From Blattabacterium cuenoti (GTDB lineage: Bacteria > Bacteroidota > Bacteroidia > Flavobacteriales > Blattabacteriaceae): DNA of 64,000 nt. The position numbers were made by a program, and so were the translations under genes. The DNA lies in contig NZ_CP059182.1 in the NCBI RefSeq assembly GCF_014251255.1, positions 496,001 through 560,000 of the forward strand, written 5' to 3'. The notes below the pieces were generated by a model. The model had not been told where the DNA came from, did no database searches, and saw nothing but the letters and a program-made list of their open reading frames with translations. Every line of letters starts with the position of its first letter. Positions within the stretch are counted from its first letter, which is position 1. Below are positions 1 through 64,000 of the stretch, piece after piece.

Positions 1-780
1 TAAATGTAATGCTTTGGATAAGCCAATAATTCCATAAACATTTTCTGTTCCTGAACGAATTCCATACTCTTGATTTCCACCTGTAATTAACGGTTTTATT
101 TTCTTTATGAGACTTTTTCTAATATACATAAAACCTATTCCTTTTGGACCATAAAATTTATGTGCACTTGCTGTTGCAAAATCAAAAGAAAGCTGTTTCA
201 TATTAATTGGAACATTTCCTATGATTTGAACGGTATCTGAATGAAAATAAGCATTATATTTTTTACAAAGAGAAAAAACTTTATCTAGTTCTAAGAAATT
301 TCCTATTTCGTTATTTGCAGACATTAAACTAACAAGCATTTTTTTATTAGATTTATAAAAATTTTTCTTCAATATTTTTTCTAGATGATTTAAATCAATT
401 GTTCCTTTATCTTGAAGATGAACAAATTCTACAAGAACTTGGTAATTTTTAGATAAATCAAAAACTGTTTGTAATACAGAGTCGTGTTCCAATGGAGAAG
501 TCAAAATATATTGAACTTTTAGATTCATTATAGATGATCTCAAAACAAAATTATTGGCTTCAGTTCCACCTGAAGTAAAAATAATTTCATCTGGTTCAGC
601 ATTAATTTCTTTTGCAATATGAATTCTAGATTTTTCTATGATAGAACGAGTTTTTCTTCCATAACTATGTTGTGTAGAAGATGGATTTCCAAATGAATTT
701 TTTAATGTTTTTAACATCACTTTTATCACTTCATTTCTTACAGGAGTTGTCGCTGCATTATCTAAATATACTTTTTTCAT
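1..780 (-). CDS. Cysteine desulfurase, IscS/NifS type (3' end cut by window edge)
   Basis: PLP-dependent enzyme that takes sulfur from L-cysteine for Fe-S cluster and thio-cofactor assembly. The visible 260 codons begin at an ATG at 780 with the family opening YLDNAATTP. They contain the FTSGGTEANN segment near residue 70 and the PLP-lysine motif SAHK, with the lysine at residue 208. The frame is open to position 1, so the mobile loop with the catalytic cysteine lies outside the window. The sequence resembles group I (IscS/NifS) more than SufS. A SufE-family protein is encoded at 35886-36362 and is a plausible partner, although SufE usually pairs with SufS. The choice between IscS and SufS naming is not settled here. 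Confidence 0.93.
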   Translation of the reverse strand, partial: MKKVYLDNAATTPVRNEVIKVMLKTLKNSFGNPSSTQHSYGRKTRSIIEKSRIHIAKEINAEPDEIIFTSGGTEANNFVLRSSIMNLKVQYILTSPLEHDSVLQTVFDLSKNYQVLVEFVHLQDKGTIDLNHLEKILKKNFYKSNKKMLVSLMSANNEIGNFLELDKVFSLCKKYNAYFHSDTVQIIGNVPINMKQLSFDFATASAHKFYGPKGIGFMYIRKSLIKKIKPLITGGNQEYGIRSGTENVYGIIGLSKALHL

Positions 781-983
781 TAGAATTATAATTTGTTCAA
801 ATTCCGATTGTTAAAAAAAAAATATAAAAAAAATCTCGTCATTAATTTTGTATATTTATCATTGTTATTTTTATTAATTCAATTAAAATTTTGATTGAAA
901 ATTTTTATAATTTCTACTTATTGTTTTTTGTTTTAAAAATGTTATTAAAATGTCTATTTTATTTTTATTTAAATTGAGTAAAT

Positions 984-2555
984 ATGAAAATAAATGTTGG
1001 ATTTTCGGTTCTAATGGGGTTTATGATTGGAATTATTACATGTTATTTTTTTGGAAAAAAAACCATATTAAAAAAATATATTCAATTATTAGAAAAAGCA
1101 AATATTCAAGCAAAGAGAATTATAAAAAATGCTGAAAAAGAAGGAGAATCTATTAAAAGAAAAAAAATAATTCAAGCAAAAGAAAAATTTATAGAACTTA
1201 AGTATAAACATGAAAAAGATGTTCATTTCAGAGAAAAAAAAATAATTGATGGAGAAAAAAAAACAAAAGAAAAAGAAAATAGATTATCAAAAGAAATAGA
1301 AATTTATTTTAAAAAAAACAATCGTTTAGAAGGACAAATACATGATTATGAGAAAAAATTTAAAATTCTTCAAAAAAAACAAGAAGAGTTTAATAACATG
1401 TATACAAAACAAATAGAATTACTTGAGAAAATATCCAATTACTCTTCTGAAGAAGCGAAAAATGATTTAATTGGAATTCTTAAAGAAGAAGCAAAGATAA
1501 AAGCACAATCACACATACAAAACATTATAGAAGAATCTCAATTAACTGCAAAAATGGAAGCAAAAAAAATTGTTATTCAAGCTATTCAAAGAATAGGAAC
1601 AGAACAAGCAGTTGAAAATGCAGTATCTATTTTTAATATAGAATCAGATGATGTAAAAGGTCGTATAATTGGAAGGGAAGGAAGAAATATAAGAGCTTTA
1701 GAAAAAGCAACAGGAGTAGAAATCATTGTAGATGATACTCCGGAAGCAATTCTTTTATCTTGTTTTAATCCCATACGAAGAGAAGTGGCAAGATTGTCTC
1801 TTCATAAATTAGTAATAGATGGACGTATACATCCGGCAAGAATTGAAGAAATAGTAGCAAAAACAGAAAAACAAATTGAAGAAGAAATAGTAGAAATAGG
1901 AAAAAAAAATATAATAGATTTAGGAATTCATGGAATTCATCCAGAATTAATTAAAATGATAGGAAGAATGAAATATCGTTCTTCTTATGGACAAAATCTT
2001 TTACAACATTCTCGTGAAGTCGCTCATTTGTCAGGAATATTAGCTTCAGAATTAGGGTTAAATGCAAAATTAGCTAAACGTGCAGGATTGTTACACGATA
2101 TTGGAAAAATTCCTGAAAAAGAATCAGAACTTCCACATGCTATTTTAGGAATGCAATGGGCAGAAAAATATGGAGAAAATATGGAAGTGTGTAATGCAAT
2201 AGGAGCACATCATGATGAAATGGAAATGAAAGTTTTAATATCTCCTATTGTACAAGTATCAGATTCTATTAGTGGAGCACGTCCAGGAGTTAGAAGAAAT
2301 TCTTTTGAATCTTATTCTAAAAGATTAAAAAATTTAGAAGATATAGCTTTTAGTTTTGAAGGAGTCAATAAAGCATTTGCTATGCAAGCAGGAAGAGAAC
2401 TACGTGTTTTAGTAGAAAGCAAAAAAATAGATGATAAAAAAGCTTTTCAATTATCTTGTGAGATCACAGAAAAAATAAAAAAAGAAATGACTTATCCTGG
2501 GCAAATAAAAGTAACAGTGATTAGAGAAACTAGAGCTGTACAAATCGCCAAATAA
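984..2555 (+). CDS. rny: Ribonuclease Y
   Basis: Membrane-anchored endoribonuclease that starts mRNA decay. The 523-residue protein has the complete family layout. A hydrophobic N-terminal anchor covers about residues 5-23 ([19 protein letters not shown]), and a long Lys/Glu-rich coiled coil runs to about residue 190. A KH domain has the GREG loop near residue 230. An HD domain carries LLHDIGK, with the His-Asp pair near residue 371. The start is the ATG that directly precedes the anchor. The DHS-like gene follows after 15 bases, suggesting co-transcription. The first 200 residues are very lysine-rich, as expected from AT mutation pressure on a coiled coil. PNPase (44281-46425) is the other main RNA-decay enzyme in the window. 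Confidence 0.96.
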
Positions 2556-2570
2556 AATTAATAAAAAATT

Positions 2571-3548
2571 ATGAAAGATTCTATTACTATTACTTCATTC
2601 ATTGATAAATATTTTCTTCATTTTAATGCTCTAACTTTATCAGAAGCAGCTAAAGCATATAAATATCATATCAAAAATAATGGAAAAATGATGATAACCT
2701 TAGCTGGAGCTATGAGTACAGCAGAATTAGGAAAAATATTAGCGGAAATGATAAGGAAAAATAAAGTACATATAATTTCTTGTACTGGAGCTAACTTAGA
2801 AGAAGATATAACAAATTTAATAGCTCATTCTCATTATAAAAAAATTCCCAATTATAGAGATTTAACTCCAGATGAAGAAAAAAATTTTTTAAAAAAAGGA
2901 TTCAATCGTGTAACAGATACATGTATTCCGGAAGAACAAGCTTTTAAACTTTTACAAAAACATATTTTCAATATGTGGAAAAGAGCTAAAGAAAAATCTA
3001 AACGATATTTTCCTCATGAATATATTTATCAATTATTATTAGAAAATATTTTGGAACCATATTATAATATAAATTCAAAAGATAGTTGGGTATTAGCTGC
3101 TGCAAAAAAAAATTTACCTATGGTTGTTCCAGGTTGGGAAGATAGCACAATGGGAAATATTTTTTCCTCATATTGTATGAAAAAATTATTTCAACCATTC
3201 CTCGTTAAAAATGGAATAGAATACATGATTTATTTAGCTAAATGGTATCAAAAAGAATCTGCTCATAGGAAAATAGGATTTTTTCAAATAGGTGGAGGGA
3301 TTTCAGGAGACTTTCCTATTTGTGTTGTTCCCATGCTTTCACAAGATATAGGATTACATCCGACTCCTTTTTGGTCTTATTTTTGTCAAATTTCAGATTC
3401 TACTACTAGCTATGGATCTTATTCTGGAGCCATTCCTAATGAAAAAATCACTTGGGGGAAACTCGATAAAGATACTCCAAAATTTATTATAGAATCAGAT
3501 GCGACCATTGTTGCTCCATTAATTTTTGCATATATATTAAATATGTAA
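2571..3548 (+). CDS. Deoxyhypusine synthase-like protein (probable polyamine enzyme)
   Basis: 325 residues clearly related to deoxyhypusine synthase, an NAD-dependent enzyme that transfers an aminobutyl group from spermidine. Visible features are an early LAGAMSTAELG segment, the CTGANLEEDI segment that matches the eukaryotic NAD-binding region, and a conserved ITWGKL with its lysine at residue 297. That lysine corresponds to the DHS catalytic lysine. Bacteria lack the hypusine-bearing eIF5A, and bacterial DHS relatives are known to act in homospermidine or spermidine synthesis, so a polyamine role is inferred here. It lies 15 bases after rny. The exact substrate cannot be read from the sequence. 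Confidence 0.88.
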   Translation: MKDSITITSFIDKYFLHFNALTLSEAAKAYKYHIKNNGKMMITLAGAMSTAELGKILAEMIRKNKVHIISCTGANLEEDITNLIAHSHYKKIPNYRDLTPDEEKNFLKKGFNRVTDTCIPEEQAFKLLQKHIFNMWKRAKEKSKRYFPHEYIYQLLLENILEPYYNINSKDSWVLAAAKKNLPMVVPGWEDSTMGNIFSSYCMKKLFQPFLVKNGIEYMIYLAKWYQKESAHRKIGFFQIGGGISGDFPICVVPMLSQDIGLHPTPFWSYFCQISDSTTSYGSYSGAIPNEKITWGKLDKDTPKFIIESDATIVAPLIFAYILNM

Positions 3549-3623
3549 ATGTAAAATTATGTATTATATGTAGTAACTTTATTATATATTTCTTTAGTTT
3601 AAAATTTAAAAAAATTATTACTC

Positions 3624-5060
3624 ATGATGATGATGCATAATTATAATAATTATGATATTGTAGTGATAGGATCTGGTCCAGGAGGTTATATATCCGCTAT
3701 TCGTGCAAGTCAACTTGGTTTTCACACCGCTATTGTAGAAAAATACCAAGAATTAGGAGGAACATGTTTAAATGTAGGATGCATTCCTTCTAAATCCCTT
3801 TTAGATTCTTCTAAATATTACTTTTTAGCTAAAAAAAACTATTATGATGAACATGGAATTTTTTTCCATAAACTTTCTTTAGATTTCCAAAAAATGATGA
3901 GGAGAAAAAATGAAATAGTAAAAAAAACAAGTAATGGAGTAAAATATTTGATGAAAAAAAACAATATTGATTTATATCAAGGGATAGCTACTTTTAAAAA
4001 AAAGAACATTCTTTCTATAAAGAATAAAGAATCTTTAAAGGAAATAAAATTCAAACATTGTATCATAGCTACAGGATCCAAACCTTTAGGTCTTCCATTT
4101 TTTTTAAATTTCAATCATAAAAAAAGAATTATTTCTTCTACAGAAGCTCTTTTTCTGAAAGAAAAACCAAATCAATTAATAATAATTGGAGGAGGAACAA
4201 TAGGACTGGAATTAGGATCTATTTACAGTAGATTGGGCAGTTCTGTTACTATTATTGATTCTATGAATAGGATTATCTCAAATATGGATCATTCTTTAAG
4301 TCAAGAAATTGAAAAAATACTGAAAAAATCTTTTATTAAAATAAAAACCTCTTCGTTAGTTACGAATATCATTTCAAATGATGATAATACAGTATCAGTT
4401 CATGTCAAAGATAACAATAATGGAAATAATAAAATATATACAGGAGATTATTGTCTTATATCCATTGGAAGGAATCCTTATACAAAAAATCTAGGATTAG
4501 AAAATATAGGAATAAAAAAAAACAAAAAAGGATTCATCTTAGTTGATAATTTTTTACAAAGTTCTGTAAAAAATATTTATGCTATAGGAGATGTTATAGG
4601 TGGAAAAATGTTAGCGCACAAAGCGGAAGAAGAAGGATTATATGTAGTTGAACATATAGCAGGACAAAAACCAAATAAAATAAACTACGATTTAATTCCC
4701 TCAGTGGTATATACTTATCCTGAAATATCTAGTGTGGGAAATACAGAAGATGAAATCAAGAAAAAAGGAATAGAATATAATATAGGATATTTTCCTATGA
4801 AAATATTAGGAAGAGCTCGTGCAAGTGGAAATACTGAAGGTTTTATAAAAATTATTTCTCATAAAAAAACAGATGAAATTCTAGGAGTTCATATGATAGG
4901 AGATCATGTTTCAGATATGATTATGGAAGCCACTGTTGCAATGGAATTTCGTGCTTCTTCAGAAGACATATATAGAATTTGTCATCCACATCCTACTTTT
5001 AGCGAAGCTTTTAAAGAGGCAGCATTATTAAGTTTTGAAAATCATTCTTTACATTATTAA
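3624..5060 (+). CDS. lpdA: Dihydrolipoyl dehydrogenase (E3)
   Basis: FAD-dependent E3 component of the pyruvate and other 2-oxoacid dehydrogenase complexes; it reoxidises dihydrolipoamide with NAD+. The N-terminal FAD motif GSGPGGY is followed by the redox disulfide GGTCLNVGC, with cysteines at residues 48 and 53. The NAD-binding GGGTIGLELGS lies near residue 190, the second FAD motif YAIGDV follows, and the C-terminal dimer motif HPHPTFSEAF carries the catalytic His. Length is 478 residues, normal for the family. Four ATG codons in tandem open the frame, and the first is used here by convention. It stands apart from pdhA and pdhC (52-54 kb) and ends one base from ung, tail to tail. Confidence 0.96.
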   Translation: MMMMHNYNNYDIVVIGSGPGGYISAIRASQLGFHTAIVEKYQELGGTCLNVGCIPSKSLLDSSKYYFLAKKNYYDEHGIFFHKLSLDFQKMMRRKNEIVKKTSNGVKYLMKKNNIDLYQGIATFKKKNILSIKNKESLKEIKFKHCIIATGSKPLGLPFFLNFNHKKRIISSTEALFLKEKPNQLIIIGGGTIGLELGSIYSRLGSSVTIIDSMNRIISNMDHSLSQEIEKILKKSFIKIKTSSLVTNIISNDDNTVSVHVKDNNNGNNKIYTGDYCLISIGRNPYTKNLGLENIGIKKNKKGFILVDNFLQSSVKNIYAIGDVIGGKMLAHKAEEEGLYVVEHIAGQKPNKINYDLIPSVVYTYPEISSVGNTEDEIKKKGIEYNIGYFPMKILGRARASGNTEGFIKIISHKKTDEILGVHMIGDHVSDMIMEATVAMEFRASSEDIYRICHPHPTFSEAFKEAALLSFENHSLHY

Positions 5061-5061
5061 T

Positions 5062-5745
5062 TCAGTTTTTGTTATACCAACAAATAGTTTTTTTTCCTTT
5101 TTTATGCAAAAATTGATTAGTCTTTAAAAAATGTTTGGATCCAAAAAAACTAATATTTGCAGAAAAAGGAGATGGATGTGAAGCTTTTAAAATATAATGT
5201 TCGTTATAAAAATTGATGACGGATGCTTTTTTTATAGCATATTTTCCCCATAATAGAAAAACAATATTCTTTTTTTTATTAGAAATTATTTGTATAATTT
5301 TTTCTGTAAAAATCTCCCATCCTTTATCTTTATGAGATCCAGGAAACCCTTCTCTAACTGTTAAAATAGAATTAAGGAGTAAAACTCCTTGTTTAGCCCA
5401 TCCAATCAAAGATCCATTAGATGGAAGTAACTCCTTTCTGTTAAAAGAATTGTTGACTTCTATAAAAATATTCCTTAGTGAAGGAGGAAAAGAAATTCCA
5501 TTCGGAACAGAAAAAGAAAGTCCATCTGCTTGATTTTTTTTGTAATAAGGATCTTGTCCTAAAATGACAACTTTTACTTTTTGAAAAGGACAATGATTTA
5601 AAGATGAAAAAATGTTTTTCTTTTCTGGAAAACAAATGTATTTTTTATATTCTCTGTTAAGAAAGTTTTTTAATTTTTGAAAATAAGGTTTTCCCCATTC
5701 ATTTCTTAAATGAAAAATCCAATCAGAATTAATTTTTTTAATCAT
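5062..5745 (-). CDS. ung: Uracil-DNA glycosylase
   Basis: Family 1 uracil-DNA glycosylase, which removes uracil produced by cytosine deamination as the first step of base excision repair. The 227-residue protein has the water-activating loop GQDPYY, with the catalytic aspartate at residue 65. The minor-groove loop HPSPFSA, with the catalytic His, lies near residue 190. Length matches the family (about 220-230). It converges with lpdA with a one-base gap, leaving no room for a terminator between them. Its retention fits a strongly AT-biased genome under cytosine deamination pressure, which is an inference. Confidence 0.96.
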   Translation of the reverse strand: MIKKINSDWIFHLRNEWGKPYFQKLKNFLNREYKKYICFPEKKNIFSSLNHCPFQKVKVVILGQDPYYKKNQADGLSFSVPNGISFPPSLRNIFIEVNNSFNRKELLPSNGSLIGWAKQGVLLLNSILTVREGFPGSHKDKGWEIFTEKIIQIISNKKKNIVFLLWGKYAIKKASVINFYNEHYILKASHPSPFSANISFFGSKHFLKTNQFLHKKGKKTICWYNKN

Positions 5746-5823
5746 GTTTTCTTTTATTTTAAAAATATTTAATACTTCTCATTATTAGAATATGAGTTTT
5801 TCTGTTTTTTAACAGGAAAATCG

Positions 5824-5843
5824 TTCTCTCTAAAAAGAGAGAA
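5824..5843 (-). terminator. Possible weak terminator hairpin after the ferredoxin gene
   Basis: A perfect 8-base-pair inverted repeat (TTCTCTCT / AGAGAGAA) with an AAAA loop lies 23 bases beyond the ferredoxin stop codon. A second 5-pair hairpin (CTGTT / AACAG, 5802-5815) follows in the minus direction. There is only a short T stretch after the first stem on the minus strand, so this is at best a weak intrinsic terminator. It is among the few clear hairpins in the gaps of this window. Confidence 0.3.
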
Positions 5844-5866
5844 ACTTGATTATTTATTATATTCTA

Positions 5867-6211
5867 TTACTCACCATGCAAGAATTTTTTTTTCTGAAAA
5901 AGATCTTCTTTAGTTTCAAAATGATTTTTATCTAAGATGCAACAATTCACTGGACATATTATTGCGCATTGAGGTTCATCATAAAAACCAACACACTCTG
6001 TACATTTTTCTGAAACTACAAAATAAATTTCTTGTTCCTTAGGATTTTTAGGAATAGTAGGATCCATTTCTAATTCTTTGTTTTTTCCTTTCTTTAAAGA
6101 AGTTCCGTCTGACATTCTCCACATCTTCCCTCCTTCATAAATAGCTCTATTAGGACATTCTGATTCACATGCTCCACAATTAATACATTCTTCTGTGATT
6201 TTTATGGACAT
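5867..6211 (-). CDS. Ferredoxin, 2[4Fe-4S] (YfhL-like)
   Basis: Small soluble electron carrier of 114 residues. The N-terminal cluster motif is CINCGACESECP, with cysteines at 9, 12, 15 and 19. The C-terminal set is CTEC, eight residues, then CAIICP, the spacing typical of YfhL/Alvin-type dicluster ferredoxins where the second cluster motif is interrupted. The two motifs are separated by a charged linker. The ATG at 6211 is the only sensible start. It stands alone between ung and ribD on the same strand. The electron partner is not identifiable from the window. Confidence 0.93.
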   Translation of the reverse strand: MSIKITEECINCGACESECPNRAIYEGGKMWRMSDGTSLKKGKNKELEMDPTIPKNPKEQEIYFVVSEKCTECVGFYDEPQCAIICPVNCCILDKNHFETKEDLFQKKKFLHGE

Positions 6212-6350
6212 TGAAAATAAATTATATTATATATACTATTAGTTAGTAAATATAAATGAAAAAAATATAGTGTATGATTTTTTAAATATTAATGTTTTTT
6301 TTTTTGAAAAATGACAGGGAGACTAACCTAGTATAATGTTGTAAAAAGAC

Positions 6351-7403
6351 TTAAAATGGAACTTTAATAATTAATTTATCATTATCATCAATATCAACTT
6401 TTTTTAATATTTTTCCATCTACTATAGGAGCAGATAATCCTTTTTTTAAGGAAAAAGAACGATAACATAAAAAAATTCTAGATTCGTCCCAAATATTTTT
6501 TTCAATGAAACTTTCTAAAGTCATTTTTCCTCCTTCTACAATTAAGGATAAAATTTTTTTTTGATATAAATGATTTAATATATTCTTTATGATTCCTTTA
6601 TCGAAAGAAATCTGAACAAATTCTATATTTTTTTTATTTTCTTTTTTTTTTTCCGTAAAAACAATTGTATGTTGTTCTCCATTAAAAACAAAATAAGAAG
6701 TAGATATATTCAAATTTCTATCAAGAATAATCCGAATAGGATTCTTTCCAAACCATTTTCTAACATTTAATTTAGGATTATCATTTAATACAGTTTTTTT
6801 TCCTACTAAAAGACTATCCTCTTCTGATCTCCATTTATGACTCAATTGTCTAGAATAAATCCCACTAATCCAAAAACGTTTACGATCTTTTTTATTATTA
6901 AAAGAATAATCCATAAATCCGTTATCACTTTGTGCCCATTTTAATATAACATAAGGTCTATTTTTTTCATAGAAAGTAAAAAAACGTTTATTCAAAAAAC
7001 GACATTGATCTTCTAAAACATTTTCTATAACTTCTACTCCATATTCTTTTAATTTTTGTATGCCTAATCCTTTTTTCTTATAAGAAGGATCTCGTACACC
7101 TATTACCACTCTAGGGATATTTCTTTTAAGAATTAAATCAACACAAGGAGGAGTTTTTCCAAAATGAACACATGGTTCTAATGTCACATAAAGAGTAGAA
7201 TCAGAAAATAAAGAAATATCCTTTACCATATTAATAGCATTAACTTCTGCATGAGATTTTCCTGCTTGATAATGCCATCCTTCAGAAAGAATTAAACCAT
7301 TTCTTTCTATGACACATCCTACCATAGGATTAGGAGAAGTAGATCCCAACCCCTTTTTAGCCAATTGAATGGCTCTATACATAAAAATTATTTTCTCTTT
7401 CAT
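6351..7403 (-). CDS. ribD: Riboflavin biosynthesis deaminase/reductase RibD
   Basis: Bifunctional enzyme of riboflavin synthesis: the N-terminal zinc deaminase acts on the diaminopyrimidine, and the C-terminal NADPH reductase reduces the ribosyl group. The deaminase signature is intact: HAEVNA with His51 and Glu53, and PCVHFGKTPPC with Cys78 and Cys87 as zinc ligands. The reductase half carries ILDRNLN and the glycine-rich LIVEGG. Length is 350 residues, normal for the fused form. It follows aroE on the minus strand and may share the transcript starting at the tRNA-Val/rpsU promoter. Confidence 0.95.
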   Translation of the reverse strand: MKEKIIFMYRAIQLAKKGLGSTSPNPMVGCVIERNGLILSEGWHYQAGKSHAEVNAINMVKDISLFSDSTLYVTLEPCVHFGKTPPCVDLILKRNIPRVVIGVRDPSYKKKGLGIQKLKEYGVEVIENVLEDQCRFLNKRFFTFYEKNRPYVILKWAQSDNGFMDYSFNNKKDRKRFWISGIYSRQLSHKWRSEEDSLLVGKKTVLNDNPKLNVRKWFGKNPIRIILDRNLNISTSYFVFNGEQHTIVFTEKKKENKKNIEFVQISFDKGIIKNILNHLYQKKILSLIVEGGKMTLESFIEKNIWDESRIFLCYRSFSLKKGLSAPIVDGKILKKVDIDDNDKLIIKVPF

Positions 7404-7464
7404 AATAAAAACGCATCACATTTTTTTTAAATGTGTTTTTTTTATTTTTACTTGATTGAAAAAA

Positions 7465-8247
7465 CTAAGAATTCCATATTTTCCAAGATTCTTCTGCTTG
7501 AATCCGTAACATTTCTAATCCATTTCTAATCATAGCTCCTCTCTTTTCTCCTTTTTTTAAGAACAAAGTTTTAGATGGATTATAAACTACATCATAAAGA
7601 TAGTGATAAGAAGAAATATATTGATAAGGTAAAGGAGGACATAATTTTACCATAGGATAAGTTCCTAAAGGAGTGCAATTAATGATAATCTTACAATTTT
7701 CTATTAAATCTTTATTTAATTCTTCATACACAATAAAATTCTTATTTTTTTTCTTTCTAGAAACATATTTATATGGAATTTTCCATTTTCTTAAAATAAA
7801 TGAAATAGATTTAGAGACACCTCCAGTTCCAAGAATCAAAGCAGACATTGTATTATTGTTTTCATGATATGCAAATTTATTCATATCCTTTTGAAAGGAT
7901 AACTCAAATCCTAAAACATCTGTATTGTATCCAATTCTTCTATGTTGATTCTGTATTTTAACTACATTTACTGAACCAATAGATTTTGCTTCTGGCATAA
8001 CTTGAGTAAGAAAAGGAATAACACTCGTTTTATATGGAATAGTAATGTTGCACCCTTTTAAATAAGGATTTTTAAAAATATATAAAATATCCTCTATATT
8101 TGGAATATCAAAGATTTCGTAAGTCACATGATGAATAGATTCCTTTTTAAATTTTTCTAAAAAAAAATTCTTTGAAAAAGAATAACTGATTTTCTTTCCA
8201 ACTAGTCCAAAAATAGATTTATCATATTTTTTTTTTTCTATTTTCAA
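7465..8247 (-). CDS. aroE: Shikimate dehydrogenase
   Basis: NADP-dependent reduction of 3-dehydroshikimate in the shikimate pathway to aromatic amino acids. At 260 residues it matches the short bacterial AroE. The N-terminal GLVGKKISYSFS binds substrate. NITIPYK contains the catalytic lysine, and NTDVLGF contains the partner aspartate. The cofactor loop LGTGGVSKSI takes the place of the usual GAGGA. It lies 15 bases downstream of rpsU on the same strand. Retention fits an endosymbiont that makes aromatic amino acids for its host (inference). Confidence 0.94.
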   Translation of the reverse strand: MKIEKKKYDKSIFGLVGKKISYSFSKNFFLEKFKKESIHHVTYEIFDIPNIEDILYIFKNPYLKGCNITIPYKTSVIPFLTQVMPEAKSIGSVNVVKIQNQHRRIGYNTDVLGFELSFQKDMNKFAYHENNNTMSALILGTGGVSKSISFILRKWKIPYKYVSRKKKNKNFIVYEELNKDLIENCKIIINCTPLGTYPMVKLCPPLPYQYISSYHYLYDVVYNPSKTLFLKKGEKRGAMIRNGLEMLRIQAEESWKIWNS

Positions 8248-8262
8248 AGCAAAAAAAATTAC

Positions 8263-8463
8263 CTATTCTTCTTTTTTTAATCTCATACGTTCTCTGTATC
8301 TAGCTTTTAAAATTTTATTTCTTCTTCCTTCAGAAGGTTTTATATATTGTTGTTTTTCTCTAAATTCTTTTAAAATACGCGTTTTATCGAATTTTTTTTT
8401 ACATTTCTTCAAGGCCTTATCGATTGATTCACCTTCTCTTACTGTCGTAATTAATACCACCAT
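8263..8463 (-). CDS. rpsU: Ribosomal protein bS21
   Basis: Small-subunit ribosomal protein of 66 residues with the typical basic profile: EGESIDKALKKCKKKFDKT near the N-terminus and an Arg/Lys-rich tail RYRERMRLKKEE. The start codon is 15 bases from the 3' end of tRNA-Val on the same strand. The leader (8464-8478) has no Shine-Dalgarno match. That is unusual for the phylum, because rpsU is the gene where a functional SD is reported to be kept in Flavobacterium for autoregulation. The gene starts a minus-strand run followed by aroE and ribD. Confidence 0.96.
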   Translation of the reverse strand: MVVLITTVREGESIDKALKKCKKKFDKTRILKEFREKQQYIKPSEGRRNKILKARYRERMRLKKEE

Positions 8464-8478
8464 ATAAACAAATTTCTG

Positions 8479-8553
8479 TGGACACTATCGGATTTGAACC
8501 GACGACCTCTACTCTGTCAAAGTAGCGCTCTAAACCAACTGAGCTAAATGTCC
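8479..8553 (-). tRNA. tRNA-Val (GAC)
   Basis: A 75-base cloverleaf on the minus strand. The acceptor stem GGACATT pairs with AGTGTCC with one T-G wobble. The D arm is GCTC/GAGC. The anticodon arm is CTACT-TTGACAG-AGTAG, giving anticodon GAC (valine), and the T arm is GTCGG-TTCGAAT-CCGAT. The discriminator is A and CCA is not encoded. It sits 15 bases upstream of the rpsU start and is probably the first gene of that transcript. Confidence 0.95.
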
Positions 8554-8579
8554 TTGAACTTTTTTTTTAACTTAACTAA

Positions 8580-8608
8580 CAAAATTAAATATTTTTTTTT
8601 GATGCAAA
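8580..8608 (-). promoter_or_regulatory. Bacteroidota-type promoter for tRNA-Val/rpsU
   Basis: On the minus strand TTTG (8608-8605) is followed after 17 bases by TAATTTTG (8587-8580). This matches the Bacteroidota consensus of a -33 TTG and a -7 TAnnTTTG. The tRNA 5' end is at 8553, so a start a few bases past the -7 box gives a short tRNA leader. The spacing and position both fit. Confidence 0.5.
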
Positions 8609-8662
8609 AAAATCACTATTAATTACTTTACTAAAGAAATAAATCTGAATTTTTCCAAAAAA

Positions 8663-10786
8663 ATGTCATACAATATTTTAGAAAAATCTATAGAACATTT
8701 AAAAGGAGTAAGCTCAAAAAAAGCCCGTCTATTTAATATTGAATTGAATATTCATACATATGAAGATTTACTTTCTTTTTATCCAAAAAAATATATTAAT
8801 TGCTCCATATTAAATATATCAGAATTCAAATCAAATATTGAAAAAAATAATAACAATAATATAATACAAATATTAGGAAAAGTAACCAAGATAGAAGAAA
8901 AAAAAATTAATCCTAATAATAAAAAAGGAAGAATTATATTGATAGCACGTTTAGAAGATCATACAGGTTTTATTGAATTGGTATGGTTTCAAAAAATAAA
9001 TTTTTTTAAGAAAAATATTAAAAAAAATGTTCCAATAGTCGTATTAATTTTTGGAAACATTAAATTATATCAAAAAAAAATTCAAATTATTCATCCAAAT
9101 ATTCAAAAATTCAAACTCAAAAATAATTTTTATCCTATCTACTCTATTTCTAAAAAATTTAAAGAAAACGGAATCAATAATTTATTGATGATTAATCTAT
9201 TACAAAACTTAATAAAAGAATCAAAAAATGAGATAAAAGAAATTTTCTTTCAAGATATTATTATTAAAAAAAAATTAATGCCAAGAAAAGAAGCGTTAAT
9301 TCAAATACATTTTCCTAAATCTTCAGAAAAACTATTTCAAGCACAATATCGTTTAAAATTTGAAGAATTGTTCTTTTTAAAATTATCTTTCTTATATAAG
9401 AATAAAAACACAACATCATTATCCAGTTATCCTTTTTACAAATTAGGGAAAAATTTTTCAAAATTCTACAAATATTTCTTACCCTTTACTTTAACAGAAG
9501 AACAAAAAAGAGTTTTTAAAGAAATATGGAATGACTTAAAAAAACCTATTCAAATGAATAGATTATTACAAGGAGATGTAGGATGTGGAAAAACGATAAT
9601 AGCTATATTATCAATGCTTGTTGCTTTAGATAATGGGTTTCAATCTTGTTTGATGGTTCCAACTGAAGTTTTAGCTGTACAACATTATTCTTCCATAAAA
9701 AAAATGTTTTCTGAAATTGGAGTTAAAATAGCTTTATTAACAAGTTCCACTTCTAATAAAAGACGTGAATGTATCTATCATGATCTTTTCACAGGAAAGA
9801 TTTCTATTTTAATAGGAACACATACTTTAATTCAAGATAAAGTTATTTTTAAAAATCTTGGATTAGCAATAATAGATGAGCAACAACGTTTTGGAGTGGA
9901 ACAAAGAGCAAAAATTTGGGAAAAAAATAAAAAACCTCCTCACATATTAATCATGACAGCAACACCTATTCCTAGAACTTTAGCTATGACTCTTTACAAA
10001 AATTTAAAAATTTCTATTATTAAAGAATATCCTAAAGGAAGAAAACCAATTAAAACCGTTCATTTTTTCAATAAAATGAGATATAAAGTATTTGAAATAA
10101 TAAAAAATCAAATTATAAAAGGAAGACAAATATACATTGTCTATCCTACTATAGAAGAAAAGGAAAAATTTAGTAGATATCAAAATTTAATAAAAGGATA
10201 TCATATTTTAAAAGAAAAATTCAAAAATTTGGAAAATCAAATTGGAATTTTACATGGAAAAATGACACCTCAAGAAAAAAACATTCAAATGATTCGATTT
10301 TTACGTGGAGAAACTAAAATAATGGTTTCTACTACCGTTATAGAAGTAGGAGTTGATGTTCCAAATGCTTCAATCATTTTAATAGAAAATGCAGATTGTT
10401 TTGGATTGTCTCAATTACATCAATTAAGAGGGAGAGTAGGAAGAGGAGTTCACCAAAGTTATTGCATTCTTATGACAAATGATAAAATTAGTATTGAAGG
10501 ACATTTTAGAATAAAAAAAATGTGTCAAACTAATAACGGTTTAGAAATTGCAAAAGAAGATCTTAAATTACGAGGAAGTGGAGATTTAACAGGAACAAAA
10601 CAAAGCGGAAGAACTTCTTATTTAAGAATTGCAAATCTTATGAAAGATTATCAGCTCATGAAAGAAGTTATTCCTATCGCTAAAAATTTTTTTTACAAAA
10701 ATCCTAATTTTTTATTAACTCAAAAAACTACTACAAAAAGTCATTTTTATAAATACTACAAATCTTTTTGGGGAAGAATCAGTTAA
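8663..10786 (+). CDS. recG: ATP-dependent DNA helicase RecG
   Basis: Branch-migrating helicase that remodels stalled replication forks and recombination intermediates. The 707-residue protein has the N-terminal wedge/OB domain (about residues 1-170, with the GKVTKIEEK strand region). The SF2 motor follows: Walker A GDVGCGKT near residue 305, Walker B variant DEQQRFGVEQ near residue 405, TATPIPRT, and the C-terminal QLRGRVGRG. After that comes the RecG-specific GSGDLTGTKQSG segment. The length is close to E. coli RecG. It diverges from the tRNA-Val/rpsU block. The 211 bases after it hold no gene I can see, only short A/T-rich imperfect hairpins. Confidence 0.96.
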   Translation: MSYNILEKSIEHLKGVSSKKARLFNIELNIHTYEDLLSFYPKKYINCSILNISEFKSNIEKNNNNNIIQILGKVTKIEEKKINPNNKKGRIILIARLEDHTGFIELVWFQKINFFKKNIKKNVPIVVLIFGNIKLYQKKIQIIHPNIQKFKLKNNFYPIYSISKKFKENGINNLLMINLLQNLIKESKNEIKEIFFQDIIIKKKLMPRKEALIQIHFPKSSEKLFQAQYRLKFEELFFLKLSFLYKNKNTTSLSSYPFYKLGKNFSKFYKYFLPFTLTEEQKRVFKEIWNDLKKPIQMNRLLQGDVGCGKTIIAILSMLVALDNGFQSCLMVPTEVLAVQHYSSIKKMFSEIGVKIALLTSSTSNKRRECIYHDLFTGKISILIGTHTLIQDKVIFKNLGLAIIDEQQRFGVEQRAKIWEKNKKPPHILIMTATPIPRTLAMTLYKNLKISIIKEYPKGRKPIKTVHFFNKMRYKVFEIIKNQIIKGRQIYIVYPTIEEKEKFSRYQNLIKGYHILKEKFKNLENQIGILHGKMTPQEKNIQMIRFLRGETKIMVSTTVIEVGVDVPNASIILIENADCFGLSQLHQLRGRVGRGVHQSYCILMTNDKISIEGHFRIKKMCQTNNGLEIAKEDLKLRGSGDLTGTKQSGRTSYLRIANLMKDYQLMKEVIPIAKNFFYKNPNFLLTQKTTTKSHFYKYYKSFWGRIS

Positions 10787-10997
10787 TAAAAAACTTCACG
10801 AAATAGTTTTAAACGGGAAGGAATAGAAAAAATTATTTATTAATTTTCAATAATCAAGTAAAAAAGAAAAAGTGAATGTGAATTTTTTTCATTCTAAATG
10901 AATTAGAGATTCTATAGAAGAACACAAGAGATTTTTTTCTCTATAAAAAAATTTCATTAATTTTTAAAAATTATTTACTACAGAAAGTAAAAATATT

Positions 10998-11993
10998 ATG
11001 GATATGATTATGGATGATAACAACATAAAAATCAATTGGAGTATCCAAAAATGGATTTGTTTTGTCTCAGTATTGATATTTTTTATAAAGTTAATTACTT
11101 GGCATATAACTTCTTCTCTTTCTGTATTCAGTGATGCGATGGAAAGCATAACAAATATATTTAGTGGTTTTATAGGATTATATAGCCTTTATATCTCCTC
11201 TTTACCTAAAGATCATAATCACCCATATGGTCATGGAAAAATAGAATTTATATCTACTGCAATAGAAGGTTTTTTTATTTTTATTGTAGGAATCGTCATT
11301 TTTATAAAAACTTTAATACATCTTAATAAAAATATTATGAATGAAACTTTTTTATTAAGATTAGATTATGGAATTTTTTTAATGTTATTCACGGCTATTA
11401 TCAATTATTTTCTAGGTTTTTTTGCTTGTAAAATAGGAAATAAAAATGGAACTTTAACACTAGTCGCTAGTGGGAAACATCTTCAAATAGATACTTATTC
11501 TACTCTTGGAATAATTATAGGATTAACATTGTTAAATATAACTAAATGGATATGGATAGATCCTATTATTTCTATTATTTTTTCATCCTTAATTCTATAT
11601 ACGGGATTAAAATTATTAAGAAATGCTACAGCTGGAATTATGGATGAATCTGATAAAAAACTCTTAAATAAATTATCTTTTTATCTAAATGAAAAAAGAG
11701 ATCTCCATTGGATAGATCTTCATCATTTAAAAATTATTAAATATGGAAGTGCGTTACATGTTGATTGTCATTTAACTGTTCCATGGTTTTTTAATATTAA
11801 AGAAGCCAATAAAGAAGTACAAAAATTAACGGATTTAACAAAGAAAAAATTTGGAAATAAAGTAGAACTCTCCGTACATGTAGATGCTTGTACAAAACAT
11901 CATTGTATATTTTGTTTCAATCATTCATGTCAATTTAGACAAAATTTTTTTCAAGAAAAAATTCTTTGGACATTAGATAAGACTTCATATTAA
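10998..11993 (+). CDS. Cation diffusion facilitator (CDF) metal transporter
   Basis: Proton-coupled divalent metal efflux protein of the inner membrane with six predicted membrane segments over the first 210 residues and a cytoplasmic C-terminal domain. The loop motif HPYGHGKIEF is typical of CDF proteins. The site in membrane helix 5 is HLQID (His and Asp present). The helix 2 site reads DAMESITN, with Glu and Asn at the places usually held by His/Asp and Asp. The C-terminal tail is rich in Cys and His (CTKHHCIFCF, NHSC). Metal specificity (Zn, Fe, Mn, Co) cannot be assigned. The ATG at 10998 is used; a second in-frame ATG lies four codons later. Confidence 0.9.
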   Translation: MDMIMDDNNIKINWSIQKWICFVSVLIFFIKLITWHITSSLSVFSDAMESITNIFSGFIGLYSLYISSLPKDHNHPYGHGKIEFISTAIEGFFIFIVGIVIFIKTLIHLNKNIMNETFLLRLDYGIFLMLFTAIINYFLGFFACKIGNKNGTLTLVASGKHLQIDTYSTLGIIIGLTLLNITKWIWIDPIISIIFSSLILYTGLKLLRNATAGIMDESDKKLLNKLSFYLNEKRDLHWIDLHHLKIIKYGSALHVDCHLTVPWFFNIKEANKEVQKLTDLTKKKFGNKVELSVHVDACTKHHCIFCFNHSCQFRQNFFQEKILWTLDKTSY

Positions 11994-12063
11994 AACAATA
12001 AATCTTAGATTAAAAGAAAAGATCTTATTTTTAGTGAGAATAAAAGAATAAAAAAATATAAAT

Positions 12064-12675
12064 ATGGAATATAATACTAACCGTTTCAAATTGGTTATTC
12101 CAGAATATGGAAGAAATATTCATAAAATGATAGACTATGCAATACAAATAAAAAATAGAAAAAAACGTAACAGATGTGCATGGAGTATCATTAAACTAAT
12201 GACTTCTTCTACTAGTCCAAGATTTAACAAAGAAATTCCATATTTTCAACATAAATTATGGAATCAATTGTTTATTATGTCCAAATATCAATTGGATGTT
12301 GATCCTCCTTTTCCAAAACCAAATCCAGAAAAAATGAAAATAAAATGTAAAAAAGTTGTATATCCAGAATATATAACCAATTTTAGATATTATGGAAAAA
12401 TCATAAGAAATATGATACATGTAGCAATTCATTGTAAAAATAGACAAAAAAAAGAAGGATTGTTCTATGCTATAGCAAATACAATGAAAAAAAATTATTT
12501 AAGATGGAATAAAAATATTGTAGAAGATGATGTCATATTTCAAGATTTGAAAGAACTTTCAAAAGGAAAAATATGTTTGATGAATAATACGGATAATACA
12601 TTGATACAATGTTCCCATATTTTATTCAATTCAAAAAGAAAAAAAAATTATATAAACAGAAAAAACAAAATATGA
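12064..12675 (+). CDS. DUF4290 domain protein (unknown function)
   Basis: 203 residues resembling the Bacteroidota-specific DUF4290 family. It begins with an acidic/aromatic stretch (LVIPEYGRNIHKMIDYA) and has a repeated theme: YGRNIHKMI near residue 17 and YGKIIRNMI near residue 112. It ends in a Lys/Asn-rich tail of low complexity. No signal peptide, membrane segment or catalytic motif is visible. In free-living flavobacteria, members of this family are commonly found just upstream of murA; here too it precedes murA by 26 bases. That conserved link hints at an envelope-related role, but the function is unknown. Confidence 0.82.
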   Translation: MEYNTNRFKLVIPEYGRNIHKMIDYAIQIKNRKKRNRCAWSIIKLMTSSTSPRFNKEIPYFQHKLWNQLFIMSKYQLDVDPPFPKPNPEKMKIKCKKVVYPEYITNFRYYGKIIRNMIHVAIHCKNRQKKEGLFYAIANTMKKNYLRWNKNIVEDDVIFQDLKELSKGKICLMNNTDNTLIQCSHILFNSKRKKNYINRKNKI

Positions 12676-12701
12676 TTATGATGAATAATCATAATGGCTA
12701 A

Positions 12702-14006
12702 ATGGCTACTTTTAAAATAAAAGGAGGGTTTTCTTTGAAAGGAGAAGTTAAACCTCAAGGGGCAAAGAATGAAGCTTTACAAGTATTGTGTGCTGTTTTA
12801 TTAACATCAGAAAAACTAAGAATAAAAAATATTCCAGAAATAGGAGATGTAAAATGTTTAATACAAATACTTAAACATTTAGGAGTCTATGTTCAAAAAA
12901 ATGATGTTGGAGATTATACTTTTCAAGCAAAAAATATTCAACTTGAATATTTCAGTACGAAAAAATTTCGTGAATATGGAAAATATATTAGAGGATCTCT
13001 CATGATCGCTGGTCCATTATTAGCTAGATTTGGAGTGGCATGGATGCCTATTCCTGGAGGTGATAGAATTGGTCGTAGACGTTTGGATGCTCATTTAAAA
13101 GGATTTCAATCTTTGGGATGTTCTATCGATTATCATGAAGATAAATTTTTTCATTTATATACTAAAAAATATTTAACTGGACAATACATTTTATTAGAAG
13201 AAGCATCTATCACTGGAACAGCGAATATTATCATGGCAGCTTCTCTAGCTAAAGGGAAAACAACTATTTACAATGCTGCGTGCGAACCTTATATTCAACA
13301 GTTATGTAGACTTTTAAATAAAATGGGAGCTAAAATAAAAGGAATTGCTTCTAATCTAATTAATATAACTGGAGTCAAAGAATTAGGAGGATGTACACAT
13401 AGTCTTTTACCTGATATGGTAGAAATAGGAAGTTGGATTGGATTAGCAGCAATTACTAATTCTGAAATTAAAATTAAAAATGTGAGTTGGAAAAATTTAG
13501 GAATTATTCCGAATACATTTAATAAAATGGGAATCAAGTTAGAAAAAGAAAATGATGATATTTATATTCCATCGCAAAAATCTTATAAAATAAAAAAATT
13601 ATTAAATAATGCAATATTAACGATTTCTGATGCTCCATGGCCAGGCCTAACTCCAGATTTATTAAGTATTTTAACAGTAGTTGCGACTCAAGCGAAAGGA
13701 AGTGTTTTAATTCACCAAAAAATGTTCGAAAGTAGATTGTTTTTTGTAGATAAACTAATTGAAATGGGAGCACAAATTATATTATGTGATCCTCATAGAG
13801 CTACTGTGATTGGATTAAATCATCAATCTTATTTACGAGGTTCTTTATTAAACTCTCCAGATATACGAGCAGGAATATCACTTCTCATTGCGGCTCTTTC
13901 TGCTAAAGGAACTAGTATTATCAATAATATAGAACAAATAGATAGGGGATATGAAAATATTGATCAAAGATTACGTTTTTTAGGAGCAAACATTTTGCGA
14001 GAATAA
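12702..14006 (+). CDS. murA: UDP-GlcNAc 1-carboxyvinyltransferase MurA
   Basis: First committed step of peptidoglycan synthesis: transfer of enolpyruvate from PEP to UDP-GlcNAc. The 434-residue protein has the two-domain EPSP-synthase-like fold, with GAKNEAL near residue 20 (the conserved Lys-Asn pair) and RGSLMIAGPLLARFG near residue 100. The active loop reads PGGDRIGRRR, so residue 121 is Asp where the fosfomycin-sensitive enzymes have Cys. That Cys-to-Asp form occurs naturally in several bacteria and is associated with fosfomycin resistance. The gene follows DUF4290 and precedes greA by 135 bases. ddl and murF elsewhere in the window belong to the same pathway. Confidence 0.96.
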   Translation: MATFKIKGGFSLKGEVKPQGAKNEALQVLCAVLLTSEKLRIKNIPEIGDVKCLIQILKHLGVYVQKNDVGDYTFQAKNIQLEYFSTKKFREYGKYIRGSLMIAGPLLARFGVAWMPIPGGDRIGRRRLDAHLKGFQSLGCSIDYHEDKFFHLYTKKYLTGQYILLEEASITGTANIIMAASLAKGKTTIYNAACEPYIQQLCRLLNKMGAKIKGIASNLINITGVKELGGCTHSLLPDMVEIGSWIGLAAITNSEIKIKNVSWKNLGIIPNTFNKMGIKLEKENDDIYIPSQKSYKIKKLLNNAILTISDAPWPGLTPDLLSILTVVATQAKGSVLIHQKMFESRLFFVDKLIEMGAQIILCDPHRATVIGLNHQSYLRGSLLNSPDIRAGISLLIAALSAKGTSIINNIEQIDRGYENIDQRLRFLGANILRE

Positions 14007-14141
14007 GAATAATTATTATGAGATGAATCATGAAAAAATTATAAAAAAAAACTGAATAAAAACACTATATTCCTTATATTATTTTATTATTCACAAAATC
14101 AATTAACTTTATAAAAATAAATAATGTGAATATAAATAATA

Positions 14142-14636
14142 ATGAAAAAAACTATGGAAAAATTCGAATATATAACTAAAGAAGGATTAAAAAAACTACA
14201 AAAAGAAATAGAAAGACTAGAAAACATAGAACGTCCAAAAATATCCATGCAAATAGCAGAAGCTAGAGACAAAGGAGATCTTTCAGAAAATGCAGAATAT
14301 GATGCAATAAAAGAAGCTCAAGGATTCTTAGAAATGAATATAGCCAAATTAAAAAAAAAATTATCTAATGCACGAGTTATAGATGGTTCAAAAATAAACA
14401 AAAATAGAGTTTCTATTCTTTCTACAGTAAGAGTTAAGAATTTAACATATGGAGGAGAACAAATTTATACTTTAGTTCCAGAAGGAGAAGCAGATTTAAA
14501 ATCTGGAAAAATTTCCATAAATACTCCTATATCTACAGGATTACTTGGAAAACAAGTGGGACAAATAGCTCAGATTAAACTTCCCAATAAAATGATCCTA
14601 GATTACGAAATATTAGAAATAGCATTTAGTGAATAA
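14142..14636 (+). CDS. greA: Transcription elongation factor GreA
   Basis: Binds the RNA polymerase secondary channel and stimulates cleavage of backtracked transcripts. The N-terminal coiled coil carries the acidic tip ARDKGDLSENAEYDAIKEA, and the C-terminal FKBP-like domain includes ISINTPISTGLLG. Length is 164 residues from the first ATG. An ATG four codons later (14154) gives the more usual N-terminus MEKFEYITKEGL and is an equally good start. The HIT gene begins immediately after the stop codon, so the two are surely co-transcribed. A backtracking-rescue factor is of interest here given the abundance of homopolymer tracts. Confidence 0.95.
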   Translation: MKKTMEKFEYITKEGLKKLQKEIERLENIERPKISMQIAEARDKGDLSENAEYDAIKEAQGFLEMNIAKLKKKLSNARVIDGSKINKNRVSILSTVRVKNLTYGGEQIYTLVPEGEADLKSGKISINTPISTGLLGKQVGQIAQIKLPNKMILDYEILEIAFSE

Positions 14637-15053
14637 ATGAATAAAAAAAATAACATTTTCGCAAAAATAATTAAAAACGAAGTTTTTTCTTATAAAGTAG
14701 CAGAAAATACTGAACATTTAGCTTTTTTAGATATTCATCCAATAAAAATCGGACATACTTTAGTTGTCCCAAAAAAAAACAATCAAGAAAAAATATTCTC
14801 TATAACAGAAAAAGAATTTCTGAGTCTTATGTCTTTTTCTAGAAAAATAGCTATAGGAATTGAAAAAACGATCCCTTGTAATCGTGTGGGATTATTCGTT
14901 CTTGGTTTTGAAATTCCTCATGTTCATGTCCATTTAATTCCTATGGATAAAGAAAGTGATGTAGGTTTTTCTTATAAAAAAAAAATGATTTTGTCTGTTA
15001 AAGATTTTGAAATTTTATCAAAAAAAATAAAAAAATCTATATCTATAGGATGA
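14637..15053 (+). CDS. HIT family nucleotide-binding protein (HinT-like)
   Basis: 138-residue histidine-triad protein of the HinT branch, which hydrolyses nucleoside phosphoramidates and similar nucleotide conjugates. Visible are IFAKIIKNE at the N-terminus, LDIHPIKIGHTLVVPK in the middle, and the active-site triad HVHVHLIP near residue 98. The ATG abuts the greA stop codon with no gap. The greA-HIT order is common in flavobacteria. The physiological substrate is not known. Confidence 0.93.
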   Translation: MNKKNNIFAKIIKNEVFSYKVAENTEHLAFLDIHPIKIGHTLVVPKKNNQEKIFSITEKEFLSLMSFSRKIAIGIEKTIPCNRVGLFVLGFEIPHVHVHLIPMDKESDVGFSYKKKMILSVKDFEILSKKIKKSISIG

Positions 15054-15065
15054 AAAAAATAAAAA

Positions 15066-15848
15066 TTATTGATTATGATTCCAATGAAATAATATTTTTA
15101 ACCCTTTTATTGTATGTAATTTATCTTTAAGATGAATTTTTTTGGTTAAAGGAGTGTATATATGAGAAAGGCCCCCAGTTGCAATAACAAAACAATTTGT
15201 TTTTAATTCTTTATTAATACGAGTTATAAGTCCTTCTACCATACTTATATATCCATATATAATTCCACTTTGAATACATGTTTCAGTATATTGTCCTAAT
15301 AGACTAGGAGGCTTTTTCAATTCTATTTGTGAAAGTTGAGCTGTATTCCCAATCAATGCTGTTAATGAACTATTAACTCCTGGAGCTATAATAATTCCTT
15401 GAAGTTTTCCATATTTATTATCTATACAAGTTAAACTTAATGCAGTTCCAAAATCTACAACAACTAAAGTTGTTTTTTTATGTTTATACAATGTATATGC
15501 AGCTATCGCATTAGCATATAAATCTGTTCCCAATTGATGAGAATAATGTTTGATTGGAGAATCAGAATTTCTATCTACTATTATTGGTTTTATTTTATGA
15601 ATTTCATATAAGGATTGTTCAACAATATTTGTAAGAGAGGGAACGACAGATCCAATCACAATATTTTGTATTAATTTTGATAGAATTCCATATTGTTGAT
15701 ATATATTTCTAAATAATAAAATATATTCATCTAATGATCTATGAGGATTACTATTAATAATCCATGAACAATTACATTTGAAATTATAATTATTATTAAA
15801 TAGTCCAAAACGAAGACTTGAATTTCCAATATTTATGGTTAACAACAT
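15066..15848 (-). CDS. coaX: Type III pantothenate kinase
   Basis: First step of coenzyme A synthesis; CoaX-type kinases need a monovalent cation. The protein begins LLTINIGNSSLRFGLF, which carries the phosphate-binding strand, followed by VVDFGTALSLTCID and a GGIIAPG-like segment (GIIIAPGVNSS). The frame is open further, to an ATG at 15905, but the family normally starts right at the LLTINIGN strand. The ATG at 15848 (261 codons including stop) is therefore preferred; the ATG at 15860 is a second choice. It converges with the HIT gene, 12 bases apart, and diverges from the alpha/beta hydrolase. Confidence 0.93.
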   Translation of the reverse strand: MLLTINIGNSSLRFGLFNNNYNFKCNCSWIINSNPHRSLDEYILLFRNIYQQYGILSKLIQNIVIGSVVPSLTNIVEQSLYEIHKIKPIIVDRNSDSPIKHYSHQLGTDLYANAIAAYTLYKHKKTTLVVVDFGTALSLTCIDNKYGKLQGIIIAPGVNSSLTALIGNTAQLSQIELKKPPSLLGQYTETCIQSGIIYGYISMVEGLITRINKELKTNCFVIATGGLSHIYTPLTKKIHLKDKLHTIKGLKILFHWNHNQ

Positions 15849-15914
15849 TATTAACTTCATTTTTGAAAAAAAAATAAAAATGTAATTATTACATTTACCC
15901 ATCATTTTAATAAT

Positions 15915-16721
15915 ATGTTTATATTATACAATAAAACAAATATTTACTACAAAATAAAAGGAAATAAAAGTGGAATAGCCATTATTTTTTTGCATGGATT
16001 TATGGAAAGCTTAGAAATTTTTTTACCAATTTCCAATTTTCTTTCAAAAAAATACAAAGTCATTTTAATAGATTTTCCTGGTCATGGAAAAAGTTCTTTT
16101 TTCAATTTAGAAAAAAAAATTTTTTCTATGGAAAAATCTGCTGAGATAATAAAATTAATTTTAGAAAAAGAAAAAATAGAAAAAGCAATTTTTATTGGTC
16201 ATTCTATGGGAGGATATATTGCTTTAGCTTTTGCAGAAAAAAATCCAGAAATCCTTTTAGGATTATGTTTACTTCATTCTACAGCATCATCTGATACACT
16301 GGAAAGAAAAAAAAACCGTATTAGATCTATACAACTTATAACAGAGAATTACCCTCTATTTGTTTCTACTAATCTCAATAAATTATTTAATCCTAACAAA
16401 TTTAATTTGTTACAAAAAGAATTTCATTTTTTAAAGAAAATAGCATTATCTACTTCTGTTTGCAGTGTTATTTCTTTTTTAAGAGGAATGTCTATTCGAA
16501 AAGATAGAAAATTTGTATTAAGAAACACAAAATTTCCAAAATTATATATTATAGGTCTTTATGATTTAATTCTTGATCCCAAAAAAATTATTGAGGAATC
16601 AAAAAGTGGATATAAAAGTTATTCTATTAACATTCCCACAGGTCATATGGGTCCACTAGAAAATTCAAAAAAAATAATCGAAATTTTGGAAAATTTTGTA
16701 TTTCATTGCATTATGAAATAA
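15915..16721 (+). CDS. Alpha/beta-fold hydrolase
   Basis: 268 residues with a complete alpha/beta hydrolase core: oxyanion-hole segment FLHGFME near residue 27, nucleophile elbow GHSMGG with Ser near residue 97, acid in GLYDLILDP near residue 220, and catalytic His in TGHMGP near residue 245. Esterases such as YbfF and small lactonases share this build. No signal peptide is seen, so it is probably cytoplasmic. The stop codon lies two bases before the presumed ATG of the cyclo-ligase gene. The substrate is unknown. Confidence 0.9.
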   Translation: MFILYNKTNIYYKIKGNKSGIAIIFLHGFMESLEIFLPISNFLSKKYKVILIDFPGHGKSSFFNLEKKIFSMEKSAEIIKLILEKEKIEKAIFIGHSMGGYIALAFAEKNPEILLGLCLLHSTASSDTLERKKNRIRSIQLITENYPLFVSTNLNKLFNPNKFNLLQKEFHFLKKIALSTSVCSVISFLRGMSIRKDRKFVLRNTKFPKLYIIGLYDLILDPKKIIEESKSGYKSYSINIPTGHMGPLENSKKIIEILENFVFHCIMK

Positions 16722-16723
16722 TA

Positions 16724-17355
16724 ATGAATAAAAAAGAACTAAGAAAAAAATATTTTTTTTATAGAAAATCTTTTTCTAAAAAAGAAATTTTTAAAAAGAG
16801 TTATGAAATTTTTTTACAGTTAAAAAAACTTTTCATTTGGAACAAAAAATATTACCATATTTTTTTACCTATACAAAAACATAATGAAATTAATACATTT
16901 ATTATTATCGATTTTCTTTTTAAAAAAAAAAGTATGTCACAATTCCTCATTCCAATTTTCATGAATTATCCATAGAGAATTGTTTTTTTGATGAAAAAAC
17001 TTTTTTAAGAGTAAATCAATATGGAATTCTAGAACCTAGAAAAAAAAATATAATTCCTCCTGATCTTATTGAGGTGATATTTATTCCATTATTAGTTTTT
17101 GATAATAAAGGATATCGTGTTGGATATGGAAAAGGATTTTATGATAGATTTATTAGACTATGTAAAAACAATGTTATCAAAATAGGGTTAAGTTTTTTTT
17201 CCCCTGTAAAAAAAATTGAACCTCTTCATAAAAATGATCTTATCCTAGATATAGGAATCACTGTCAAGAAAGTTTTTTTTTTCAATAATTCAATAAAAAA
17301 ATACCTTAAAAATATCCCAGACAATAACCATCATCATGATAAGACTAATCATTAA
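16724..17355 (+). pseudogene. 5-formyltetrahydrofolate cyclo-ligase, frameshifted in an A10 tract
   Basis: Converts 5-formyl-THF to methenyl-THF. The first part (ATG at 16724, MNKKELRKKYF) runs in one frame to a stop at about 16975. The conserved remainder is in the -1 frame: YVTIPH, then YGILEP, then FIPLLVFD and the family signature GYGKGFYDRF. The frames meet at a run of ten A (16922-16931). Adding a single A joins them into about 210 residues, the normal length. The rest of the gene has no other stop and keeps all motifs, so it is either very recently broken, rescued by slippage, or misread in sequencing. Its 3' end overlaps the rseP 3' end by 66 bases on the opposite strand. Confidence 0.85.
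16922..16931 (+). repeat. A10 homopolymer at the cyclo-ligase frameshift
   Basis: Ten consecutive A between T at 16921 and G at 16932. In the upstream frame it is read as Lys-Lys-Lys then Ser. With eleven A it would be four Lys followed by Tyr-Val-Thr-Ile-Pro, the family continuation. Confidence 0.9.
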
Positions 17356-18621
17356 AAATCCAATGAAAGTAGAACGTTCAATAACGATTTCTTTAATTCT
17401 TTTTTGTGTGATCATTTCTATTAAAATGAAGAATATATATCCTCCATCTAATGATGGAATAGGAAATAGATTTAGAAAAGCTAACCATATAGACAAAGTA
17501 GCTGTTAAAGACCAAAAAATATCCCAGTTCCATTGAGAAGGAAATTCTTTTACCATGGAAAAAAAACTGCCTATTTGTTTATAAGCTTTAGTTTTTATAT
17601 GAAAAACATTTTTCAGAAAAAAAATTTGATTTTTTAATACTTCCCAAGTTCTTTTCCCACCGTAAGACAAACTTTCAATTACAGAAAAATTCTTTTTTTC
17701 AAATGAAAAAATTTGATCCAAATCCATAAAATTTTTTAAAAAAATTCCTAAAAATCCTTTTTTATTTAAAAAAACTTTTTTTTGAATAAGAGAACCATTT
17801 CTATTAATAGATAAATTAATCGTTGTATTTTTATATCTTGATAAAAGATCTTTTAATTGGTCAGAAAATAAAACAAATTCAGAGTTTACTTCTATAATTT
17901 TATCATCTTTTTTCAGTCCTGATTTATCTGCTTCTGAATTTTTTATTACATAGTTTACAATAGGAGGAATGCGAGGTTTAATAAAAAACCTAAATTCTTT
18001 TCTATCAAAAAGAAATCTTTTTTTCTCATCGGTTAATGATAAATTAATTATTTTCCCCATTCTATCTACAGTAATTGAATTTCCCAAAATAATCGATTTA
18101 GGAATATCATTGAAGTAAGAGATATATTTTCCATTTATTAATAAAATACGATCTCCATTTTCTAACCCAATTTTTTTTCCAAAAGAATCTACTTCAATTC
18201 CAAATTTGACATTTTTTGTAGGAAGATTTTTTTCTCCATATTTAAATAATAAAGAAGAAAAAATGATTATAGATAATAATACATTGAAAAGAATTCCTCC
18301 TGATATAATTAATAATCGTTTTATTGCAGATTTTGAACGAAACTCCCAATCTTTTTTTTTATTATCTAAATATGAATTTTCATCTAAAATCATTCCAGAT
18401 ATTTTAACATAACCTCCTAAAGGAAGCCATCCTATTCCATAAATAGTTTGTCCTATTTTTTTTTTGAAAATAGAAAACCAAGGGTCAAAAAACAAAAAAA
18501 ATTTTTCAACACGTACTTTAAATATTTTAGCAAATAAAAAATGACCCAATTCGTGAATAACAATCAATATAGAAATACTGAGAAACAACTGTATAGATCG
18601 AATAAAAATAGACATTATCAT
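17290..18621 (-). CDS. rseP: RIP metalloprotease RseP
   Basis: Intramembrane zinc site-2 protease that cleaves anti-sigma factors and leftover signal peptides. The zinc-binding HELGH lies in the first membrane helix (about residue 24). Two PDZ-like domains fill the middle, with VNYVIKNSEADKSGLKKDD in the second. The second active-site motif SLDGG is in the C-terminal membrane region. Length is 443 residues, normal for Bacteroidota RseP. In-frame ATGs at 18621 and 18615 are both possible starts. It overlaps the cyclo-ligase tail to tail and diverges from feoA. No anti-sigma target is recognisable in the window. Confidence 0.95.
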   Translation of the reverse strand: MIMSIFIRSIQLFLSISILIVIHELGHFLFAKIFKVRVEKFFLFFDPWFSIFKKKIGQTIYGIGWLPLGGYVKISGMILDENSYLDNKKKDWEFRSKSAIKRLLIISGGILFNVLLSIIIFSSLLFKYGEKNLPTKNVKFGIEVDSFGKKIGLENGDRILLINGKYISYFNDIPKSIILGNSITVDRMGKIINLSLTDEKKRFLFDRKEFRFFIKPRIPPIVNYVIKNSEADKSGLKKDDKIIEVNSEFVLFSDQLKDLLSRYKNTTINLSINRNGSLIQKKVFLNKKGFLGIFLKNFMDLDQIFSFEKKNFSVIESLSYGGKRTWEVLKNQIFFLKNVFHIKTKAYKQIGSFFSMVKEFPSQWNWDIFWSLTATLSIWLAFLNLFPIPSLDGGYIFFILIEMITQKRIKEIVIERSTFIGFLMISLIMMMVIVWDIFKVFFY

Positions 18622-18660
18622 TTCTAATGATTATTAATGTTGTTATTAATTATAACTTTA

Positions 18661-18675
18661 TTCATACTTTATGAA
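18661..18675. repeat. Inverted repeat in the rseP/feoA divergent gap
   Basis: TTCATA-CTT-TATGAA, a perfect six-base-pair palindrome with a three-base centre, lies in the 151-base gap between the rseP start and the feoA start. An operator (for example for iron control of feoAB) is conceivable, but it does not match a Fur box and could be chance in AT-rich DNA. Confidence 0.25.
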
Positions 18676-18772
18676 GTAAATTTAAAACTTTATTTCATTT
18701 TTTTTCATATTACTATATTACTAATTGAGTAATTTCATATTATTTTATTTATTATCAATATCAAAATAAATT

Positions 18773-19006
18773 TTGAAAAAAAATTTGAATTTATCTAATC
18801 TAAAAAAAGGAGAAAAAGGAATTATTAAAGGATATAAAAATGAGAATTTTCCTCTCAAATTATTAGAATTGGGAGTTTTGCCTGGAGTCAAATTTGAAAT
18901 ACTTTTTGTTTCTATTTTTTATGATCCACTTTGTATTAGATACGATCAATCTTGTTTAGCTTTGCGTAAAAAAGAAGCGGAAAATATTTTAATAGAACCT
19001 ATTTGA
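18773..19006 (+). CDS. feoA: Ferrous iron transport protein A
   Basis: Small cytoplasmic SH3-like partner of FeoB, 77 residues. The fold is visible as LKKGEKGIIKGY near the N-terminus, LLELGVLPGVKFEIL in the middle, and LCIRYDQSCLALRKKEAENI at the C-terminus. The start is a TTG; no ATG in this frame would leave the domain whole. The stop codon is followed by feoB after four bases. Together with feoB and the small gene at 21097 it forms a three-gene ferrous iron uptake operon. Confidence 0.93.
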   Translation: MKKNLNLSNLKKGEKGIIKGYKNENFPLKLLELGVLPGVKFEILFVSIFYDPLCIRYDQSCLALRKKEAENILIEPI

Positions 19007-19010
19007 GTTT

Positions 19011-21092
19011 TTGATAAAAAAAAAATTAATGCAACAAAGAATAATTAAATTAGCACTTATTGGAAATCCAAATGTTGGAAAAACTTCTTTGTTCAATAAA
19101 CTAACTGGACTTAATCAAAAAGTAGGAAATTATTTAGGAGTTACCGTTGATAAAAAAATAGGATATTTTTTTTATGAAAACATTTATTATCAAATAATAG
19201 ATCTTCCTGGAACTTATAGTCTATATCCTTCATCTGAAGATGAAGAAGTTGTTTGTAACTTATTAAACAATGTAGAAGATATTGATTATCCAGATAAAAT
19301 CATTGTGGTAGCAGATTCTTCTAATATTAAAAAAAGCCTTCTATTATTTAGACAAATACAAGATTTAGGATTTCCTGTATTGTTCATATTGAATATGATA
19401 GATGAAGCAAAAAAAAAAGGTGTTATCATTGATATCAATGAACTCAAAAAACTTTTGATTACAGAAATTATATTGATCAATGCAAGAAAAGGAATAGGAG
19501 TGGAAAAAATTAAAAAAAAAATAAAGAATCTGAAAAAAAAAACGAAAAACTACTTCTTTTTCAATCCGGGACTTCGTTATCATATTGCTATTAAAGATGT
19601 AAAAAAAAATTATAAAATAAATACTTACCAAGCTTGGTATTACTTAGCTAACAGTAAAAATTTTTTTAAAAAAAACAATATCCTCCTAAATGAAATTAGG
19701 AAAAAACACAATATCATTTCTAAAAGATTGCAAATTAAAGAAACATTAGATAGATATGAAGAAATAGGAAAAATATTCTCTAAAACAGTTTCAGAAAAAA
19801 AAAAATCACATTTAGAATTTTCAAAAAAAATAGACAATTACTTGATATTACATCCTTTATGGGGGTATTTGATTTTTTTTATTTTTTTATTTTTTATTTT
19901 TCAAAGTGTTTTTTTATGGTCAGAAAAACCTAAAAAAATCATAGAATTTTTTTTTTCTTTTCTTCAAAGAAAACTAGAAAATGTTTATCCAGGCCCTTTA
20001 AACAATTTCCTTTTGAAAGGAGTTTTACCAGGAATTAGTTCTATAATTACTTTTATTCCACAAATTTCTGTTTTATTATTTTTTATTCTTCTTATGGAAG
20101 AAAGCGGTTATATAAGTCGAGTTATCTTTCTAATGGATAGAATCATGCGTCCATTTGGATTAAATGGAAAAAGTGTAGTTCCTATTATTTCTAGTGTTGC
20201 TTGTGCTATCCCAGCTGTAATGTCTGCTAGACATATTGAAAATCCTAGAGATCGTTTAATTACTATTCTAATAACTCCTTTTATGACATGTTCTGCTAGA
20301 TTACCTGTTTATACATTAATTATATCTATGATTATTCCGGATAAAAAATGGTTTTTTATTCAATTAAGAGGAATAGTTCTTATGGCAATGTACTTATTAG
20401 GTATTTTATCCGCTTTGAGCATATCTATGATTCTTCATCAATTTTTAAAAAAAAATTATAAAAGTCATCTTATTATGGAAATTCCTACTTATAAACGTCC
20501 TATGTTCAGAAATATATTCATTACTCTGTGGATAAATTTAAAATCATTCATTTTTAATGCAGGAAAAATGATTTTATTAATCAGTATATTAATTTGGGGA
20601 CTAGGATCTTTTGGGCCTTCAGAATCTTCTAAAGATAAAGATTCTACTACTTTTTTTGAAAATATGATAAAAAGGAAAGAGTTACCTAATTCTTATTTAG
20701 GATTAATAGGAAAAAAAATAGAACCTTTTATTAAGCCATTAGGATATGATTGGAAAATAGGAATTGGATTACTTTCTTCTTTTGTAGCAAGAGAAGTTTT
20801 TGTTAGTACTATGTCATCAGTCTATAGCATAGAAAAAAAAGGAGATTTATTTTTTTTAAAGGGAAAAATGAAAAAAGAAGAAGACCCTAATACGAAAATT
20901 ACAACAAATAATAATATTGCTACAGGAGTTTCTTTACTATTTTTTTATGCATTTTCTATGCAATGTATGAGTACATTGTCCATCATAAAAAAAGAAACAA
21001 AATCTTGGAAATGGCCTATCTTACAATTTATTTTTATGACAATATTAGCTTATCTTTCTTCTTTTTTTGTATATCAAATATTAAAAAAATAA
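19011..21092 (+). CDS. feoB: Ferrous iron transporter FeoB
   Basis: Inner-membrane Fe(II) transporter with an N-terminal GTPase. G-protein motifs are GNPNVGKTS (G1), DLPGTYSL (G3) and LNMIDEAKKKG (G4). The membrane part carries the two gate repeats, with SVACAIPAVMSAR and the later FVAREVFVSTMS. Length is 693 residues, typical for Bacteroidota. The frame opens with TTG at 19011; the ATG at 19029 (six codons later) is the likelier start and still precedes G1. An intact run of eleven A lies at 19795-19805 within the gene. The operon continues with the Cys-rich gene four bases after its stop. Confidence 0.96.
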   Translation: MIKKKLMQQRIIKLALIGNPNVGKTSLFNKLTGLNQKVGNYLGVTVDKKIGYFFYENIYYQIIDLPGTYSLYPSSEDEEVVCNLLNNVEDIDYPDKIIVVADSSNIKKSLLLFRQIQDLGFPVLFILNMIDEAKKKGVIIDINELKKLLITEIILINARKGIGVEKIKKKIKNLKKKTKNYFFFNPGLRYHIAIKDVKKNYKINTYQAWYYLANSKNFFKKNNILLNEIRKKHNIISKRLQIKETLDRYEEIGKIFSKTVSEKKKSHLEFSKKIDNYLILHPLWGYLIFFIFLFFIFQSVFLWSEKPKKIIEFFFSFLQRKLENVYPGPLNNFLLKGVLPGISSIITFIPQISVLLFFILLMEESGYISRVIFLMDRIMRPFGLNGKSVVPIISSVACAIPAVMSARHIENPRDRLITILITPFMTCSARLPVYTLIISMIIPDKKWFFIQLRGIVLMAMYLLGILSALSISMILHQFLKKNYKSHLIMEIPTYKRPMFRNIFITLWINLKSFIFNAGKMILLISILIWGLGSFGPSESSKDKDSTTFFENMIKRKELPNSYLGLIGKKIEPFIKPLGYDWKIGIGLLSSFVAREVFVSTMSSVYSIEKKGDLFFLKGKMKKEEDPNTKITTNNNIATGVSLLFFYAFSMQCMSTLSIIKKETKSWKWPILQFIFMTILAYLSSFFVYQILKK

Positions 21093-21096
21093 AAAC

Positions 21097-21222
21097 ATGT
21101 GGCAATACATTGTCATTGGAATATTTTTTTTATATTCCGTAATATATTGTTTCAAAACTTTATTAAAATTTTTCTCATTAAAAAAAAACTTTTGTAGAAA
21201 AAAATGTAATTGTAAACTATGA
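21097..21222 (+). CDS. FeoB-associated Cys-rich membrane protein (41 aa)
   Basis: Short gene that starts at an ATG four bases after the feoB stop. It begins MWQYIVIGIFFLYSVIYCF, a single membrane helix, and ends in a cysteine cluster, CRKKCNCKL. This is the layout of the FeoB-associated Cys-rich proteins found beside feoB in Bacteroidota: one N-terminal helix and a short cytoplasmic Cys tail. A role as an iron-handling or FeoB-stabilising subunit is inferred from linkage, as for FeoC in other phyla. The stop is TGA at 21220. Confidence 0.85.
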   Translation: MWQYIVIGIFFLYSVIYCFKTLLKFFSLKKNFCRKKCNCKL

Positions 21223-21247
21223 ATTAAATGAATTTTTTTTATTCATT

Positions 21248-22231
21248 CTATTTCCATCCAATAGAAGAATAAATAGCATTTCTAAATAAATCAGATAAAG
21301 GAATTCCTGCTATTTTTAATTGTTTTGGAAAAATACTTTCTTTAGAAAGCCCAGGAACTGTGTTAATTTCCAAAAAAAATGGAACTCCATTTACAAGAAT
21401 ATATTCCGATCTAGATATTCCTGATAAATTCAATATTTGATGTATTTTCTTTGATAAAGTTTGAATTTTTTTTTCAACTTTTGGTAATAACCTCGCAGGG
21501 GTTATTTCTTGAGATTTTCCAGAATATTTTGATTCAAAATCAAAAAAATCATTTTTGCTAATGATTTCTGTAATTGGCAAAACTTTAATTTTGTTTTTAA
21601 AAGATATCACTCCTACGGAGACTTCTGTTCCTTTAAGATAAGATTCTATAATAACTTCGTTATCTATTTTAAAAGCTTTCTCTACTGCATAAAAGAAATC
21701 TTTTTTTTCATACACTTTAGATATTCCTAAACTCGATCCAGATCTACTAGGTTTTACAAAACATGGAAGTCCTATTTTTTTTATAATTTTTTCCTCGCAA
21801 AAAGATTCATTTTTATTCAAAAAAAAGGAGACAGCTGTATCGATTCCAAATTCTTTCAAAAAAGATAAACAATATTTTTTATTAAAAGTTATACTTGCAT
21901 GATGAAAATGACATCCTGTATAAGGAATTTTCAATAAATGAAAATAAGCCTGTATAATTCCATCTTCTCCTGGAGTTCCATGAATAGCATTAAAAACACA
22001 ATCAAATTTTAAAATTTGATTCTTTGAAAAAGAAACTGTAAAATCATGTTTATTCACAGAGTATTCATGATTGTTTTCATCTATCAAAAACCATTTATCT
22101 CTGAAGAGATGTATTTGATAAGGTTCAAATTCTTCTTTATTTAAATTATTGTAAACTTCTTTTCCGCTTTTGAGTGATATGACAGACTCTTCTGTATCTC
22201 CTCCCATAATAATGGCTATTTTTTTTTTCAT
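21248..22231 (-). CDS. ddl: D-alanine--D-alanine ligase
   Basis: ATP-grasp enzyme that makes the D-Ala-D-Ala dipeptide for peptidoglycan, which MurF then adds to the UDP-sugar tripeptide. The N-terminal MGGDTEESVISLKSG starts the fold. HGTPGEDGIIQAYF lies near residue 88, and FVKPSRSGSSLGISKV provides the ATP-binding lysine near residue 155. EINTVPGLSKESIFPKQ is the C-terminal Mg-binding segment. Length is 327 residues. It converges with feoB and its small partner and diverges from the PASTA gene. Confidence 0.96.
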   Translation of the reverse strand: MKKKIAIIMGGDTEESVISLKSGKEVYNNLNKEEFEPYQIHLFRDKWFLIDENNHEYSVNKHDFTVSFSKNQILKFDCVFNAIHGTPGEDGIIQAYFHLLKIPYTGCHFHHASITFNKKYCLSFLKEFGIDTAVSFFLNKNESFCEEKIIKKIGLPCFVKPSRSGSSLGISKVYEKKDFFYAVEKAFKIDNEVIIESYLKGTEVSVGVISFKNKIKVLPITEIISKNDFFDFESKYSGKSQEITPARLLPKVEKKIQTLSKKIHQILNLSGISRSEYILVNGVPFFLEINTVPGLSKESIFPKQLKIAGIPLSDLFRNAIYSSIGWK

Positions 22232-22338
22232 TTCATAAAATTATATTTTTTTCATATTTCATCTCATTCATAATGAAATTTTTTTATCTTTATTTTTTTA
22301 TTGAATTAAGATATAAAATTTTGATATGTGATTACAAC

Positions 22339-23259
22339 ATGAATTATTCAAAATTATGTTTGATATTCATAATCAATTTATTAATTTCTATATTGATTTT
22401 ATACAAAATCACTGATTTTGCATTAAAATGGGTTGATTTTTATACAAAACACGGATCTTATGTTGTCGTTCCTAACCTTCGTTCCTTAACTTTAGATCAA
22501 TCTATAGAACTTTTAAAAAAATTAGGATTAAAATATGATGTAGAGATATCTCGTTACGATCCTTCTTTTAAACCTAATCAAATTCTTTCCTTTTCACCAG
22601 GAGCAGGAGATCATGTGAAAATAGGAAGACATATATACATACAAGCTAATGCAAAAATATTCCAATCGACGATATTACCTCATATCATAAATAAAAATAA
22701 ACGGACAGCTATTAAATTACTTCATGATAATCATATTTTTGTTAAAGAAATAAAATATGTAAATGATCCTTCTAAGGATATTGTTTTGAAAGTTTTTTAT
22801 CAAGGAAAATCTATTAAATATGGATATATTCTCCCGAATCTTGATTCGGTGACTTTAATGATTGGAAAAGGATTTGAAGAAAAGAATTTTGTTATTGTTC
22901 CAAATGTAATTGGAATGGATTTACAGACTGCCACTTCTACTTTGAGAGCCAAATTGTTTAATATTCATGACCATTCATCAACAAATGAGAATAACATAAA
23001 CGAAGAAAAAATCGTATATCGTCAAAAACCTTCTCCTGGAAATAAAATACAGAAGGATAAAAAATATATTGAAATTTGGTTAACTTCTAAAAAAAATACG
23101 ACTAATCAACCAAAAGAATTACTGGAAAATTTAATAAAATCACATGAAAAAATAATTCAAAATAATGAGGATAACCCTAAAAAAAATATTGAAGATAAAA
23201 ATCATTTAGAAAAAAAAACGAAAATTGAAACAAAAAAAAATGAAAATAATAAAAAATAG
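22339..23259 (+). CDS. PASTA-domain membrane protein
   Basis: About 306 residues with an N-terminal membrane anchor (LCLIFIINLLISILILYKI) and three extracytoplasmic PASTA repeats. PASTA domains bind peptidoglycan fragments. The first repeat is VVVPNLRSLTLDQSIELL and the third VIVPNVIGMDLQTATSTL; the PASTA-type SPGAG segment is also present. There is no kinase domain, unlike Firmicutes PASTA kinases. The tail after about residue 265 is a Lys/Asn/Glu low-complexity stretch. The frame opens at 22273, but the ATG at 22339 gives a clean anchor. The order ddl, PASTA protein, rluD is usual in flavobacteria, supporting a cell-wall role. Confidence 0.88.
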   Translation: MNYSKLCLIFIINLLISILILYKITDFALKWVDFYTKHGSYVVVPNLRSLTLDQSIELLKKLGLKYDVEISRYDPSFKPNQILSFSPGAGDHVKIGRHIYIQANAKIFQSTILPHIINKNKRTAIKLLHDNHIFVKEIKYVNDPSKDIVLKVFYQGKSIKYGYILPNLDSVTLMIGKGFEEKNFVIVPNVIGMDLQTATSTLRAKLFNIHDHSSTNENNINEEKIVYRQKPSPGNKIQKDKKYIEIWLTSKKNTTNQPKELLENLIKSHEKIIQNNEDNPKKNIEDKNHLEKKTKIETKKNENNKK

Positions 23260-23274
23260 CTTTTTACAAAAAAA

Positions 23275-24300
23275 ATGACTCCTGTATTAAAATTTATTGC
23301 AAATCAAGATCAGAAACCTATTAGAATTGATAAATTTTTGATGCAATTAATTCCAAATATTAGCAGAAATCAAATTCAAAAAGCGACTAGATCAGGAAAA
23401 ATTTTAGTCAATCAACATATTATAAAAAAAAATAATTATTTAATAAAGCCTTTCGATTTGGTAATAGTAGAAAAAACTATTACAAATAGTTCTATTTTTT
23501 TAGATTCCTCTTTTTTTTTAGAAAATATTACTGAAGAAAAAATACCTCTTAATATCATTCATGAAGATGAAGATCTTTTAGTTATAAATAAACCTGCGGG
23601 AATAGTCGTACATCCAGGGTTTGGTCATGAAAAAGGAACATTAATTCATGGAATTAAATATCATTTAAAAAATTTTTCTAATCAAAAAAAATTTCCTCCC
23701 AGATTAGGGTTAATTCACAGAATAGATAAAGATACCTCAGGTTTACTTCTTATAGCAAAAAATGAATATTCTCAAAAATGGTTATTGAAACAATTTTTTT
23801 ATAAAACTATTTATAAAAAATATATTGCTCTAGTATGGGGGGATTTACAGAAAAAAGAAGGAAGTATAACTGGATTTATAGGAAGAGATCCTAAAAATAG
23901 AAAGAGAAGGATTCTTTTTAAAAATCCTTCTAAAGGGAAATATTCAATAACTCATTATAAAGTTGTAGAAAAATTTCAATATATAACATATATTTCCTGT
24001 TTTATAAAAACAGGAAAAACACATCAAATAAGAGCTCACTTCAAATATTTAGGACATCCATTATTTAATGATTCTACTTATGGAGGAAATAAAATTTTTA
24101 TGAAAAAAAAACTTTCAAAAAAAAATATTGAATTTTTCAATATGTGTTTAAAAATTTTACAAAGACAAGCATTACATGCTATTTGTCTTTCTTTTATTCA
24201 TCCAAATCATAAAAAATGTCATTTTACATGTCCAATTCCTGAAGATTTTCAAAATGTTTTACAAAAATGTAAAAATCAATTTTCTATTAAAAAAAATTAA
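23275..24300 (+). CDS. rluD: 23S rRNA pseudouridine synthase, RluD family
   Basis: 341 residues: an S4 RNA-binding domain at the N-terminus (RIDKFLMQLIPNISRNQIQ) followed by the RluA-type catalytic domain. The active-site motif is HRIDKDTSGLLLIAKN with its catalytic Asp near residue 155. VVHPGFGHEKGTL precedes it, and KTGKTHQIRAH is further on. The substrate is presumably helix 69 of 23S rRNA by analogy with E. coli RluD, but RluC-like specificity is not excluded. It lies 15 bases after the PASTA gene. Confidence 0.93.
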   Translation: MTPVLKFIANQDQKPIRIDKFLMQLIPNISRNQIQKATRSGKILVNQHIIKKNNYLIKPFDLVIVEKTITNSSIFLDSSFFLENITEEKIPLNIIHEDEDLLVINKPAGIVVHPGFGHEKGTLIHGIKYHLKNFSNQKKFPPRLGLIHRIDKDTSGLLLIAKNEYSQKWLLKQFFYKTIYKKYIALVWGDLQKKEGSITGFIGRDPKNRKRRILFKNPSKGKYSITHYKVVEKFQYITYISCFIKTGKTHQIRAHFKYLGHPLFNDSTYGGNKIFMKKKLSKKNIEFFNMCLKILQRQALHAICLSFIHPNHKKCHFTCPIPEDFQNVLQKCKNQFSIKKN

Positions 24301-24325
24301 ATTCTTTTGTGTGTGATCCAATTAT

Positions 24326-25738
24326 TTATAATAAGGTTCCTTTAAGAAGGAGATAAGAAATAGAAAAATATATAATCAATCCAACAACATCTACTAATGT
24401 TGCCACAAATGGAGTAGAAGAACTTGCTGGATCTCCTCTAAATTTTTTAATGATAAAAGGAAGCATAGATCCACTAAAAGTTCCCCATAAAACTACTCCT
24501 ATCAAAGAAAAAGAAATAGTTAATCCAACCAAAATCCAATGGGGACCATAATTATAAAAATTAATATTATGCCAAGTCATAATACGTATGAACCCTGTTA
24601 TTCCCAGAATACTTCCTAAAAAAAAGCCACATATTATTTCTCTTCGCATTACTATCCACCAATCTTTTATTTTTACTTCTCCTAAAGCCATAGCTTGAAT
24701 AACTAAACTTGCAGCTTGAGATCCGCTATTTCCTCCACTTGAAACTACTAATGGAATGAATAAAGCTAAAACAATTGCTTTTTCTATCACACTTGAAAAT
24801 TGCTGCATTACCGTTGTTGTAATCATTTCTCCTATAAATAATAAAGTTAGCCAGACAGCTCTTTTCTTTATTAATCTAAATAAAGGAACATTAAGATAAG
24901 ATTGATTCAATACTTCCATTCCTCCTATTTTTTGAATATCTTCTCTATAATTTTCATTCAATACCCATAAAATATCATCTATGGTTACTATTCCCAACAA
25001 AATTTTCTGATCATCTATTACTGGAAGTGAAACTCTATTGTTCATAGAAAATATTTTAGTAGCTTCTTCTTCTGTATCCGTTACACATAATGCAGTATAT
25101 TGTCCATCCATCAAATCAGATACTTTAGTTTTTGTATCTACTAATAAAAATTCTCGTATTTTTATATCATCTACTAATTTTCCTGTTTTGTCAATTATAT
25201 ATACAATTTCTATGACATCACTATTTTTTCCTTCTTTTCGTATATAATCTAATACTTCTTGAACACTCCAAGTATCTTGCACGGATAGACAATATGGAAT
25301 CATTAAACGACCGACACTATTTTCAGGATATCCTAAAGAAACTAATGTTTTCCGTTTTTCTTCAGGGTTTAAATATTTAATTAAATCTTTTAAAGAATTT
25401 TTTGGAAGATTTTCCAAGAAGGAAACACGATCATCTACTGATAATTTATTTAAAAATTCCATCATTTTAATTGGTGGAAGACCTTCTATGATTTTTTTTT
25501 TTACAGTAAAATCTAAAACTTTAAAAACAGAAGTTGCTTTACATAGTTTTAATAAACTAAATATTTTTATAATATGATTTGGATAATCCTGAATTAATTT
25601 TACTAAATAACTAATAGTTTGATTATTTAAAAATTTTTCATTCAAATTATTTTGAAAATCATTCTTATGAGAATTAAACATTTCTTTTTTTTTTAGAAAA
25701 AATTCATATTTATTTACAAATATTGAAATTAATTTCAA
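24326..25738 (-). CDS. mgtE: Magnesium transporter MgtE
   Basis: Mg2+ channel of the inner membrane. The N-terminal MgtE domain includes PPIKMMEFLNKLSVDDRVSF. A pair of CBS domains follows (around YTALCVTDTEEEA and LLGIVTIDDILWVL), then five membrane helices, with VSSGGNSGSQAASL at the pore. The frame opens with an ATG at 25738; an ATG at 25681 (MFNSHKNDF) is a shorter alternative. Length is 470 or 451 residues, both within the family range. It converges with rluD and diverges from leuS. Confidence 0.94.
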   Translation of the reverse strand: MKLISIFVNKYEFFLKKKEMFNSHKNDFQNNLNEKFLNNQTISYLVKLIQDYPNHIIKIFSLLKLCKATSVFKVLDFTVKKKIIEGLPPIKMMEFLNKLSVDDRVSFLENLPKNSLKDLIKYLNPEEKRKTLVSLGYPENSVGRLMIPYCLSVQDTWSVQEVLDYIRKEGKNSDVIEIVYIIDKTGKLVDDIKIREFLLVDTKTKVSDLMDGQYTALCVTDTEEEATKIFSMNNRVSLPVIDDQKILLGIVTIDDILWVLNENYREDIQKIGGMEVLNQSYLNVPLFRLIKKRAVWLTLLFIGEMITTTVMQQFSSVIEKAIVLALFIPLVVSSGGNSGSQAASLVIQAMALGEVKIKDWWIVMRREIICGFFLGSILGITGFIRIMTWHNINFYNYGPHWILVGLTISFSLIGVVLWGTFSGSMLPFIIKKFRGDPASSSTPFVATLVDVVGLIIYFSISYLLLKGTLL

Positions 25739-25763
25739 TCTTGATTGATTTATAAAACATTAT

Positions 25764-25771
25764 CAAATCTA
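25764..25771 (-). promoter_or_regulatory. Possible -7 element for mgtE
   Basis: TAGATTTG on the minus strand matches the Bacteroidota -7 consensus TAnnTTTG, 26 bases before the first mgtE ATG. No TTG lies at the expected -33 spacing, so support is partial. Confidence 0.25.
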
Positions 25772-25787
25772 ATAAATATTAGAAAAT

Positions 25788-28613
25788 ATGGAATATAATT
25801 TTCGTGAAATTGAAAAACGTTGGCAAACATATTGGAGAAAAAATCATCTTTTTTATGCAAAAGAAAATTGTTTTTATAAAAACAAAAAATATTACATTTT
25901 GAATATGTTTCCTTATCCATCTGGAGCAGGCCTTCATATTGGACATTGTTTAGGATATATCGCTTCGGATATTTATGCAAGATATAAAAGAGCAAAAGGA
26001 TATAATGTATTAAATCCTATAGGATTTGATTCTTTTGGACTTCCTGCAGAACAATATGCTATTCAAACTGGACAACATCCTTATGAAACTACACGTAAAA
26101 ATATTCAAAGATATAAAAAACAAATCAATAAAATAGGAATCTCTTTCGATTGGAGCCGTTCATTATGTACAAGTGATCCCACTTATTATCGTTGGACTCA
26201 ATGGATGTTTATTCAAATTTTTAATTCTTGGTATGACAAAAAAAGTGAACAAGCTAAATCTATAGATACTTTGATTGAAGAATTTAATAAAAACGGAAAT
26301 TTATTTGTAACTGCTAGCAGTTCATTCAATTACAAATTTAATTCAAAAGAGTGGAAAAAATTAAATTCTTTTAAAAAAGAATCCATTCTTTTAGACTATC
26401 GTTTAGCTTTTTTATGTAAAAAAACAGTTAATTGGTGTCCAGATTTAGGAACTGTTTTAGCAAATGAAGAAATAAAAAATGGAAAAAGTCAAAGAGGCGG
26501 ATATCCAATTTACAAAAAGAAAATGTTACAATGGCATATCCGAATTAGCGCTTATATAGAAAGACTTTTAAAGGGATTAGAATTGATTGATTGTTCTAAG
26601 TCTTTAAAAAATTTACAATCTAATTGGATAGGAAAAAATTTAGGATCATCTATTTTATTAGAAATCATGTTTCCAAAAAAAAATAGAAAAAAAATAGAAT
26701 TATTTATTTCTCGTCCAGAAACTATATTTGGAATGACTTTCATTATTTTATCTACAGATCATCCACTTGTAGAAAAAATTACTCTTTCTTCCCATAAGGA
26801 AAATGTGATGAATTATATTAACAAGAATAACAACATTCTATTAAAAAAAGAAACAACTATTTTTGGGGTTTTTACAGGAAATTATGTTTTTCATCCATTT
26901 ATTATGGATAAAAAAATTCCTATTTATATCAGTGATGACTTTCCTATAGATAAGGAAACAAAATCTATAATAGGAATACCAGGTCATGAAAAAGATAGTT
27001 TTAAATTTGCGAAAAAATTTGGTTTGGAAATAATACAAGTCCTTCTTAAGGAAAAAAAAGTAGATGATTCTACTAAGAATAACGAAGATCAAAATGAAAT
27101 ATGCATAAATTCCGATTTTTTAAATGGATTAGATTCAAAAGAAGCAAAGGAAAAAATTATACGAATATTAGAAAAAAAAAATATTGGAAAAAGAAAAAAT
27201 ACATATAAATTACGAGATGCTGTTTTTTCTAGACAAAGATATTGGGGAGAACCAATTCCTATTTATTTTAAAAATAAAATCCCAAAAACTATTCCTATTG
27301 AAAAACTTCCTCTTCTTCTTCCAAAGATAGAAAATTATCATCCAAAAAATGGAAAATCTCCATTGGAGAGGGTAAATCAATGGGCTTGGGATGAAAAAAA
27401 TATGAAAATAGTTTCAAAAGATCTTATAGATAAAAAACACGTATTTCCAATAGAAACTAGTACTATGCCTAGTTGGGCTGGATCAAGTTGGTATTTTATC
27501 CGTTATATGGATGTTCATAACCATCAATTTTTTATTGATAAAAAAAAAGAACATTATTGGAAAAATGTTAATTTATATATTGGAGGATCTGAACATACTA
27601 CAGGACATTTGATTTATGCAAGATTTTGGCATAAATTTCTGAAGGATAGAGGTTGGATAAGTTCAGAAGAACCTTTTAAAAAAATTCTTAATCCAGGAAT
27701 GATTCTTAGCTATTCTGCTATTATACTGAAAGCTATTGGAAAAAATATATTTGTCTCTTATGGATTAAGAAATAAAAATTATAATTTTTCATTTCAAGAA
27801 ATTTATGTAGATCTATCTCTTATAAAAAATAATAAATTAAACATCAATCAATTTAAAAAATGGAGGACAGAATTTTCTAATGCAGAATTTTTTTTAGAAA
27901 AAGGAAATTTTTTTTGCAAAAGAAAATTGGAAAAAATGTCTAAGTCTAAATATAATGTAATTAATCCGGATAAAATCTATGAAAAATATGGATCAGATGT
28001 CTTTCGACTTTATGAAATGTTTTTAGGTCCCATTACACAATCTAAATCTTGGAATGATGAAAAAATTAATGGAATCAAAAATTTTATCAATAAATTTTGG
28101 CGGTTATTCCATAAAAATGGAGTTTTTCAAGTAAGTGAATTATCTCCAACTTTTGAAGAATTTCAAATATTACATAAAACAATAAAGAAATTGCAAGAAA
28201 AAATAAAATCTTTTTCTTTTAATACATCGATTAGTCTTTTTATGATTGTTGTGAACCAACTAACTATTTTAAAATGTAATAAAAGAAAGATATTGGAACC
28301 ACTCGTCAAATTACTAGCTCCATTTGCTCCTCATATAGCTGAAGAACTTTGGAAAAAATTAGGAGGAAAAAAATCTGTTATTCTTTCTTCTATTCCTATT
28401 TTAGATACAAAATTTCTTGTAGAAAAAAAAATAACATATCCCATTATGTTAAATGGAAAGTTCAAATTTCAAGAAAAATTTGAATCAAATATTACAACAA
28501 AACAAATAAAAAAGAAAATATTAAATCATTATAAAACAAAATTCTTTTTAAAAGAAAAAGTATTAAAAAAAATAATCATAGTTCCAAAAAAAGTTATAAA
28601 TATAATTATTTAA
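25788..28613 (+). CDS. leuS: Leucyl-tRNA synthetase
   Basis: Class I aminoacyl-tRNA synthetase, 941 residues. The catalytic HIGH motif is in GAGLHIGHCLGY near residue 47, and KMSKSKYN (the KMSKS loop) is near residue 718. The CP1 editing domain lies between, with SRPETIFGMTF and IGIPGHEKDSFKFA. The zinc/anticodon regions follow. A Bacteroidota-style insert precedes the KMSKS loop. The enzyme is full length, including the C-terminal tRNA-binding domain, which is rich in Lys. It diverges from mgtE. Confidence 0.97.
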   Translation: MEYNFREIEKRWQTYWRKNHLFYAKENCFYKNKKYYILNMFPYPSGAGLHIGHCLGYIASDIYARYKRAKGYNVLNPIGFDSFGLPAEQYAIQTGQHPYETTRKNIQRYKKQINKIGISFDWSRSLCTSDPTYYRWTQWMFIQIFNSWYDKKSEQAKSIDTLIEEFNKNGNLFVTASSSFNYKFNSKEWKKLNSFKKESILLDYRLAFLCKKTVNWCPDLGTVLANEEIKNGKSQRGGYPIYKKKMLQWHIRISAYIERLLKGLELIDCSKSLKNLQSNWIGKNLGSSILLEIMFPKKNRKKIELFISRPETIFGMTFIILSTDHPLVEKITLSSHKENVMNYINKNNNILLKKETTIFGVFTGNYVFHPFIMDKKIPIYISDDFPIDKETKSIIGIPGHEKDSFKFAKKFGLEIIQVLLKEKKVDDSTKNNEDQNEICINSDFLNGLDSKEAKEKIIRILEKKNIGKRKNTYKLRDAVFSRQRYWGEPIPIYFKNKIPKTIPIEKLPLLLPKIENYHPKNGKSPLERVNQWAWDEKNMKIVSKDLIDKKHVFPIETSTMPSWAGSSWYFIRYMDVHNHQFFIDKKKEHYWKNVNLYIGGSEHTTGHLIYARFWHKFLKDRGWISSEEPFKKILNPGMILSYSAIILKAIGKNIFVSYGLRNKNYNFSFQEIYVDLSLIKNNKLNINQFKKWRTEFSNAEFFLEKGNFFCKRKLEKMSKSKYNVINPDKIYEKYGSDVFRLYEMFLGPITQSKSWNDEKINGIKNFINKFWRLFHKNGVFQVSELSPTFEEFQILHKTIKKLQEKIKSFSFNTSISLFMIVVNQLTILKCNKRKILEPLVKLLAPFAPHIAEELWKKLGGKKSVILSSIPILDTKFLVEKKITYPIMLNGKFKFQEKFESNITTKQIKKKILNHYKTKFFLKEKVLKKIIIVPKKVINIII

Positions 28614-28646
28614 CTAATCTTTAAGTGATTAAATTAAAAAAAATTT

Positions 28647-28666
28647 CTACATAAAATGTAGATTTG
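28647..28666 (+). promoter_or_regulatory. Inverted repeat overlapping a -7 element upstream of gdhA
   Basis: CTACAT-AAA-ATGTAG (28647-28661) is a perfect palindrome, extended by one more T-A pair. Its right arm runs into TAGATTTG (28659-28666), an exact match to the Bacteroidota -7 consensus, 75 bases before the gdhA ATG. No TTG stands at the right -33 distance. It could be an operator at a gdhA promoter or a leuS terminator (leuS ends 33 bases earlier); it has no T tract. Confidence 0.3.
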
Positions 28667-28741
28667 CATTCCATGATATAGCATTCATTTTTTAATTTTT
28701 TTTCATTTCTAGATTTAGAAAAGTGTAAAAACTTTTTTTTT

Positions 28742-30166
28742 ATGTCAAAAAAAAACAAAAATAAAACGTATAGTTTTTTTAGTTTTCTAGAAAATAATTT
28801 TGATAAAGCAGCACAATTTCTTTCTATTGAAAAAGGCATTTTAGAACAAATTAAAGCTTGTAATTCTGTATACAGCATTCACTTTCCTGTAAAAATAGGA
28901 AAAAAAATAAAAGTGATTGAAGCGTACAGAGTTCAACATTCTCATCACAAATTACCCTGTAAAGGAGGAATAAGATATAGCATAAAAGTAACTCAAGATG
29001 AAATTATGACTTTAGCTGCATTAATGACATATAAATGTGCTATAGTAGATGTTCCTTTTGGAGGAGCCAAAGGAGGAATTAAAATGGATCCACAAACTAT
29101 TTCTGTAGAAAATATAGAAAAGATAACTCGTCGTTACACTTCTGAACTAATTAAAAAAAATTTTATAGGACCAGGAATTGATGTTCCTGCTCCTGATTAT
29201 GGGACTGGAGAAAGAGAAATGAGTTGGATTTTTGATACATTTTTATCTATTAGACCTGGAGAAGTAGATGCTTTAGCCTGTGTGACAGGAAAACCTGTAT
29301 CACAAGGAGGAGTTAGAGGAAGAAAGGAAGCAACAGGATTAGGTGTTTTTTATGGAATTAGAGAATTGTGCCGTATCAAAGAGGATATGCTGTCTATAGG
29401 TCTTGATGTAGGGTTAATAGGAAAAAAAGTGATAATACAAGGGTTAGGAAATGTAGGATATCATGCCGCTACTTTTTTTCATGAAGCAGGAGCTATTATT
29501 ATCGCATTAGCAGAAAGGGAAGGAGCTATTTACAATAAAAAAGGATTAAATGTATCCAATGTGATTTTACACTTGAAGAATACCGGATCCATATTAAATT
29601 TTCCAGGAGCAAAAAATATTGAGAATACAGAAAAAGCGTTAGAGTTAGAATGTGATATCCTTATTCCAGCGGCACTAGAAAATGTTATACACAAAAATAA
29701 TGTCAATCGTATTAAAGCAAAAATTATTGGAGAAGCTGCAAATGGACCTATTACTCCAGAAGCGGATGAAATATTAGAAAAAATGGGAGTAATTGTAGTT
29801 CCAGACATTTATTTAAATGCTGGAGGAGTCACAGTCTCTTATTTTGAATGGTTAAAAAATTTAAGTCATGTCCGATATGGACGGATGGAAAAACGTTTTA
29901 GTGAAAATATGAATGCGGAATTACTGCAAGTGATAGAAACTATTTGCAAAAAAAAGATTTTAACAGAAGAAAAAAAAATTATTTTGAGAGGAGCAAGAGA
30001 AATAGATTTAGTCAGAAGTGGATTAGAAGATACAATGATTAGTGGATTTCATAAGATTCGTGAATTAAAAAAATCAATAGGAATAAAAAACATGCGTACG
30101 GCAGCATTTGTTTTTGCTATAAATAAAATCATAGATTCTTATGAAAGATTAGGAATTTTTCCATAA
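28742..30166 (+). CDS. gdhA: Glutamate dehydrogenase (Glu/Leu/Phe/Val family)
   Basis: 474 residues with the family features: GGIRYS near residue 78, the catalytic-lysine region YKCAIVDVPFGGAKGG near residue 105, GPGIDVPAPDYGTG near residue 148, and the cofactor fold IQGLGNVGYHAATF near residue 235. Glu/Phe/Leu/Val dehydrogenases share these, but the PAPD and GGAKGG segments fit glutamate dehydrogenase. In published Blattabacterium genomes, ammonia from urease is assimilated through glutamate dehydrogenase. The same nitrogen-recycling role is inferred here; urease itself is not in the window. Confidence 0.93.
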   Translation: MSKKNKNKTYSFFSFLENNFDKAAQFLSIEKGILEQIKACNSVYSIHFPVKIGKKIKVIEAYRVQHSHHKLPCKGGIRYSIKVTQDEIMTLAALMTYKCAIVDVPFGGAKGGIKMDPQTISVENIEKITRRYTSELIKKNFIGPGIDVPAPDYGTGEREMSWIFDTFLSIRPGEVDALACVTGKPVSQGGVRGRKEATGLGVFYGIRELCRIKEDMLSIGLDVGLIGKKVIIQGLGNVGYHAATFFHEAGAIIIALAEREGAIYNKKGLNVSNVILHLKNTGSILNFPGAKNIENTEKALELECDILIPAALENVIHKNNVNRIKAKIIGEAANGPITPEADEILEKMGVIVVPDIYLNAGGVTVSYFEWLKNLSHVRYGRMEKRFSENMNAELLQVIETICKKKILTEEKKIILRGAREIDLVRSGLEDTMISGFHKIRELKKSIGIKNMRTAAFVFAINKIIDSYERLGIFP

Positions 30167-30209
30167 TCTCCTAGGAAACTGAATATGTTATAAAAAAAAT
30201 ATCCTTTCC

Positions 30210-30929
30210 ATGAAGTACAAAAGATCATTGTTGAAATTGAGCGGAGAAGCTCTTATGGGAAATAACGAATTTGGACTTCATTCTACTCGTCTTAAACAAT
30301 ATGCTGAAGAAGTAAAAAAAGTAGTAGATATGGGAGCTCAAGTCGCTATAGTTATTGGAGGAGGAAATATATTTAGAGGATTTTCTTCTAGAATCAAAGA
30401 AAACACGATCGATAGAATAGGAGGAGATTATATGGGAATGTTAGCCACTGTGATTAACGGAATAGCATTTCAATCTTATTTAGAAAATGTAGGAATATGT
30501 ACTTACATACAAACCGCTATTAGAATGGATCAAATAGCAGAACCATTTGTCAAAGATAGAGCAATTCATCATCTTGAAAAAGGAAGAGTTGTTATATTTG
30601 TTGCAGGATTAGGAAATCCATATTTTACAACGGATACAGCGGCTGTATTACGTGCTATAGAGATAAAAGCGGATGTTTTACTAAAAGGAACTAGAGTTGA
30701 TGGAATATACACAAATGATCCAGAAAAAGATAAATATGCCAAAAAACTTAAAAAAATATCCTTTGATATGGCATATAAAATGGGAATAAAAGTTATGGAT
30801 CAAACGGCATTTATTTTAGGAAATGAAAATAATTTACCTATCATTATTTTTGATATGAATAGAAAAGGAAATTTTCAGAAAGTAATTTCTGGAGAAGAAA
30901 TAGGGACCCTTGTTTCTAAAAAAAAATAG
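30210..30929 (+). CDS. pyrH: UMP kinase
   Basis: Bacterial hexameric UMP kinase (amino acid kinase fold), which makes UDP for pyrimidine nucleotides and sugar-nucleotides. Motifs are KLSGEAL at residue 9, VIGGGNIFRG near residue 49 and FTTDTAAVLRA near residue 140. The DPEKDKYAKKL segment lies near residue 170. Length is 239 residues, as expected. It starts the pyrH-frr-asnS-rpoN run on the plus strand; pyrH-frr is a widely conserved pair. Confidence 0.96.
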   Translation: MKYKRSLLKLSGEALMGNNEFGLHSTRLKQYAEEVKKVVDMGAQVAIVIGGGNIFRGFSSRIKENTIDRIGGDYMGMLATVINGIAFQSYLENVGICTYIQTAIRMDQIAEPFVKDRAIHHLEKGRVVIFVAGLGNPYFTTDTAAVLRAIEIKADVLLKGTRVDGIYTNDPEKDKYAKKLKKISFDMAYKMGIKVMDQTAFILGNENNLPIIIFDMNRKGNFQKVISGEEIGTLVSKKK

Positions 30930-30936
30930 AAAAATC

Positions 30937-31494
30937 ATGGATGAATTCAATAAAATTTTTTTTTACTGCAAAAAAGACATGGAAAAAATTTTGGAAAAAT
31001 TCCAAAAAGAAATTCATCGTATTAGATTAGGAAGTAAATCGATTATTCCTTTTATAGAAAAAATAAAAATAAAATGTTATGGGGCTTTATTCCCTTTGAT
31101 TGAAGTAGCCAATATTCACATTATAGATAACATAAATATTACAATTCAACCTTGGGATCGTTCTATAATATCTAATATAGACAAAGCAATCATAGATTCT
31201 AATTTAGGGGTTATGCCCACTAATAAAGGAGAATATATTCATATTCATCTTCCTATAATTACGGAAGAGGGAAGAAAAAATTTAATGAAAAAAATTAAAT
31301 CACAAACAGAACAAGCAAAAGTCTTTATAAGAAATACACGAAAGAAAAACAATCAAAACATAAAAAAATTGAAACTATCAGAAGATTTACATAAAAAAGG
31401 GGAAAATAGAATACAGAAAATAACCAACGAATATATTCAAAAAATTGATTGTTTCTTTCTTTCTAAAGAAAAAGAAATACTGAAAAATAAATGA
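30937..31494 (+). CDS. frr: Ribosome recycling factor
   Basis: Splits post-termination ribosomes together with EF-G. The 185-residue product matches the usual length exactly when the ATG at 30937 is taken; the open frame extends back to a TTG inside pyrH, which is not needed. The recognisable body includes EKFQKEIHRIRLG, IQPWDRSIISNIDKAI, and LPIITEEGRKNLMKKIK. Some otherwise conserved positions near residue 36 are replaced (GSKSIIPFIEKIKI in place of the usual G-R-A/T-x-P stretch). It overlaps asnS by four bases. Confidence 0.94.
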   Translation: MDEFNKIFFYCKKDMEKILEKFQKEIHRIRLGSKSIIPFIEKIKIKCYGALFPLIEVANIHIIDNINITIQPWDRSIISNIDKAIIDSNLGVMPTNKGEYIHIHLPIITEEGRKNLMKKIKSQTEQAKVFIRNTRKKNNQNIKKLKLSEDLHKKGENRIQKITNEYIQKIDCFFLSKEKEILKNK

Positions 31495-32918
31495 ATGATA
31501 AAATAGAAAAATATTCAATTAAAGAATTATTAGATCAATATAAAATTTTCTTAAATAAAACAGTTTTAGTGGAAGGTTGGATTCGTTCTTTTAGAAATTC
31601 TATTTTTGTATCATTAAATGATGGATCTACAATACAAAATCTTCAAATTATTTTATCCAAAAATTTGGAAAAAAATTTTTTAAAAAAAATAACAATTGGA
31701 ACTTCTATTCAAGTTATAGGAATTATAACAGAAAGCATAGGAAAAAAACAAAGCATAGAATTACGATCATTAAAAATAACTATTTATGGAGGAGTAGATC
31801 CTAAAAATTTTCAAAAATCTATTTTACAACCAAAACAACATAGTTTGGAAACATTGCGTAAACAAGCACATTTACGTTTTCGTACAAATCTTTTTAGTAG
31901 TATTATGCGAATACGTCATCATATAGCTTTTTTTATACATAAATATTTTCATAAAAATGGATTTTTTTATATTAACACTCCAATTATAACTACTTCCAAT
32001 TCTGAAGGATCTGGAGAAATGTTTCAAGTGACTACTATAGATTTAAAAAATGTTCCCGTAAAAGGAAAGATTGATTATAAAAAAGATTTTTTTAAATGCC
32101 AAACCTATCTTAGTGTTTCTGGACAATTAGAAGCAGAAACAGCTTCTCTAGCATTAGGAAAAGTATATACTTTCGGTCCTGTTTTTCGTGCAGAAAATTC
32201 TAATACTTCACGCCATTTATCTGAATTTTGGATGATAGAACCAGAAATGGCTTTTTATCATTTAGAAGAAAATATGAACTTAGCAGAAGATTTTTTAAAA
32301 TCTATCATTAAATCTATTCTTGATTTTTGTATAGAAGACTTATCATTTTTAAATGAACATATCAAAAAATGGAATTCTAAAAAAAAAGAAATTTCTCTTT
32401 TAGAAAAATTGAAATTTATATTGAAATTTCCATTTCAACGAATTAGTTATACTGAGGCAATAAATATTCTTAAAAAAAAGGAAAAAAACAAAAATTTTGT
32501 TTATCCAGTTATTTGGGGAATAGATTTACAATCGGAACATGAACAATATCTAGTTAGTGAATATTTCCAATCTCCTGTAATTGTATTTGATTATCCTTCT
32601 TGTATAAAAGCTTTTTATATGCGCATGAATAAGGATAGAAAAACAGTTAGAGCTATGGATGTTTTATTTCCAGAAATAGGAGAAATCATAGGAGGATCTC
32701 AAAGAGAAGAACGTTATGATATGTTATTAAATCGCATAAAAGATACAAAAATAGATAGTCGTAAACTTTGGTGGTATTTAGATACACGTCGTTTTGGTTC
32801 TGTTCCTCATAGTGGATTTGGATTAGGATTTGATCGCCTAGTTCAATTCATTACAGGAATGAAAAATATTCGTGATGTGATTCCTTTTCCAAGGACACCT
32901 AATAATGCAGAATTTTAA
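31491..32918 (+). CDS. asnS: Asparaginyl-tRNA synthetase
   Basis: Class IIb synthetase of 475 residues: an N-terminal OB anticodon-binding domain (VLVEGWIRSFRNSIFV), then the catalytic core. Motif 2 is FRAENSNTSRHLSEFWMIE and motif 3 is GFGLGFDRLVQF. The aspartyl and asparaginyl enzymes are told apart here by the SGQLEAET segment, which is characteristic of AsnRS. Its ATG overlaps the frr stop (ATGA), and rpoN starts three bases after its stop, so translation is probably coupled along pyrH-frr-asnS-rpoN. Confidence 0.96.
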   Translation: MNDKIEKYSIKELLDQYKIFLNKTVLVEGWIRSFRNSIFVSLNDGSTIQNLQIILSKNLEKNFLKKITIGTSIQVIGIITESIGKKQSIELRSLKITIYGGVDPKNFQKSILQPKQHSLETLRKQAHLRFRTNLFSSIMRIRHHIAFFIHKYFHKNGFFYINTPIITTSNSEGSGEMFQVTTIDLKNVPVKGKIDYKKDFFKCQTYLSVSGQLEAETASLALGKVYTFGPVFRAENSNTSRHLSEFWMIEPEMAFYHLEENMNLAEDFLKSIIKSILDFCIEDLSFLNEHIKKWNSKKKEISLLEKLKFILKFPFQRISYTEAINILKKKEKNKNFVYPVIWGIDLQSEHEQYLVSEYFQSPVIVFDYPSCIKAFYMRMNKDRKTVRAMDVLFPEIGEIIGGSQREERYDMLLNRIKDTKIDSRKLWWYLDTRRFGSVPHSGFGLGFDRLVQFITGMKNIRDVIPFPRTPNNAEF

Positions 32919-32921
32919 AAC

Positions 32922-34430
32922 ATGTTAAAACAAAGGTTATTACAAAAAAAACAACAGAGACTTTCTCCACAGCAAATTAAACTAATGAAATTAGTACAAT
33001 TATCTACTTTGGATTTTGAACAAAGAGTAAAAAAAGAACTAGAAGAAAATCCAGCGTTAGAAGAAGATTATTCTAATAATGATTTTCCTACAGAAAATTG
33101 TGATATAGAATATCCGGAAAACACATTTGATATTTTTTCAGATACAGAAAATTCGAATAATCATAATAATAGAATAGAAGATTTTGATGAGATTAATATT
33201 GAAGAATATCTAAGTGATGATGAAATCATAGAGAATTCTTCTTATAAGAAAAACACAAGTATAAATAATACTTCTTTTAGGAGGAATAATCCTTATGGAA
33301 TCTCTTTTCAAGAATATTTAAAAAGTCAATTACATACTTTTCGTTTCTTAAATAAGGAAGATTTATTGATAGCAGATTTTATAATAGGAAATTTTGATGA
33401 AAATGGTTATCTAAGAAGAGAAATATCTTCTATATCGGATGATATCTTTTTGATACTTGGAATATCAGTTTCTGTAGAAAAAATTGAAAAATTACTTTTT
33501 AATTATATACAAAAATTAGATCCTATAGGAATAGGATCTAGAAATTTACAAGAATGTCTACTTTTACAATTAAAAAATAAAAAAGAATCATTAGAAGTAA
33601 ATTTGGCAAAAAAAATTATACAAAATTATTTTAAATCTTTTACAAAAAAAGATTATCAGAAATTACAAAATCAATTAAAAACAACAAAAAAAGATTTGCG
33701 AAAAGCTATCTATCAGATAGAAAAGTTAAATCCAAAACCAGGAAAAATCTATTCTGTAAATACTCTAAATTTAGATGATATTATTCCAGATTTCACTATT
33801 TTTATAGTGGATGGAAAATTAGAACTATCTCTAAATCATAGAAATACTCCAGAATTAAAAGTTTCGTCTTTATATTTAGATATGTTAAAATCTTATAAGT
33901 GTTCAAAAAAAAAAAGAGACAGAAAAAATGATGAAAATACTGTTTTGTTTATAAAACAAAAAATAGATTCAGCAAAATGGTTTGTAGATGCTATAAAACA
34001 GAGACAGAATACTTTAATGTTAACAATGAACGCTATTATGGATTACCAAAAAGAATATTTTTTAACTGGAGATCCATATAAAATAAAACCTATGATTTTA
34101 AAAAACATTTCTCAGAAAATTGGAGTAGGAATCTCAACGGTCTCTCGTGTTGCAAGCAGCAAATATGTAAATACACCATATGGAACTTTTCTAATAAAAA
34201 GTTTTTTTTCAGAAAAAATGATAAACGAAGAAGGAGAAGAAATTTCTTCAATTAAAATAAAAAAACTATTAGGAGAATCTATTGCAAAAGAAAATAAACA
34301 AAAGCCTTTAACTGACGAGAAATTATCAAAAATTCTTCAAAAAAAAGGTTATTTAATAGCTAGAAGAACTGTCACGAAATATAGAGATCAAATGCAAATC
34401 CCTATTGCAAGAATGCGAAAAATTTTATAA
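32922..34430 (+). CDS. rpoN: RNA polymerase sigma-54 factor
   Basis: 502-residue sigma-54. Region I is the Gln/Leu-rich KQQRLSPQQIKLMKLVQLS. An acidic Asn/Asp-rich linker covers about residues 50-110. The core-binding region contains NFDENGYLRRE and LDPIGIGSRNLQECLLLQL. The C-terminal DNA-binding part ends with the RpoN box ARRTVTKYRDQMQIP. An intact A11 run lies at 33905-33915. Sigma-54 needs an AAA+ activator to open promoters; none is encoded in this window. It overlaps the aldehyde dehydrogenase by six bases tail to tail. Confidence 0.96.
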   Translation: MLKQRLLQKKQQRLSPQQIKLMKLVQLSTLDFEQRVKKELEENPALEEDYSNNDFPTENCDIEYPENTFDIFSDTENSNNHNNRIEDFDEINIEEYLSDDEIIENSSYKKNTSINNTSFRRNNPYGISFQEYLKSQLHTFRFLNKEDLLIADFIIGNFDENGYLRREISSISDDIFLILGISVSVEKIEKLLFNYIQKLDPIGIGSRNLQECLLLQLKNKKESLEVNLAKKIIQNYFKSFTKKDYQKLQNQLKTTKKDLRKAIYQIEKLNPKPGKIYSVNTLNLDDIIPDFTIFIVDGKLELSLNHRNTPELKVSSLYLDMLKSYKCSKKKRDRKNDENTVLFIKQKIDSAKWFVDAIKQRQNTLMLTMNAIMDYQKEYFLTGDPYKIKPMILKNISQKIGVGISTVSRVASSKYVNTPYGTFLIKSFFSEKMINEEGEEISSIKIKKLLGESIAKENKQKPLTDEKLSKILQKKGYLIARRTVTKYRDQMQIPIARMRKIL

Positions 34431-35789
34431 TGGTTTTTTAATAATAATGGTTTTCCAATTAGAAAATTCTTTGATAGATAGAATAGAAAGTTCTCTTCCA
34501 TATCCAGATTTTTTTATTCCTCCAAAAGGAAAACGAGGATCTGATTTTACTATTTCATTCACAAATACCATTCCAGTATTGATTTCTTTGGATAATATTT
34601 CCGCTTTCTCTAAATTTTCCGTCCAAATGGAAGCACCTAATCCATAACATGTAGCATTAACAATATAGGGAATTTCTTCTTCATCAGAATAAGAATAAAC
34701 TAATCCTATTGGACCAAATATTTCCTCTTTGGGAATGTTTTTATTCTCTATCATCAATAATGATGGAGAAAAAAAATTTTTATCTCTTATAGATCTTAAA
34801 CATATCTTTCCTCCATTTAAAATAATATTGTTGTATTGTTGATACAATCTTTCAGATAAATCATAACGAGAAATATAACCTATTTTAGTTGATTCATTGT
34901 ACAAATCTCCTCTTTGATATTTTTTCATTTCCTGAATGACAATATCTATAAAATCATCTACAATAGAATTATCCACAATAAATCTTTTAGCAGAAATACA
35001 TGTTTGTCCTGTATTATTTAATCTAGATTCTGCCGCCAATTTTCCAGTTTTCTCTATGTTTTTGACATCTTTCATTACTACAAAAGCATCATTTCCTCCT
35101 AATTCTAAAATAGATTTTTTAATATTTTTTCCTGATAAATATCCTATATGACTTCCAGCAAAATGACTTCCTGTAAAAGTAACTCCTTGTATAGTTGAAT
35201 TAGATATCACCGATTCTATTTGGGGAATATCTATCAAAATAACTTGAAAAACTCCTTTTGGAAATCCAGATTCAATAAATATTTTTTCTAAAAGAATAGA
35301 ACAACCTGCCGTATTAAGAGCAGGTTTTATAAAAATTACATTTCCTAATAGCAAATTAGGAATAGAAGATCTTATAGTTTGCCAAATTGGATAGTTCCAA
35401 GGCATAATTCCTAATATAGTTCCTATAGATTCAAATCGAACATAAGATTTTTCATATTCAGTAGTAGTTATCTCTTGAAAAAAAATAGATTCTTTAAAAT
35501 TGGAATAATATTCACACAATTGTATACATTTATTTACTTCTGCTATTGATTGAGTTATGGGTTTCCCCATTTCCTGAGTAATTAAATACGATAGAATATC
35601 TATAGTTTTTTGCATGCAAAAAGACAGTCTAGTAATCTTTTTTATTCTATAAGAAAAAGAAGAATTTTTCCATTCTTTATATGCTTGATTAGCTATAGAT
35701 AACTTATTAAAAATATCTTTTTCAGATAAAAAAGAATAAGTATTTAATATTTGATTATCATAAGGATTAATGGTTTTAAACTTATTCAT
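34425..35789 (-). CDS. NAD(P)-dependent aldehyde dehydrogenase (succinate-semialdehyde type)
   Basis: 454 residues of the aldehyde dehydrogenase superfamily, closest in feel to GabD/Sad succinate-semialdehyde dehydrogenases. Visible are the GIMPWNYPIWQ segment near residue 125 (cofactor side), VTFTGSHFAGSHIG near residue 208, LELGGNDAF (the general-base Glu) and NTGQTCISAKRF (the catalytic Cys). FGGIKKSGYGRE lies near the C-terminus. The actual aldehyde is not certain. It is a stand-alone gene after sufE on the minus strand. Confidence 0.92.
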   Translation of the reverse strand: MNKFKTINPYDNQILNTYSFLSEKDIFNKLSIANQAYKEWKNSSFSYRIKKITRLSFCMQKTIDILSYLITQEMGKPITQSIAEVNKCIQLCEYYSNFKESIFFQEITTTEYEKSYVRFESIGTILGIMPWNYPIWQTIRSSIPNLLLGNVIFIKPALNTAGCSILLEKIFIESGFPKGVFQVILIDIPQIESVISNSTIQGVTFTGSHFAGSHIGYLSGKNIKKSILELGGNDAFVVMKDVKNIEKTGKLAAESRLNNTGQTCISAKRFIVDNSIVDDFIDIVIQEMKKYQRGDLYNESTKIGYISRYDLSERLYQQYNNIILNGGKICLRSIRDKNFFSPSLLMIENKNIPKEEIFGPIGLVYSYSDEEEIPYIVNATCYGLGASIWTENLEKAEILSKEINTGMVFVNEIVKSDPRFPFGGIKKSGYGRELSILSIKEFSNWKTIIIKKPL

Positions 35790-35885
35790 ATTTCCTCATT
35801 TTTTTTAGTAGTAGAATAAAAATAAAATTATACAATATATAATATAAAGTCTTTATTCTATAAAATAGGATCCAATCCTTTCCTT

Positions 35886-36362
35886 TTATTGATTTTTAAC
35901 TTTTCCATTCAAACTAGCACTAGCAGAAATTTTTGCATGAAAAGCTATTGCATATAACTTTATTTTTTTTATAAACAAGAGAATCCCATTCGATCGAATA
36001 GGGGATAAAAATGTTTTTAACCCTATTTCTGAAATAAAATTTGTCTTTGATGAAAGAATTTCAAAAGGAAGATGTCCTGAATATAGGCGAATCATAAGAG
36101 CAGCCATTCCTCTAGGTAACAAAGCATCACTATCTGCATCAAAAAAAATACGTAATCCTTTTAATTGGGCTTCCAACCAAACTTGAGATTGACAGCCATG
36201 AATTAATTTGTCTTCTGATCGAAATTCATAAGATTTTTTTGGTAAATTTCTTCCTAAATCTATAAGATATTCATATTTTTCTTCCCAATTTTTTAGAAGA
36301 AAAAATTCTTTTTTTATCCTTTCTTCTTTATCCTGTAACGTCATTTCAAAAGTTTTATACAT
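35886..36362 (-). CDS. sufE: SufE family sulfur-transfer protein
   Basis: 158 residues of the SufE/NifU-like fold. SufE accepts persulfide sulfur from a cysteine desulfurase on one conserved cysteine, seen here in LIHGCQSQVWL near residue 70. The flanking EEKYEYLIDLGRNLP and ADSDALLPRGMAALMIRLY segments are typical. Starts at 36362 or the ATG six codons later (36344) are both possible. It lies nine bases upstream-to-stop of metE on the same strand (metE ends nothing here; sufE follows it). Confidence 0.92.
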   Translation of the reverse strand: MYKTFEMTLQDKEERIKKEFFLLKNWEEKYEYLIDLGRNLPKKSYEFRSEDKLIHGCQSQVWLEAQLKGLRIFFDADSDALLPRGMAALMIRLYSGHLPFEILSSKTNFISEIGLKTFLSPIRSNGILLFIKKIKLYAIAFHAKISASASLNGKVKNQ

Positions 36363-36371
36363 AAATATAAT

Positions 36372-38693
36372 TTATGATTTTTTTAGGTTATTAGTGGGAT
36401 TTATTAATAATTTTTCTCTAGCCATTTTTGCTGCTTCCGTCATATTTTTAAGTGATTTAATCACTTCATTCCATTTTCTAGTTTTTAATCCACAATCTGG
36501 ATTGACCCAAATATTCCTAATTGGCAAATTATTAGAAGCTTTTTTAATTAAATCAAATATTTCTTTTACAGTAGGAATTCTTGGAGAATGAATATCATAT
36601 ACTCCTGGACCAATTTCATTTGGATAAGAAAACTCTGAAAAAGCTTTTAATAGTTCCATTTTTGATCTAGATGTTTCTATTGTTAAAACATCTGCATCTA
36701 AAGACGCTATATGAGGTAATATGTCATTAAATTCACTGTAACACATATGTGTGTGAATTTGAGTTTCATCTTTCACTACACTTGAAGAAATACGAAAAGC
36801 TTTGACTGCCCAATCTAAATAAAATTTCCAATTTTTCTTTTTCAAAGGCAACCCTTCTCTAATTGCGGGTTCATCAATTTGAATTATTCTAATCCCTGAA
36901 TTTTCTAAAGATTTTACTTCATCTCTAATCGCCCAAGCAATTTGATAAGCTGTAGTAAAAAGTGGTTGATCATCTCTTACAAAAGACCACTGTAAAATAG
37001 TTACAGGTCCGGTTAACATTCCCTTCATTAATTTTTTAGTTTTAGATTGAGCAAAACAAACATGTTTAATCGTCATATCTTTATCTCGTATAACATCTCC
37101 ATAAATAACAGGAGGTTTAACACAACGACTTCCATAACTTTGAACCCATCCATTCTCAGTAGAAAGAAATCCTTTTAGTTTTTCTGAAAAAAATTCTACC
37201 ATATCATTTCTCTCGAATTCTCCATGAACTAAAACATCTAAACCAATTTCTTCTTGTTTTTTAATTACATCTATAATAAATTTTTCAATTCTTTTTTCAT
37301 ATTCTTCTTGACTTAATTCTTTCTTTTTAAACTTATTTCGTAGAGTTCTAATTTCCTTTGTCTGTGGAAAAGAACCAATAGTTGTAGTAGGAAATATAGG
37401 AAGATGAAATTTTTTATGTTGTTTTTTTTGTCTTCTTTCAAAAGAAGAAATTCTTTTAAAATCTTTATTTTTTGCGAGTATTACTCTTTCCTTCACTTTT
37501 TTATCCTGAAAAAAATCCTTTTCTTTCTTTTTGTCATAGAGAAGATCTTTCTTCCCCTTTATAATATTTTCTAAATCTTGTAATTCAGATATTTTTTGTT
37601 TTGCAAAAGCCATTCTCTCTTTTACAGAAGAAAGAATCAAATGTTCGTCTTCTATATCTATGGGAACATGAATAAGAGAACAACTTGGCGCAATCATGAC
37701 ACGTTCTTCTCCTAAAACTTCTATTGTCCTTTCTATTTTCTTAATGGAATTAACATAATTATTTTTCCAAATATTTCTTCCATCTATTATTCCCAAAGAT
37801 AAAATAATTTTTGTATCACCCAATAAATTTAGAAGACTTTCTAATTGTTCTGGATCCTCTACTAAATCAACATGCAAAGCTTTTATTATAGAGTAATTTT
37901 TTATAACAGAAACATTCTCTGAAACTCCATCAAAATAAGATGTTAATAAAATATTAATTTCAGAACAACATTGAGACATTTTTTGATAAGCATATTGAAA
38001 AGCTTCTATTTCTTTTTTAGATAAAAAATCAAAAACTAAAACAGGTTCATCTAATTGAATCCAATTAGCTCCTTTCTCCTTTAACTGATTGATAATTTGT
38101 ATGTAAATAGGAACAATATTTTCAATTAAATCCATTTTATCAAAATTATCTTTTCCTTTTCCTAAAAAAAGATAAGAAATAGGACCTATCAAAACAGGTT
38201 TGGGAATTGATTTTAATATGAATTTAGCTTCTTCAAATTCCTCAAATATTTTATTTGAGGAAATACTAAATTTTTGATTTTTATCAAATTCTGGAACTAT
38301 GTAATGATAATTCGTATTAAACCATTTAGTCATCTCCATCGCTTTAATATCCCATCCTTTTTTTTGAAATCCTCTAGCCATTGCAAAATAAACATCAATA
38401 TGATTAGGAGGAGTAGGAGTGTCATTGTCATAAGTGGATATTGAATGATAATATTCTGGAATAACACCTAATAATAAAGACATATCTAATACATGATCAT
38501 AGAAACTAAAATCATTACATGGAATCAAATCTAAACCGTATTTTTTTTGTATTTTCCAATTTTCTTTTCGTATTTTTTTTCCAACATAAAACAATTGATT
38601 TGGATCAATTGGATTTGCCCAATAAGCTTCGCAAGCTTTTTTTAACTCTCTTCGTCTTCCTATGCGAGGATAACCTAAATTATGTTTCAGCAT
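36372..38693 (-). CDS. metE: Cobalamin-independent methionine synthase
   Basis: Transfers a methyl group from 5-methyl-tetrahydropteroyl-triglutamate to homocysteine without B12. The 773-residue protein has both barrel halves. The N-terminus is KHNLGYPRIGRRRELKKA; the C-terminal half begins at TTTIGSFPQT near residue 445. Zinc ligands are in QIHTHMCYSEF (His and Cys) and NPDCGLKTR (Cys), with the acid EPAIREGLPL between. A long Lys-rich linker joins the halves. A B12-free enzyme suits a symbiont without cobalamin synthesis (inference). sufE follows it by nine bases. Confidence 0.97.
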   Translation of the reverse strand: MLKHNLGYPRIGRRRELKKACEAYWANPIDPNQLFYVGKKIRKENWKIQKKYGLDLIPCNDFSFYDHVLDMSLLLGVIPEYYHSISTYDNDTPTPPNHIDVYFAMARGFQKKGWDIKAMEMTKWFNTNYHYIVPEFDKNQKFSISSNKIFEEFEEAKFILKSIPKPVLIGPISYLFLGKGKDNFDKMDLIENIVPIYIQIINQLKEKGANWIQLDEPVLVFDFLSKKEIEAFQYAYQKMSQCCSEINILLTSYFDGVSENVSVIKNYSIIKALHVDLVEDPEQLESLLNLLGDTKIILSLGIIDGRNIWKNNYVNSIKKIERTIEVLGEERVMIAPSCSLIHVPIDIEDEHLILSSVKERMAFAKQKISELQDLENIIKGKKDLLYDKKKEKDFFQDKKVKERVILAKNKDFKRISSFERRQKKQHKKFHLPIFPTTTIGSFPQTKEIRTLRNKFKKKELSQEEYEKRIEKFIIDVIKKQEEIGLDVLVHGEFERNDMVEFFSEKLKGFLSTENGWVQSYGSRCVKPPVIYGDVIRDKDMTIKHVCFAQSKTKKLMKGMLTGPVTILQWSFVRDDQPLFTTAYQIAWAIRDEVKSLENSGIRIIQIDEPAIREGLPLKKKNWKFYLDWAVKAFRISSSVVKDETQIHTHMCYSEFNDILPHIASLDADVLTIETSRSKMELLKAFSEFSYPNEIGPGVYDIHSPRIPTVKEIFDLIKKASNNLPIRNIWVNPDCGLKTRKWNEVIKSLKNMTEAAKMAREKLLINPTNNLKKS

Positions 38694-38799
38694 AAAAAAT
38701 TTTATTTAATAAATAAATCTAAACCAAAAAACGGACTTTGTAGAATTTTTAGAAAATAGTTCGTCATATTCTCGTCCTTATTTTATTTCTATTTCTTTT

Positions 38800-40020
38800 T
38801 TATTCCATGGGAGAATGATATAAGTATTCTAAAATTTCTTTTTCCAAAAAAGAGAAATGGACATTTCTTCTCTTCATCATAATTTCAGCAGTTTCACAAA
38901 CTTTTTTAAAAGGAATCACTTTTTTATCTTGTATCCCTCCCAAAGAAAAAGAAGGAATATATCTGGGAGGAAACCCATATCCAAAAATATTTGCATTCAC
39001 ACCAACCATGGTGGCTGTATTAAATTGAGTATTAATAGCAGACTTAGAGTGATCTCCCATAATCATTCCAAAAAATTGAACATCTATAGGGAAAAAACTT
39101 TTTTCTTTAAAATTCCAAACTGTTACTTTAGAATAATCATTTCTTAAATTAGAAATATTTGTTCCAGCTCCCAAATTACACCATTCTCCTAAAATAGTAT
39201 CTCCCAAAAAACCATCATGAGCTTTATTAGAATAAGAAAATATAACAGAATTTTTGATTTCACCGCCTACTTTACAAAATGGACCGATAGTCGTTGCCCC
39301 ATATACTTTTGTTCCCATATTTAATGTTGCTTCTTTACAAAGAACTGCTGGGCCTCTAATCATAGATCCTTCCATGATTTTAACTCCCTTTTCAATATAT
39401 ATAGGTCCAAATTTTGCGTTTAGCACAATATTATCTGCAATTGTTTCTTCTTCTAAGAAGATTCTTTCTTTCAAAAAAAGATGATTTTTTCCTAAAAGTG
39501 GAAAAGAATCTTTTCCTTTTGTTAGGAAATCAAAATCTTGTTTTAAGATAATTCCATTGTTTATAAATATATCCCATGGATATTGAATATGTATAATTTG
39601 GGTTTGGTTTATGTGATAAATCTTTTTGTATTTTTTTTCATTTTTTAAACTTAAAAAAAATGTCGTTTGATTCTTATCAGAATAATCTAAATAAGATTTT
39701 CGTACAGCTACGATTTGATCTTTAAAAACAATAGCTTCATTTTCTTTTAATTTTAAAATGATTTGAATCAAATTTTCATCTCTTGGAATGAAAGAAGAAT
39801 TAATTAATAAAATATTCTCAAATCCATTCTTTTTTTCAATACCAGAAGAATATTTTTTTGAAAGATATGGCTGTGTAAAAACGATAGCTTTTCCCTCAAT
39901 ATATTTTTCCCATCTTTCTCTTATTGTCAGAATTCCTAAACGAATTTCAGATACTGGCCTAGTCAATGTAATAGGAAACAAATTTTTCCACTCTACTCCT
40001 TCAGACAATATGAAATACAT
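38800..40020 (-). CDS. GlmU-like sugar-nucleotide transferase, Bacteroidota type
   Basis: 406 residues. The N-terminal part (FILSEGVEWKNLFPITLTRP, then GILTIRERWEKY) resembles the Bacteroidota GlmU-family proteins and lacks the usual GxGTRM nucleotidyltransferase signature. The C-terminal part (about residues 190-350) is a left-handed beta helix of hexapeptide repeats, such as IYIEKGVKIMEGSMIRGPAV and LGAGTNISNLRNDYS. A role in UDP-GlcNAc or related sugar-nucleotide supply is possible but not shown. It follows the bL31 gene by 20 bases; the same pairing is common in flavobacteria. Confidence 0.86.
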   Translation of the reverse strand: MYFILSEGVEWKNLFPITLTRPVSEIRLGILTIRERWEKYIEGKAIVFTQPYLSKKYSSGIEKKNGFENILLINSSFIPRDENLIQIILKLKENEAIVFKDQIVAVRKSYLDYSDKNQTTFFLSLKNEKKYKKIYHINQTQIIHIQYPWDIFINNGIILKQDFDFLTKGKDSFPLLGKNHLFLKERIFLEEETIADNIVLNAKFGPIYIEKGVKIMEGSMIRGPAVLCKEATLNMGTKVYGATTIGPFCKVGGEIKNSVIFSYSNKAHDGFLGDTILGEWCNLGAGTNISNLRNDYSKVTVWNFKEKSFFPIDVQFFGMIMGDHSKSAINTQFNTATMVGVNANIFGYGFPPRYIPSFSLGGIQDKKVIPFKKVCETAEIMMKRRNVHFSFLEKEILEYLYHSPME

Positions 40021-40040
40021 AATAATAATGAAACATAAAA

Positions 40041-40316
40041 TTAATTTTTTTGATATTTTTCATATTTTTTCTTAAACTTTTCTGCTGGACCTGTTTTTCC
40101 TAAAAATCTTTTTTCTCCAGTAAAAAAAGGATGTGAAAAACTGGATATTTCCATTTTACATAATGGATAATCTAATCCATTTATTTGAATGGAGTCTTTT
40201 GTTTTTACAGTAGATCTACATATTAATATTTTTTCGTTATTAATATCTTTAAAAACAACAGGTCTATAATTTTTAGGATGTATTTTTTTTTTCATAATTT
40301 GAAATATTTTTGTCAA
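40041..40316 (-). CDS. rpmE2: Ribosomal protein bL31, type B
   Basis: 91-residue large-subunit protein. It opens MKKKIHPKNYRPVVFKDI and contains ISSFSHPFFTGEKRF, both typical of L31. The zinc-binding cysteines of the type A form are missing, which makes it type B (zinc-free). The preferred start is the ATG at 40295 (MKKKIHPK), seven codons inside the open frame that begins at 40316. It lies three bases after the FabH-type gene. Confidence 0.93.
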   Translation of the reverse strand: MTKIFQIMKKKIHPKNYRPVVFKDINNEKILICRSTVKTKDSIQINGLDYPLCKMEISSFSHPFFTGEKRFLGKTGPAEKFKKKYEKYQKN

Positions 40317-40319
40317 TAA

Positions 40320-41438
40320 TTATGTTTTTTGTTGAGTAGTAGTAGGAAAACGATAAATCATTCCATTAATATTCATCCCAGCTCCTAATGATGCCATTAA
40401 TATAGTATCTCCAGGATTAATTTCATGAGGGGGCATCTTTCCTTGAAGAATTAAATCTAATAAAGTAGGAACAGTTGCCACAGAAGAGTTTCCGAATTTT
40501 TGTATAGTCATAGGCATTAAATTTGTGTAAAAATCTTTGTCTTTGAAAAAAGAAGATGAATAATTATATAATTTCAACAATCTTTTCAAAATAGCATAAT
40601 CCATTTTAGCATTTGCTTGATGAATAAGAATTTTTTTAATATCCTTTAAATGTAAATCAGCATGATCTAATATACTTTTTAGCATATTAGGAACTTCTGT
40701 TAATGCATATTCATAAATACGTCTTCCATTCATTCTAATATTCACTAGAGATTTTTTATAACGAGGATTTAAAGAAGGACCATTCGATAAATAATGTAAT
40801 TCTTCATTATTGTTACATTGAGAATCATAACAAATTATCCCATAATTTTCATTTTCTATTTCGATTGCAGATAAAACTACAGCTCCTGCTCCATCTGAAA
40901 AAATCATGGCATTTCTATCATGTGGATCTATTACTTTAGATAGAGTTTCAGAACTTGTGATCAAAATATTTTTAGCATATTTAGATCGTAAAAGTTGATC
41001 TGCTAAAATCATTCCTTCGATCCATCCTGGACATCCAAAAATCATGTCATATGGACGACATTTTCTATTTTTTATTTGAAGTTTGTTTTTCACTCTAGCT
41101 GCTATAGATGGCATAAAATCAGATTGAAAAGAAATCGGGTGAATATCTCCATAATTGTGAGCAGAGATAATATAATCTATTTTTTCTTTATAAATTTTAG
41201 AATTCATTAAAGCTCTTTTTGCAGCAATAGTTGCAATATCGGAATTAAATAAAGCATTATTTATATATCTCCTTTCTTCTATTTCTGTTATTTTCTGAAA
41301 TTTATTAATAATTTCTTCATTAGATTTATTAATTTTTAATCCTTTTTTATCGTAAAATGTATGTTTTAAAAAATGATTACTTTTTATAATCTTTTTTGGT
41401 AAATAGTGTCCAGTTCCTGTAATGATTGATCGAATCAT
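40320..41438 (-). CDS. Beta-ketoacyl-ACP synthase III family protein
   Basis: 372-residue thiolase-fold condensing enzyme like FabH, which starts fatty-acid synthesis from acyl-CoA and malonyl-ACP. The triad is present: Cys136 in GCPGW, His in LIHQANAKMD and Asn in FGNSSVATVP. The glycine-rich C-terminus is ASLGAGMNINGMIY. It is longer than E. coli FabH (317) because of an insert near residue 45, as in the Bacteroidota 3-oxoacyl-ACP synthase III branch, whose exact acyl donor differs between members. It diverges from the menaquinone methyltransferase. Confidence 0.9.
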   Translation of the reverse strand: MIRSIITGTGHYLPKKIIKSNHFLKHTFYDKKGLKINKSNEEIINKFQKITEIEERRYINNALFNSDIATIAAKRALMNSKIYKEKIDYIISAHNYGDIHPISFQSDFMPSIAARVKNKLQIKNRKCRPYDMIFGCPGWIEGMILADQLLRSKYAKNILITSSETLSKVIDPHDRNAMIFSDGAGAVVLSAIEIENENYGIICYDSQCNNNEELHYLSNGPSLNPRYKKSLVNIRMNGRRIYEYALTEVPNMLKSILDHADLHLKDIKKILIHQANAKMDYAILKRLLKLYNYSSSFFKDKDFYTNLMPMTIQKFGNSSVATVPTLLDLILQGKMPPHEINPGDTILMASLGAGMNINGMIYRFPTTTQQKT

Positions 41439-41533
41439 TTTTTTTTGCTACTTTGAAAATAATAACTCAAAAAAATCTTTGTGAAAAAATCGTTTTTTTA
41501 TTAATTTCTGTTAATATTATAAAAAATAATCTT

Positions 41534-42270
41534 ATGAACAAAGACCCCCTTTTTTCAAGGGAAAAAGAATTAACAAAAATGTTTGACGATATTTCTTCAA
41601 AATATGATTTGATTAATCATATTTTGTCTTTTGGAATAGATTTTTTATGGAGAAGAAAAGCTGTTCATTTACTTAGTCAAATAATAACAACTACAAAAGA
41701 AAAAAAAAAATATTAGATATAGCTACTGGAACTGGAGATTTGGCTATTTTACTAGCTAAAAGATTTGATGATATCAATGTAATTGGATTGGATCCATCTG
41801 ATAAAATGCTAAAAATAGCTAAAAAGAAAATAAAAAACAATTTTTTGGAAAAAAAAATTCAAGTGATTCAAGGATATTCACAAAATATTCCATTTGGAAA
41901 TAATACTTTTGATATAGTGACTATTTCGTTTGGATTAAGAAATTTTCAGTATTTTCACCGTTCTTTTAAGGAAATCTATAGAATTCTTAAACCCTTAGGG
42001 ATTTTAGAAATTTTGGAATTTTCTCTTCCTTCAAATACTTACGTAAAAAAAATTTACCATTTTTATTCTCATTTTTTTTTACCTAAAATAGGAAATTTTT
42101 TATCAAAAAATCATTTTGCTTATAGCTATTTACAAGAATCTATTAAATCTTTTTCAGATTCTTATTATGGAAATAAAATGAAAAAATTATTAAAAGATCA
42201 CAGATTTAAAATTATTCATACAAAAAAATTAACATGTGGAATTGCATCTATTTATTTATCAATAAAATAA
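41534..42270 (+). pseudogene. ubiE: Menaquinone/ubiquinone methyltransferase (MenG/UbiE), frameshifted in an A11 tract
   Basis: SAM-dependent C-methylation of demethylmenaquinone, the last step of menaquinone synthesis. The first part (ATG at 41534, MNKDPLFSREKELTKMFDDI) ends at a stop about 60 codons in. Motif I of the SAM site, ILDIATGTGDLA, follows in the -1 frame, with the rest intact to 42270: GLDPSDKMLKIA, VTISFGLRNF and a normal C-terminus. The frames meet at eleven A (41700-41710), and one more A makes a single 245-residue protein of normal length. No other stop or lost motif is seen. Slippage rescue, sequencing error, and recent decay remain open. Confidence 0.87.
41700..41710 (+). 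repeat. A11 homopolymer at the MenG/UbiE frameshift
   Basis: Eleven A between G at 41699 and T at 41711. As written it reads Glu-Lys-Lys-Lys-Tyr-stop. With twelve A it reads Glu-Lys-Lys-Lys-Ile-Leu-Asp-Ile, the start of the SAM-binding motif. Confidence 0.9.
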
Positions 42271-42311
42271 TTTTAAAAAAAAAACTGATTTTTAATTAAA
42301 AATTAAAAGTT

Positions 42312-43817
42312 ATGAAGTATTTATCTGGATATTTAACATCTACTTTTATAAAAAAAAGAATTAAAAATATAAAATCTATTCTATGTTCTCCAATAGAAAT
42401 ACAACATAGACTCATTCATCAATTGATTTTATATGCAAAAAACACTGAGTTTGGTAAAAAATATGGATTTTGCGAGATCAAAAAATATCAACAATTCTCA
42501 GAAAGAATTCCCATATGCAAATATATAGATTTACATCCTATAATTAAGAGAATTCGTCAAGGAGAAAAAAATATATTATGGCCAGGTAAAATCAAATGGT
42601 TTGCTAAATCGTCTGGAACTACAAATACAAAAAGTAAATATATTCCTGTAACAAAACATTCTATGAAGGAATGTCATTATAAAGCAGGAAAAGATATGTT
42701 ATCTATATATATTCATAATCATCCAAAAACAAAAATTTTTTTTGGAAAAGCTCTTCGTTTAGGGGGAAGCTTTGAATTATATAAAGACTATAATACTTTT
42801 TGTGGAGATTTATCTTCTATTTTGATAAAAAATCTTCCATTCTGGGCAGAATATATTAGTATTCCTAAAAAGAAAATCGCTTTAATAAGTGAATGGGAAA
42901 AAAAATTAAAAACTCTTGTCAAAGAAACCGCATACAAAGATGTACGTATTCTTTTAGGAGTTTGTTCTTGGCTTCTTATTTTTTTAAATCAATTGTTAAA
43001 AACATTAAAAGAAAATAAAATAAACGAAATATGGAAGAACATAGAAGTGATATTCCATGGAGGTGTAAACTTTAAACCATATCTTCCTCAATATAATGAT
43101 TTATTTTCTAAATCTATTAATTATTATGAAATATATAGCGCATCAGAAGGTTTTTTTGCAGTGCAAGATAGAAAAAATGGAAAAGATCTTTTGCTTTTGT
43201 TAGATCATGGAATTTTTTATGAATTTATCCCTATGGAAGAATTCTACAATCCATTTCCAAAAATTATTCCTATTGAAAAAGTAGAATTAAATAAAAACTA
43301 TGCACTTGTTATTTCTACAAATGCTGGATTATGGAGATATGTAGTTGGAGATACTATAAAATTTACTAGTTTATCTCCATACAGAATATCTGTTTCTGGA
43401 AGGACAAGCCATTATATTAATTCTTTTGGAGAAGAGTTAATCATTGAAAATGCTGAAAAAGCATTAGACATAGCTTGTAGAAAAACGGATTCTGTTATTC
43501 ATGAATATACAGCTGGTCCTATCTATATGAATCAAAAAAATTCTGGAGCTCATGAATGGATTATTGAATTTAAAAAGCCTCCAAAAAATTTAAACAATTT
43601 TAGAGACATTTTAGATAATGAATTGAAATCTTTGAATTCAGATTATGAAACTAAAAGATATAAAAATATAATCTTACGTCCTCCTGTTATATATGTTGCT
43701 AGAAATGGATTATTTTACGATTGGTTAAAAACCCAAAAAAAATTAGGAGGACAAAATAAAGTTCCACGTTTATCTAACGATAGGAAATATATCGATTCTC
43801 TACTTAAAATAGAATAA
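42312..43817 (+). CDS. GH3 family protein (acyl-adenylating enzyme, bacterial)
   Basis: 501 residues of the GH3 auxin-responsive family, a branch of the ANL adenylating enzymes best known in plants for joining amino acids to jasmonate or auxin. The ATP-binding P-loop equivalent is FAKSSGTTNTKSKYIPVT near residue 96, EIYSASEGFFAVQD lies near residue 275, and YVVGDTIKF near residue 345. Bacteroidota commonly carry one copy of unknown function. It follows the menG gene by 41 bases and may share its transcript. Retention in a strongly reduced genome suggests a real function, but neither acid nor amine substrate can be named. Confidence 0.88.
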   Translation: MKYLSGYLTSTFIKKRIKNIKSILCSPIEIQHRLIHQLILYAKNTEFGKKYGFCEIKKYQQFSERIPICKYIDLHPIIKRIRQGEKNILWPGKIKWFAKSSGTTNTKSKYIPVTKHSMKECHYKAGKDMLSIYIHNHPKTKIFFGKALRLGGSFELYKDYNTFCGDLSSILIKNLPFWAEYISIPKKKIALISEWEKKLKTLVKETAYKDVRILLGVCSWLLIFLNQLLKTLKENKINEIWKNIEVIFHGGVNFKPYLPQYNDLFSKSINYYEIYSASEGFFAVQDRKNGKDLLLLLDHGIFYEFIPMEEFYNPFPKIIPIEKVELNKNYALVISTNAGLWRYVVGDTIKFTSLSPYRISVSGRTSHYINSFGEELIIENAEKALDIACRKTDSVIHEYTAGPIYMNQKNSGAHEWIIEFKKPPKNLNNFRDILDNELKSLNSDYETKRYKNIILRPPVIYVARNGLFYDWLKTQKKLGGQNKVPRLSNDRKYIDSLLKIE

Positions 43818-43899
43818 AAAATTTTTAACTTTATTTTTTCATTAAACATCCTTCTATTAGAATAGTTATAAGGAGAATAAGAATAGAAATATAATATAT

Positions 43900-44169
43900 A
43901 TGTATTTTACATCAGATAAAAAAAAAGAAATATTTAAAACTTATGGAACATCTATTTTAGATACAGGTTCATCCAAAACGCAAATTGCTTTATTCACTTA
44001 TAGAATTAAGCATTTAAGTAAACATTTGGAAAAGAACAAAAAAGATTTCAACACAGAAAGAGCACTGGTAAAATTAGTAGGAAAAAGAAAAAAATTACTG
44101 AAATATCTAGAAAAATATGATATAAATAGTTATAAAAAACTTATCAAACATTTAGAATTAAGAAAATGA
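43900..44169 (+). CDS. rpsO: Ribosomal protein uS15
   Basis: 89 residues, the standard length of S15. The core is recognisable: YGTSILDTGSSKTQIALFTYRI, HLSKHLEKNKKDF and LVGKRKKLLKYL. It binds the central domain of 16S rRNA. It is followed by pnp after 111 bases, the rpsO-pnp order known from many bacteria. An AAGGAG sequence lies 24 bases before the ATG, too far to act as a normal ribosome binding site for it. Confidence 0.96.
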   Translation: MYFTSDKKKEIFKTYGTSILDTGSSKTQIALFTYRIKHLSKHLEKNKKDFNTERALVKLVGKRKKLLKYLEKYDINSYKKLIKHLELRK

Positions 44170-44280
44170 TCATTAAGAGGATTCTCCTACTCAAAAAAAA
44201 ACTAGTAATCATTTCGAATAGAAATACAATCTTTTTATTTTTTAAAAAAATTATTATAGAATAGAAGAAAAAAATTCAAT

Positions 44281-46425
44281 ATGTCAGATCCAGTCAAAGA
44301 AATCATTTCTCTAGAAGAAGATGATCGTACTATTGTTCTAGAAACAGGGCAATTAGCCAGACAAGCAGATGGTTCCGTTATTGTAAGAACAAAAAATACA
44401 ATGTTATTAGCGACTGTCGTTGTTTCTAAAGAAATCATTCCAAATGAAATCAATTTTTTACCATTAACAGTGGATTATAGAGAAAAATATTCTGCTGGTG
44501 GAAAAATTCCTGGTGGATTTATAAAAAGAGAAGGAAGACCTTCTGATGAAGAAATTTTAACAATGAGATTAGTAGATCGTGTTTTGAGACCTACTTTTTC
44601 AGAATTTTTTAGAAGAGAAATACAGATTATGATATCTTTGCTATCATATGATAGAACAGTATTACCAGATGGATTAGCTGGATTAGCAGCATCTACTGCT
44701 TTGTCTATCGCAGGAATCCCATTTGAGGGTCCTGTATCAGAAATACGTATTATACGTGTCAATAAAAAATTTATTCTAAATCCTAATTTAGATCAATTGA
44801 AAGAAGCAGATATGGATTTAATAGTAGGAGCTTCTACAAATTCTATTCTCATGATAGAAGGAGAAATGAAAGAAATTACAGAAAGTGAATTTTTAAATGC
44901 TATTACTATTGCTCATAAAGCAATAAAAAATCAAATAAAAGCACAAATTAAACTTGTGGAAAAGTTACCAAAAAATCGTTTTTTTTTCATTGAGAATGAT
45001 TTTGATATGGAAAATTCTTTGTTAGAAAATGAAAATTTGAAAAAAAAACTATTTTCCTTCTCTTACGAAAAAATTGAAAAACTTTACCAAAGTTTTTTGG
45101 TGAAAAAAATGAGATCTATTCAAGAAAGAAAAATATTAAATAATTTCAAAAAAAATTTGTCTTTAGATGAAAGAGAAAAAAATGAAATTTTTATTCATCA
45201 ATATTATGAAGAAATGAAAAAAAAAATAATTAGACATATGATTTTGAAAAAAGGAATTAGATTGGATGGAAGAACCAATCAACAAATACGACCAATATGG
45301 AGTATTGTGGATTATCTTCCAGGAGTTCACGGATCTGCATTATTTTCAAGGGGGGATACTCAATCTTTAACTACAGTAACACTAGGATCATCTTTAGATG
45401 CTAATAGAATAGATAACGTTATTATGGAAAATCAAGAAAAATTTTATCTTCATTATAATTTTCCTCCATTTTCTACTGGAGAAATCCGTCCAATTAGAGG
45501 AGTTACTAGACGTGAAGTAGGTCATGGAAATTTAGCACAAAGATCATTAAAAAACGTTATTCCTCCTAATAATCCATATACAATTCGTGTTGTTTCTGAT
45601 ATCTTAGAATCTAATGGATCTTCTTCTATGGCAACAGTTTGTGCAGCAAGTTTAGCATTAATGGATGCAGGGATTCCTATTGAAAATCCTGTTTCCGGTA
45701 TTTCCATGGGATTATTTACAGATAAAGAAAAAAAAGTGATCATCTCTGATATTATGGGAGACGAAGATAGTTTTGGGGAAATTGATTTTAAAATAACAGG
45801 AACAAAAAATGGAATTACCGCATGTCAAATGGATGTTAAAAAAACACAAGGATTGACATATGATCTTTTAAATCAGATTTTAAATCAAGCTTTAAAAGGT
45901 CGTATGTTTATACTAAAAAAAATGCGAGAAACTTTACCAAGTTATAGAAAAAAATTGAAACCTAATGCTCCAAAAATATATACTTTAAATATTCCAAAAG
46001 ACTTCATAGGCGCAGTCATAGGATCAGGAGGAAAAGTAATTCAAGAAATACAATCTGATACAGAAACAAGTATCTTAATTGAAGAAAAGGGAGGAACAGG
46101 ATATATTGAAATTATAGGAAAGGATTCCAATAAAATAGAAAAAGCTATTAATAGAATCAAAGAGATTACTTTTGTTCCTGAAATAGGAAAAGTTTATAAA
46201 GCAAAAGTAAAATCTATAAAAGATTTTGGAGCTTTTGTGGAAATATCCAAAGGAATAGAAGGATTATTGCATATTTCTGAAATAAGATGGAAAAGGTTAA
46301 ATAATATAAAAGACGAGTTGCACGTAGGAGATATTATTGATGTCAAGTTTATGGGAATTGATGATAAAAACAAAAAAATGAAACTTTCTAGAAAAGTTCT
46401 TTTTCCTCGTCCTAAAAAAAAATAA
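44281..46425 (+). CDS. pnp: Polynucleotide phosphorylase
   Basis: 3'-5' phosphorolytic exoribonuclease. The 714-residue protein has the complete domain order. The first RNase PH domain has LTVDYREKYSAGGKIPGGF. An alpha-helical linker follows, then the second RNase PH domain with FPPFSTGEIRPI and GDEDSFGEIDFKITGT. The KH domain has IGAVIGSGGKVIQEI, and the S1 domain has KVKSIKDFGAFVEI. All are intact. It lies after rpsO and 24 bases before rpoD. With RNase Y it forms the RNA decay set seen here. Confidence 0.97.
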   Translation: MSDPVKEIISLEEDDRTIVLETGQLARQADGSVIVRTKNTMLLATVVVSKEIIPNEINFLPLTVDYREKYSAGGKIPGGFIKREGRPSDEEILTMRLVDRVLRPTFSEFFRREIQIMISLLSYDRTVLPDGLAGLAASTALSIAGIPFEGPVSEIRIIRVNKKFILNPNLDQLKEADMDLIVGASTNSILMIEGEMKEITESEFLNAITIAHKAIKNQIKAQIKLVEKLPKNRFFFIENDFDMENSLLENENLKKKLFSFSYEKIEKLYQSFLVKKMRSIQERKILNNFKKNLSLDEREKNEIFIHQYYEEMKKKIIRHMILKKGIRLDGRTNQQIRPIWSIVDYLPGVHGSALFSRGDTQSLTTVTLGSSLDANRIDNVIMENQEKFYLHYNFPPFSTGEIRPIRGVTRREVGHGNLAQRSLKNVIPPNNPYTIRVVSDILESNGSSSMATVCAASLALMDAGIPIENPVSGISMGLFTDKEKKVIISDIMGDEDSFGEIDFKITGTKNGITACQMDVKKTQGLTYDLLNQILNQALKGRMFILKKMRETLPSYRKKLKPNAPKIYTLNIPKDFIGAVIGSGGKVIQEIQSDTETSILIEEKGGTGYIEIIGKDSNKIEKAINRIKEITFVPEIGKVYKAKVKSIKDFGAFVEISKGIEGLLHISEIRWKRLNNIKDELHVGDIIDVKFMGIDDKNKKMKLSRKVLFPRPKKK

Positions 46426-46449
46426 TTCTATAAAACTTAGAAAAAAAAC

Positions 46450-47313
46450 ATGAGACAACTCAAAATTACTAAACAAGTAACTAATCGTGAATCTGAATCT
46501 TTAGATAAATATCTTCATGAGATAGGAAAAATTCCGTTATTAACACCAGAAGAAGAAGTAGAATATGCTCGTAGAGCAAGAGAAGGAGATGCATCTGCTA
46601 TAGATAAACTTGTGAATGCCAATTTACGTTTTGTTGTTTCTGTGGCAAAACAATATCAAAATCAAGGATTAAGTTTATGTGATTTAATAAACGAAGGAAA
46701 TTTAGGATTGATAAAAGGAATATTACGTTTTGATGAAACAAGAGGATTTAAATGTATTTCTTATGTTGTTTGGTGGATTAGACAAGCTATTTTACAAGCA
46801 ATAGCAGAACAATCACGATCTATTCGTCAACCTACAAACAAATTAGCTTTATTAAATAAAATACTTAAAACTCTTGCTCAATTAGAACAAGAATTACAAA
46901 GAACTCCTTCTATAAGAGAAATAGCAGAATATTTAAATATGAATGAAAAAGATGTAGAAGAATCTATAAAAAATTCAGGAAGACATGTTTCTATGGATGC
47001 TCCTTTAATAGAAGGAGAGGATTCTAATTTATATGATTTAGTTAGATCGGATGAATCTCCTCGTCCAGATGAACATCTAGAAAAAGAATCTCTTAGAAAA
47101 GACATCAAAAGAATTTTGGAAACTTTAAGTGAAAGAGAACGTCGTGTTATTATTTTGCATTTTGGTTTAAATGGATCTCCGCCAATGACATTAGAAGAAG
47201 TCGGACAATCTTGTGATTTAACAAGAGAAAGAGTCAGACAAATTGAAAGTATTGCTTTAAAAAGATTGAAACATTCTTCTAGAAGCAAAATTCTTAAGCC
47301 TTATCTGGGATAA
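46450..47313 (+). CDS. rpoD: Primary sigma factor RpoD/SigA
   Basis: 287-residue sigma-70, the short form typical of Bacteroidota that lacks region 1.1. It begins with MRQLKITKQVTNRESESLDKY-type sequence, with region 1.2 LDKYLHEIGKIPLL. Region 2 follows: NLRFVVSVAKQYQNQGLSL, and GFKCISYVVWWIRQAILQA with the -10-melting aromatics. Region 4 is DLTRERVRQIESIALKRLK. It would read the TAnnTTTG -7 promoters noted in this window. tRNA-Arg lies six bases downstream on the opposite strand. Confidence 0.97.
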   Translation: MRQLKITKQVTNRESESLDKYLHEIGKIPLLTPEEEVEYARRAREGDASAIDKLVNANLRFVVSVAKQYQNQGLSLCDLINEGNLGLIKGILRFDETRGFKCISYVVWWIRQAILQAIAEQSRSIRQPTNKLALLNKILKTLAQLEQELQRTPSIREIAEYLNMNEKDVEESIKNSGRHVSMDAPLIEGEDSNLYDLVRSDESPRPDEHLEKESLRKDIKRILETLSERERRVIILHFGLNGSPPMTLEEVGQSCDLTRERVRQIESIALKRLKHSSRSKILKPYLG

Positions 47314-47319
47314 AAAAAA

Positions 47320-47393
47320 AGACCTCGAAGGGATTTGAACCCATAATCTTCTGATCCGTAGTCAGATGCTTTATCCAATTAAGCTACGAGGCC
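47320..47393 (-). tRNA. tRNA-Arg (ACG)
   Basis: A 74-base cloverleaf on the minus strand. The acceptor stem GGCCTCG pairs with CGAGGTC (one G-T pair at position 2). The D arm is GCTT/AAGC, and the anticodon arm TCTGA-CTACGGA-TCAGA gives anticodon ACG. The T arm ATGGG-TTCAAAT-CCCTT closes with one wobble. A34 would be edited to inosine by TadA. The discriminator base is T as written, and CCA is not encoded. It follows tpiA by 33 bases and is likely processed from the same transcript. Confidence 0.93.
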
Positions 47394-47426
47394 TATCATT
47401 ATGTGAATATATAAAAAAAATATTTT

Positions 47427-48185
47427 TTAGGATAAAAGTATTTTTAAAAATTTTTCTATTTGAAGTGAAGAATTTCCAACAAGACCTCCATCTATATCTT
47501 CTTTAGAAAAAATATTTCTTGCATTAGTATCGTTTATACTTCCTCCATACAAAATATGGATTTTTTTTGATATTTTTTCTCCATATTTGTCTAAAAATAA
47601 AGTACGAATATACTTATGCATTTTTTGAACTTGTTCAGGAGTAGCTGTTTCCCCTGTTCCAATAGCCCATATAGGTTCGTATGCAATAATAAAATTGCTA
47701 ATTTTTTCTGAAGTACATTGAAATACAGTTTCTTCTAACTGATTTTTAACAACGATAAACTGTTCTTTTCTTTTTCTTTCAAAAAATGTTTCTCCAACAC
47801 AAAAAATAATGTTTAATCCATATTTTAAAGAAATATGAATTTTTTTTAGTAAAATGTCATTTGTTTCGGAAAAATATTTTTTCCGTTCGCTATGTCCTAA
47901 TATTACTTGTTTAATTCCTATAGATCTTAGCATAGAGGCAGATACTTCTCCCGTATAAGGTCCATTTTCCATTTGATGAACGTTCTGAGCAGCAACATTT
48001 AAAGAAGTCCCTTGTAAAATCTGATTCGAAATTTGTAAAAAAGGAAAAGATGGTGCAATAATAACCTTTTTTTTGTAATTTATTTTTTTATCAAAAAAAA
48101 TTTTTAGTAAATCTCTAAGAAAAGAAGTCGTTTCATAGAAATCATGATTCATCTTCCAATTTGCAATTACAATCTTTTTTTTCAT
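47427..48185 (-). CDS. tpiA: Triosephosphate isomerase
   Basis: Interconverts dihydroxyacetone phosphate and glyceraldehyde 3-phosphate. From the ATG at 48185 the protein is 252 residues, beginning KKKIVIANWKMN with catalytic Lys11. The catalytic histidine is in ILGHSERKKYF, the catalytic glutamate in AYEPIWAIGTG, and the phosphate loop in ILYGGSI. The frame is open upstream to 48251, but the extra 22 residues are not part of the family. tRNA-Arg is just downstream. Confidence 0.96.
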   Translation of the reverse strand: MKKKIVIANWKMNHDFYETTSFLRDLLKIFFDKKINYKKKVIIAPSFPFLQISNQILQGTSLNVAAQNVHQMENGPYTGEVSASMLRSIGIKQVILGHSERKKYFSETNDILLKKIHISLKYGLNIIFCVGETFFERKRKEQFIVVKNQLEETVFQCTSEKISNFIIAYEPIWAIGTGETATPEQVQKMHKYIRTLFLDKYGEKISKKIHILYGGSINDTNARNIFSKEDIDGGLVGNSSLQIEKFLKILLS

Positions 48186-48270
48186 TTTAATTAATTCTTC
48201 TATTCTTTCTTTTTTTCGAGTTTTAGTGTGTGTCTCTAGTAGGAGAGTCAAAGTAAAAAAGAGATAAATT

Positions 48271-48789
48271 CTAATTCATTTTCATTTTTTCTATATCTCT
48301 ATTCTTAGAGAGTAAAAAGATTATCATTTTTAACATTTTTAAATAAAATTTTTCCAAATCTTTAGATTTAGAAAGAAAATTTTTTTTTTTTTTACAAGAT
48401 AAAATGTTTTCTACAATTGTATCTATTGATAATCCATCATTGATTTCTTCTTTATCGTTCCAATTTTTAATTGGATTTAATTGTTTGTTATATATATTTA
48501 AAATTTTAGAATGTGAAATCTTTCTTTTCAAAGAAGAAGAAAAATTTAATTTTATTAATGTTATTATAATGTAATTAATAACATCTAGATATGTATCTAT
48601 AATGTTTTCTTCTTTTACTTTTGTATTTCCTTTTTTTTGAATATTTTGTATACGTAAAATTTTTATAAAAATTTGATCTATCATAGAAGAAATTTTTAAA
48701 AATTTCCATGATAAATCATAATCTTTTAATTTTTCTTTAAATAATTTTTTACATTTTTCAATGATAAAATCAATGAAAATATGATTCAT
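48271..48789 (-). CDS. DUF1599 domain protein (nucleotide-modification associated domain)
   Basis: 172 residues resembling DUF1599. Two repeats of the family pattern can be seen: LKDYDLSWKFLKISSMIDQIFIK near residue 20 and a weaker DEEI-like copy after residue 110. The function is unknown; the family is linked in the literature to nucleotide modification only by association. Its reading frame crosses a run of 14 A (coding strand; 48380-48393), giving K133-K136, after which about 35 residues remain. tpiA, DUF1599 and folP are usual neighbours in flavobacteria. It diverges from folP with a 48-base gap. Confidence 0.82.
   Translation of the reverse strand: MNHIFIDFIIEKCKKLFKEKLKDYDLSWKFLKISSMIDQIFIKILRIQNIQKKGNTKVKEENIIDTYLDVINYIIITLIKLNFSSSLKRKISHSKILNIYNKQLNPIKNWNDKEEINDGLSIDTIVENILSCKKKKNFLSKSKDLEKFYLKMLKMIIFLLSKNRDIEKMKMN
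48380..48393 (-). repeat. A14 homopolymer inside the DUF1599 coding region
   Basis: Fourteen T on the plus strand, read as fourteen A on the coding strand. The frame stays open across it as written (Cys, four Lys, Asn, Phe). It is the longest single-base run I noticed in a coding region here. Confidence 0.92.
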
Positions 48790-48837
48790 ATCATTTAATT
48801 TTATTAATTGATAAATTACAAAAAATAGTTTTAATTA

Positions 48838-49683
48838 ATGATAATTAATTGCGCAGGATCTTTATTATGTTTCAATAAACCAAAAATTATGGGAATAGTA
48901 AATGTAACTCCTGATTCCTTTTATGATGGAGGAAAATTAAATTCAGAATCCAAAATATTACAACATGTAGAATCTCTATTAAATGAAGGTTCTGATTTTA
49001 TAGATATTGGAGGTTGTTCTACTCGTCCAGGAGCTAAATTTCCAACAGAAAAAGAAGAGATCAAACGAATAATTAGTCCTATTCGTTCTATATTAAAGAC
49101 ATTTCCAAATACTAGAATATCTATAGATACTTTTCGTAGTAAAGTAGCAGAAATAGCAGTAAAGGAAGGAGTTGTCATGATAAATGACATATCTGGAGGA
49201 ATGTTAGATAAAAACATGTTTTTTCTTTTGAAGAAACTGAAAATTCCATATATATTAACTCATATGCATCATCATCATATAAATAGAAAAAAAATTTCTA
49301 ATTCTGAAAAAATTAAAAAAAATATTAATCCAATTATAGAAATCAATCATTTTTTTTCTAAAAAAATTTATTATTTGAAACAATATGGAATAAATGATCT
49401 AATTTTAGATCCTGGATTTTGTTTTGGAAAAACATTGGAACAAAATTTTCAATTATTAAAACATTTGTCTCTATTAGGATTTGAAGATCATTTAATTTTA
49501 ATTGGTGTTTCTAGAAAATCTATGATTCAAAATATTCTAAAAATTTCTTCTAAAGAATCATTAAATGCTACTTCTATCATTCATACTTTATCTCTGTTAA
49601 AGGGAGTTAAATTATTACGAGTACATGACGTAAAAGAAGCTGTAGAATGTATCAAATTAGTTCAATATTATGAAGAAATATAA
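48838..49683 (+). CDS. folP: Dihydropteroate synthase
   Basis: Joins p-aminobenzoate to the pterin diphosphate in folate synthesis. The 281-residue TIM barrel shows both signatures, IMGIVNVTPDSFYDGG and DIGGCSTRPGAK. SIDTFRSKVAE and ILDPGFCFGKT follow, with GVSRKSMI near residue 223. It overlaps nothing and is 27 bases from the cdaA start. The folP-cdaA order is conserved in Bacteroidota. The pathway link with the frameshifted cyclo-ligase gene is notable, since both act on folates. Confidence 0.96.
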   Translation: MIINCAGSLLCFNKPKIMGIVNVTPDSFYDGGKLNSESKILQHVESLLNEGSDFIDIGGCSTRPGAKFPTEKEEIKRIISPIRSILKTFPNTRISIDTFRSKVAEIAVKEGVVMINDISGGMLDKNMFFLLKKLKIPYILTHMHHHHINRKKISNSEKIKKNINPIIEINHFFSKKIYYLKQYGINDLILDPGFCFGKTLEQNFQLLKHLSLLGFEDHLILIGVSRKSMIQNILKISSKESLNATSIIHTLSLLKGVKLLRVHDVKEAVECIKLVQYYEEI

Positions 49684-49710
49684 TTTTTTCATAAAAAAAC
49701 TTAATTATTT

Positions 49711-50506
49711 ATGAATCCATTTTTTTTATTTTATATTTTTTTTTAGAATTTCTTTCATTGATATTTTAGATATTTTTTTAGTAGCTATTATTTTATTACA
49801 AGTATATAGACTTGTTTATAACACAGCTGCTTTAAATATTTTTTATGGAATTATTGCTACTTTCATTTTTTGGAAAATAGTAGAAATGTACAAAATGAAA
49901 CTTCTTAGCATAGTTATAAGTGCTTTTTTTAAAGGAGGTTTCTTAGCTTTAATTATCTTATTTCAACCAGAAATAAGAAAATTTCTTCTTATAGTTGGGA
50001 GCAGAATTTTTTTTAAAAAATTTGTTTTTTCTCTATTCGAAAAATCTGAAGTTACTTCTTCAGTAAAAACTGAAACTATAGATAGTATTGTAAAAGCTTG
50101 TGCTATTTTTTCGGGAGATAAAACAGGAGGATTGATTGTGATTCAATTACATCAGGATCTAAAAGAATTTATCCAAAATGGAGATGAAATGGATGCCAAA
50201 ATTAATATTCCTATTTTAGAAAGTATTTTCTATAAAAATAGTCCGTTACATGATGGTGCTGTTGTTGTAAGAAAAAATAAAATTGTGAGAACAAGAGCTA
50301 TATTACCAGTATCTTATAATAAAGAAATTCCATCTCGTTTAGGTCTTCGTCATAGAGCTGCTATTGGATTATCTGAAAAAACAGACGCAATATGTCTCGT
50401 TATTTCTGAAGAAACTGGTTATATATCTTATATAAAAGATCAAAATAGAACAGTCATTACTAACATAAATCATCTAAAAATGAAACTTGAAGAAGATTTA
50501 CTTTGA
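49711..50506 (+). CDS. cdaA: Diadenylate cyclase CdaA, 5' end out of frame by one base
   Basis: Membrane-bound enzyme that makes cyclic di-AMP. The catalytic DAC domain is intact, with DGAVVVRKNKIVRTR and RHRAAIGLSEKTDA. The membrane segment FIDILDIFLVAIILLQ and the next two helices lie in the same frame upstream of the first in-frame ATG (49886). The only fitting start, ATG at 49711 (MNPFF), is in another frame and stops at 49744. A T8 run (49720-49727) or T9 run (49736-49744) lacking one T would join them into 264 residues, the normal length. A shortened protein starting at 49886, or a non-ATG start, is also possible. Confidence 0.83.
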
Positions 50507-50563
50507 CTTTTTTTTTAAAATTTTAAAATACTTTGTATTTATATATAAATATTTTATATAAAA

Positions 50564-51877
50564 ATGAACATAAAAAATTTATATAATTTATATACTATTT
50601 CTTCTGGAGTAGAAATAAATAGTAAAAAAGTAAAAAAAGGTTCTATTTTCTTTGCTTTGAAAGGAAAAAATTTTAATGGAAACCAATTTGCTAATGAAGC
50701 CATTTCAAATGGAGCAATGATGTCAATAGTAGATGATCCAAGATACACTTTTCCTTTTAAAAATATTTTTTTTGTAAAAAATACTTTGTTTTCTTTGCAA
50801 GAATTAGCAAAGTATCATAGATTACAACTTCAAAATATTCCTATTATTGCTATTACTGGAAGTAATGGAAAAACAACAACTAAAGAATTAACAGCAGCTA
50901 TTTTAGCTGAAAAATATAATCTTGTTCATTCTACTAATGAAAATTTCAATAATCATATAGGAATTCCATTGACGATTCTATCTATGTCTAAAAAGACACA
51001 AATTTCTGTGATAGAAATAGGAGCTAATCATGAAAAAGAAATAGAAAAAATGTGTTCTATAATTAATCCAGACTATGGATATATAACTAATTTTGGAAAA
51101 GCTCATTTAGAAGGATTTAAAGATATGAAAGGAGTGATTCGTGGAAAATTAGAATTATACGATTTTTTAAAAAAAAATAAAAAAAAAGTTTTTGTAAATG
51201 GAGATGATCCCATTCAATTAACTAATAGTTTAGGAATGAATAGATATATTTTCTCTGAAAAATATAATTCATATGTAAATGTAAAAATTAAATATTCATG
51301 GAATCAAAAAAATTTAACATCTATTTTAGATTTGAATAATCTACAAATAGTATCCAAATTAATAGGAAACTATAATTTATACAATATAGCTTCTGCCATA
51401 ACTATTGGGAATTATTTTCAAGTTTCTTTAAAAAAAATTAAAAAAGCTGTGGAAAAGTATGTTCCCAACAATTATAGATCTCAAATTTTTCAAAAAAAAA
51501 ATATAAAAATTATTATGGATTGCTATAATGCCAATCCTACTAGTATGAAGAATGCTCTCACATATTTTAATAATCAAATTGAAGGTAAAAAAATAGCTAT
51601 ATTGGGAGATATGGATGAATTAGGTTTTTCTTCTAAAGAAGAACATCAAAAAATTATTTTTTATCTAGAAAAAAGTAATATCAACACAGTTTTTTTAATT
51701 GGAGAAATGTTTTTTCACACTACTATTAAAACTTCTGATAAAGTGAAAAAGTTTTTTAATAAAAATATTTTTATACAGTGTATAAACAATTATTGTTCTA
51801 TTATTCTTAATACAGATTATCTTCTCATTAAAGGTTCTAGAAAAAACTATTTAGAAAGTATAATAGATTTAATCTAA
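50564..51877 (+). CDS. murF: UDP-MurNAc-tripeptide:D-Ala-D-Ala ligase MurF
   Basis: Mur ligase that adds D-Ala-D-Ala (from Ddl) to UDP-MurNAc-tripeptide. The 437-residue protein has the MurF N-terminal domain, with GSIFFALKGKNFNGN. The ATP-binding P-loop is TGSNGKTTTKE near residue 107. IEIGANHEKEIE lies near residue 148 and NFGKAHLEGF near residue 180. The C-terminal domain has MDCYNANPTSMKNAL. No gap or frameshift is seen. A pdhA promoter overlaps the region just after its stop. Confidence 0.96.
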   Translation: MNIKNLYNLYTISSGVEINSKKVKKGSIFFALKGKNFNGNQFANEAISNGAMMSIVDDPRYTFPFKNIFFVKNTLFSLQELAKYHRLQLQNIPIIAITGSNGKTTTKELTAAILAEKYNLVHSTNENFNNHIGIPLTILSMSKKTQISVIEIGANHEKEIEKMCSIINPDYGYITNFGKAHLEGFKDMKGVIRGKLELYDFLKKNKKKVFVNGDDPIQLTNSLGMNRYIFSEKYNSYVNVKIKYSWNQKNLTSILDLNNLQIVSKLIGNYNLYNIASAITIGNYFQVSLKKIKKAVEKYVPNNYRSQIFQKKNIKIIMDCYNANPTSMKNALTYFNNQIEGKKIAILGDMDELGFSSKEEHQKIIFYLEKSNINTVFLIGEMFFHTTIKTSDKVKKFFNKNIFIQCINNYCSIILNTDYLLIKGSRKNYLESIIDLI

Positions 51878-51882
51878 ATTTG

Positions 51883-51913
51883 TTGTAGATTTATATCTTA
51901 AAGATTAAATTTG
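51883..51913 (+). promoter_or_regulatory. Bacteroidota-type promoter for pdhA
   Basis: TTG (51883-51885), 20 bases, then TAAATTTG (51906-51913): a full match to the -33/-7 consensus. A second TAAATTTG overlaps the murF end (51875-51882). The pdhA ATG is 40 bases after the -7 box, giving a leader of about 33 bases. Confidence 0.55.
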
Positions 51914-51953
51914 TATGCGAAAAAAACTTCATAATTCATAAAATTTTTCTTTT

Positions 51954-52955
51954 ATGAAAGAAATTACCACAGAAACCTATTTGAAGTGGTTTAAAGATAT
52001 GTCTTTTTGGAGAAAATTTGAGGACAAATGTCGTTCCCTATATTTAAAACAGAAAATAAGAGGTTTTTTGCATTTATATAACGGGCAAGAGGCACTTCCT
52101 GCAGGATTAATTCATGCTATGGATTTATCTAAAGATAAAATGATAACGGCTTACCGATGTCATATTTTTCCCATTTCTATGGGAGTGGATCCAAAAAAAA
52201 TCATGGCAGAACTTTTAGGAAAATCTACAGGAACTTCTCACGGAATGGGAGGTTCTATGCATATATTCAGTAAAAAACATCGTTTTTATGGAGGACATGG
52301 AATAGTAGGAGGTCAAATTCCATTAGGAGCTGGAATTGCTTTTGCCGATAAATATTTTAACAGAGATTCTGTAACTATTACACTTATGGGAGATGGGGCT
52401 GTAAGACAAGGTTCTTTACATGAAACTTTTAATATGTCCATGATATGGAAACTTCCTGTTGTTTTCATATGCGAAAATAATCAATATGCTATGGGAACAT
52501 CTGTAAAAAGAAGCACCAATATGAAAGAAATTTATCAAATAGGTTTTGCATATGGAATGCCATCTTATCCTGTAGATGGAATGGATCCTGAAAAAATAGC
52601 AAAAATAGCTTTTTCTGCTATTGAAAGAGCTAGAAGGGGAGATGGTTCTACATTTATAGAAGTTAAGACTTACAGATATAGAGGTCATTCAATGTCTGAT
52701 GCAGAATCATATCGTAGTAAGGAAGAAATTCATTTCTATAAAAAAAAGGATCCCATTTTGAAATTAAAAAATATTATTATTAGAAATCAATGGGAAACTA
52801 TAGAAAATCTAAATTCTATTGAAAATGAAATAAAAAAAGAAGTAGAATCTTGTGTTGAATTTGCAGAAAAATCGGATCCTCCTTCTTTAGAAGAAATGTA
52901 TAATGTTGTTTATAACGAGACAAATTATCCTTTTTTAGATAAAGTGATCCAGTGA
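51954..52955 (+). CDS. pdhA: Pyruvate dehydrogenase E1 component, alpha subunit
   Basis: Thiamine-diphosphate subunit of the heterotetrameric E1. The TPP/Mg motif GDGAVRQGSLHETFN lies near residue 141 and ends about 30 residues later in ENNQYAMGT. RCHIFPISMGV binds near the cofactor, and the phosphorylation-loop-like RYRGHSMSDAESYR lies near residue 241. Length is 333 residues, as expected. The beta subunit gene (pdhB) is not next to it; in flavobacteria pdhA-pdhC are paired and pdhB is elsewhere. E3 is lpdA at 3624. Confidence 0.95.
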   Translation: MKEITTETYLKWFKDMSFWRKFEDKCRSLYLKQKIRGFLHLYNGQEALPAGLIHAMDLSKDKMITAYRCHIFPISMGVDPKKIMAELLGKSTGTSHGMGGSMHIFSKKHRFYGGHGIVGGQIPLGAGIAFADKYFNRDSVTITLMGDGAVRQGSLHETFNMSMIWKLPVVFICENNQYAMGTSVKRSTNMKEIYQIGFAYGMPSYPVDGMDPEKIAKIAFSAIERARRGDGSTFIEVKTYRYRGHSMSDAESYRSKEEIHFYKKKDPILKLKNIIIRNQWETIENLNSIENEIKKEVESCVEFAEKSDPPSLEEMYNVVYNETNYPFLDKVIQ

Positions 52956-53088
52956 TTCGATTTTATTCATTCCATCCATACATACATATAAAGAAACAGA
53001 AGAAAACAAAACATAGGAGGAGTAGAGTAATATAGTAAAGTAACATACATAATAAATAATATATAAAATAAATATCTGAAAAAAAAGA

Positions 53089-54249
53089 ATGGCAGAAATA
53101 ATATCCATGCCCCAATTAAGTGACACAATGGAAGAGGGAACAGTTGTCAAATGGAATAAAAAGGTAGGAGACAAAGTTTCAGAAGGAGATATTTTGGCGG
53201 AAATAGAAACGGATAAAGCGACTCAAGATTTTGAAATTGATGTTAGTGGAATTCTCCTTTTTATAGGGGTAAAAGAAGGAGAAAAAACACGTGTTAATGA
53301 GACACTCGCTATCATTGGAAAAGAAGGAGAAGATATCAGTTTTCTTTTGTCTGAGTTAAAGAAAGAAAAAAAAAGTGAAGAAGAAGAAAAAGGAAAGAGA
53401 AGATTTATATCTCCTGTAGCAAAAAAAATGGCAAAAAAAATAGGAATTCCTATAAATAAAATAAAAGGAAGTGGAGAAAGAGGTCGTATCATTAAAAGAG
53501 ATGTTGAAACATACGATAAAAATTTTAATCCTACTAAAGAGAAAGAGGAAGAAATGAAGATAAAAATAGAATCACGATATCCTCATTCTTCAATGAGAAA
53601 AAAAATTGCAACACATTTAACAAATTCTAAATTCACGGCTCCTCATTATTATTTAGTAATTGAGATTAATGTAGAAAAAATGATACAATTAAGAAAAAGT
53701 TTGAATGAAAAACTTTCTACAGAAGAGAGGATCTCTTTCAATGATATTATTATTAAAGCAGTTTCTATATCTTTGAAAGATCATCCTAATGTAAATGCTT
53801 CATGGAAAAAAGAAGAAATTATATATCATCCTTATATTCACATTGGAGTAGCCGTCTCTGTAAAAGATGGATTAATAGTTCCAGTAATTAAAAATACTGA
53901 TCAAAAATCATTACTTCAAATATCTAAAGAAATAAAAGATAAAGTATTTCGTTCTAAATCAAAGAAAATACAACCAGAAGAAATAGAAAATAGTACGTTT
54001 ACAGTTTCTAACTTGGGAATGTACGGAATTGAATTTTTTACTTCTATAATTAATATCCCTAATTCATCTATTCTTTCTGTAGGAGCTATTATGGAAAAAC
54101 CTATTGTTAAAAATTCAAAAATAGAAATAGGACATGTTATGAAAATAACTCTATCTTGCGATCACAGGATTATAGATGGAACAACAGGAAGTAGTTATCT
54201 TCAGACATTAAAGAAAATGTTAGAAGATCCTATTACTATATTAGTTTAG
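53089..54249 (+). CDS. pdhC: Dihydrolipoamide acetyltransferase (E2), single lipoyl domain
   Basis: Core of the pyruvate dehydrogenase complex. One lipoyl domain (residues 1-80) carries the lipoylation lysine in ETDKATQDFE. A short charged linker leads to the E3/E1-binding domain, with FISPVAKKMAKKIGIPI. The catalytic domain ends with SCDHRIIDGTTGSSYL, including the HxxxDG active site. At 386 residues it is shorter than many flavobacterial E2 proteins, which often carry two or more lipoyl domains. The gap from pdhA is 133 bases and holds a perfect AGGAGG at 53015 with no start codon nearby. Confidence 0.94.
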   Translation: MAEIISMPQLSDTMEEGTVVKWNKKVGDKVSEGDILAEIETDKATQDFEIDVSGILLFIGVKEGEKTRVNETLAIIGKEGEDISFLLSELKKEKKSEEEEKGKRRFISPVAKKMAKKIGIPINKIKGSGERGRIIKRDVETYDKNFNPTKEKEEEMKIKIESRYPHSSMRKKIATHLTNSKFTAPHYYLVIEINVEKMIQLRKSLNEKLSTEERISFNDIIIKAVSISLKDHPNVNASWKKEEIIYHPYIHIGVAVSVKDGLIVPVIKNTDQKSLLQISKEIKDKVFRSKSKKIQPEEIENSTFTVSNLGMYGIEFFTSIINIPNSSILSVGAIMEKPIVKNSKIEIGHVMKITLSCDHRIIDGTTGSSYLQTLKKMLEDPITILV

Positions 54250-54262
54250 TTTTATGTTTTTT

Positions 54263-54979
54263 TTATCCTTCTTTTTTCTTTGGAAAAAGATAGGATATAA
54301 GAATTGTAGATAAAAATATAATAGAAGGAAAAAATGTAAAAAATCTTTCATAGAAAAGAAAAGTCTTTTTTTTGTCTAAAAAATAAAAAATAAGTTTTAC
54401 TCCAAGTATGATGATCACATAAAAAGCGGAATCTTTCAAAAGAGGTTTTTTTTCCATTATTTTCACAAATACTTGAGTAATCCATCTCGTAGACAAAATT
54501 CCTATAAAAATACCTAAAAAAATTAAAATACAATTTTCTGATAAAGAAACAGCTGCAAAAATGTTATCAATAGAAAAAGATAAATCCATTATTTCTATAC
54601 TAAGAATTGTTTTCCAAAACGAATTTATGTTTTTCTTGTTATTTAAATTTTCTTTCTTTTTCTTGTTTTTGGAGAAGAAATATCTGCCCCCAAGATAAAT
54701 TAAATAAATTCCTCCTAATGGCTTTAACCACCATATTTGAATTAATTTATATGCAAATATTAAACAAACACTCCTAAAAAAATAAGCTCCAAAAATACCA
54801 TATTTTATAGCTTTTTTTCTATCTTCTTTTTTTATGTCCATCATCATAGATGCTAATAATGCTGCATTATCTATTGATAAAATACTTTCTATAAAAAAAA
54901 TATTACCTACAGTGTAAATAGAAACTATAGGATGATCAATAATATTTTGAATGTCATTTTTTACAATGAATGAAATCAT
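54263..54979 (-). CDS. TerC family integral membrane protein
   Basis: 238 residues with about seven hydrophobic helices. Two intramembrane acidic motifs typical of the TerC/YkoY family are seen: SILSIDNAALLASMM near residue 35 and LSFSIDNIFAAVSLS near residue 133. Members have been tied to tellurite resistance, and in some bacteria to manganese export and metal loading of exported enzymes. Which applies here is not known. It follows the ABC exporter by seven bases on the minus strand and ends 13 bases from pdhC. Confidence 0.88.
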   Translation of the reverse strand: MISFIVKNDIQNIIDHPIVSIYTVGNIFFIESILSIDNAALLASMMMDIKKEDRKKAIKYGIFGAYFFRSVCLIFAYKLIQIWWLKPLGGIYLIYLGGRYFFSKNKKKKENLNNKKNINSFWKTILSIEIMDLSFSIDNIFAAVSLSENCILIFLGIFIGILSTRWITQVFVKIMEKKPLLKDSAFYVIIILGVKLIFYFLDKKKTFLFYERFFTFFPSIIFLSTILISYLFPKKKEG

Positions 54980-54986
54980 AATTCAT

Positions 54987-56828
54987 TTAAAATGAACTTT
55001 GCAATTTCAATAAATTTCTGTAAGTACCTTGTTTTGAAATCAAATATTTATGTTTTCCTTGTTCTATAATTTTTCCTTTTTCTAATACAATAATATGATC
55101 TGCATTTCGTCTGAGAGTAGAAGATAATCTATGAGCTATTACTAATAAAGTTCGGTTTTTCATCATATGATTTAAAGCTTTCTGTACAGCTATTTCAGAT
55201 TCTGTATCTAGAGAAGAAGTCGCCTCATCTAGTATCAGAATAGGAGGATTTTTTAATACGGCTCTTGCAATGCTAATTCTTTGTTTCTGCCCCAGAGATA
55301 ATTTGTTTCCATTGTATCCAATAACTGTATTATATTCTTTTGGAAGTTTCTTAATAAAACAATGTGCATTTGCAATTTTAGCTGCTTGTATTATAGAATC
55401 CATAGAAACTATTTCTTCTACACCTAATGCAATATTATTGAAAACAGAATCATTAAAAAGAACTGGTTCTTGAGTAACCATTCCTAATAATCTTCTATAA
55501 TCTCTAGTATTTAAACATTTGATATTGATTCCATCAATAGTAATCTCTCCAGAAGAAACATCATAAAAATTAGCAAGTAAATTTGCAATAGTAGATTTTC
55601 CACTTCCAGATTTTCCTACTAAAGCTATAGTTTTTCCTTTTTTTATAGTAAAATTTAAGTTTTGAATTAGAACTAATTTGTTATATGTGAATGAGACATT
55701 CCGAAACAAAATTTCATCTTCAAAATGAAAAATTGATTGAGATCTTTTTTTTTCATTTGAAACACATTTAGTATTTAATATTTCCACAATACGTTCTACA
55801 GAGGCTCTTCCTTTTTGAATATTCGATATAGAATTTACTAAACTTTTTGTTGGGTTGATTATTTGAAAAAAAAGACCTATAAAAGGGAAAAGAATTTCTG
55901 GATTCATTCCTTTTTTTTCTAAAAAAAGTTTTCCTCCATACCAAACAATTAAAATCATAGTAATGGAACTCAAAAATTCACTAATAGGAGAAGCTAATTC
56001 TTTTTTTCTATTAACACGTGCGGAAAGTTTTCTTTGACATTCAGATATGTTTTCAAAACGTCTTTGCATTTGATTTTCTGCATTAAAAATATTTATAACC
56101 TTTATAGAATTTAATGTTTCTTCTATCACAGAAAACAATTTTCCTAATTGATTTTGAGATCCTATCGCATCTTTTTTCAAACTTTTCCCTATAATAGATA
56201 TTAATGTTCCCATTAAAGGAAGCAAAATAAAAACAAATAATGTTAACTGATAACTCATAAAAAATAAAGTAAATAAATGAAAAGAAACTATAATAGGATA
56301 ACTAATAATATTAGCTAAAGAATTTACTATAGATCCTTCTATTTCGTTAATATCATTAGATAACCTTGACATTAAATCTCCATTTCTCTTATTAGAAAAA
56401 AAAATAATAGGTAAAGACAATATTTTTTTATGAAAATCATTCCGTATATTTCTAACTATAGAAGTTCTTATTCCTATCATAAAATATTCTGCTAAATATC
56501 TAAAGACATTTCGTATTAAAAAAAGGATCATAATAAAAATACAAAAAATGGCAAGTGTATTTGTTTTTCCATATTTATATGATATTGAATTAATACAATT
56601 GTGAAAATATTTTATAAAAAAATCAAAATATCCATTAAAAAAATTAAAAAATGTTGTTTTACTTTCTTCTTTTTTTTCAGTGACTTCAAGTAAAAGACTT
56701 AACACAGGAGAAATAGATATTATAGATATAATAGAAAACAAAGAATGTAAAAAATTACACGATATATTAAGAATATAATAATATTTATAGGGTTTGAAAT
56801 AAGTTAAAATTTTTTCAAGTACATTCAT
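54987..56828 (-). CDS. ABC exporter, fused permease and ATPase (MsbA-like)
   Basis: Half-transporter of 613 residues: six membrane helices (about residues 15-310), then an ATPase domain. Walker A is GKSGSGKST, the Q-loop is VTQEPVLFND, Walker B is ILILDEATSSLD and the H-loop is VIAHRLSST. The signature reads LSLGQKQR in place of LSGGQ, a change at the third position. The MsbA role of flipping lipid A or other lipids is inferred from similarity and from the presence of LptC and BamA; drug or lipid export in general is equally compatible. It diverges from tatA. Confidence 0.9.
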   Translation of the reverse strand: MNVLEKILTYFKPYKYYYILNISCNFLHSLFSIISIISISPVLSLLLEVTEKKEESKTTFFNFFNGYFDFFIKYFHNCINSISYKYGKTNTLAIFCIFIMILFLIRNVFRYLAEYFMIGIRTSIVRNIRNDFHKKILSLPIIFFSNKRNGDLMSRLSNDINEIEGSIVNSLANIISYPIIVSFHLFTLFFMSYQLTLFVFILLPLMGTLISIIGKSLKKDAIGSQNQLGKLFSVIEETLNSIKVINIFNAENQMQRRFENISECQRKLSARVNRKKELASPISEFLSSITMILIVWYGGKLFLEKKGMNPEILFPFIGLFFQIINPTKSLVNSISNIQKGRASVERIVEILNTKCVSNEKKRSQSIFHFEDEILFRNVSFTYNKLVLIQNLNFTIKKGKTIALVGKSGSGKSTIANLLANFYDVSSGEITIDGINIKCLNTRDYRRLLGMVTQEPVLFNDSVFNNIALGVEEIVSMDSIIQAAKIANAHCFIKKLPKEYNTVIGYNGNKLSLGQKQRISIARAVLKNPPILILDEATSSLDTESEIAVQKALNHMMKNRTLLVIAHRLSSTLRRNADHIIVLEKGKIIEQGKHKYLISKQGTYRNLLKLQSSF

Positions 56829-56900
56829 TTAATTTATTTAAGTCCTATTTATAACAAAATTGTGTTATAATAACATAAATTTTTTTTTCAATAAAAAACT

Positions 56901-56928
56901 ACGAATAAGAATTCGTATAATAAATTTG
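56901..56928 (+). promoter_or_regulatory. Inverted repeat and -7 element upstream of tatA
   Basis: ACGAAT-AAGA-ATTCGT (56901-56916) is a perfect six-pair inverted repeat. It is followed by TAAATTTG (56921-56928), an exact match to the -7 consensus, 54 bases before the tatA ATG. No TTG lies at the right -33 distance. The repeat sits where a repressor or activator would contact the promoter. Confidence 0.33.
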
Positions 56929-56982
56929 ATTACAATTTTTATATGCATTATCTTATGATTTTTCAGAAAAAAAAACAAAAAA

Positions 56983-57231
56983 ATGATAAACTTTTTATTT
57001 ATTAGCATTGAAGAAAGTTTTTTTATTATTTTTATAGCTCTTCTTATATTTGGACCAAAAAAAATTCCTGATATAGCTCGCGGAATGGGTGAAGGAATTA
57101 GATATTTAAAAAATGCTAAAAACAAAATAAAAAATGAAATAATACAAAACAGTATTCAAAATTCAAAAAATAAAAATTTTTTTTTCAATAAAAAAAAAAA
57201 GAATCCTCCTAAAAAAACTAAAACGGAATAA
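56983..57231 (+). CDS. tatA: Twin-arginine translocase subunit TatA/TatE
   Basis: 82 residues with the TatA layout: one N-terminal membrane helix (FFIIFIALLIFG), the hinge FGPKKIPDIARGMGEGIR, an amphipathic helix and a Lys/Asn-rich tail that may have grown through AT bias. TatA forms the pore for folded proteins with TatC. No tatC is encoded in the window and no obvious Tat signal peptide was noticed. It converges with the PPIase gene, 23 bases apart. Confidence 0.9.
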   Translation: MINFLFISIEESFFIIFIALLIFGPKKIPDIARGMGEGIRYLKNAKNKIKNEIIQNSIQNSKNKNFFFNKKKKNPPKKTKTE

Positions 57232-57254
57232 GAATATAATCATTCCATGAAAAA

Positions 57255-59408
57255 CTAAATATTCTTAATATTATTTCTATAATCTTTTATGATTGATTTA
57301 TCAATCAATATTCTTCCTAAATTTTCTAAAGAATTTTTTCTCAAATAAGAATTTAATTCTTCCATTTCGGAAGAAAAATAAGAAGGAATTTTAGAAGGGT
57401 AAAAATGTTTTAAAGGTCTTACAAAAAAAATTCCTTTTTCTCCTAGTATAGGTTTAGAAGTTTCATATAATTTTAATGAAGAAGCAAAACCAACAACTTT
57501 AGGTTCTCTATCCCCATCAATTATGGAATCATAAAAATTTATTTTATAAGATTTTTTTATTTTTTTAGAAAAATAAAATGCTATTTTTTCCAAATTTGGA
57601 TTTGAAAATTTTTTTCTCATCATATGAGATAAAAACTTATTTATTTTTTCTTTTTTTAAAAAAAGAACTAAATTATTTTTTGTTTTTTCTATTGAAAAAA
57701 CTCTATTTTGAATTTTTGAAAGATATACGACAATATAATCTCTCTTGGAAGTAGAAATCATTTTGCAATCTCTTTCTTTTCTATTTTTTTCAAATGCCCA
57801 ATGAATTATTTCTTTATCTTTTTCTGTATTTAATTCATCAATATGAGATTGATCAAATTTAATATTTTTCAAATATATTGTTTCGTATTTATTTTTTCTT
57901 GCATGATTAATAAATTTATTAAAATTAGAATTTTTATTTTCAATAAAAAATTTTCTTACTTTTTTGTAAAGAGAATTTTCTGTTTTTTTAGATGGAGTAA
58001 GAGTCTTTACAATGACTGCAAATTGATAAGCAGGCATCGGAATACTTTTTTTATCAATTCTAAATATATGATAACCAAATTTTGTTTCAGAAAAACCTAT
58101 CATTCCTTTTTTATTTTTCAATGAAAAAATATCAAATGAATTAATAGAATAATTAGAATAATTTTGATCATCATATTTTATCCATCCTAAACTTCCTTTA
58201 TCTTTTTTCGCACTCATTAAATCATCTGATTTTTTTATCACAAAAGAATCAAACAAAGAAGGATTTTTTTTAATCATATGAAATATATTCTCAGCTATTT
58301 CTTTAGCTTTTTTCTTCGTTCTGTGATTAGAAGAACGTATTGCATCTCTATGAGAGATTAAAATATGACTCACTAAAACGGAATCAGATATCATTTTTTT
58401 TCCAATTAGTTTAGCCATAAAATAAATATTTTCTTCCTTTATAGGTCCTATAATATTTCCAATTTTTTTATTTTTTGAAATAAAATTTTGTAAAACAGGT
58501 GGAAGAGACTTTTTTAAGTAAAAATTTGAATCAAAAAGTTTTTCAGATTGTTTTGAAACAAAAATATAATTTTGATTAGTAGATTGAAATTTACGAAATA
58601 ATTTTTCCATCTTTTTTTTCATTTGATTTTCATCATCTAAAGATGGTTCAGAACGAAAAATAACGAAACCAAGACTTCTTATATTTTCTCTTTTATAAAG
58701 AAATTTATGATTCTTAATGTAATCATAAATATCATGATTTTTTATTAAAAACATGTTTTTATATCTATTTTCTATTTCTGAATAAGGAATAAAAACATAA
58801 TCAATAAAAGAAAAAAAATTTTTATCCTTATAATTAAATTCTGCTTCAACTGAAGATGTATTTAATCCATACATTAACATTTCTATATATTTCTTTGCAA
58901 ATATTTTTTTTGTTATATTTTTTTTTTCATAGGACCAAATATTTTTTTCTTCCTCAATTTTAGGATTCTGAACTTCAGATTCATTTTCTAATATTTTCAA
59001 ATAATTTTTAAATTTTTTAAGATCTAAATTTCCATAAAAATCTTGAAAATCAAACACATGACTATATATAGATTGTTTAGAAACAGCATTCCAAAAATCT
59101 TTTTTTGTACTCTGTATTCCCAATTTTACAGCTTCTTGATTTAATATTTTTTCGTATACTAATAATTTCCAAGCTTCATTCTTCAAATAAAAATCTGGTT
59201 CTTCTTTACGAAATTGTTTCAAAAATTGAAAACAATCGATATATTCTTTCATAGAAATATTTTCTCCATTGACTTTCCCAACAATATTTGGACTTTCATA
59301 AAAAATTTTTAATAAAACATTAGGATCTAATACAAAAAAAAACAAAGAAATTCCTATAAATAAAAATAAAATCCATGTATTCCTTCTTATTTTTTCTAAA
59401 AAACTCAT
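57255..59408 (-). CDS. Membrane-anchored peptidyl-prolyl isomerase (PpiD/SurA-like)
   Basis: Periplasmic folding helper for outer membrane and secreted proteins, held to the inner membrane by one N-terminal helix (NTWILFLFIGISLFFFVLD). The 717-residue protein has a SurA N-terminal chaperone region (VGKVNGENISMKEYIDCFQF). A parvulin domain near residues 345-465 has VLVSHILISHRDA and FSETKFGYHIFRID. A long C-terminal part has no catalytic motif. It overlaps the CNNM gene by four bases, so the two are coupled in translation. It belongs to the lptC-CNNM-PPIase group conserved in flavobacteria. Confidence 0.92.
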   Translation of the reverse strand: MSFLEKIRRNTWILFLFIGISLFFFVLDPNVLLKIFYESPNIVGKVNGENISMKEYIDCFQFLKQFRKEEPDFYLKNEAWKLLVYEKILNQEAVKLGIQSTKKDFWNAVSKQSIYSHVFDFQDFYGNLDLKKFKNYLKILENESEVQNPKIEEEKNIWSYEKKNITKKIFAKKYIEMLMYGLNTSSVEAEFNYKDKNFFSFIDYVFIPYSEIENRYKNMFLIKNHDIYDYIKNHKFLYKRENIRSLGFVIFRSEPSLDDENQMKKKMEKLFRKFQSTNQNYIFVSKQSEKLFDSNFYLKKSLPPVLQNFISKNKKIGNIIGPIKEENIYFMAKLIGKKMISDSVLVSHILISHRDAIRSSNHRTKKKAKEIAENIFHMIKKNPSLFDSFVIKKSDDLMSAKKDKGSLGWIKYDDQNYSNYSINSFDIFSLKNKKGMIGFSETKFGYHIFRIDKKSIPMPAYQFAVIVKTLTPSKKTENSLYKKVRKFFIENKNSNFNKFINHARKNKYETIYLKNIKFDQSHIDELNTEKDKEIIHWAFEKNRKERDCKMISTSKRDYIVVYLSKIQNRVFSIEKTKNNLVLFLKKEKINKFLSHMMRKKFSNPNLEKIAFYFSKKIKKSYKINFYDSIIDGDREPKVVGFASSLKLYETSKPILGEKGIFFVRPLKHFYPSKIPSYFSSEMEELNSYLRKNSLENLGRILIDKSIIKDYRNNIKNI

Positions 59409-60679
59409 ATATAATTTTTTTTTCTAAGAAAAACTTCTTCTATTTTATTTTTAGATACTTTGTTTATTGAAATAAAGAAAGTATCACTAATCATTATCTT
59501 TTCTCCTTTTTTAGGAATATTTCCTGTACAAGAAACAATTAAACCTCCTAAGGTTTCATATTCCTCTGATTTAGGAAGATCTAATTTATATTTAGTATTA
59601 AGAAAATCAATTTCTAAACGAGCAGAAAATAAAAACTCATTTTCATTTAATTTCTTTTCCACAAATAGAATTTCATCATGTTCATCTTTTATATCCCCAA
59701 GAAATTCTTCTAAAATATCTTCTATAGTTATCATTCCTGCTGTTCCACCATATTCATCTAATATTATAGCAATACTTTTTTTTTTCTTAATAAGAAGATC
59801 CATTATTTTTCGTATTGGAGTTGTTAAATGAACTAATTCTACTGGTCGAATTATAGATTCAAGATAATTTATTTTTTTTTTGAAGAATTCCAAATAATGA
59901 ATATATCCTATAATATTATCTATATTATTTTTATAAATAACAATTTTTGAAAATCCTTTTTCTGTAAATTTATAACGAATTTTATCAAGAGAAGAAGTAT
60001 TTATGTTGTAAGCAACTATTTCTTTTCTAGGAACCATACATTCTCTTGCTTTTTTTTCAGAAAAATCTAAAGCTTTATGAAAGATTTCCACTTCTGATTC
60101 TACTATTCCCTGAATATTGTTTTCTATATTTTCTGATATAAAAGAAATTAAATCTTCCTTATCAAAAATTTTAGTTTTTTCATTTCCTTTTTCCCCCAAA
60201 AAATTTAGAAAAATATTAGATAGATAAGTAATCAAATTTGTAATAGGAGAAAATATTTTATATAAAAAATATGCAGGAATAATAAATAAATTTAATAATT
60301 CATTAGAATATGCACTAAATATCATTTTAGGAATAAATTCTCCAATAATAAGAATAATAGTAGCGGAAAAAATTGTTTCTAGCAGAAAAAACCAAAAAGA
60401 ATTATTGTAAATAAAAAACCATTTTGGAATAAAAAATGGAAATAATTTTCCCATATAAATTCCATATACGACTAAAGATATAGTATTTCCTATTAACATT
60501 GTCGTTATAAATTTTTTTGAATGTTTCATGCTTTTAGAAAGCAATTTAGAACGAAAAGAACCTTTCTTTTTTTCCAATTCTATTTGAAAAAAACTAGAAG
60601 AAATCAAAGCCATTTCCATTCCAGAAAAAAAAGCAGATACAAGTATAGTAATAAAAACTATACTAATATAAAAAATCAT
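59405..60679 (-). CDS. CNNM/CorC transmembrane protein (DUF21, CBS pair, CorC domain)
   Basis: Inner membrane protein of the hemolysin/CNNM family. The N-terminal DUF21 domain has about four helices, with SAFFSGMEMALISS at its start. A CBS pair follows, including ARECMVPRKEIVAYN and IAIILDEYGGTAGMITIEDILEE, and then the C-terminal CorC_HlyC domain with LPKSEEYETLGGLIV. Relatives export Mg2+ or act in gliding (GldE), and the role here is unknown. ATG at 60679 is preferred. An upstream GTG at 60706 would overlap lptC by 20 bases. Confidence 0.92.
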   Translation of the reverse strand: MIFYISIVFITILVSAFFSGMEMALISSSFFQIELEKKKGSFRSKLLSKSMKHSKKFITTMLIGNTISLVVYGIYMGKLFPFFIPKWFFIYNNSFWFFLLETIFSATIILIIGEFIPKMIFSAYSNELLNLFIIPAYFLYKIFSPITNLITYLSNIFLNFLGEKGNEKTKIFDKEDLISFISENIENNIQGIVESEVEIFHKALDFSEKKARECMVPRKEIVAYNINTSSLDKIRYKFTEKGFSKIVIYKNNIDNIIGYIHYLEFFKKKINYLESIIRPVELVHLTTPIRKIMDLLIKKKKSIAIILDEYGGTAGMITIEDILEEFLGDIKDEHDEILFVEKKLNENEFLFSARLEIDFLNTKYKLDLPKSEEYETLGGLIVSCTGNIPKKGEKIMISDTFFISINKVSKNKIEEVFLRKKNYI

Positions 60680-60686
60680 ACCATTT

Positions 60687-61271
60687 TTATATAGGGATAA
60701 TTCCACTAATATTTTTCAAGCTAATATTTTTAAAATCATCAGATGCCTCCAGTCCATTCATTGCCCGCAACATAGTTCCATCTGGATAATATATAATTGT
60801 ACACTTATTGTTAAATATTTTTTTTTGTTTTCTATTCCAAAAAATTTCATCCGTTTTTAAAAAATATCCATTGGAACTTACAACTCTAATATTTCCTTTG
60901 ATATGATAAAAAATTTTTTCAGTTGATTTAACCCAATCTGCAGTAAGAGAAATATATTCTTTTGTATTTTTTTTATCAAAAAAAAATAATTGTATTCCTT
61001 TAGGAAACAAAGTAGAAATAGAATATTCTTCCATAATTGGAAAATTCATGAATAATCTAGGAATTCCATTTTCCTTAGATAAAATACTTGTGCGAAGAAA
61101 AATCCTATGAGGAATTTCTTTACGTTTTTTATTCTTTATCAACTTAATGAAATTTTTTTTTTCTGTTGTACATGAAAAAAAAAGAAAAAATACTAATAAA
61201 AAAAATAGCTTTACAAAACTTTTCAAAAGATTACTTCTTCTTATTTTTTTATTGTTGTACTTTTGTATCAT
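60687..61271 (-). CDS. lptC: LPS export periplasmic lipoprotein LptC
   Basis: 194 residues: a basic N-terminus, a hydrophobic stretch (LFFLLVFFLFF) ending in the lipobox FFSC at about residue 34, and an LptC-like beta domain (ISTLFPKGIQLFFF, IRVVSSNGYFLKTDEIFW, KNISGIIPI). LptC carries LPS from the inner membrane ABC complex to LptA. It sits between ompH and the CNNM gene on the minus strand. tRNA-Phe lies on the opposite strand just before its start, and the tRNA -7 box is inside its 5' end region. Confidence 0.88.
   Translation of the reverse strand: MIQKYNNKKIRRSNLLKSFVKLFFLLVFFLFFSCTTEKKNFIKLIKNKKRKEIPHRIFLRTSILSKENGIPRLFMNFPIMEEYSISTLFPKGIQLFFFDKKNTKEYISLTADWVKSTEKIFYHIKGNIRVVSSNGYFLKTDEIFWNRKQKKIFNNKCTIIYYPDGTMLRAMNGLEASDDFKNISLKNISGIIPI
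61258..61265 (+). promoter_or_regulatory. -7 promoter element for tRNA-Phe
   Basis: TACTTTTG matches TAnnTTTG exactly and ends 14 bases before the tRNA-Phe 5' end. No TTG is found at the right -33 spacing. It lies just beside the lptC start codon on the other strand. Confidence 0.4.
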
Positions 61272-61279
61272 AGTTAATC

Positions 61280-61352
61280 GGTATCTTAGCTCAGTTGGTA
61301 GAGCAAAGGACTGAAAATCCTTGTGTCCCCGGTTCGATTCCGGGAGATACCA
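61280..61352 (+). tRNA. tRNA-Phe (GAA)
   Basis: A 73-base cloverleaf: acceptor stem GGTATCT/AGATACC fully paired, D arm GCTC/GAGC, anticodon arm AAGGA-CTGAAAA-TCCTT (anticodon GAA) and T arm CCCGG-TTCGATT-CCGGG. The discriminator is A and CCA is not encoded. It is the only plus-strand gene inside the minus-strand envelope block (61.3 kb). Confidence 0.96.
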
Positions 61353-61366
61353 CTAAAAAAAAATAA

Positions 61367-61873
61367 TCAAATTCCTAATTCTTTTTTGACTTCTTCTGTG
61401 ATATCTATTCCTTTATTAACTAATACTCCTTTTCCAGGACTACAATCATCTACACGTAGAATATTTTTATTTCTATCCATTACTTTATGGATGGCATTAT
61501 CTATTTTTTTAGACAAAGGATTTAACAGTTGTTCTTGTCTTTTAGCTAAATCTTCTGCAGCTTTTTTTTGATATGCATGAACTCTTGCTTGAAAAACTTC
61601 TAATTCTCTTTTCAAAACTGGATTTCTATTCCTCTGAAATCTTTTAGATTTATTATGAAATTCTTTCACTAACTTTTCCAATGTATTTTCATGACTTTTA
61701 GTCAATTTTTCTAATTCTTTTTTAGCAGTAGAAAATTCAGGCATTTTCTCAACCAGAATCGTACTATTAAGACAAACAATTCTTTGACTACATTCTTTAG
61801 AATATCCTTGTATACCAATTATATTAAAAAATATAAAAAACAATAGATAATAAAAAATCATATTTTTTCTCAT
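61367..61873 (-). CDS. OmpH/Skp-type periplasmic chaperone
   Basis: Holds unfolded outer-membrane proteins in the periplasm. From the ATG at 61873 the protein is 168 residues: signal peptide MRKNMIFYYLLFFIFF, a Cys near residue 29, then a long helical coiled coil that includes LEKLVKEFHNKSKRFQRN and LKRELEVFQARVHAYQKK. It ends in DDCSPGKGVLVNKGIDITEEV, the usual C-terminal region. The open frame extends to a TTG at 61900, which is not needed. It follows bamA on the same strand by 27 bases, the common Bacteroidota order. Confidence 0.9.
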   Translation of the reverse strand: MRKNMIFYYLLFFIFFNIIGIQGYSKECSQRIVCLNSTILVEKMPEFSTAKKELEKLTKSHENTLEKLVKEFHNKSKRFQRNRNPVLKRELEVFQARVHAYQKKAAEDLAKRQEQLLNPLSKKIDNAIHKVMDRNKNILRVDDCSPGKGVLVNKGIDITEEVKKELGI

Positions 61874-61900
61874 AAGAAAAATTTTAAAATTTAATTTCAA

Positions 61901-64000
61901 TTAATCTTGACCTATGATAAAATGTGTTTTCCATTTTGATTTAAAATGATCTTTTCCTTCTTCATTATTACTACTTATTCCCATTATTATAGGATGACCA
62001 AAATCTATTCCAAAAAATCCTATAGGAGAAAAAAACATACGAAATCCAACTCCAAAAGATTTATTCATTTTAAATGGATTAAATTTTTTATAAGAATCAC
62101 TAATACTTCCTCCTTCTAAAAAGAAGGAAGTCCAAAATTTGGACAAATTTTCATTTTCATTAGAAAATGATTTAATCAAATAACGAATTTCAAAAAGAGA
62201 TTTATTATAAATAATTCCTCCATCATTTGGAGTAAGATCTTCATGATCGGAATATCCTCTTAATGAAATATGATCTCTATCTTCTAATTTGTTTCCACCC
62301 ATAGAAAATTTATGAAATGAAAAATAATTTTTTTCATTATTCCCTAATATTCCAAATTCTCCACCTACTTTAATTACCATTTGATCTACAATTTTTTTAT
62401 ACCAATAAGAAACCATTTTAATCTTAAAAAATTCCATCCAATCTAATTGATTTTTGTTTTTATTCTTTAAAACCAAAGAATAAGGAAGAGTAAAAATTGT
62501 ATCAACTTGTATTTTTGATCCATCAATAGGATAAATTAAGTCTGGATCTCCATAAAATCTTTGAAAAGAAATTAAGTAATTTAAATTATTCAATCGTAAA
62601 AAAGGATCACTATGACTTTTTTTGTAAAAAAATTTATCATAACACGTCGATAATCTTATTTTAGAATAAGGATCCAAAAAAGTTAAAAATTTATCCCAAT
62701 AAATAGAAGATCCTATTTTTTCTAAAAATATTTCTTCATTTTTTGGAAAAAAAGACTTATCGTTTTTTATTTTATTTTTTGAGAAATAAGTTTCAAAAGT
62801 AAGAGATGTTGGATTTTTTTTCTCTATCCATGGTTCTGTAAAAGAAAGTCCATAAGATTTTTTATCTTTTCCAAATTGACTAAATAATAATAATTTTTGT
62901 CCTTCTCCTTGAGGGATAGGATTCCAATTCCATTTCAAAAAATTAAGAAGAGAAAAATTTCCAAAACTTAATTTTAAGTTTCCAAGAAGTTTTCCTTTTT
63001 CATATCCTCCATGCAATTTGATTTGATTAGATCCTTTTTCAACTACATGCCATTCTATATCTACACGATCATGCTCCTTATTGGGTTTAATATATGGATA
63101 AATTTTATTTGTCTCAAACAGATTTAAATTTACCAAACGAAGTAAACTAGATTTTATTTCTTTAGGAGAAAGAAGATCTCCTGGAGAAGTGGTTAATTCA
63201 CGTCTAATAACATGATCTTTAGTGATTGTATTTCCTGATATATTTACTTTCTTTATATATACTGGATGATTTTCTTCTATTTTTATCTCTAGATGAACTT
63301 GATTTTTATTATCTATTTTTGTTTCTATAGGAACAATTTTTGCGAAAAAATATCCTCTATCTAAATAATTTGAAATAATACTATATGCATAATCTGAATT
63401 AGAAATATTGTTATTAATTCCAATTTTATCATAAGGATCTCCTTTTTTATAAACAAGAATTTTTCTCAAAAAATCTGTTTTAAAAACAGTATTTCCTATA
63501 AAATTAACATCTCCTAAAGAATATTGATTTCCTTCAATCACTTTTATTTTTATGCTATAATTGCCAGATTCTTCTTTCCATATCGTATCTAAAATCACTT
63601 TAGCATCTAGAAATCCCATTGAGAAATATTTTTCTCTAATATTTTTTAAATCATCTTTTATTTTTTCATCTACGAAAAGAAAAGGTTTTTCTATTATGGG
63701 AATATAAAATTTATTTCTAGTCTTAGTCATAAGACTCATCAACATTTTTTGACTTAAAATTTTATTTCCATCAAATAAAATACTTTCTATAAAAGTCTTT
63801 TTTCCTTTTCTCACAGAGAGATTTAAAATATTCTTCTTTTTTTTACAAAATAGAATATTTTTTTTTATATAAATTTCTTTATATCCTTTTTTAAGATAAT
63901 AATCTTTAATTTCATTATGAAGAGATTGAATTAAATCATAAGAAATTTTCTCTCCTTCACGTATTTTTTGAACAGTGTCAAATTGTGTTATTCCAGTCCC
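61901..64000 (-). CDS. bamA: Outer membrane assembly factor BamA (5' end cut by window edge)
   Basis: Central beta-barrel protein of the BAM complex. 700 codons are visible and no start is reached, so the N-terminus with the signal peptide and early POTRA domains lies outside. The visible N-terminal part has several POTRA repeats, including VNFIGNTVFKTDFL and VNISGNTITKDHVIRRELT. The barrel follows, with LSFTEPWIEKKNPTSLTFET, GGNKLEDRDHISLRGY and a C-terminal FIIGQD. A GTG at 63814 is internal and should not be taken as the start, because POTRA sequence continues upstream of it. It is followed by ompH. Confidence 0.95.
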   Translation of the reverse strand, partial: GTGITQFDTVQKIREGEKISYDLIQSLHNEIKDYYLKKGYKEIYIKKNILFCKKKKNILNLSVRKGKKTFIESILFDGNKILSQKMLMSLMTKTRNKFYIPIIEKPFLFVDEKIKDDLKNIREKYFSMGFLDAKVILDTIWKEESGNYSIKIKVIEGNQYSLGDVNFIGNTVFKTDFLRKILVYKKGDPYDKIGINNNISNSDYAYSIISNYLDRGYFFAKIVPIETKIDNKNQVHLEIKIEENHPVYIKKVNISGNTITKDHVIRRELTTSPGDLLSPKEIKSSLLRLVNLNLFETNKIYPYIKPNKEHDRVDIEWHVVEKGSNQIKLHGGYEKGKLLGNLKLSFGNFSLLNFLKWNWNPIPQGEGQKLLLFSQFGKDKKSYGLSFTEPWIEKKNPTSLTFETYFSKNKIKNDKSFFPKNEEIFLEKIGSSIYWDKFLTFLDPYSKIRLSTCYDKFFYKKSHSDPFLRLNNLNYLISFQRFYGDPDLIYPIDGSKIQVDTIFTLPYSLVLKNKNKNQLDWMEFFKIKMVSYWYKKIVDQMVIKVGGEFGILGNNEKNYFSFHKFSMGGNKLEDRDHISLRGYSDHEDLTPNDGGIIYNKSLFEIRYLIKSFSNENENLSKFWTSFFLEGGSISDSYKKFNPFKMNKSFGVGFRMFFSPIGFFGIDFGHPIIMGISSNNEEGKDHFKSKWKTHFIIGQD

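Follow-up and report, generated by a model that had tools for sequence, protein, structure and literature searches.

A single-base break in menG/ubiE

The window analysed here is a 64,000-nucleotide stretch of DNA from Blattabacterium cuenoti, a fat-body symbiont of cockroaches and termites. The chromosome that carries it is single, with a length of 632,233 bp and a GC content of 25%; genomes of the genus range from approximately 511 to 642 kb. On the plus strand of the window, menG/ubiE is encoded in two pieces that lie in different reading frames. The N-terminal piece (41534..41716) extends from the ATG at 41534 to a premature TAG at 41714-41716, 60 codons later, and thus encodes 60 aa. The C-terminal piece (41710..42270; plus strand; 186 codons) continues in the -1 frame, which is open from 41710 through SAM motif I (ILDIATGTGDLA) to the normal TAA stop at 42268-42270. 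The frame breaks at a run of exactly eleven A (41700..41710; plus strand), where the zero frame reads GAA AAA AAA AAA TAT TAG and the downstream frame reads AAA ATA TTA GAT. The first-pass annotation had described this lesion as a stop just after an A11 run with the remainder of the gene in the -1 frame, and our analysis of the sequence confirmed it. Adding one base to the 737 nt of the gene yields 246 codons, in agreement with the repaired protein of 245 residues predicted there from one additional A.

Both pieces matched TIGR01934 (E = 9.5e-11 for the N-terminal and 2.5e-57 for the C-terminal piece), which, together with SAM motif I, places the gene in the MenG/UbiE family and upholds the proposed methyltransferase identity; the enzyme catalyzes the final reaction in the making of menaquinone. 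A profile search of the genome revealed no second UbiE-family gene above the Pfam cut-off. Two complementing fragments generated via re-initiation are unlikely, as the downstream frame contains only ATA, and no ATG, GTG or TTG, between the run and motif I. The genes menA, menB and menD are retained alongside the broken menG/ubiE, and menaquinone has been named as the membrane electron carrier of Blattabacterium (PMC2768785). In two other genomes of the genus, menA produced two separate matches in different open frames (G047:C1:255523-256265 and G026:C1:391326-392158), which perhaps represent a further run frameshift in the menaquinone pathway.

A second gene in the window is broken in the same manner. 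The 5-formyltetrahydrofolate cyclo-ligase gene (16706..17355; plus strand) lacks one base in its A10 run, as the first-pass annotation had indicated when it likened the two lesions in type and sign.

Recurrence of the break across the genus

We compared ubiE among 49 genomes of the genus, in which the present strain is designated G000, and found the gene in all 49. It occupied one frame in 42 genomes and was broken in the remaining seven (G000, G005, G027, G032, G033, G043 and G047). All seven breaks fell within the linker that connects the N-terminal helices to SAM motif I, a segment that is variable in length and unconserved. Breakage was confined to genomes with a long linker run, occurring in 7 of the 17 with at least ten A and in none of the 32 with a shorter run (Fisher p = 2e-4). 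Mapping the break state onto the species tree required at least six changes under parsimony; G000 and its sister G027 were both broken, and their next relative, G026, was intact with an A13 run. Multiple independent stops in related strains had been named beforehand as the mark of true decay. We observed no second lesion in any of the seven broken copies, each of which carries the tract lesion alone. Separately, ubiE of the sister genomes G020 and G046 contains a compensated frameshift pair near reference residues 99-126 that leaves the frame open and replaces approximately 25 residues.

The cyclo-ligase gene was broken in 8 of the 11 copies with a run of at least ten, and a search for second lesions in these eight copies detected none. 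Within the clade comprising G043, G047, G001 and G041, all four copies were broken, at runs of A10 to A12 and with both signs, and the rest of the gene was conserved.

Lesions in a 60-kb syntenic block

We also surveyed a 60-kb syntenic block in the window and 46 relatives (47 genomes in total), aligning 52 protein families against the block with our own frameshift-aware program. Raw alignments contained terminal artefacts, and lesions were therefore counted only when located at least 30 codons from both gene ends; stop counts from simple tblastn searches ran past gene ends and were discarded as unreliable. Among the 2,335 gene copies, which are not independent because they derive from related genomes, 2,274 were free of internal lesions, 39 carried exactly one, and 22 carried between two and 32. 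The 39 single lesions comprised 37 frameshifts and two stops, and 35 of the 37 frameshifts were located at A/T runs of at least ten. In contrast, the 22 decayed copies contained 109 frameshifts, only six of them at runs of at least nine, together with 103 stops. This difference in lesion mix indicates that the single-lesion and decayed copies constitute two separate classes.

Quantifying breaks per run uncovered a threshold at ten bases. No break was found at 17,044 runs of A6-A9, including 1,304 A9 runs, a result with a probability of 2e-4 if the A9 rate were one third of the A10 rate; 11 of 567 A10 runs and 11 of 183 A11 runs were broken, and the rate reached approximately 17% at runs of at least 13. 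The breaks were also biased in sign, with 30 of the 37 single frameshifts one base short (p = 2e-4), and hence repairable by insertion of one A, and seven of the opposite sign; in decayed genes, the ratio was 60:49 (Fisher p = 0.006 against the single frameshifts). Break rates per tract did not differ between A and T runs (33/862 versus 2/75, p = 1.0), so that the predominance of sense-strand A reflects tract abundance only.

Several other genes carried lesions within the block. The gene murF, which encodes an essential cell-wall ligase, had a single frameshift at a run of A11-A16 in G003, G026, G036 and G038, at two sites within the gene. Single run frameshifts in otherwise intact genes were likewise present in ribD (riboflavin; G007 and G043) and folP (folate; G033 and G040). 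Family F45, which by eye resembles SecDF, was heavily decayed in G027, G011, G023 and G043, with 9 to 32 lesions, and intact in most other genomes.

Selection on broken copies

Subsequently, we asked how the broken copies evolve. The median log2 protein rate on terminal branches was -0.08 for intact, +0.13 for single-lesion and +2.45 for decayed copies. Decayed copies evolved approximately five times faster than single-lesion copies (p = 3e-9); the latter showed a small rate excess over intact ones (p = 0.016), indicating a possible mild relaxation. Where both sister copies were broken, dN/dS ranged from 0.12 to 0.33, compared with a median of approximately 0.2 for intact genes. For ubiE in G000 and G027, it was 0.25 (0.14-0.41), and for the C-terminal piece alone, measured against the broken sister G027, 0.28 (95% interval 0.16-0.48). 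Neutral evolution to a dS of approximately 0.28 would have introduced approximately seven stops per lineage into ubiE, and none was observed. For the cyclo-ligase, the corresponding values were 0.12 (0.04-0.26) for G001/G041, 0.31 (0.19-0.48) for G043/G041 and 0.28 for G000/G027.

The broken ubiE copies exhibit neither the several stops or indels nor the relaxed rate of an eroding pseudogene. Instead, they share three features of genes rescued by slippage: one indel, located in a long A run, with the frame otherwise maintained, purifying selection without decay at a near-normal rate, and recurrence or persistence across species, as in the cyclo-ligase clade. The lone tract lesion and the constrained dN/dS of G000/G027, considered along with the retained men genes and the role of menaquinone as electron carrier, support the earlier proposal that losing this methyltransferase would be costly in the absence of frame restoration at the RNA level or during translation.

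Proposed transcriptional slippage and alternative explanations

From these results, we infer that the frame is rescued and that transcription is the step at which this occurs; menG/ubiE would then probably represent a tolerated frameshift, partly rescued by slippage at the A run. Under this model, a replication-slippage deletion in the long A run would place the gene one base out of frame, and RNA polymerase would slip on the same run, such that a fraction of transcripts gains one A (or loses two). Slipped transcripts would encode the full methyltransferase and keep the gene in use. An added or missing lysine should be harmless because the linker that holds the run, which precedes SAM motif I, varies in length and is unconserved. 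In E. coli and Buchnera, most of the errors that RNA polymerase makes within A/T runs insert a single base, and their frequency rises exponentially with run length (PMC5574713). The predominance of lesions one base short matches this dominant error and was counted in favor of slippage, although the bias could partly originate from deletion-biased replication slippage. The same genome-wide study of transcript errors in Buchnera recorded no error that restored a frame (PMC5574713), which counts against our interpretation. Loss of mismatch repair or of GreA was considered as a cause and is not supported, given that the MutS and GreA families were present in the nine genomes checked.

A -1 shift of the ribosome at the A run (A AAA AAA), replacing polymerase slippage or acting alongside it, could also restore the frame. 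It would suit the sign of 30 of the 37 single frameshifts, and the zero-frame sequence AAA AAA AAA TAT TAG is slippery. We nevertheless consider it unlikely, since seven copies require the opposite sign, and slippery sites need only approximately seven A's, a length at which the survey detected no breaks; the ten-base threshold and the opposite-sign cases together favor the polymerase. The threshold also reflects how frequently runs of a given length mutate and is hence not decisive against the ribosome. Nor does ubiE display the conserved slippery site and two-frame layout of a programmed -1 frameshift, being single-frame in most genomes, many of which lack the long run. Early decay, in which a mutable run has lately shifted the frame and further damage is yet to appear, draws on the mutability of long runs, on the truly decayed copies in the block and on the slight rate excess of single-lesion copies, and breaks in several lineages could indeed be recent. 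It appears decidedly unlikely, however, considering that neither the seven ubiE nor the eight cyclo-ligase copies have acquired a second lesion, that dN/dS remains constrained in pairs with both copies broken, that the cyclo-ligase is broken yet conserved in four related genomes, and that decayed genes show a quite different lesion mix.

The remaining explanations concern the DNA itself. If the true run were A12 and its length had been miscounted during sequencing or assembly, both the length dependence and the under-counting sign would be as expected from such errors. A platform error, however, should vary in frequency from genome to genome and affect every gene equally, and we observed the reverse: clustering of breaks was significant among genes (length-stratified p = 7e-4) but not among genomes (p = 0.48), such that runs of at least ten were broken at the above frequencies in the ubiE linker and the cyclo-ligase but in only 20 of 892 cases in other genes. 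Furthermore, at least some members of the genus were sequenced by Illumina (PMC6039017), and we regard a miscount as very unlikely. Polyploidy is usual in such symbionts, and because long A runs mutate readily, a mosaic of A11 and A12 chromosomes could keep some copies in frame at the DNA level; the assembly contains a single run length, and this scenario seems highly improbable.

Returning to transcriptional slippage, the rarity of breaks at equally long runs in most other genes distinguishes the two recurrently broken ones. A lowered amount of enzyme seems to be tolerated for menG/ubiE and the 5-formyltetrahydrofolate cyclo-ligase, and such tolerance would leave the run length in these two genes nearly free of reading-frame constraint. 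On a bolder version of the model, which strikes us as evenly balanced between right and wrong, slippage from approximately ten A onward would give enough product of these two housekeeping genes in any frame, and the run would drift across all three phases as the hosts diverged over long periods, with the remaining protein conserved. The broken fractions of 7/17 for ubiE and 8/11 for the cyclo-ligase approach the two thirds expected of a frame-blind run.

Relation to known systems

The phenomenon itself is already known from Buchnera and Blochmannia, where rescue of poly(A) frameshifts was described by Tamas et al. (2008) and Wernegreen et al. (2010), as related in passages of PMC5009743, PMC3017870 and PMC4972996; according to passages of the first two sources, 12-50% of the transcripts of such genes are corrected. 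As portrayed there, those cases resemble ours in that a long A run in a gene of an AT-rich insect endosymbiont contains one indel, the gene is otherwise intact and under selection, and frameshifts are kept across species and recur independently. The present case differs in belonging to the Bacteroidota, in drawing on many more genomes, in showing two genes recurrently broken at one site and in its measured ten-base threshold, whereas RNA correction is a prediction here. Our analysis adds the pattern across the genus, in which breaks recur at one site, depend on a length threshold and favor one sign, and in which tolerance differs from gene to gene. A literature search, with subscription papers mostly outside its reach, found no report of a slippage-rescued frameshift in Blattabacterium, and we claim no priority.

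In Blochmannia vafer, obliquus and turneri, genes of full length but for a single homopolymer frameshift were similarly counted as intact (PMC3017870, PMC4389277); the gene set is a different one, and neither ubiE nor the cyclo-ligase is among the cases named in the cited passages of those papers. During laboratory drift of M.HaeIII, indels in an A8 run were bypassed and the methyltransferase remained active, with both indels and bypass increasing with run length (PMC3812077), although that was a directed-evolution experiment on a DNA methyltransferase with shorter runs. Polymerase slippage on nine A or T also alters the frame of dnaX, as outlined in a passage of PMC5009743, but there it generates two useful products, whereas in menG/ubiE it would serve repair only.

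Our findings would extend slippage-rescued frameshifts to a symbiont of the Bacteroidota, and the genus offers a natural experiment on which genes tolerate partial correction and at which run length this tolerance starts. They also serve as a warning that "pseudogenes" called from one homopolymer frameshift in such genomes may work. In a paper on the Periplaneta symbiont, gltX, atpG and dnaN are listed as pseudogenes (PMC6039017), and these calls are worth rechecking for single homopolymer frameshifts.
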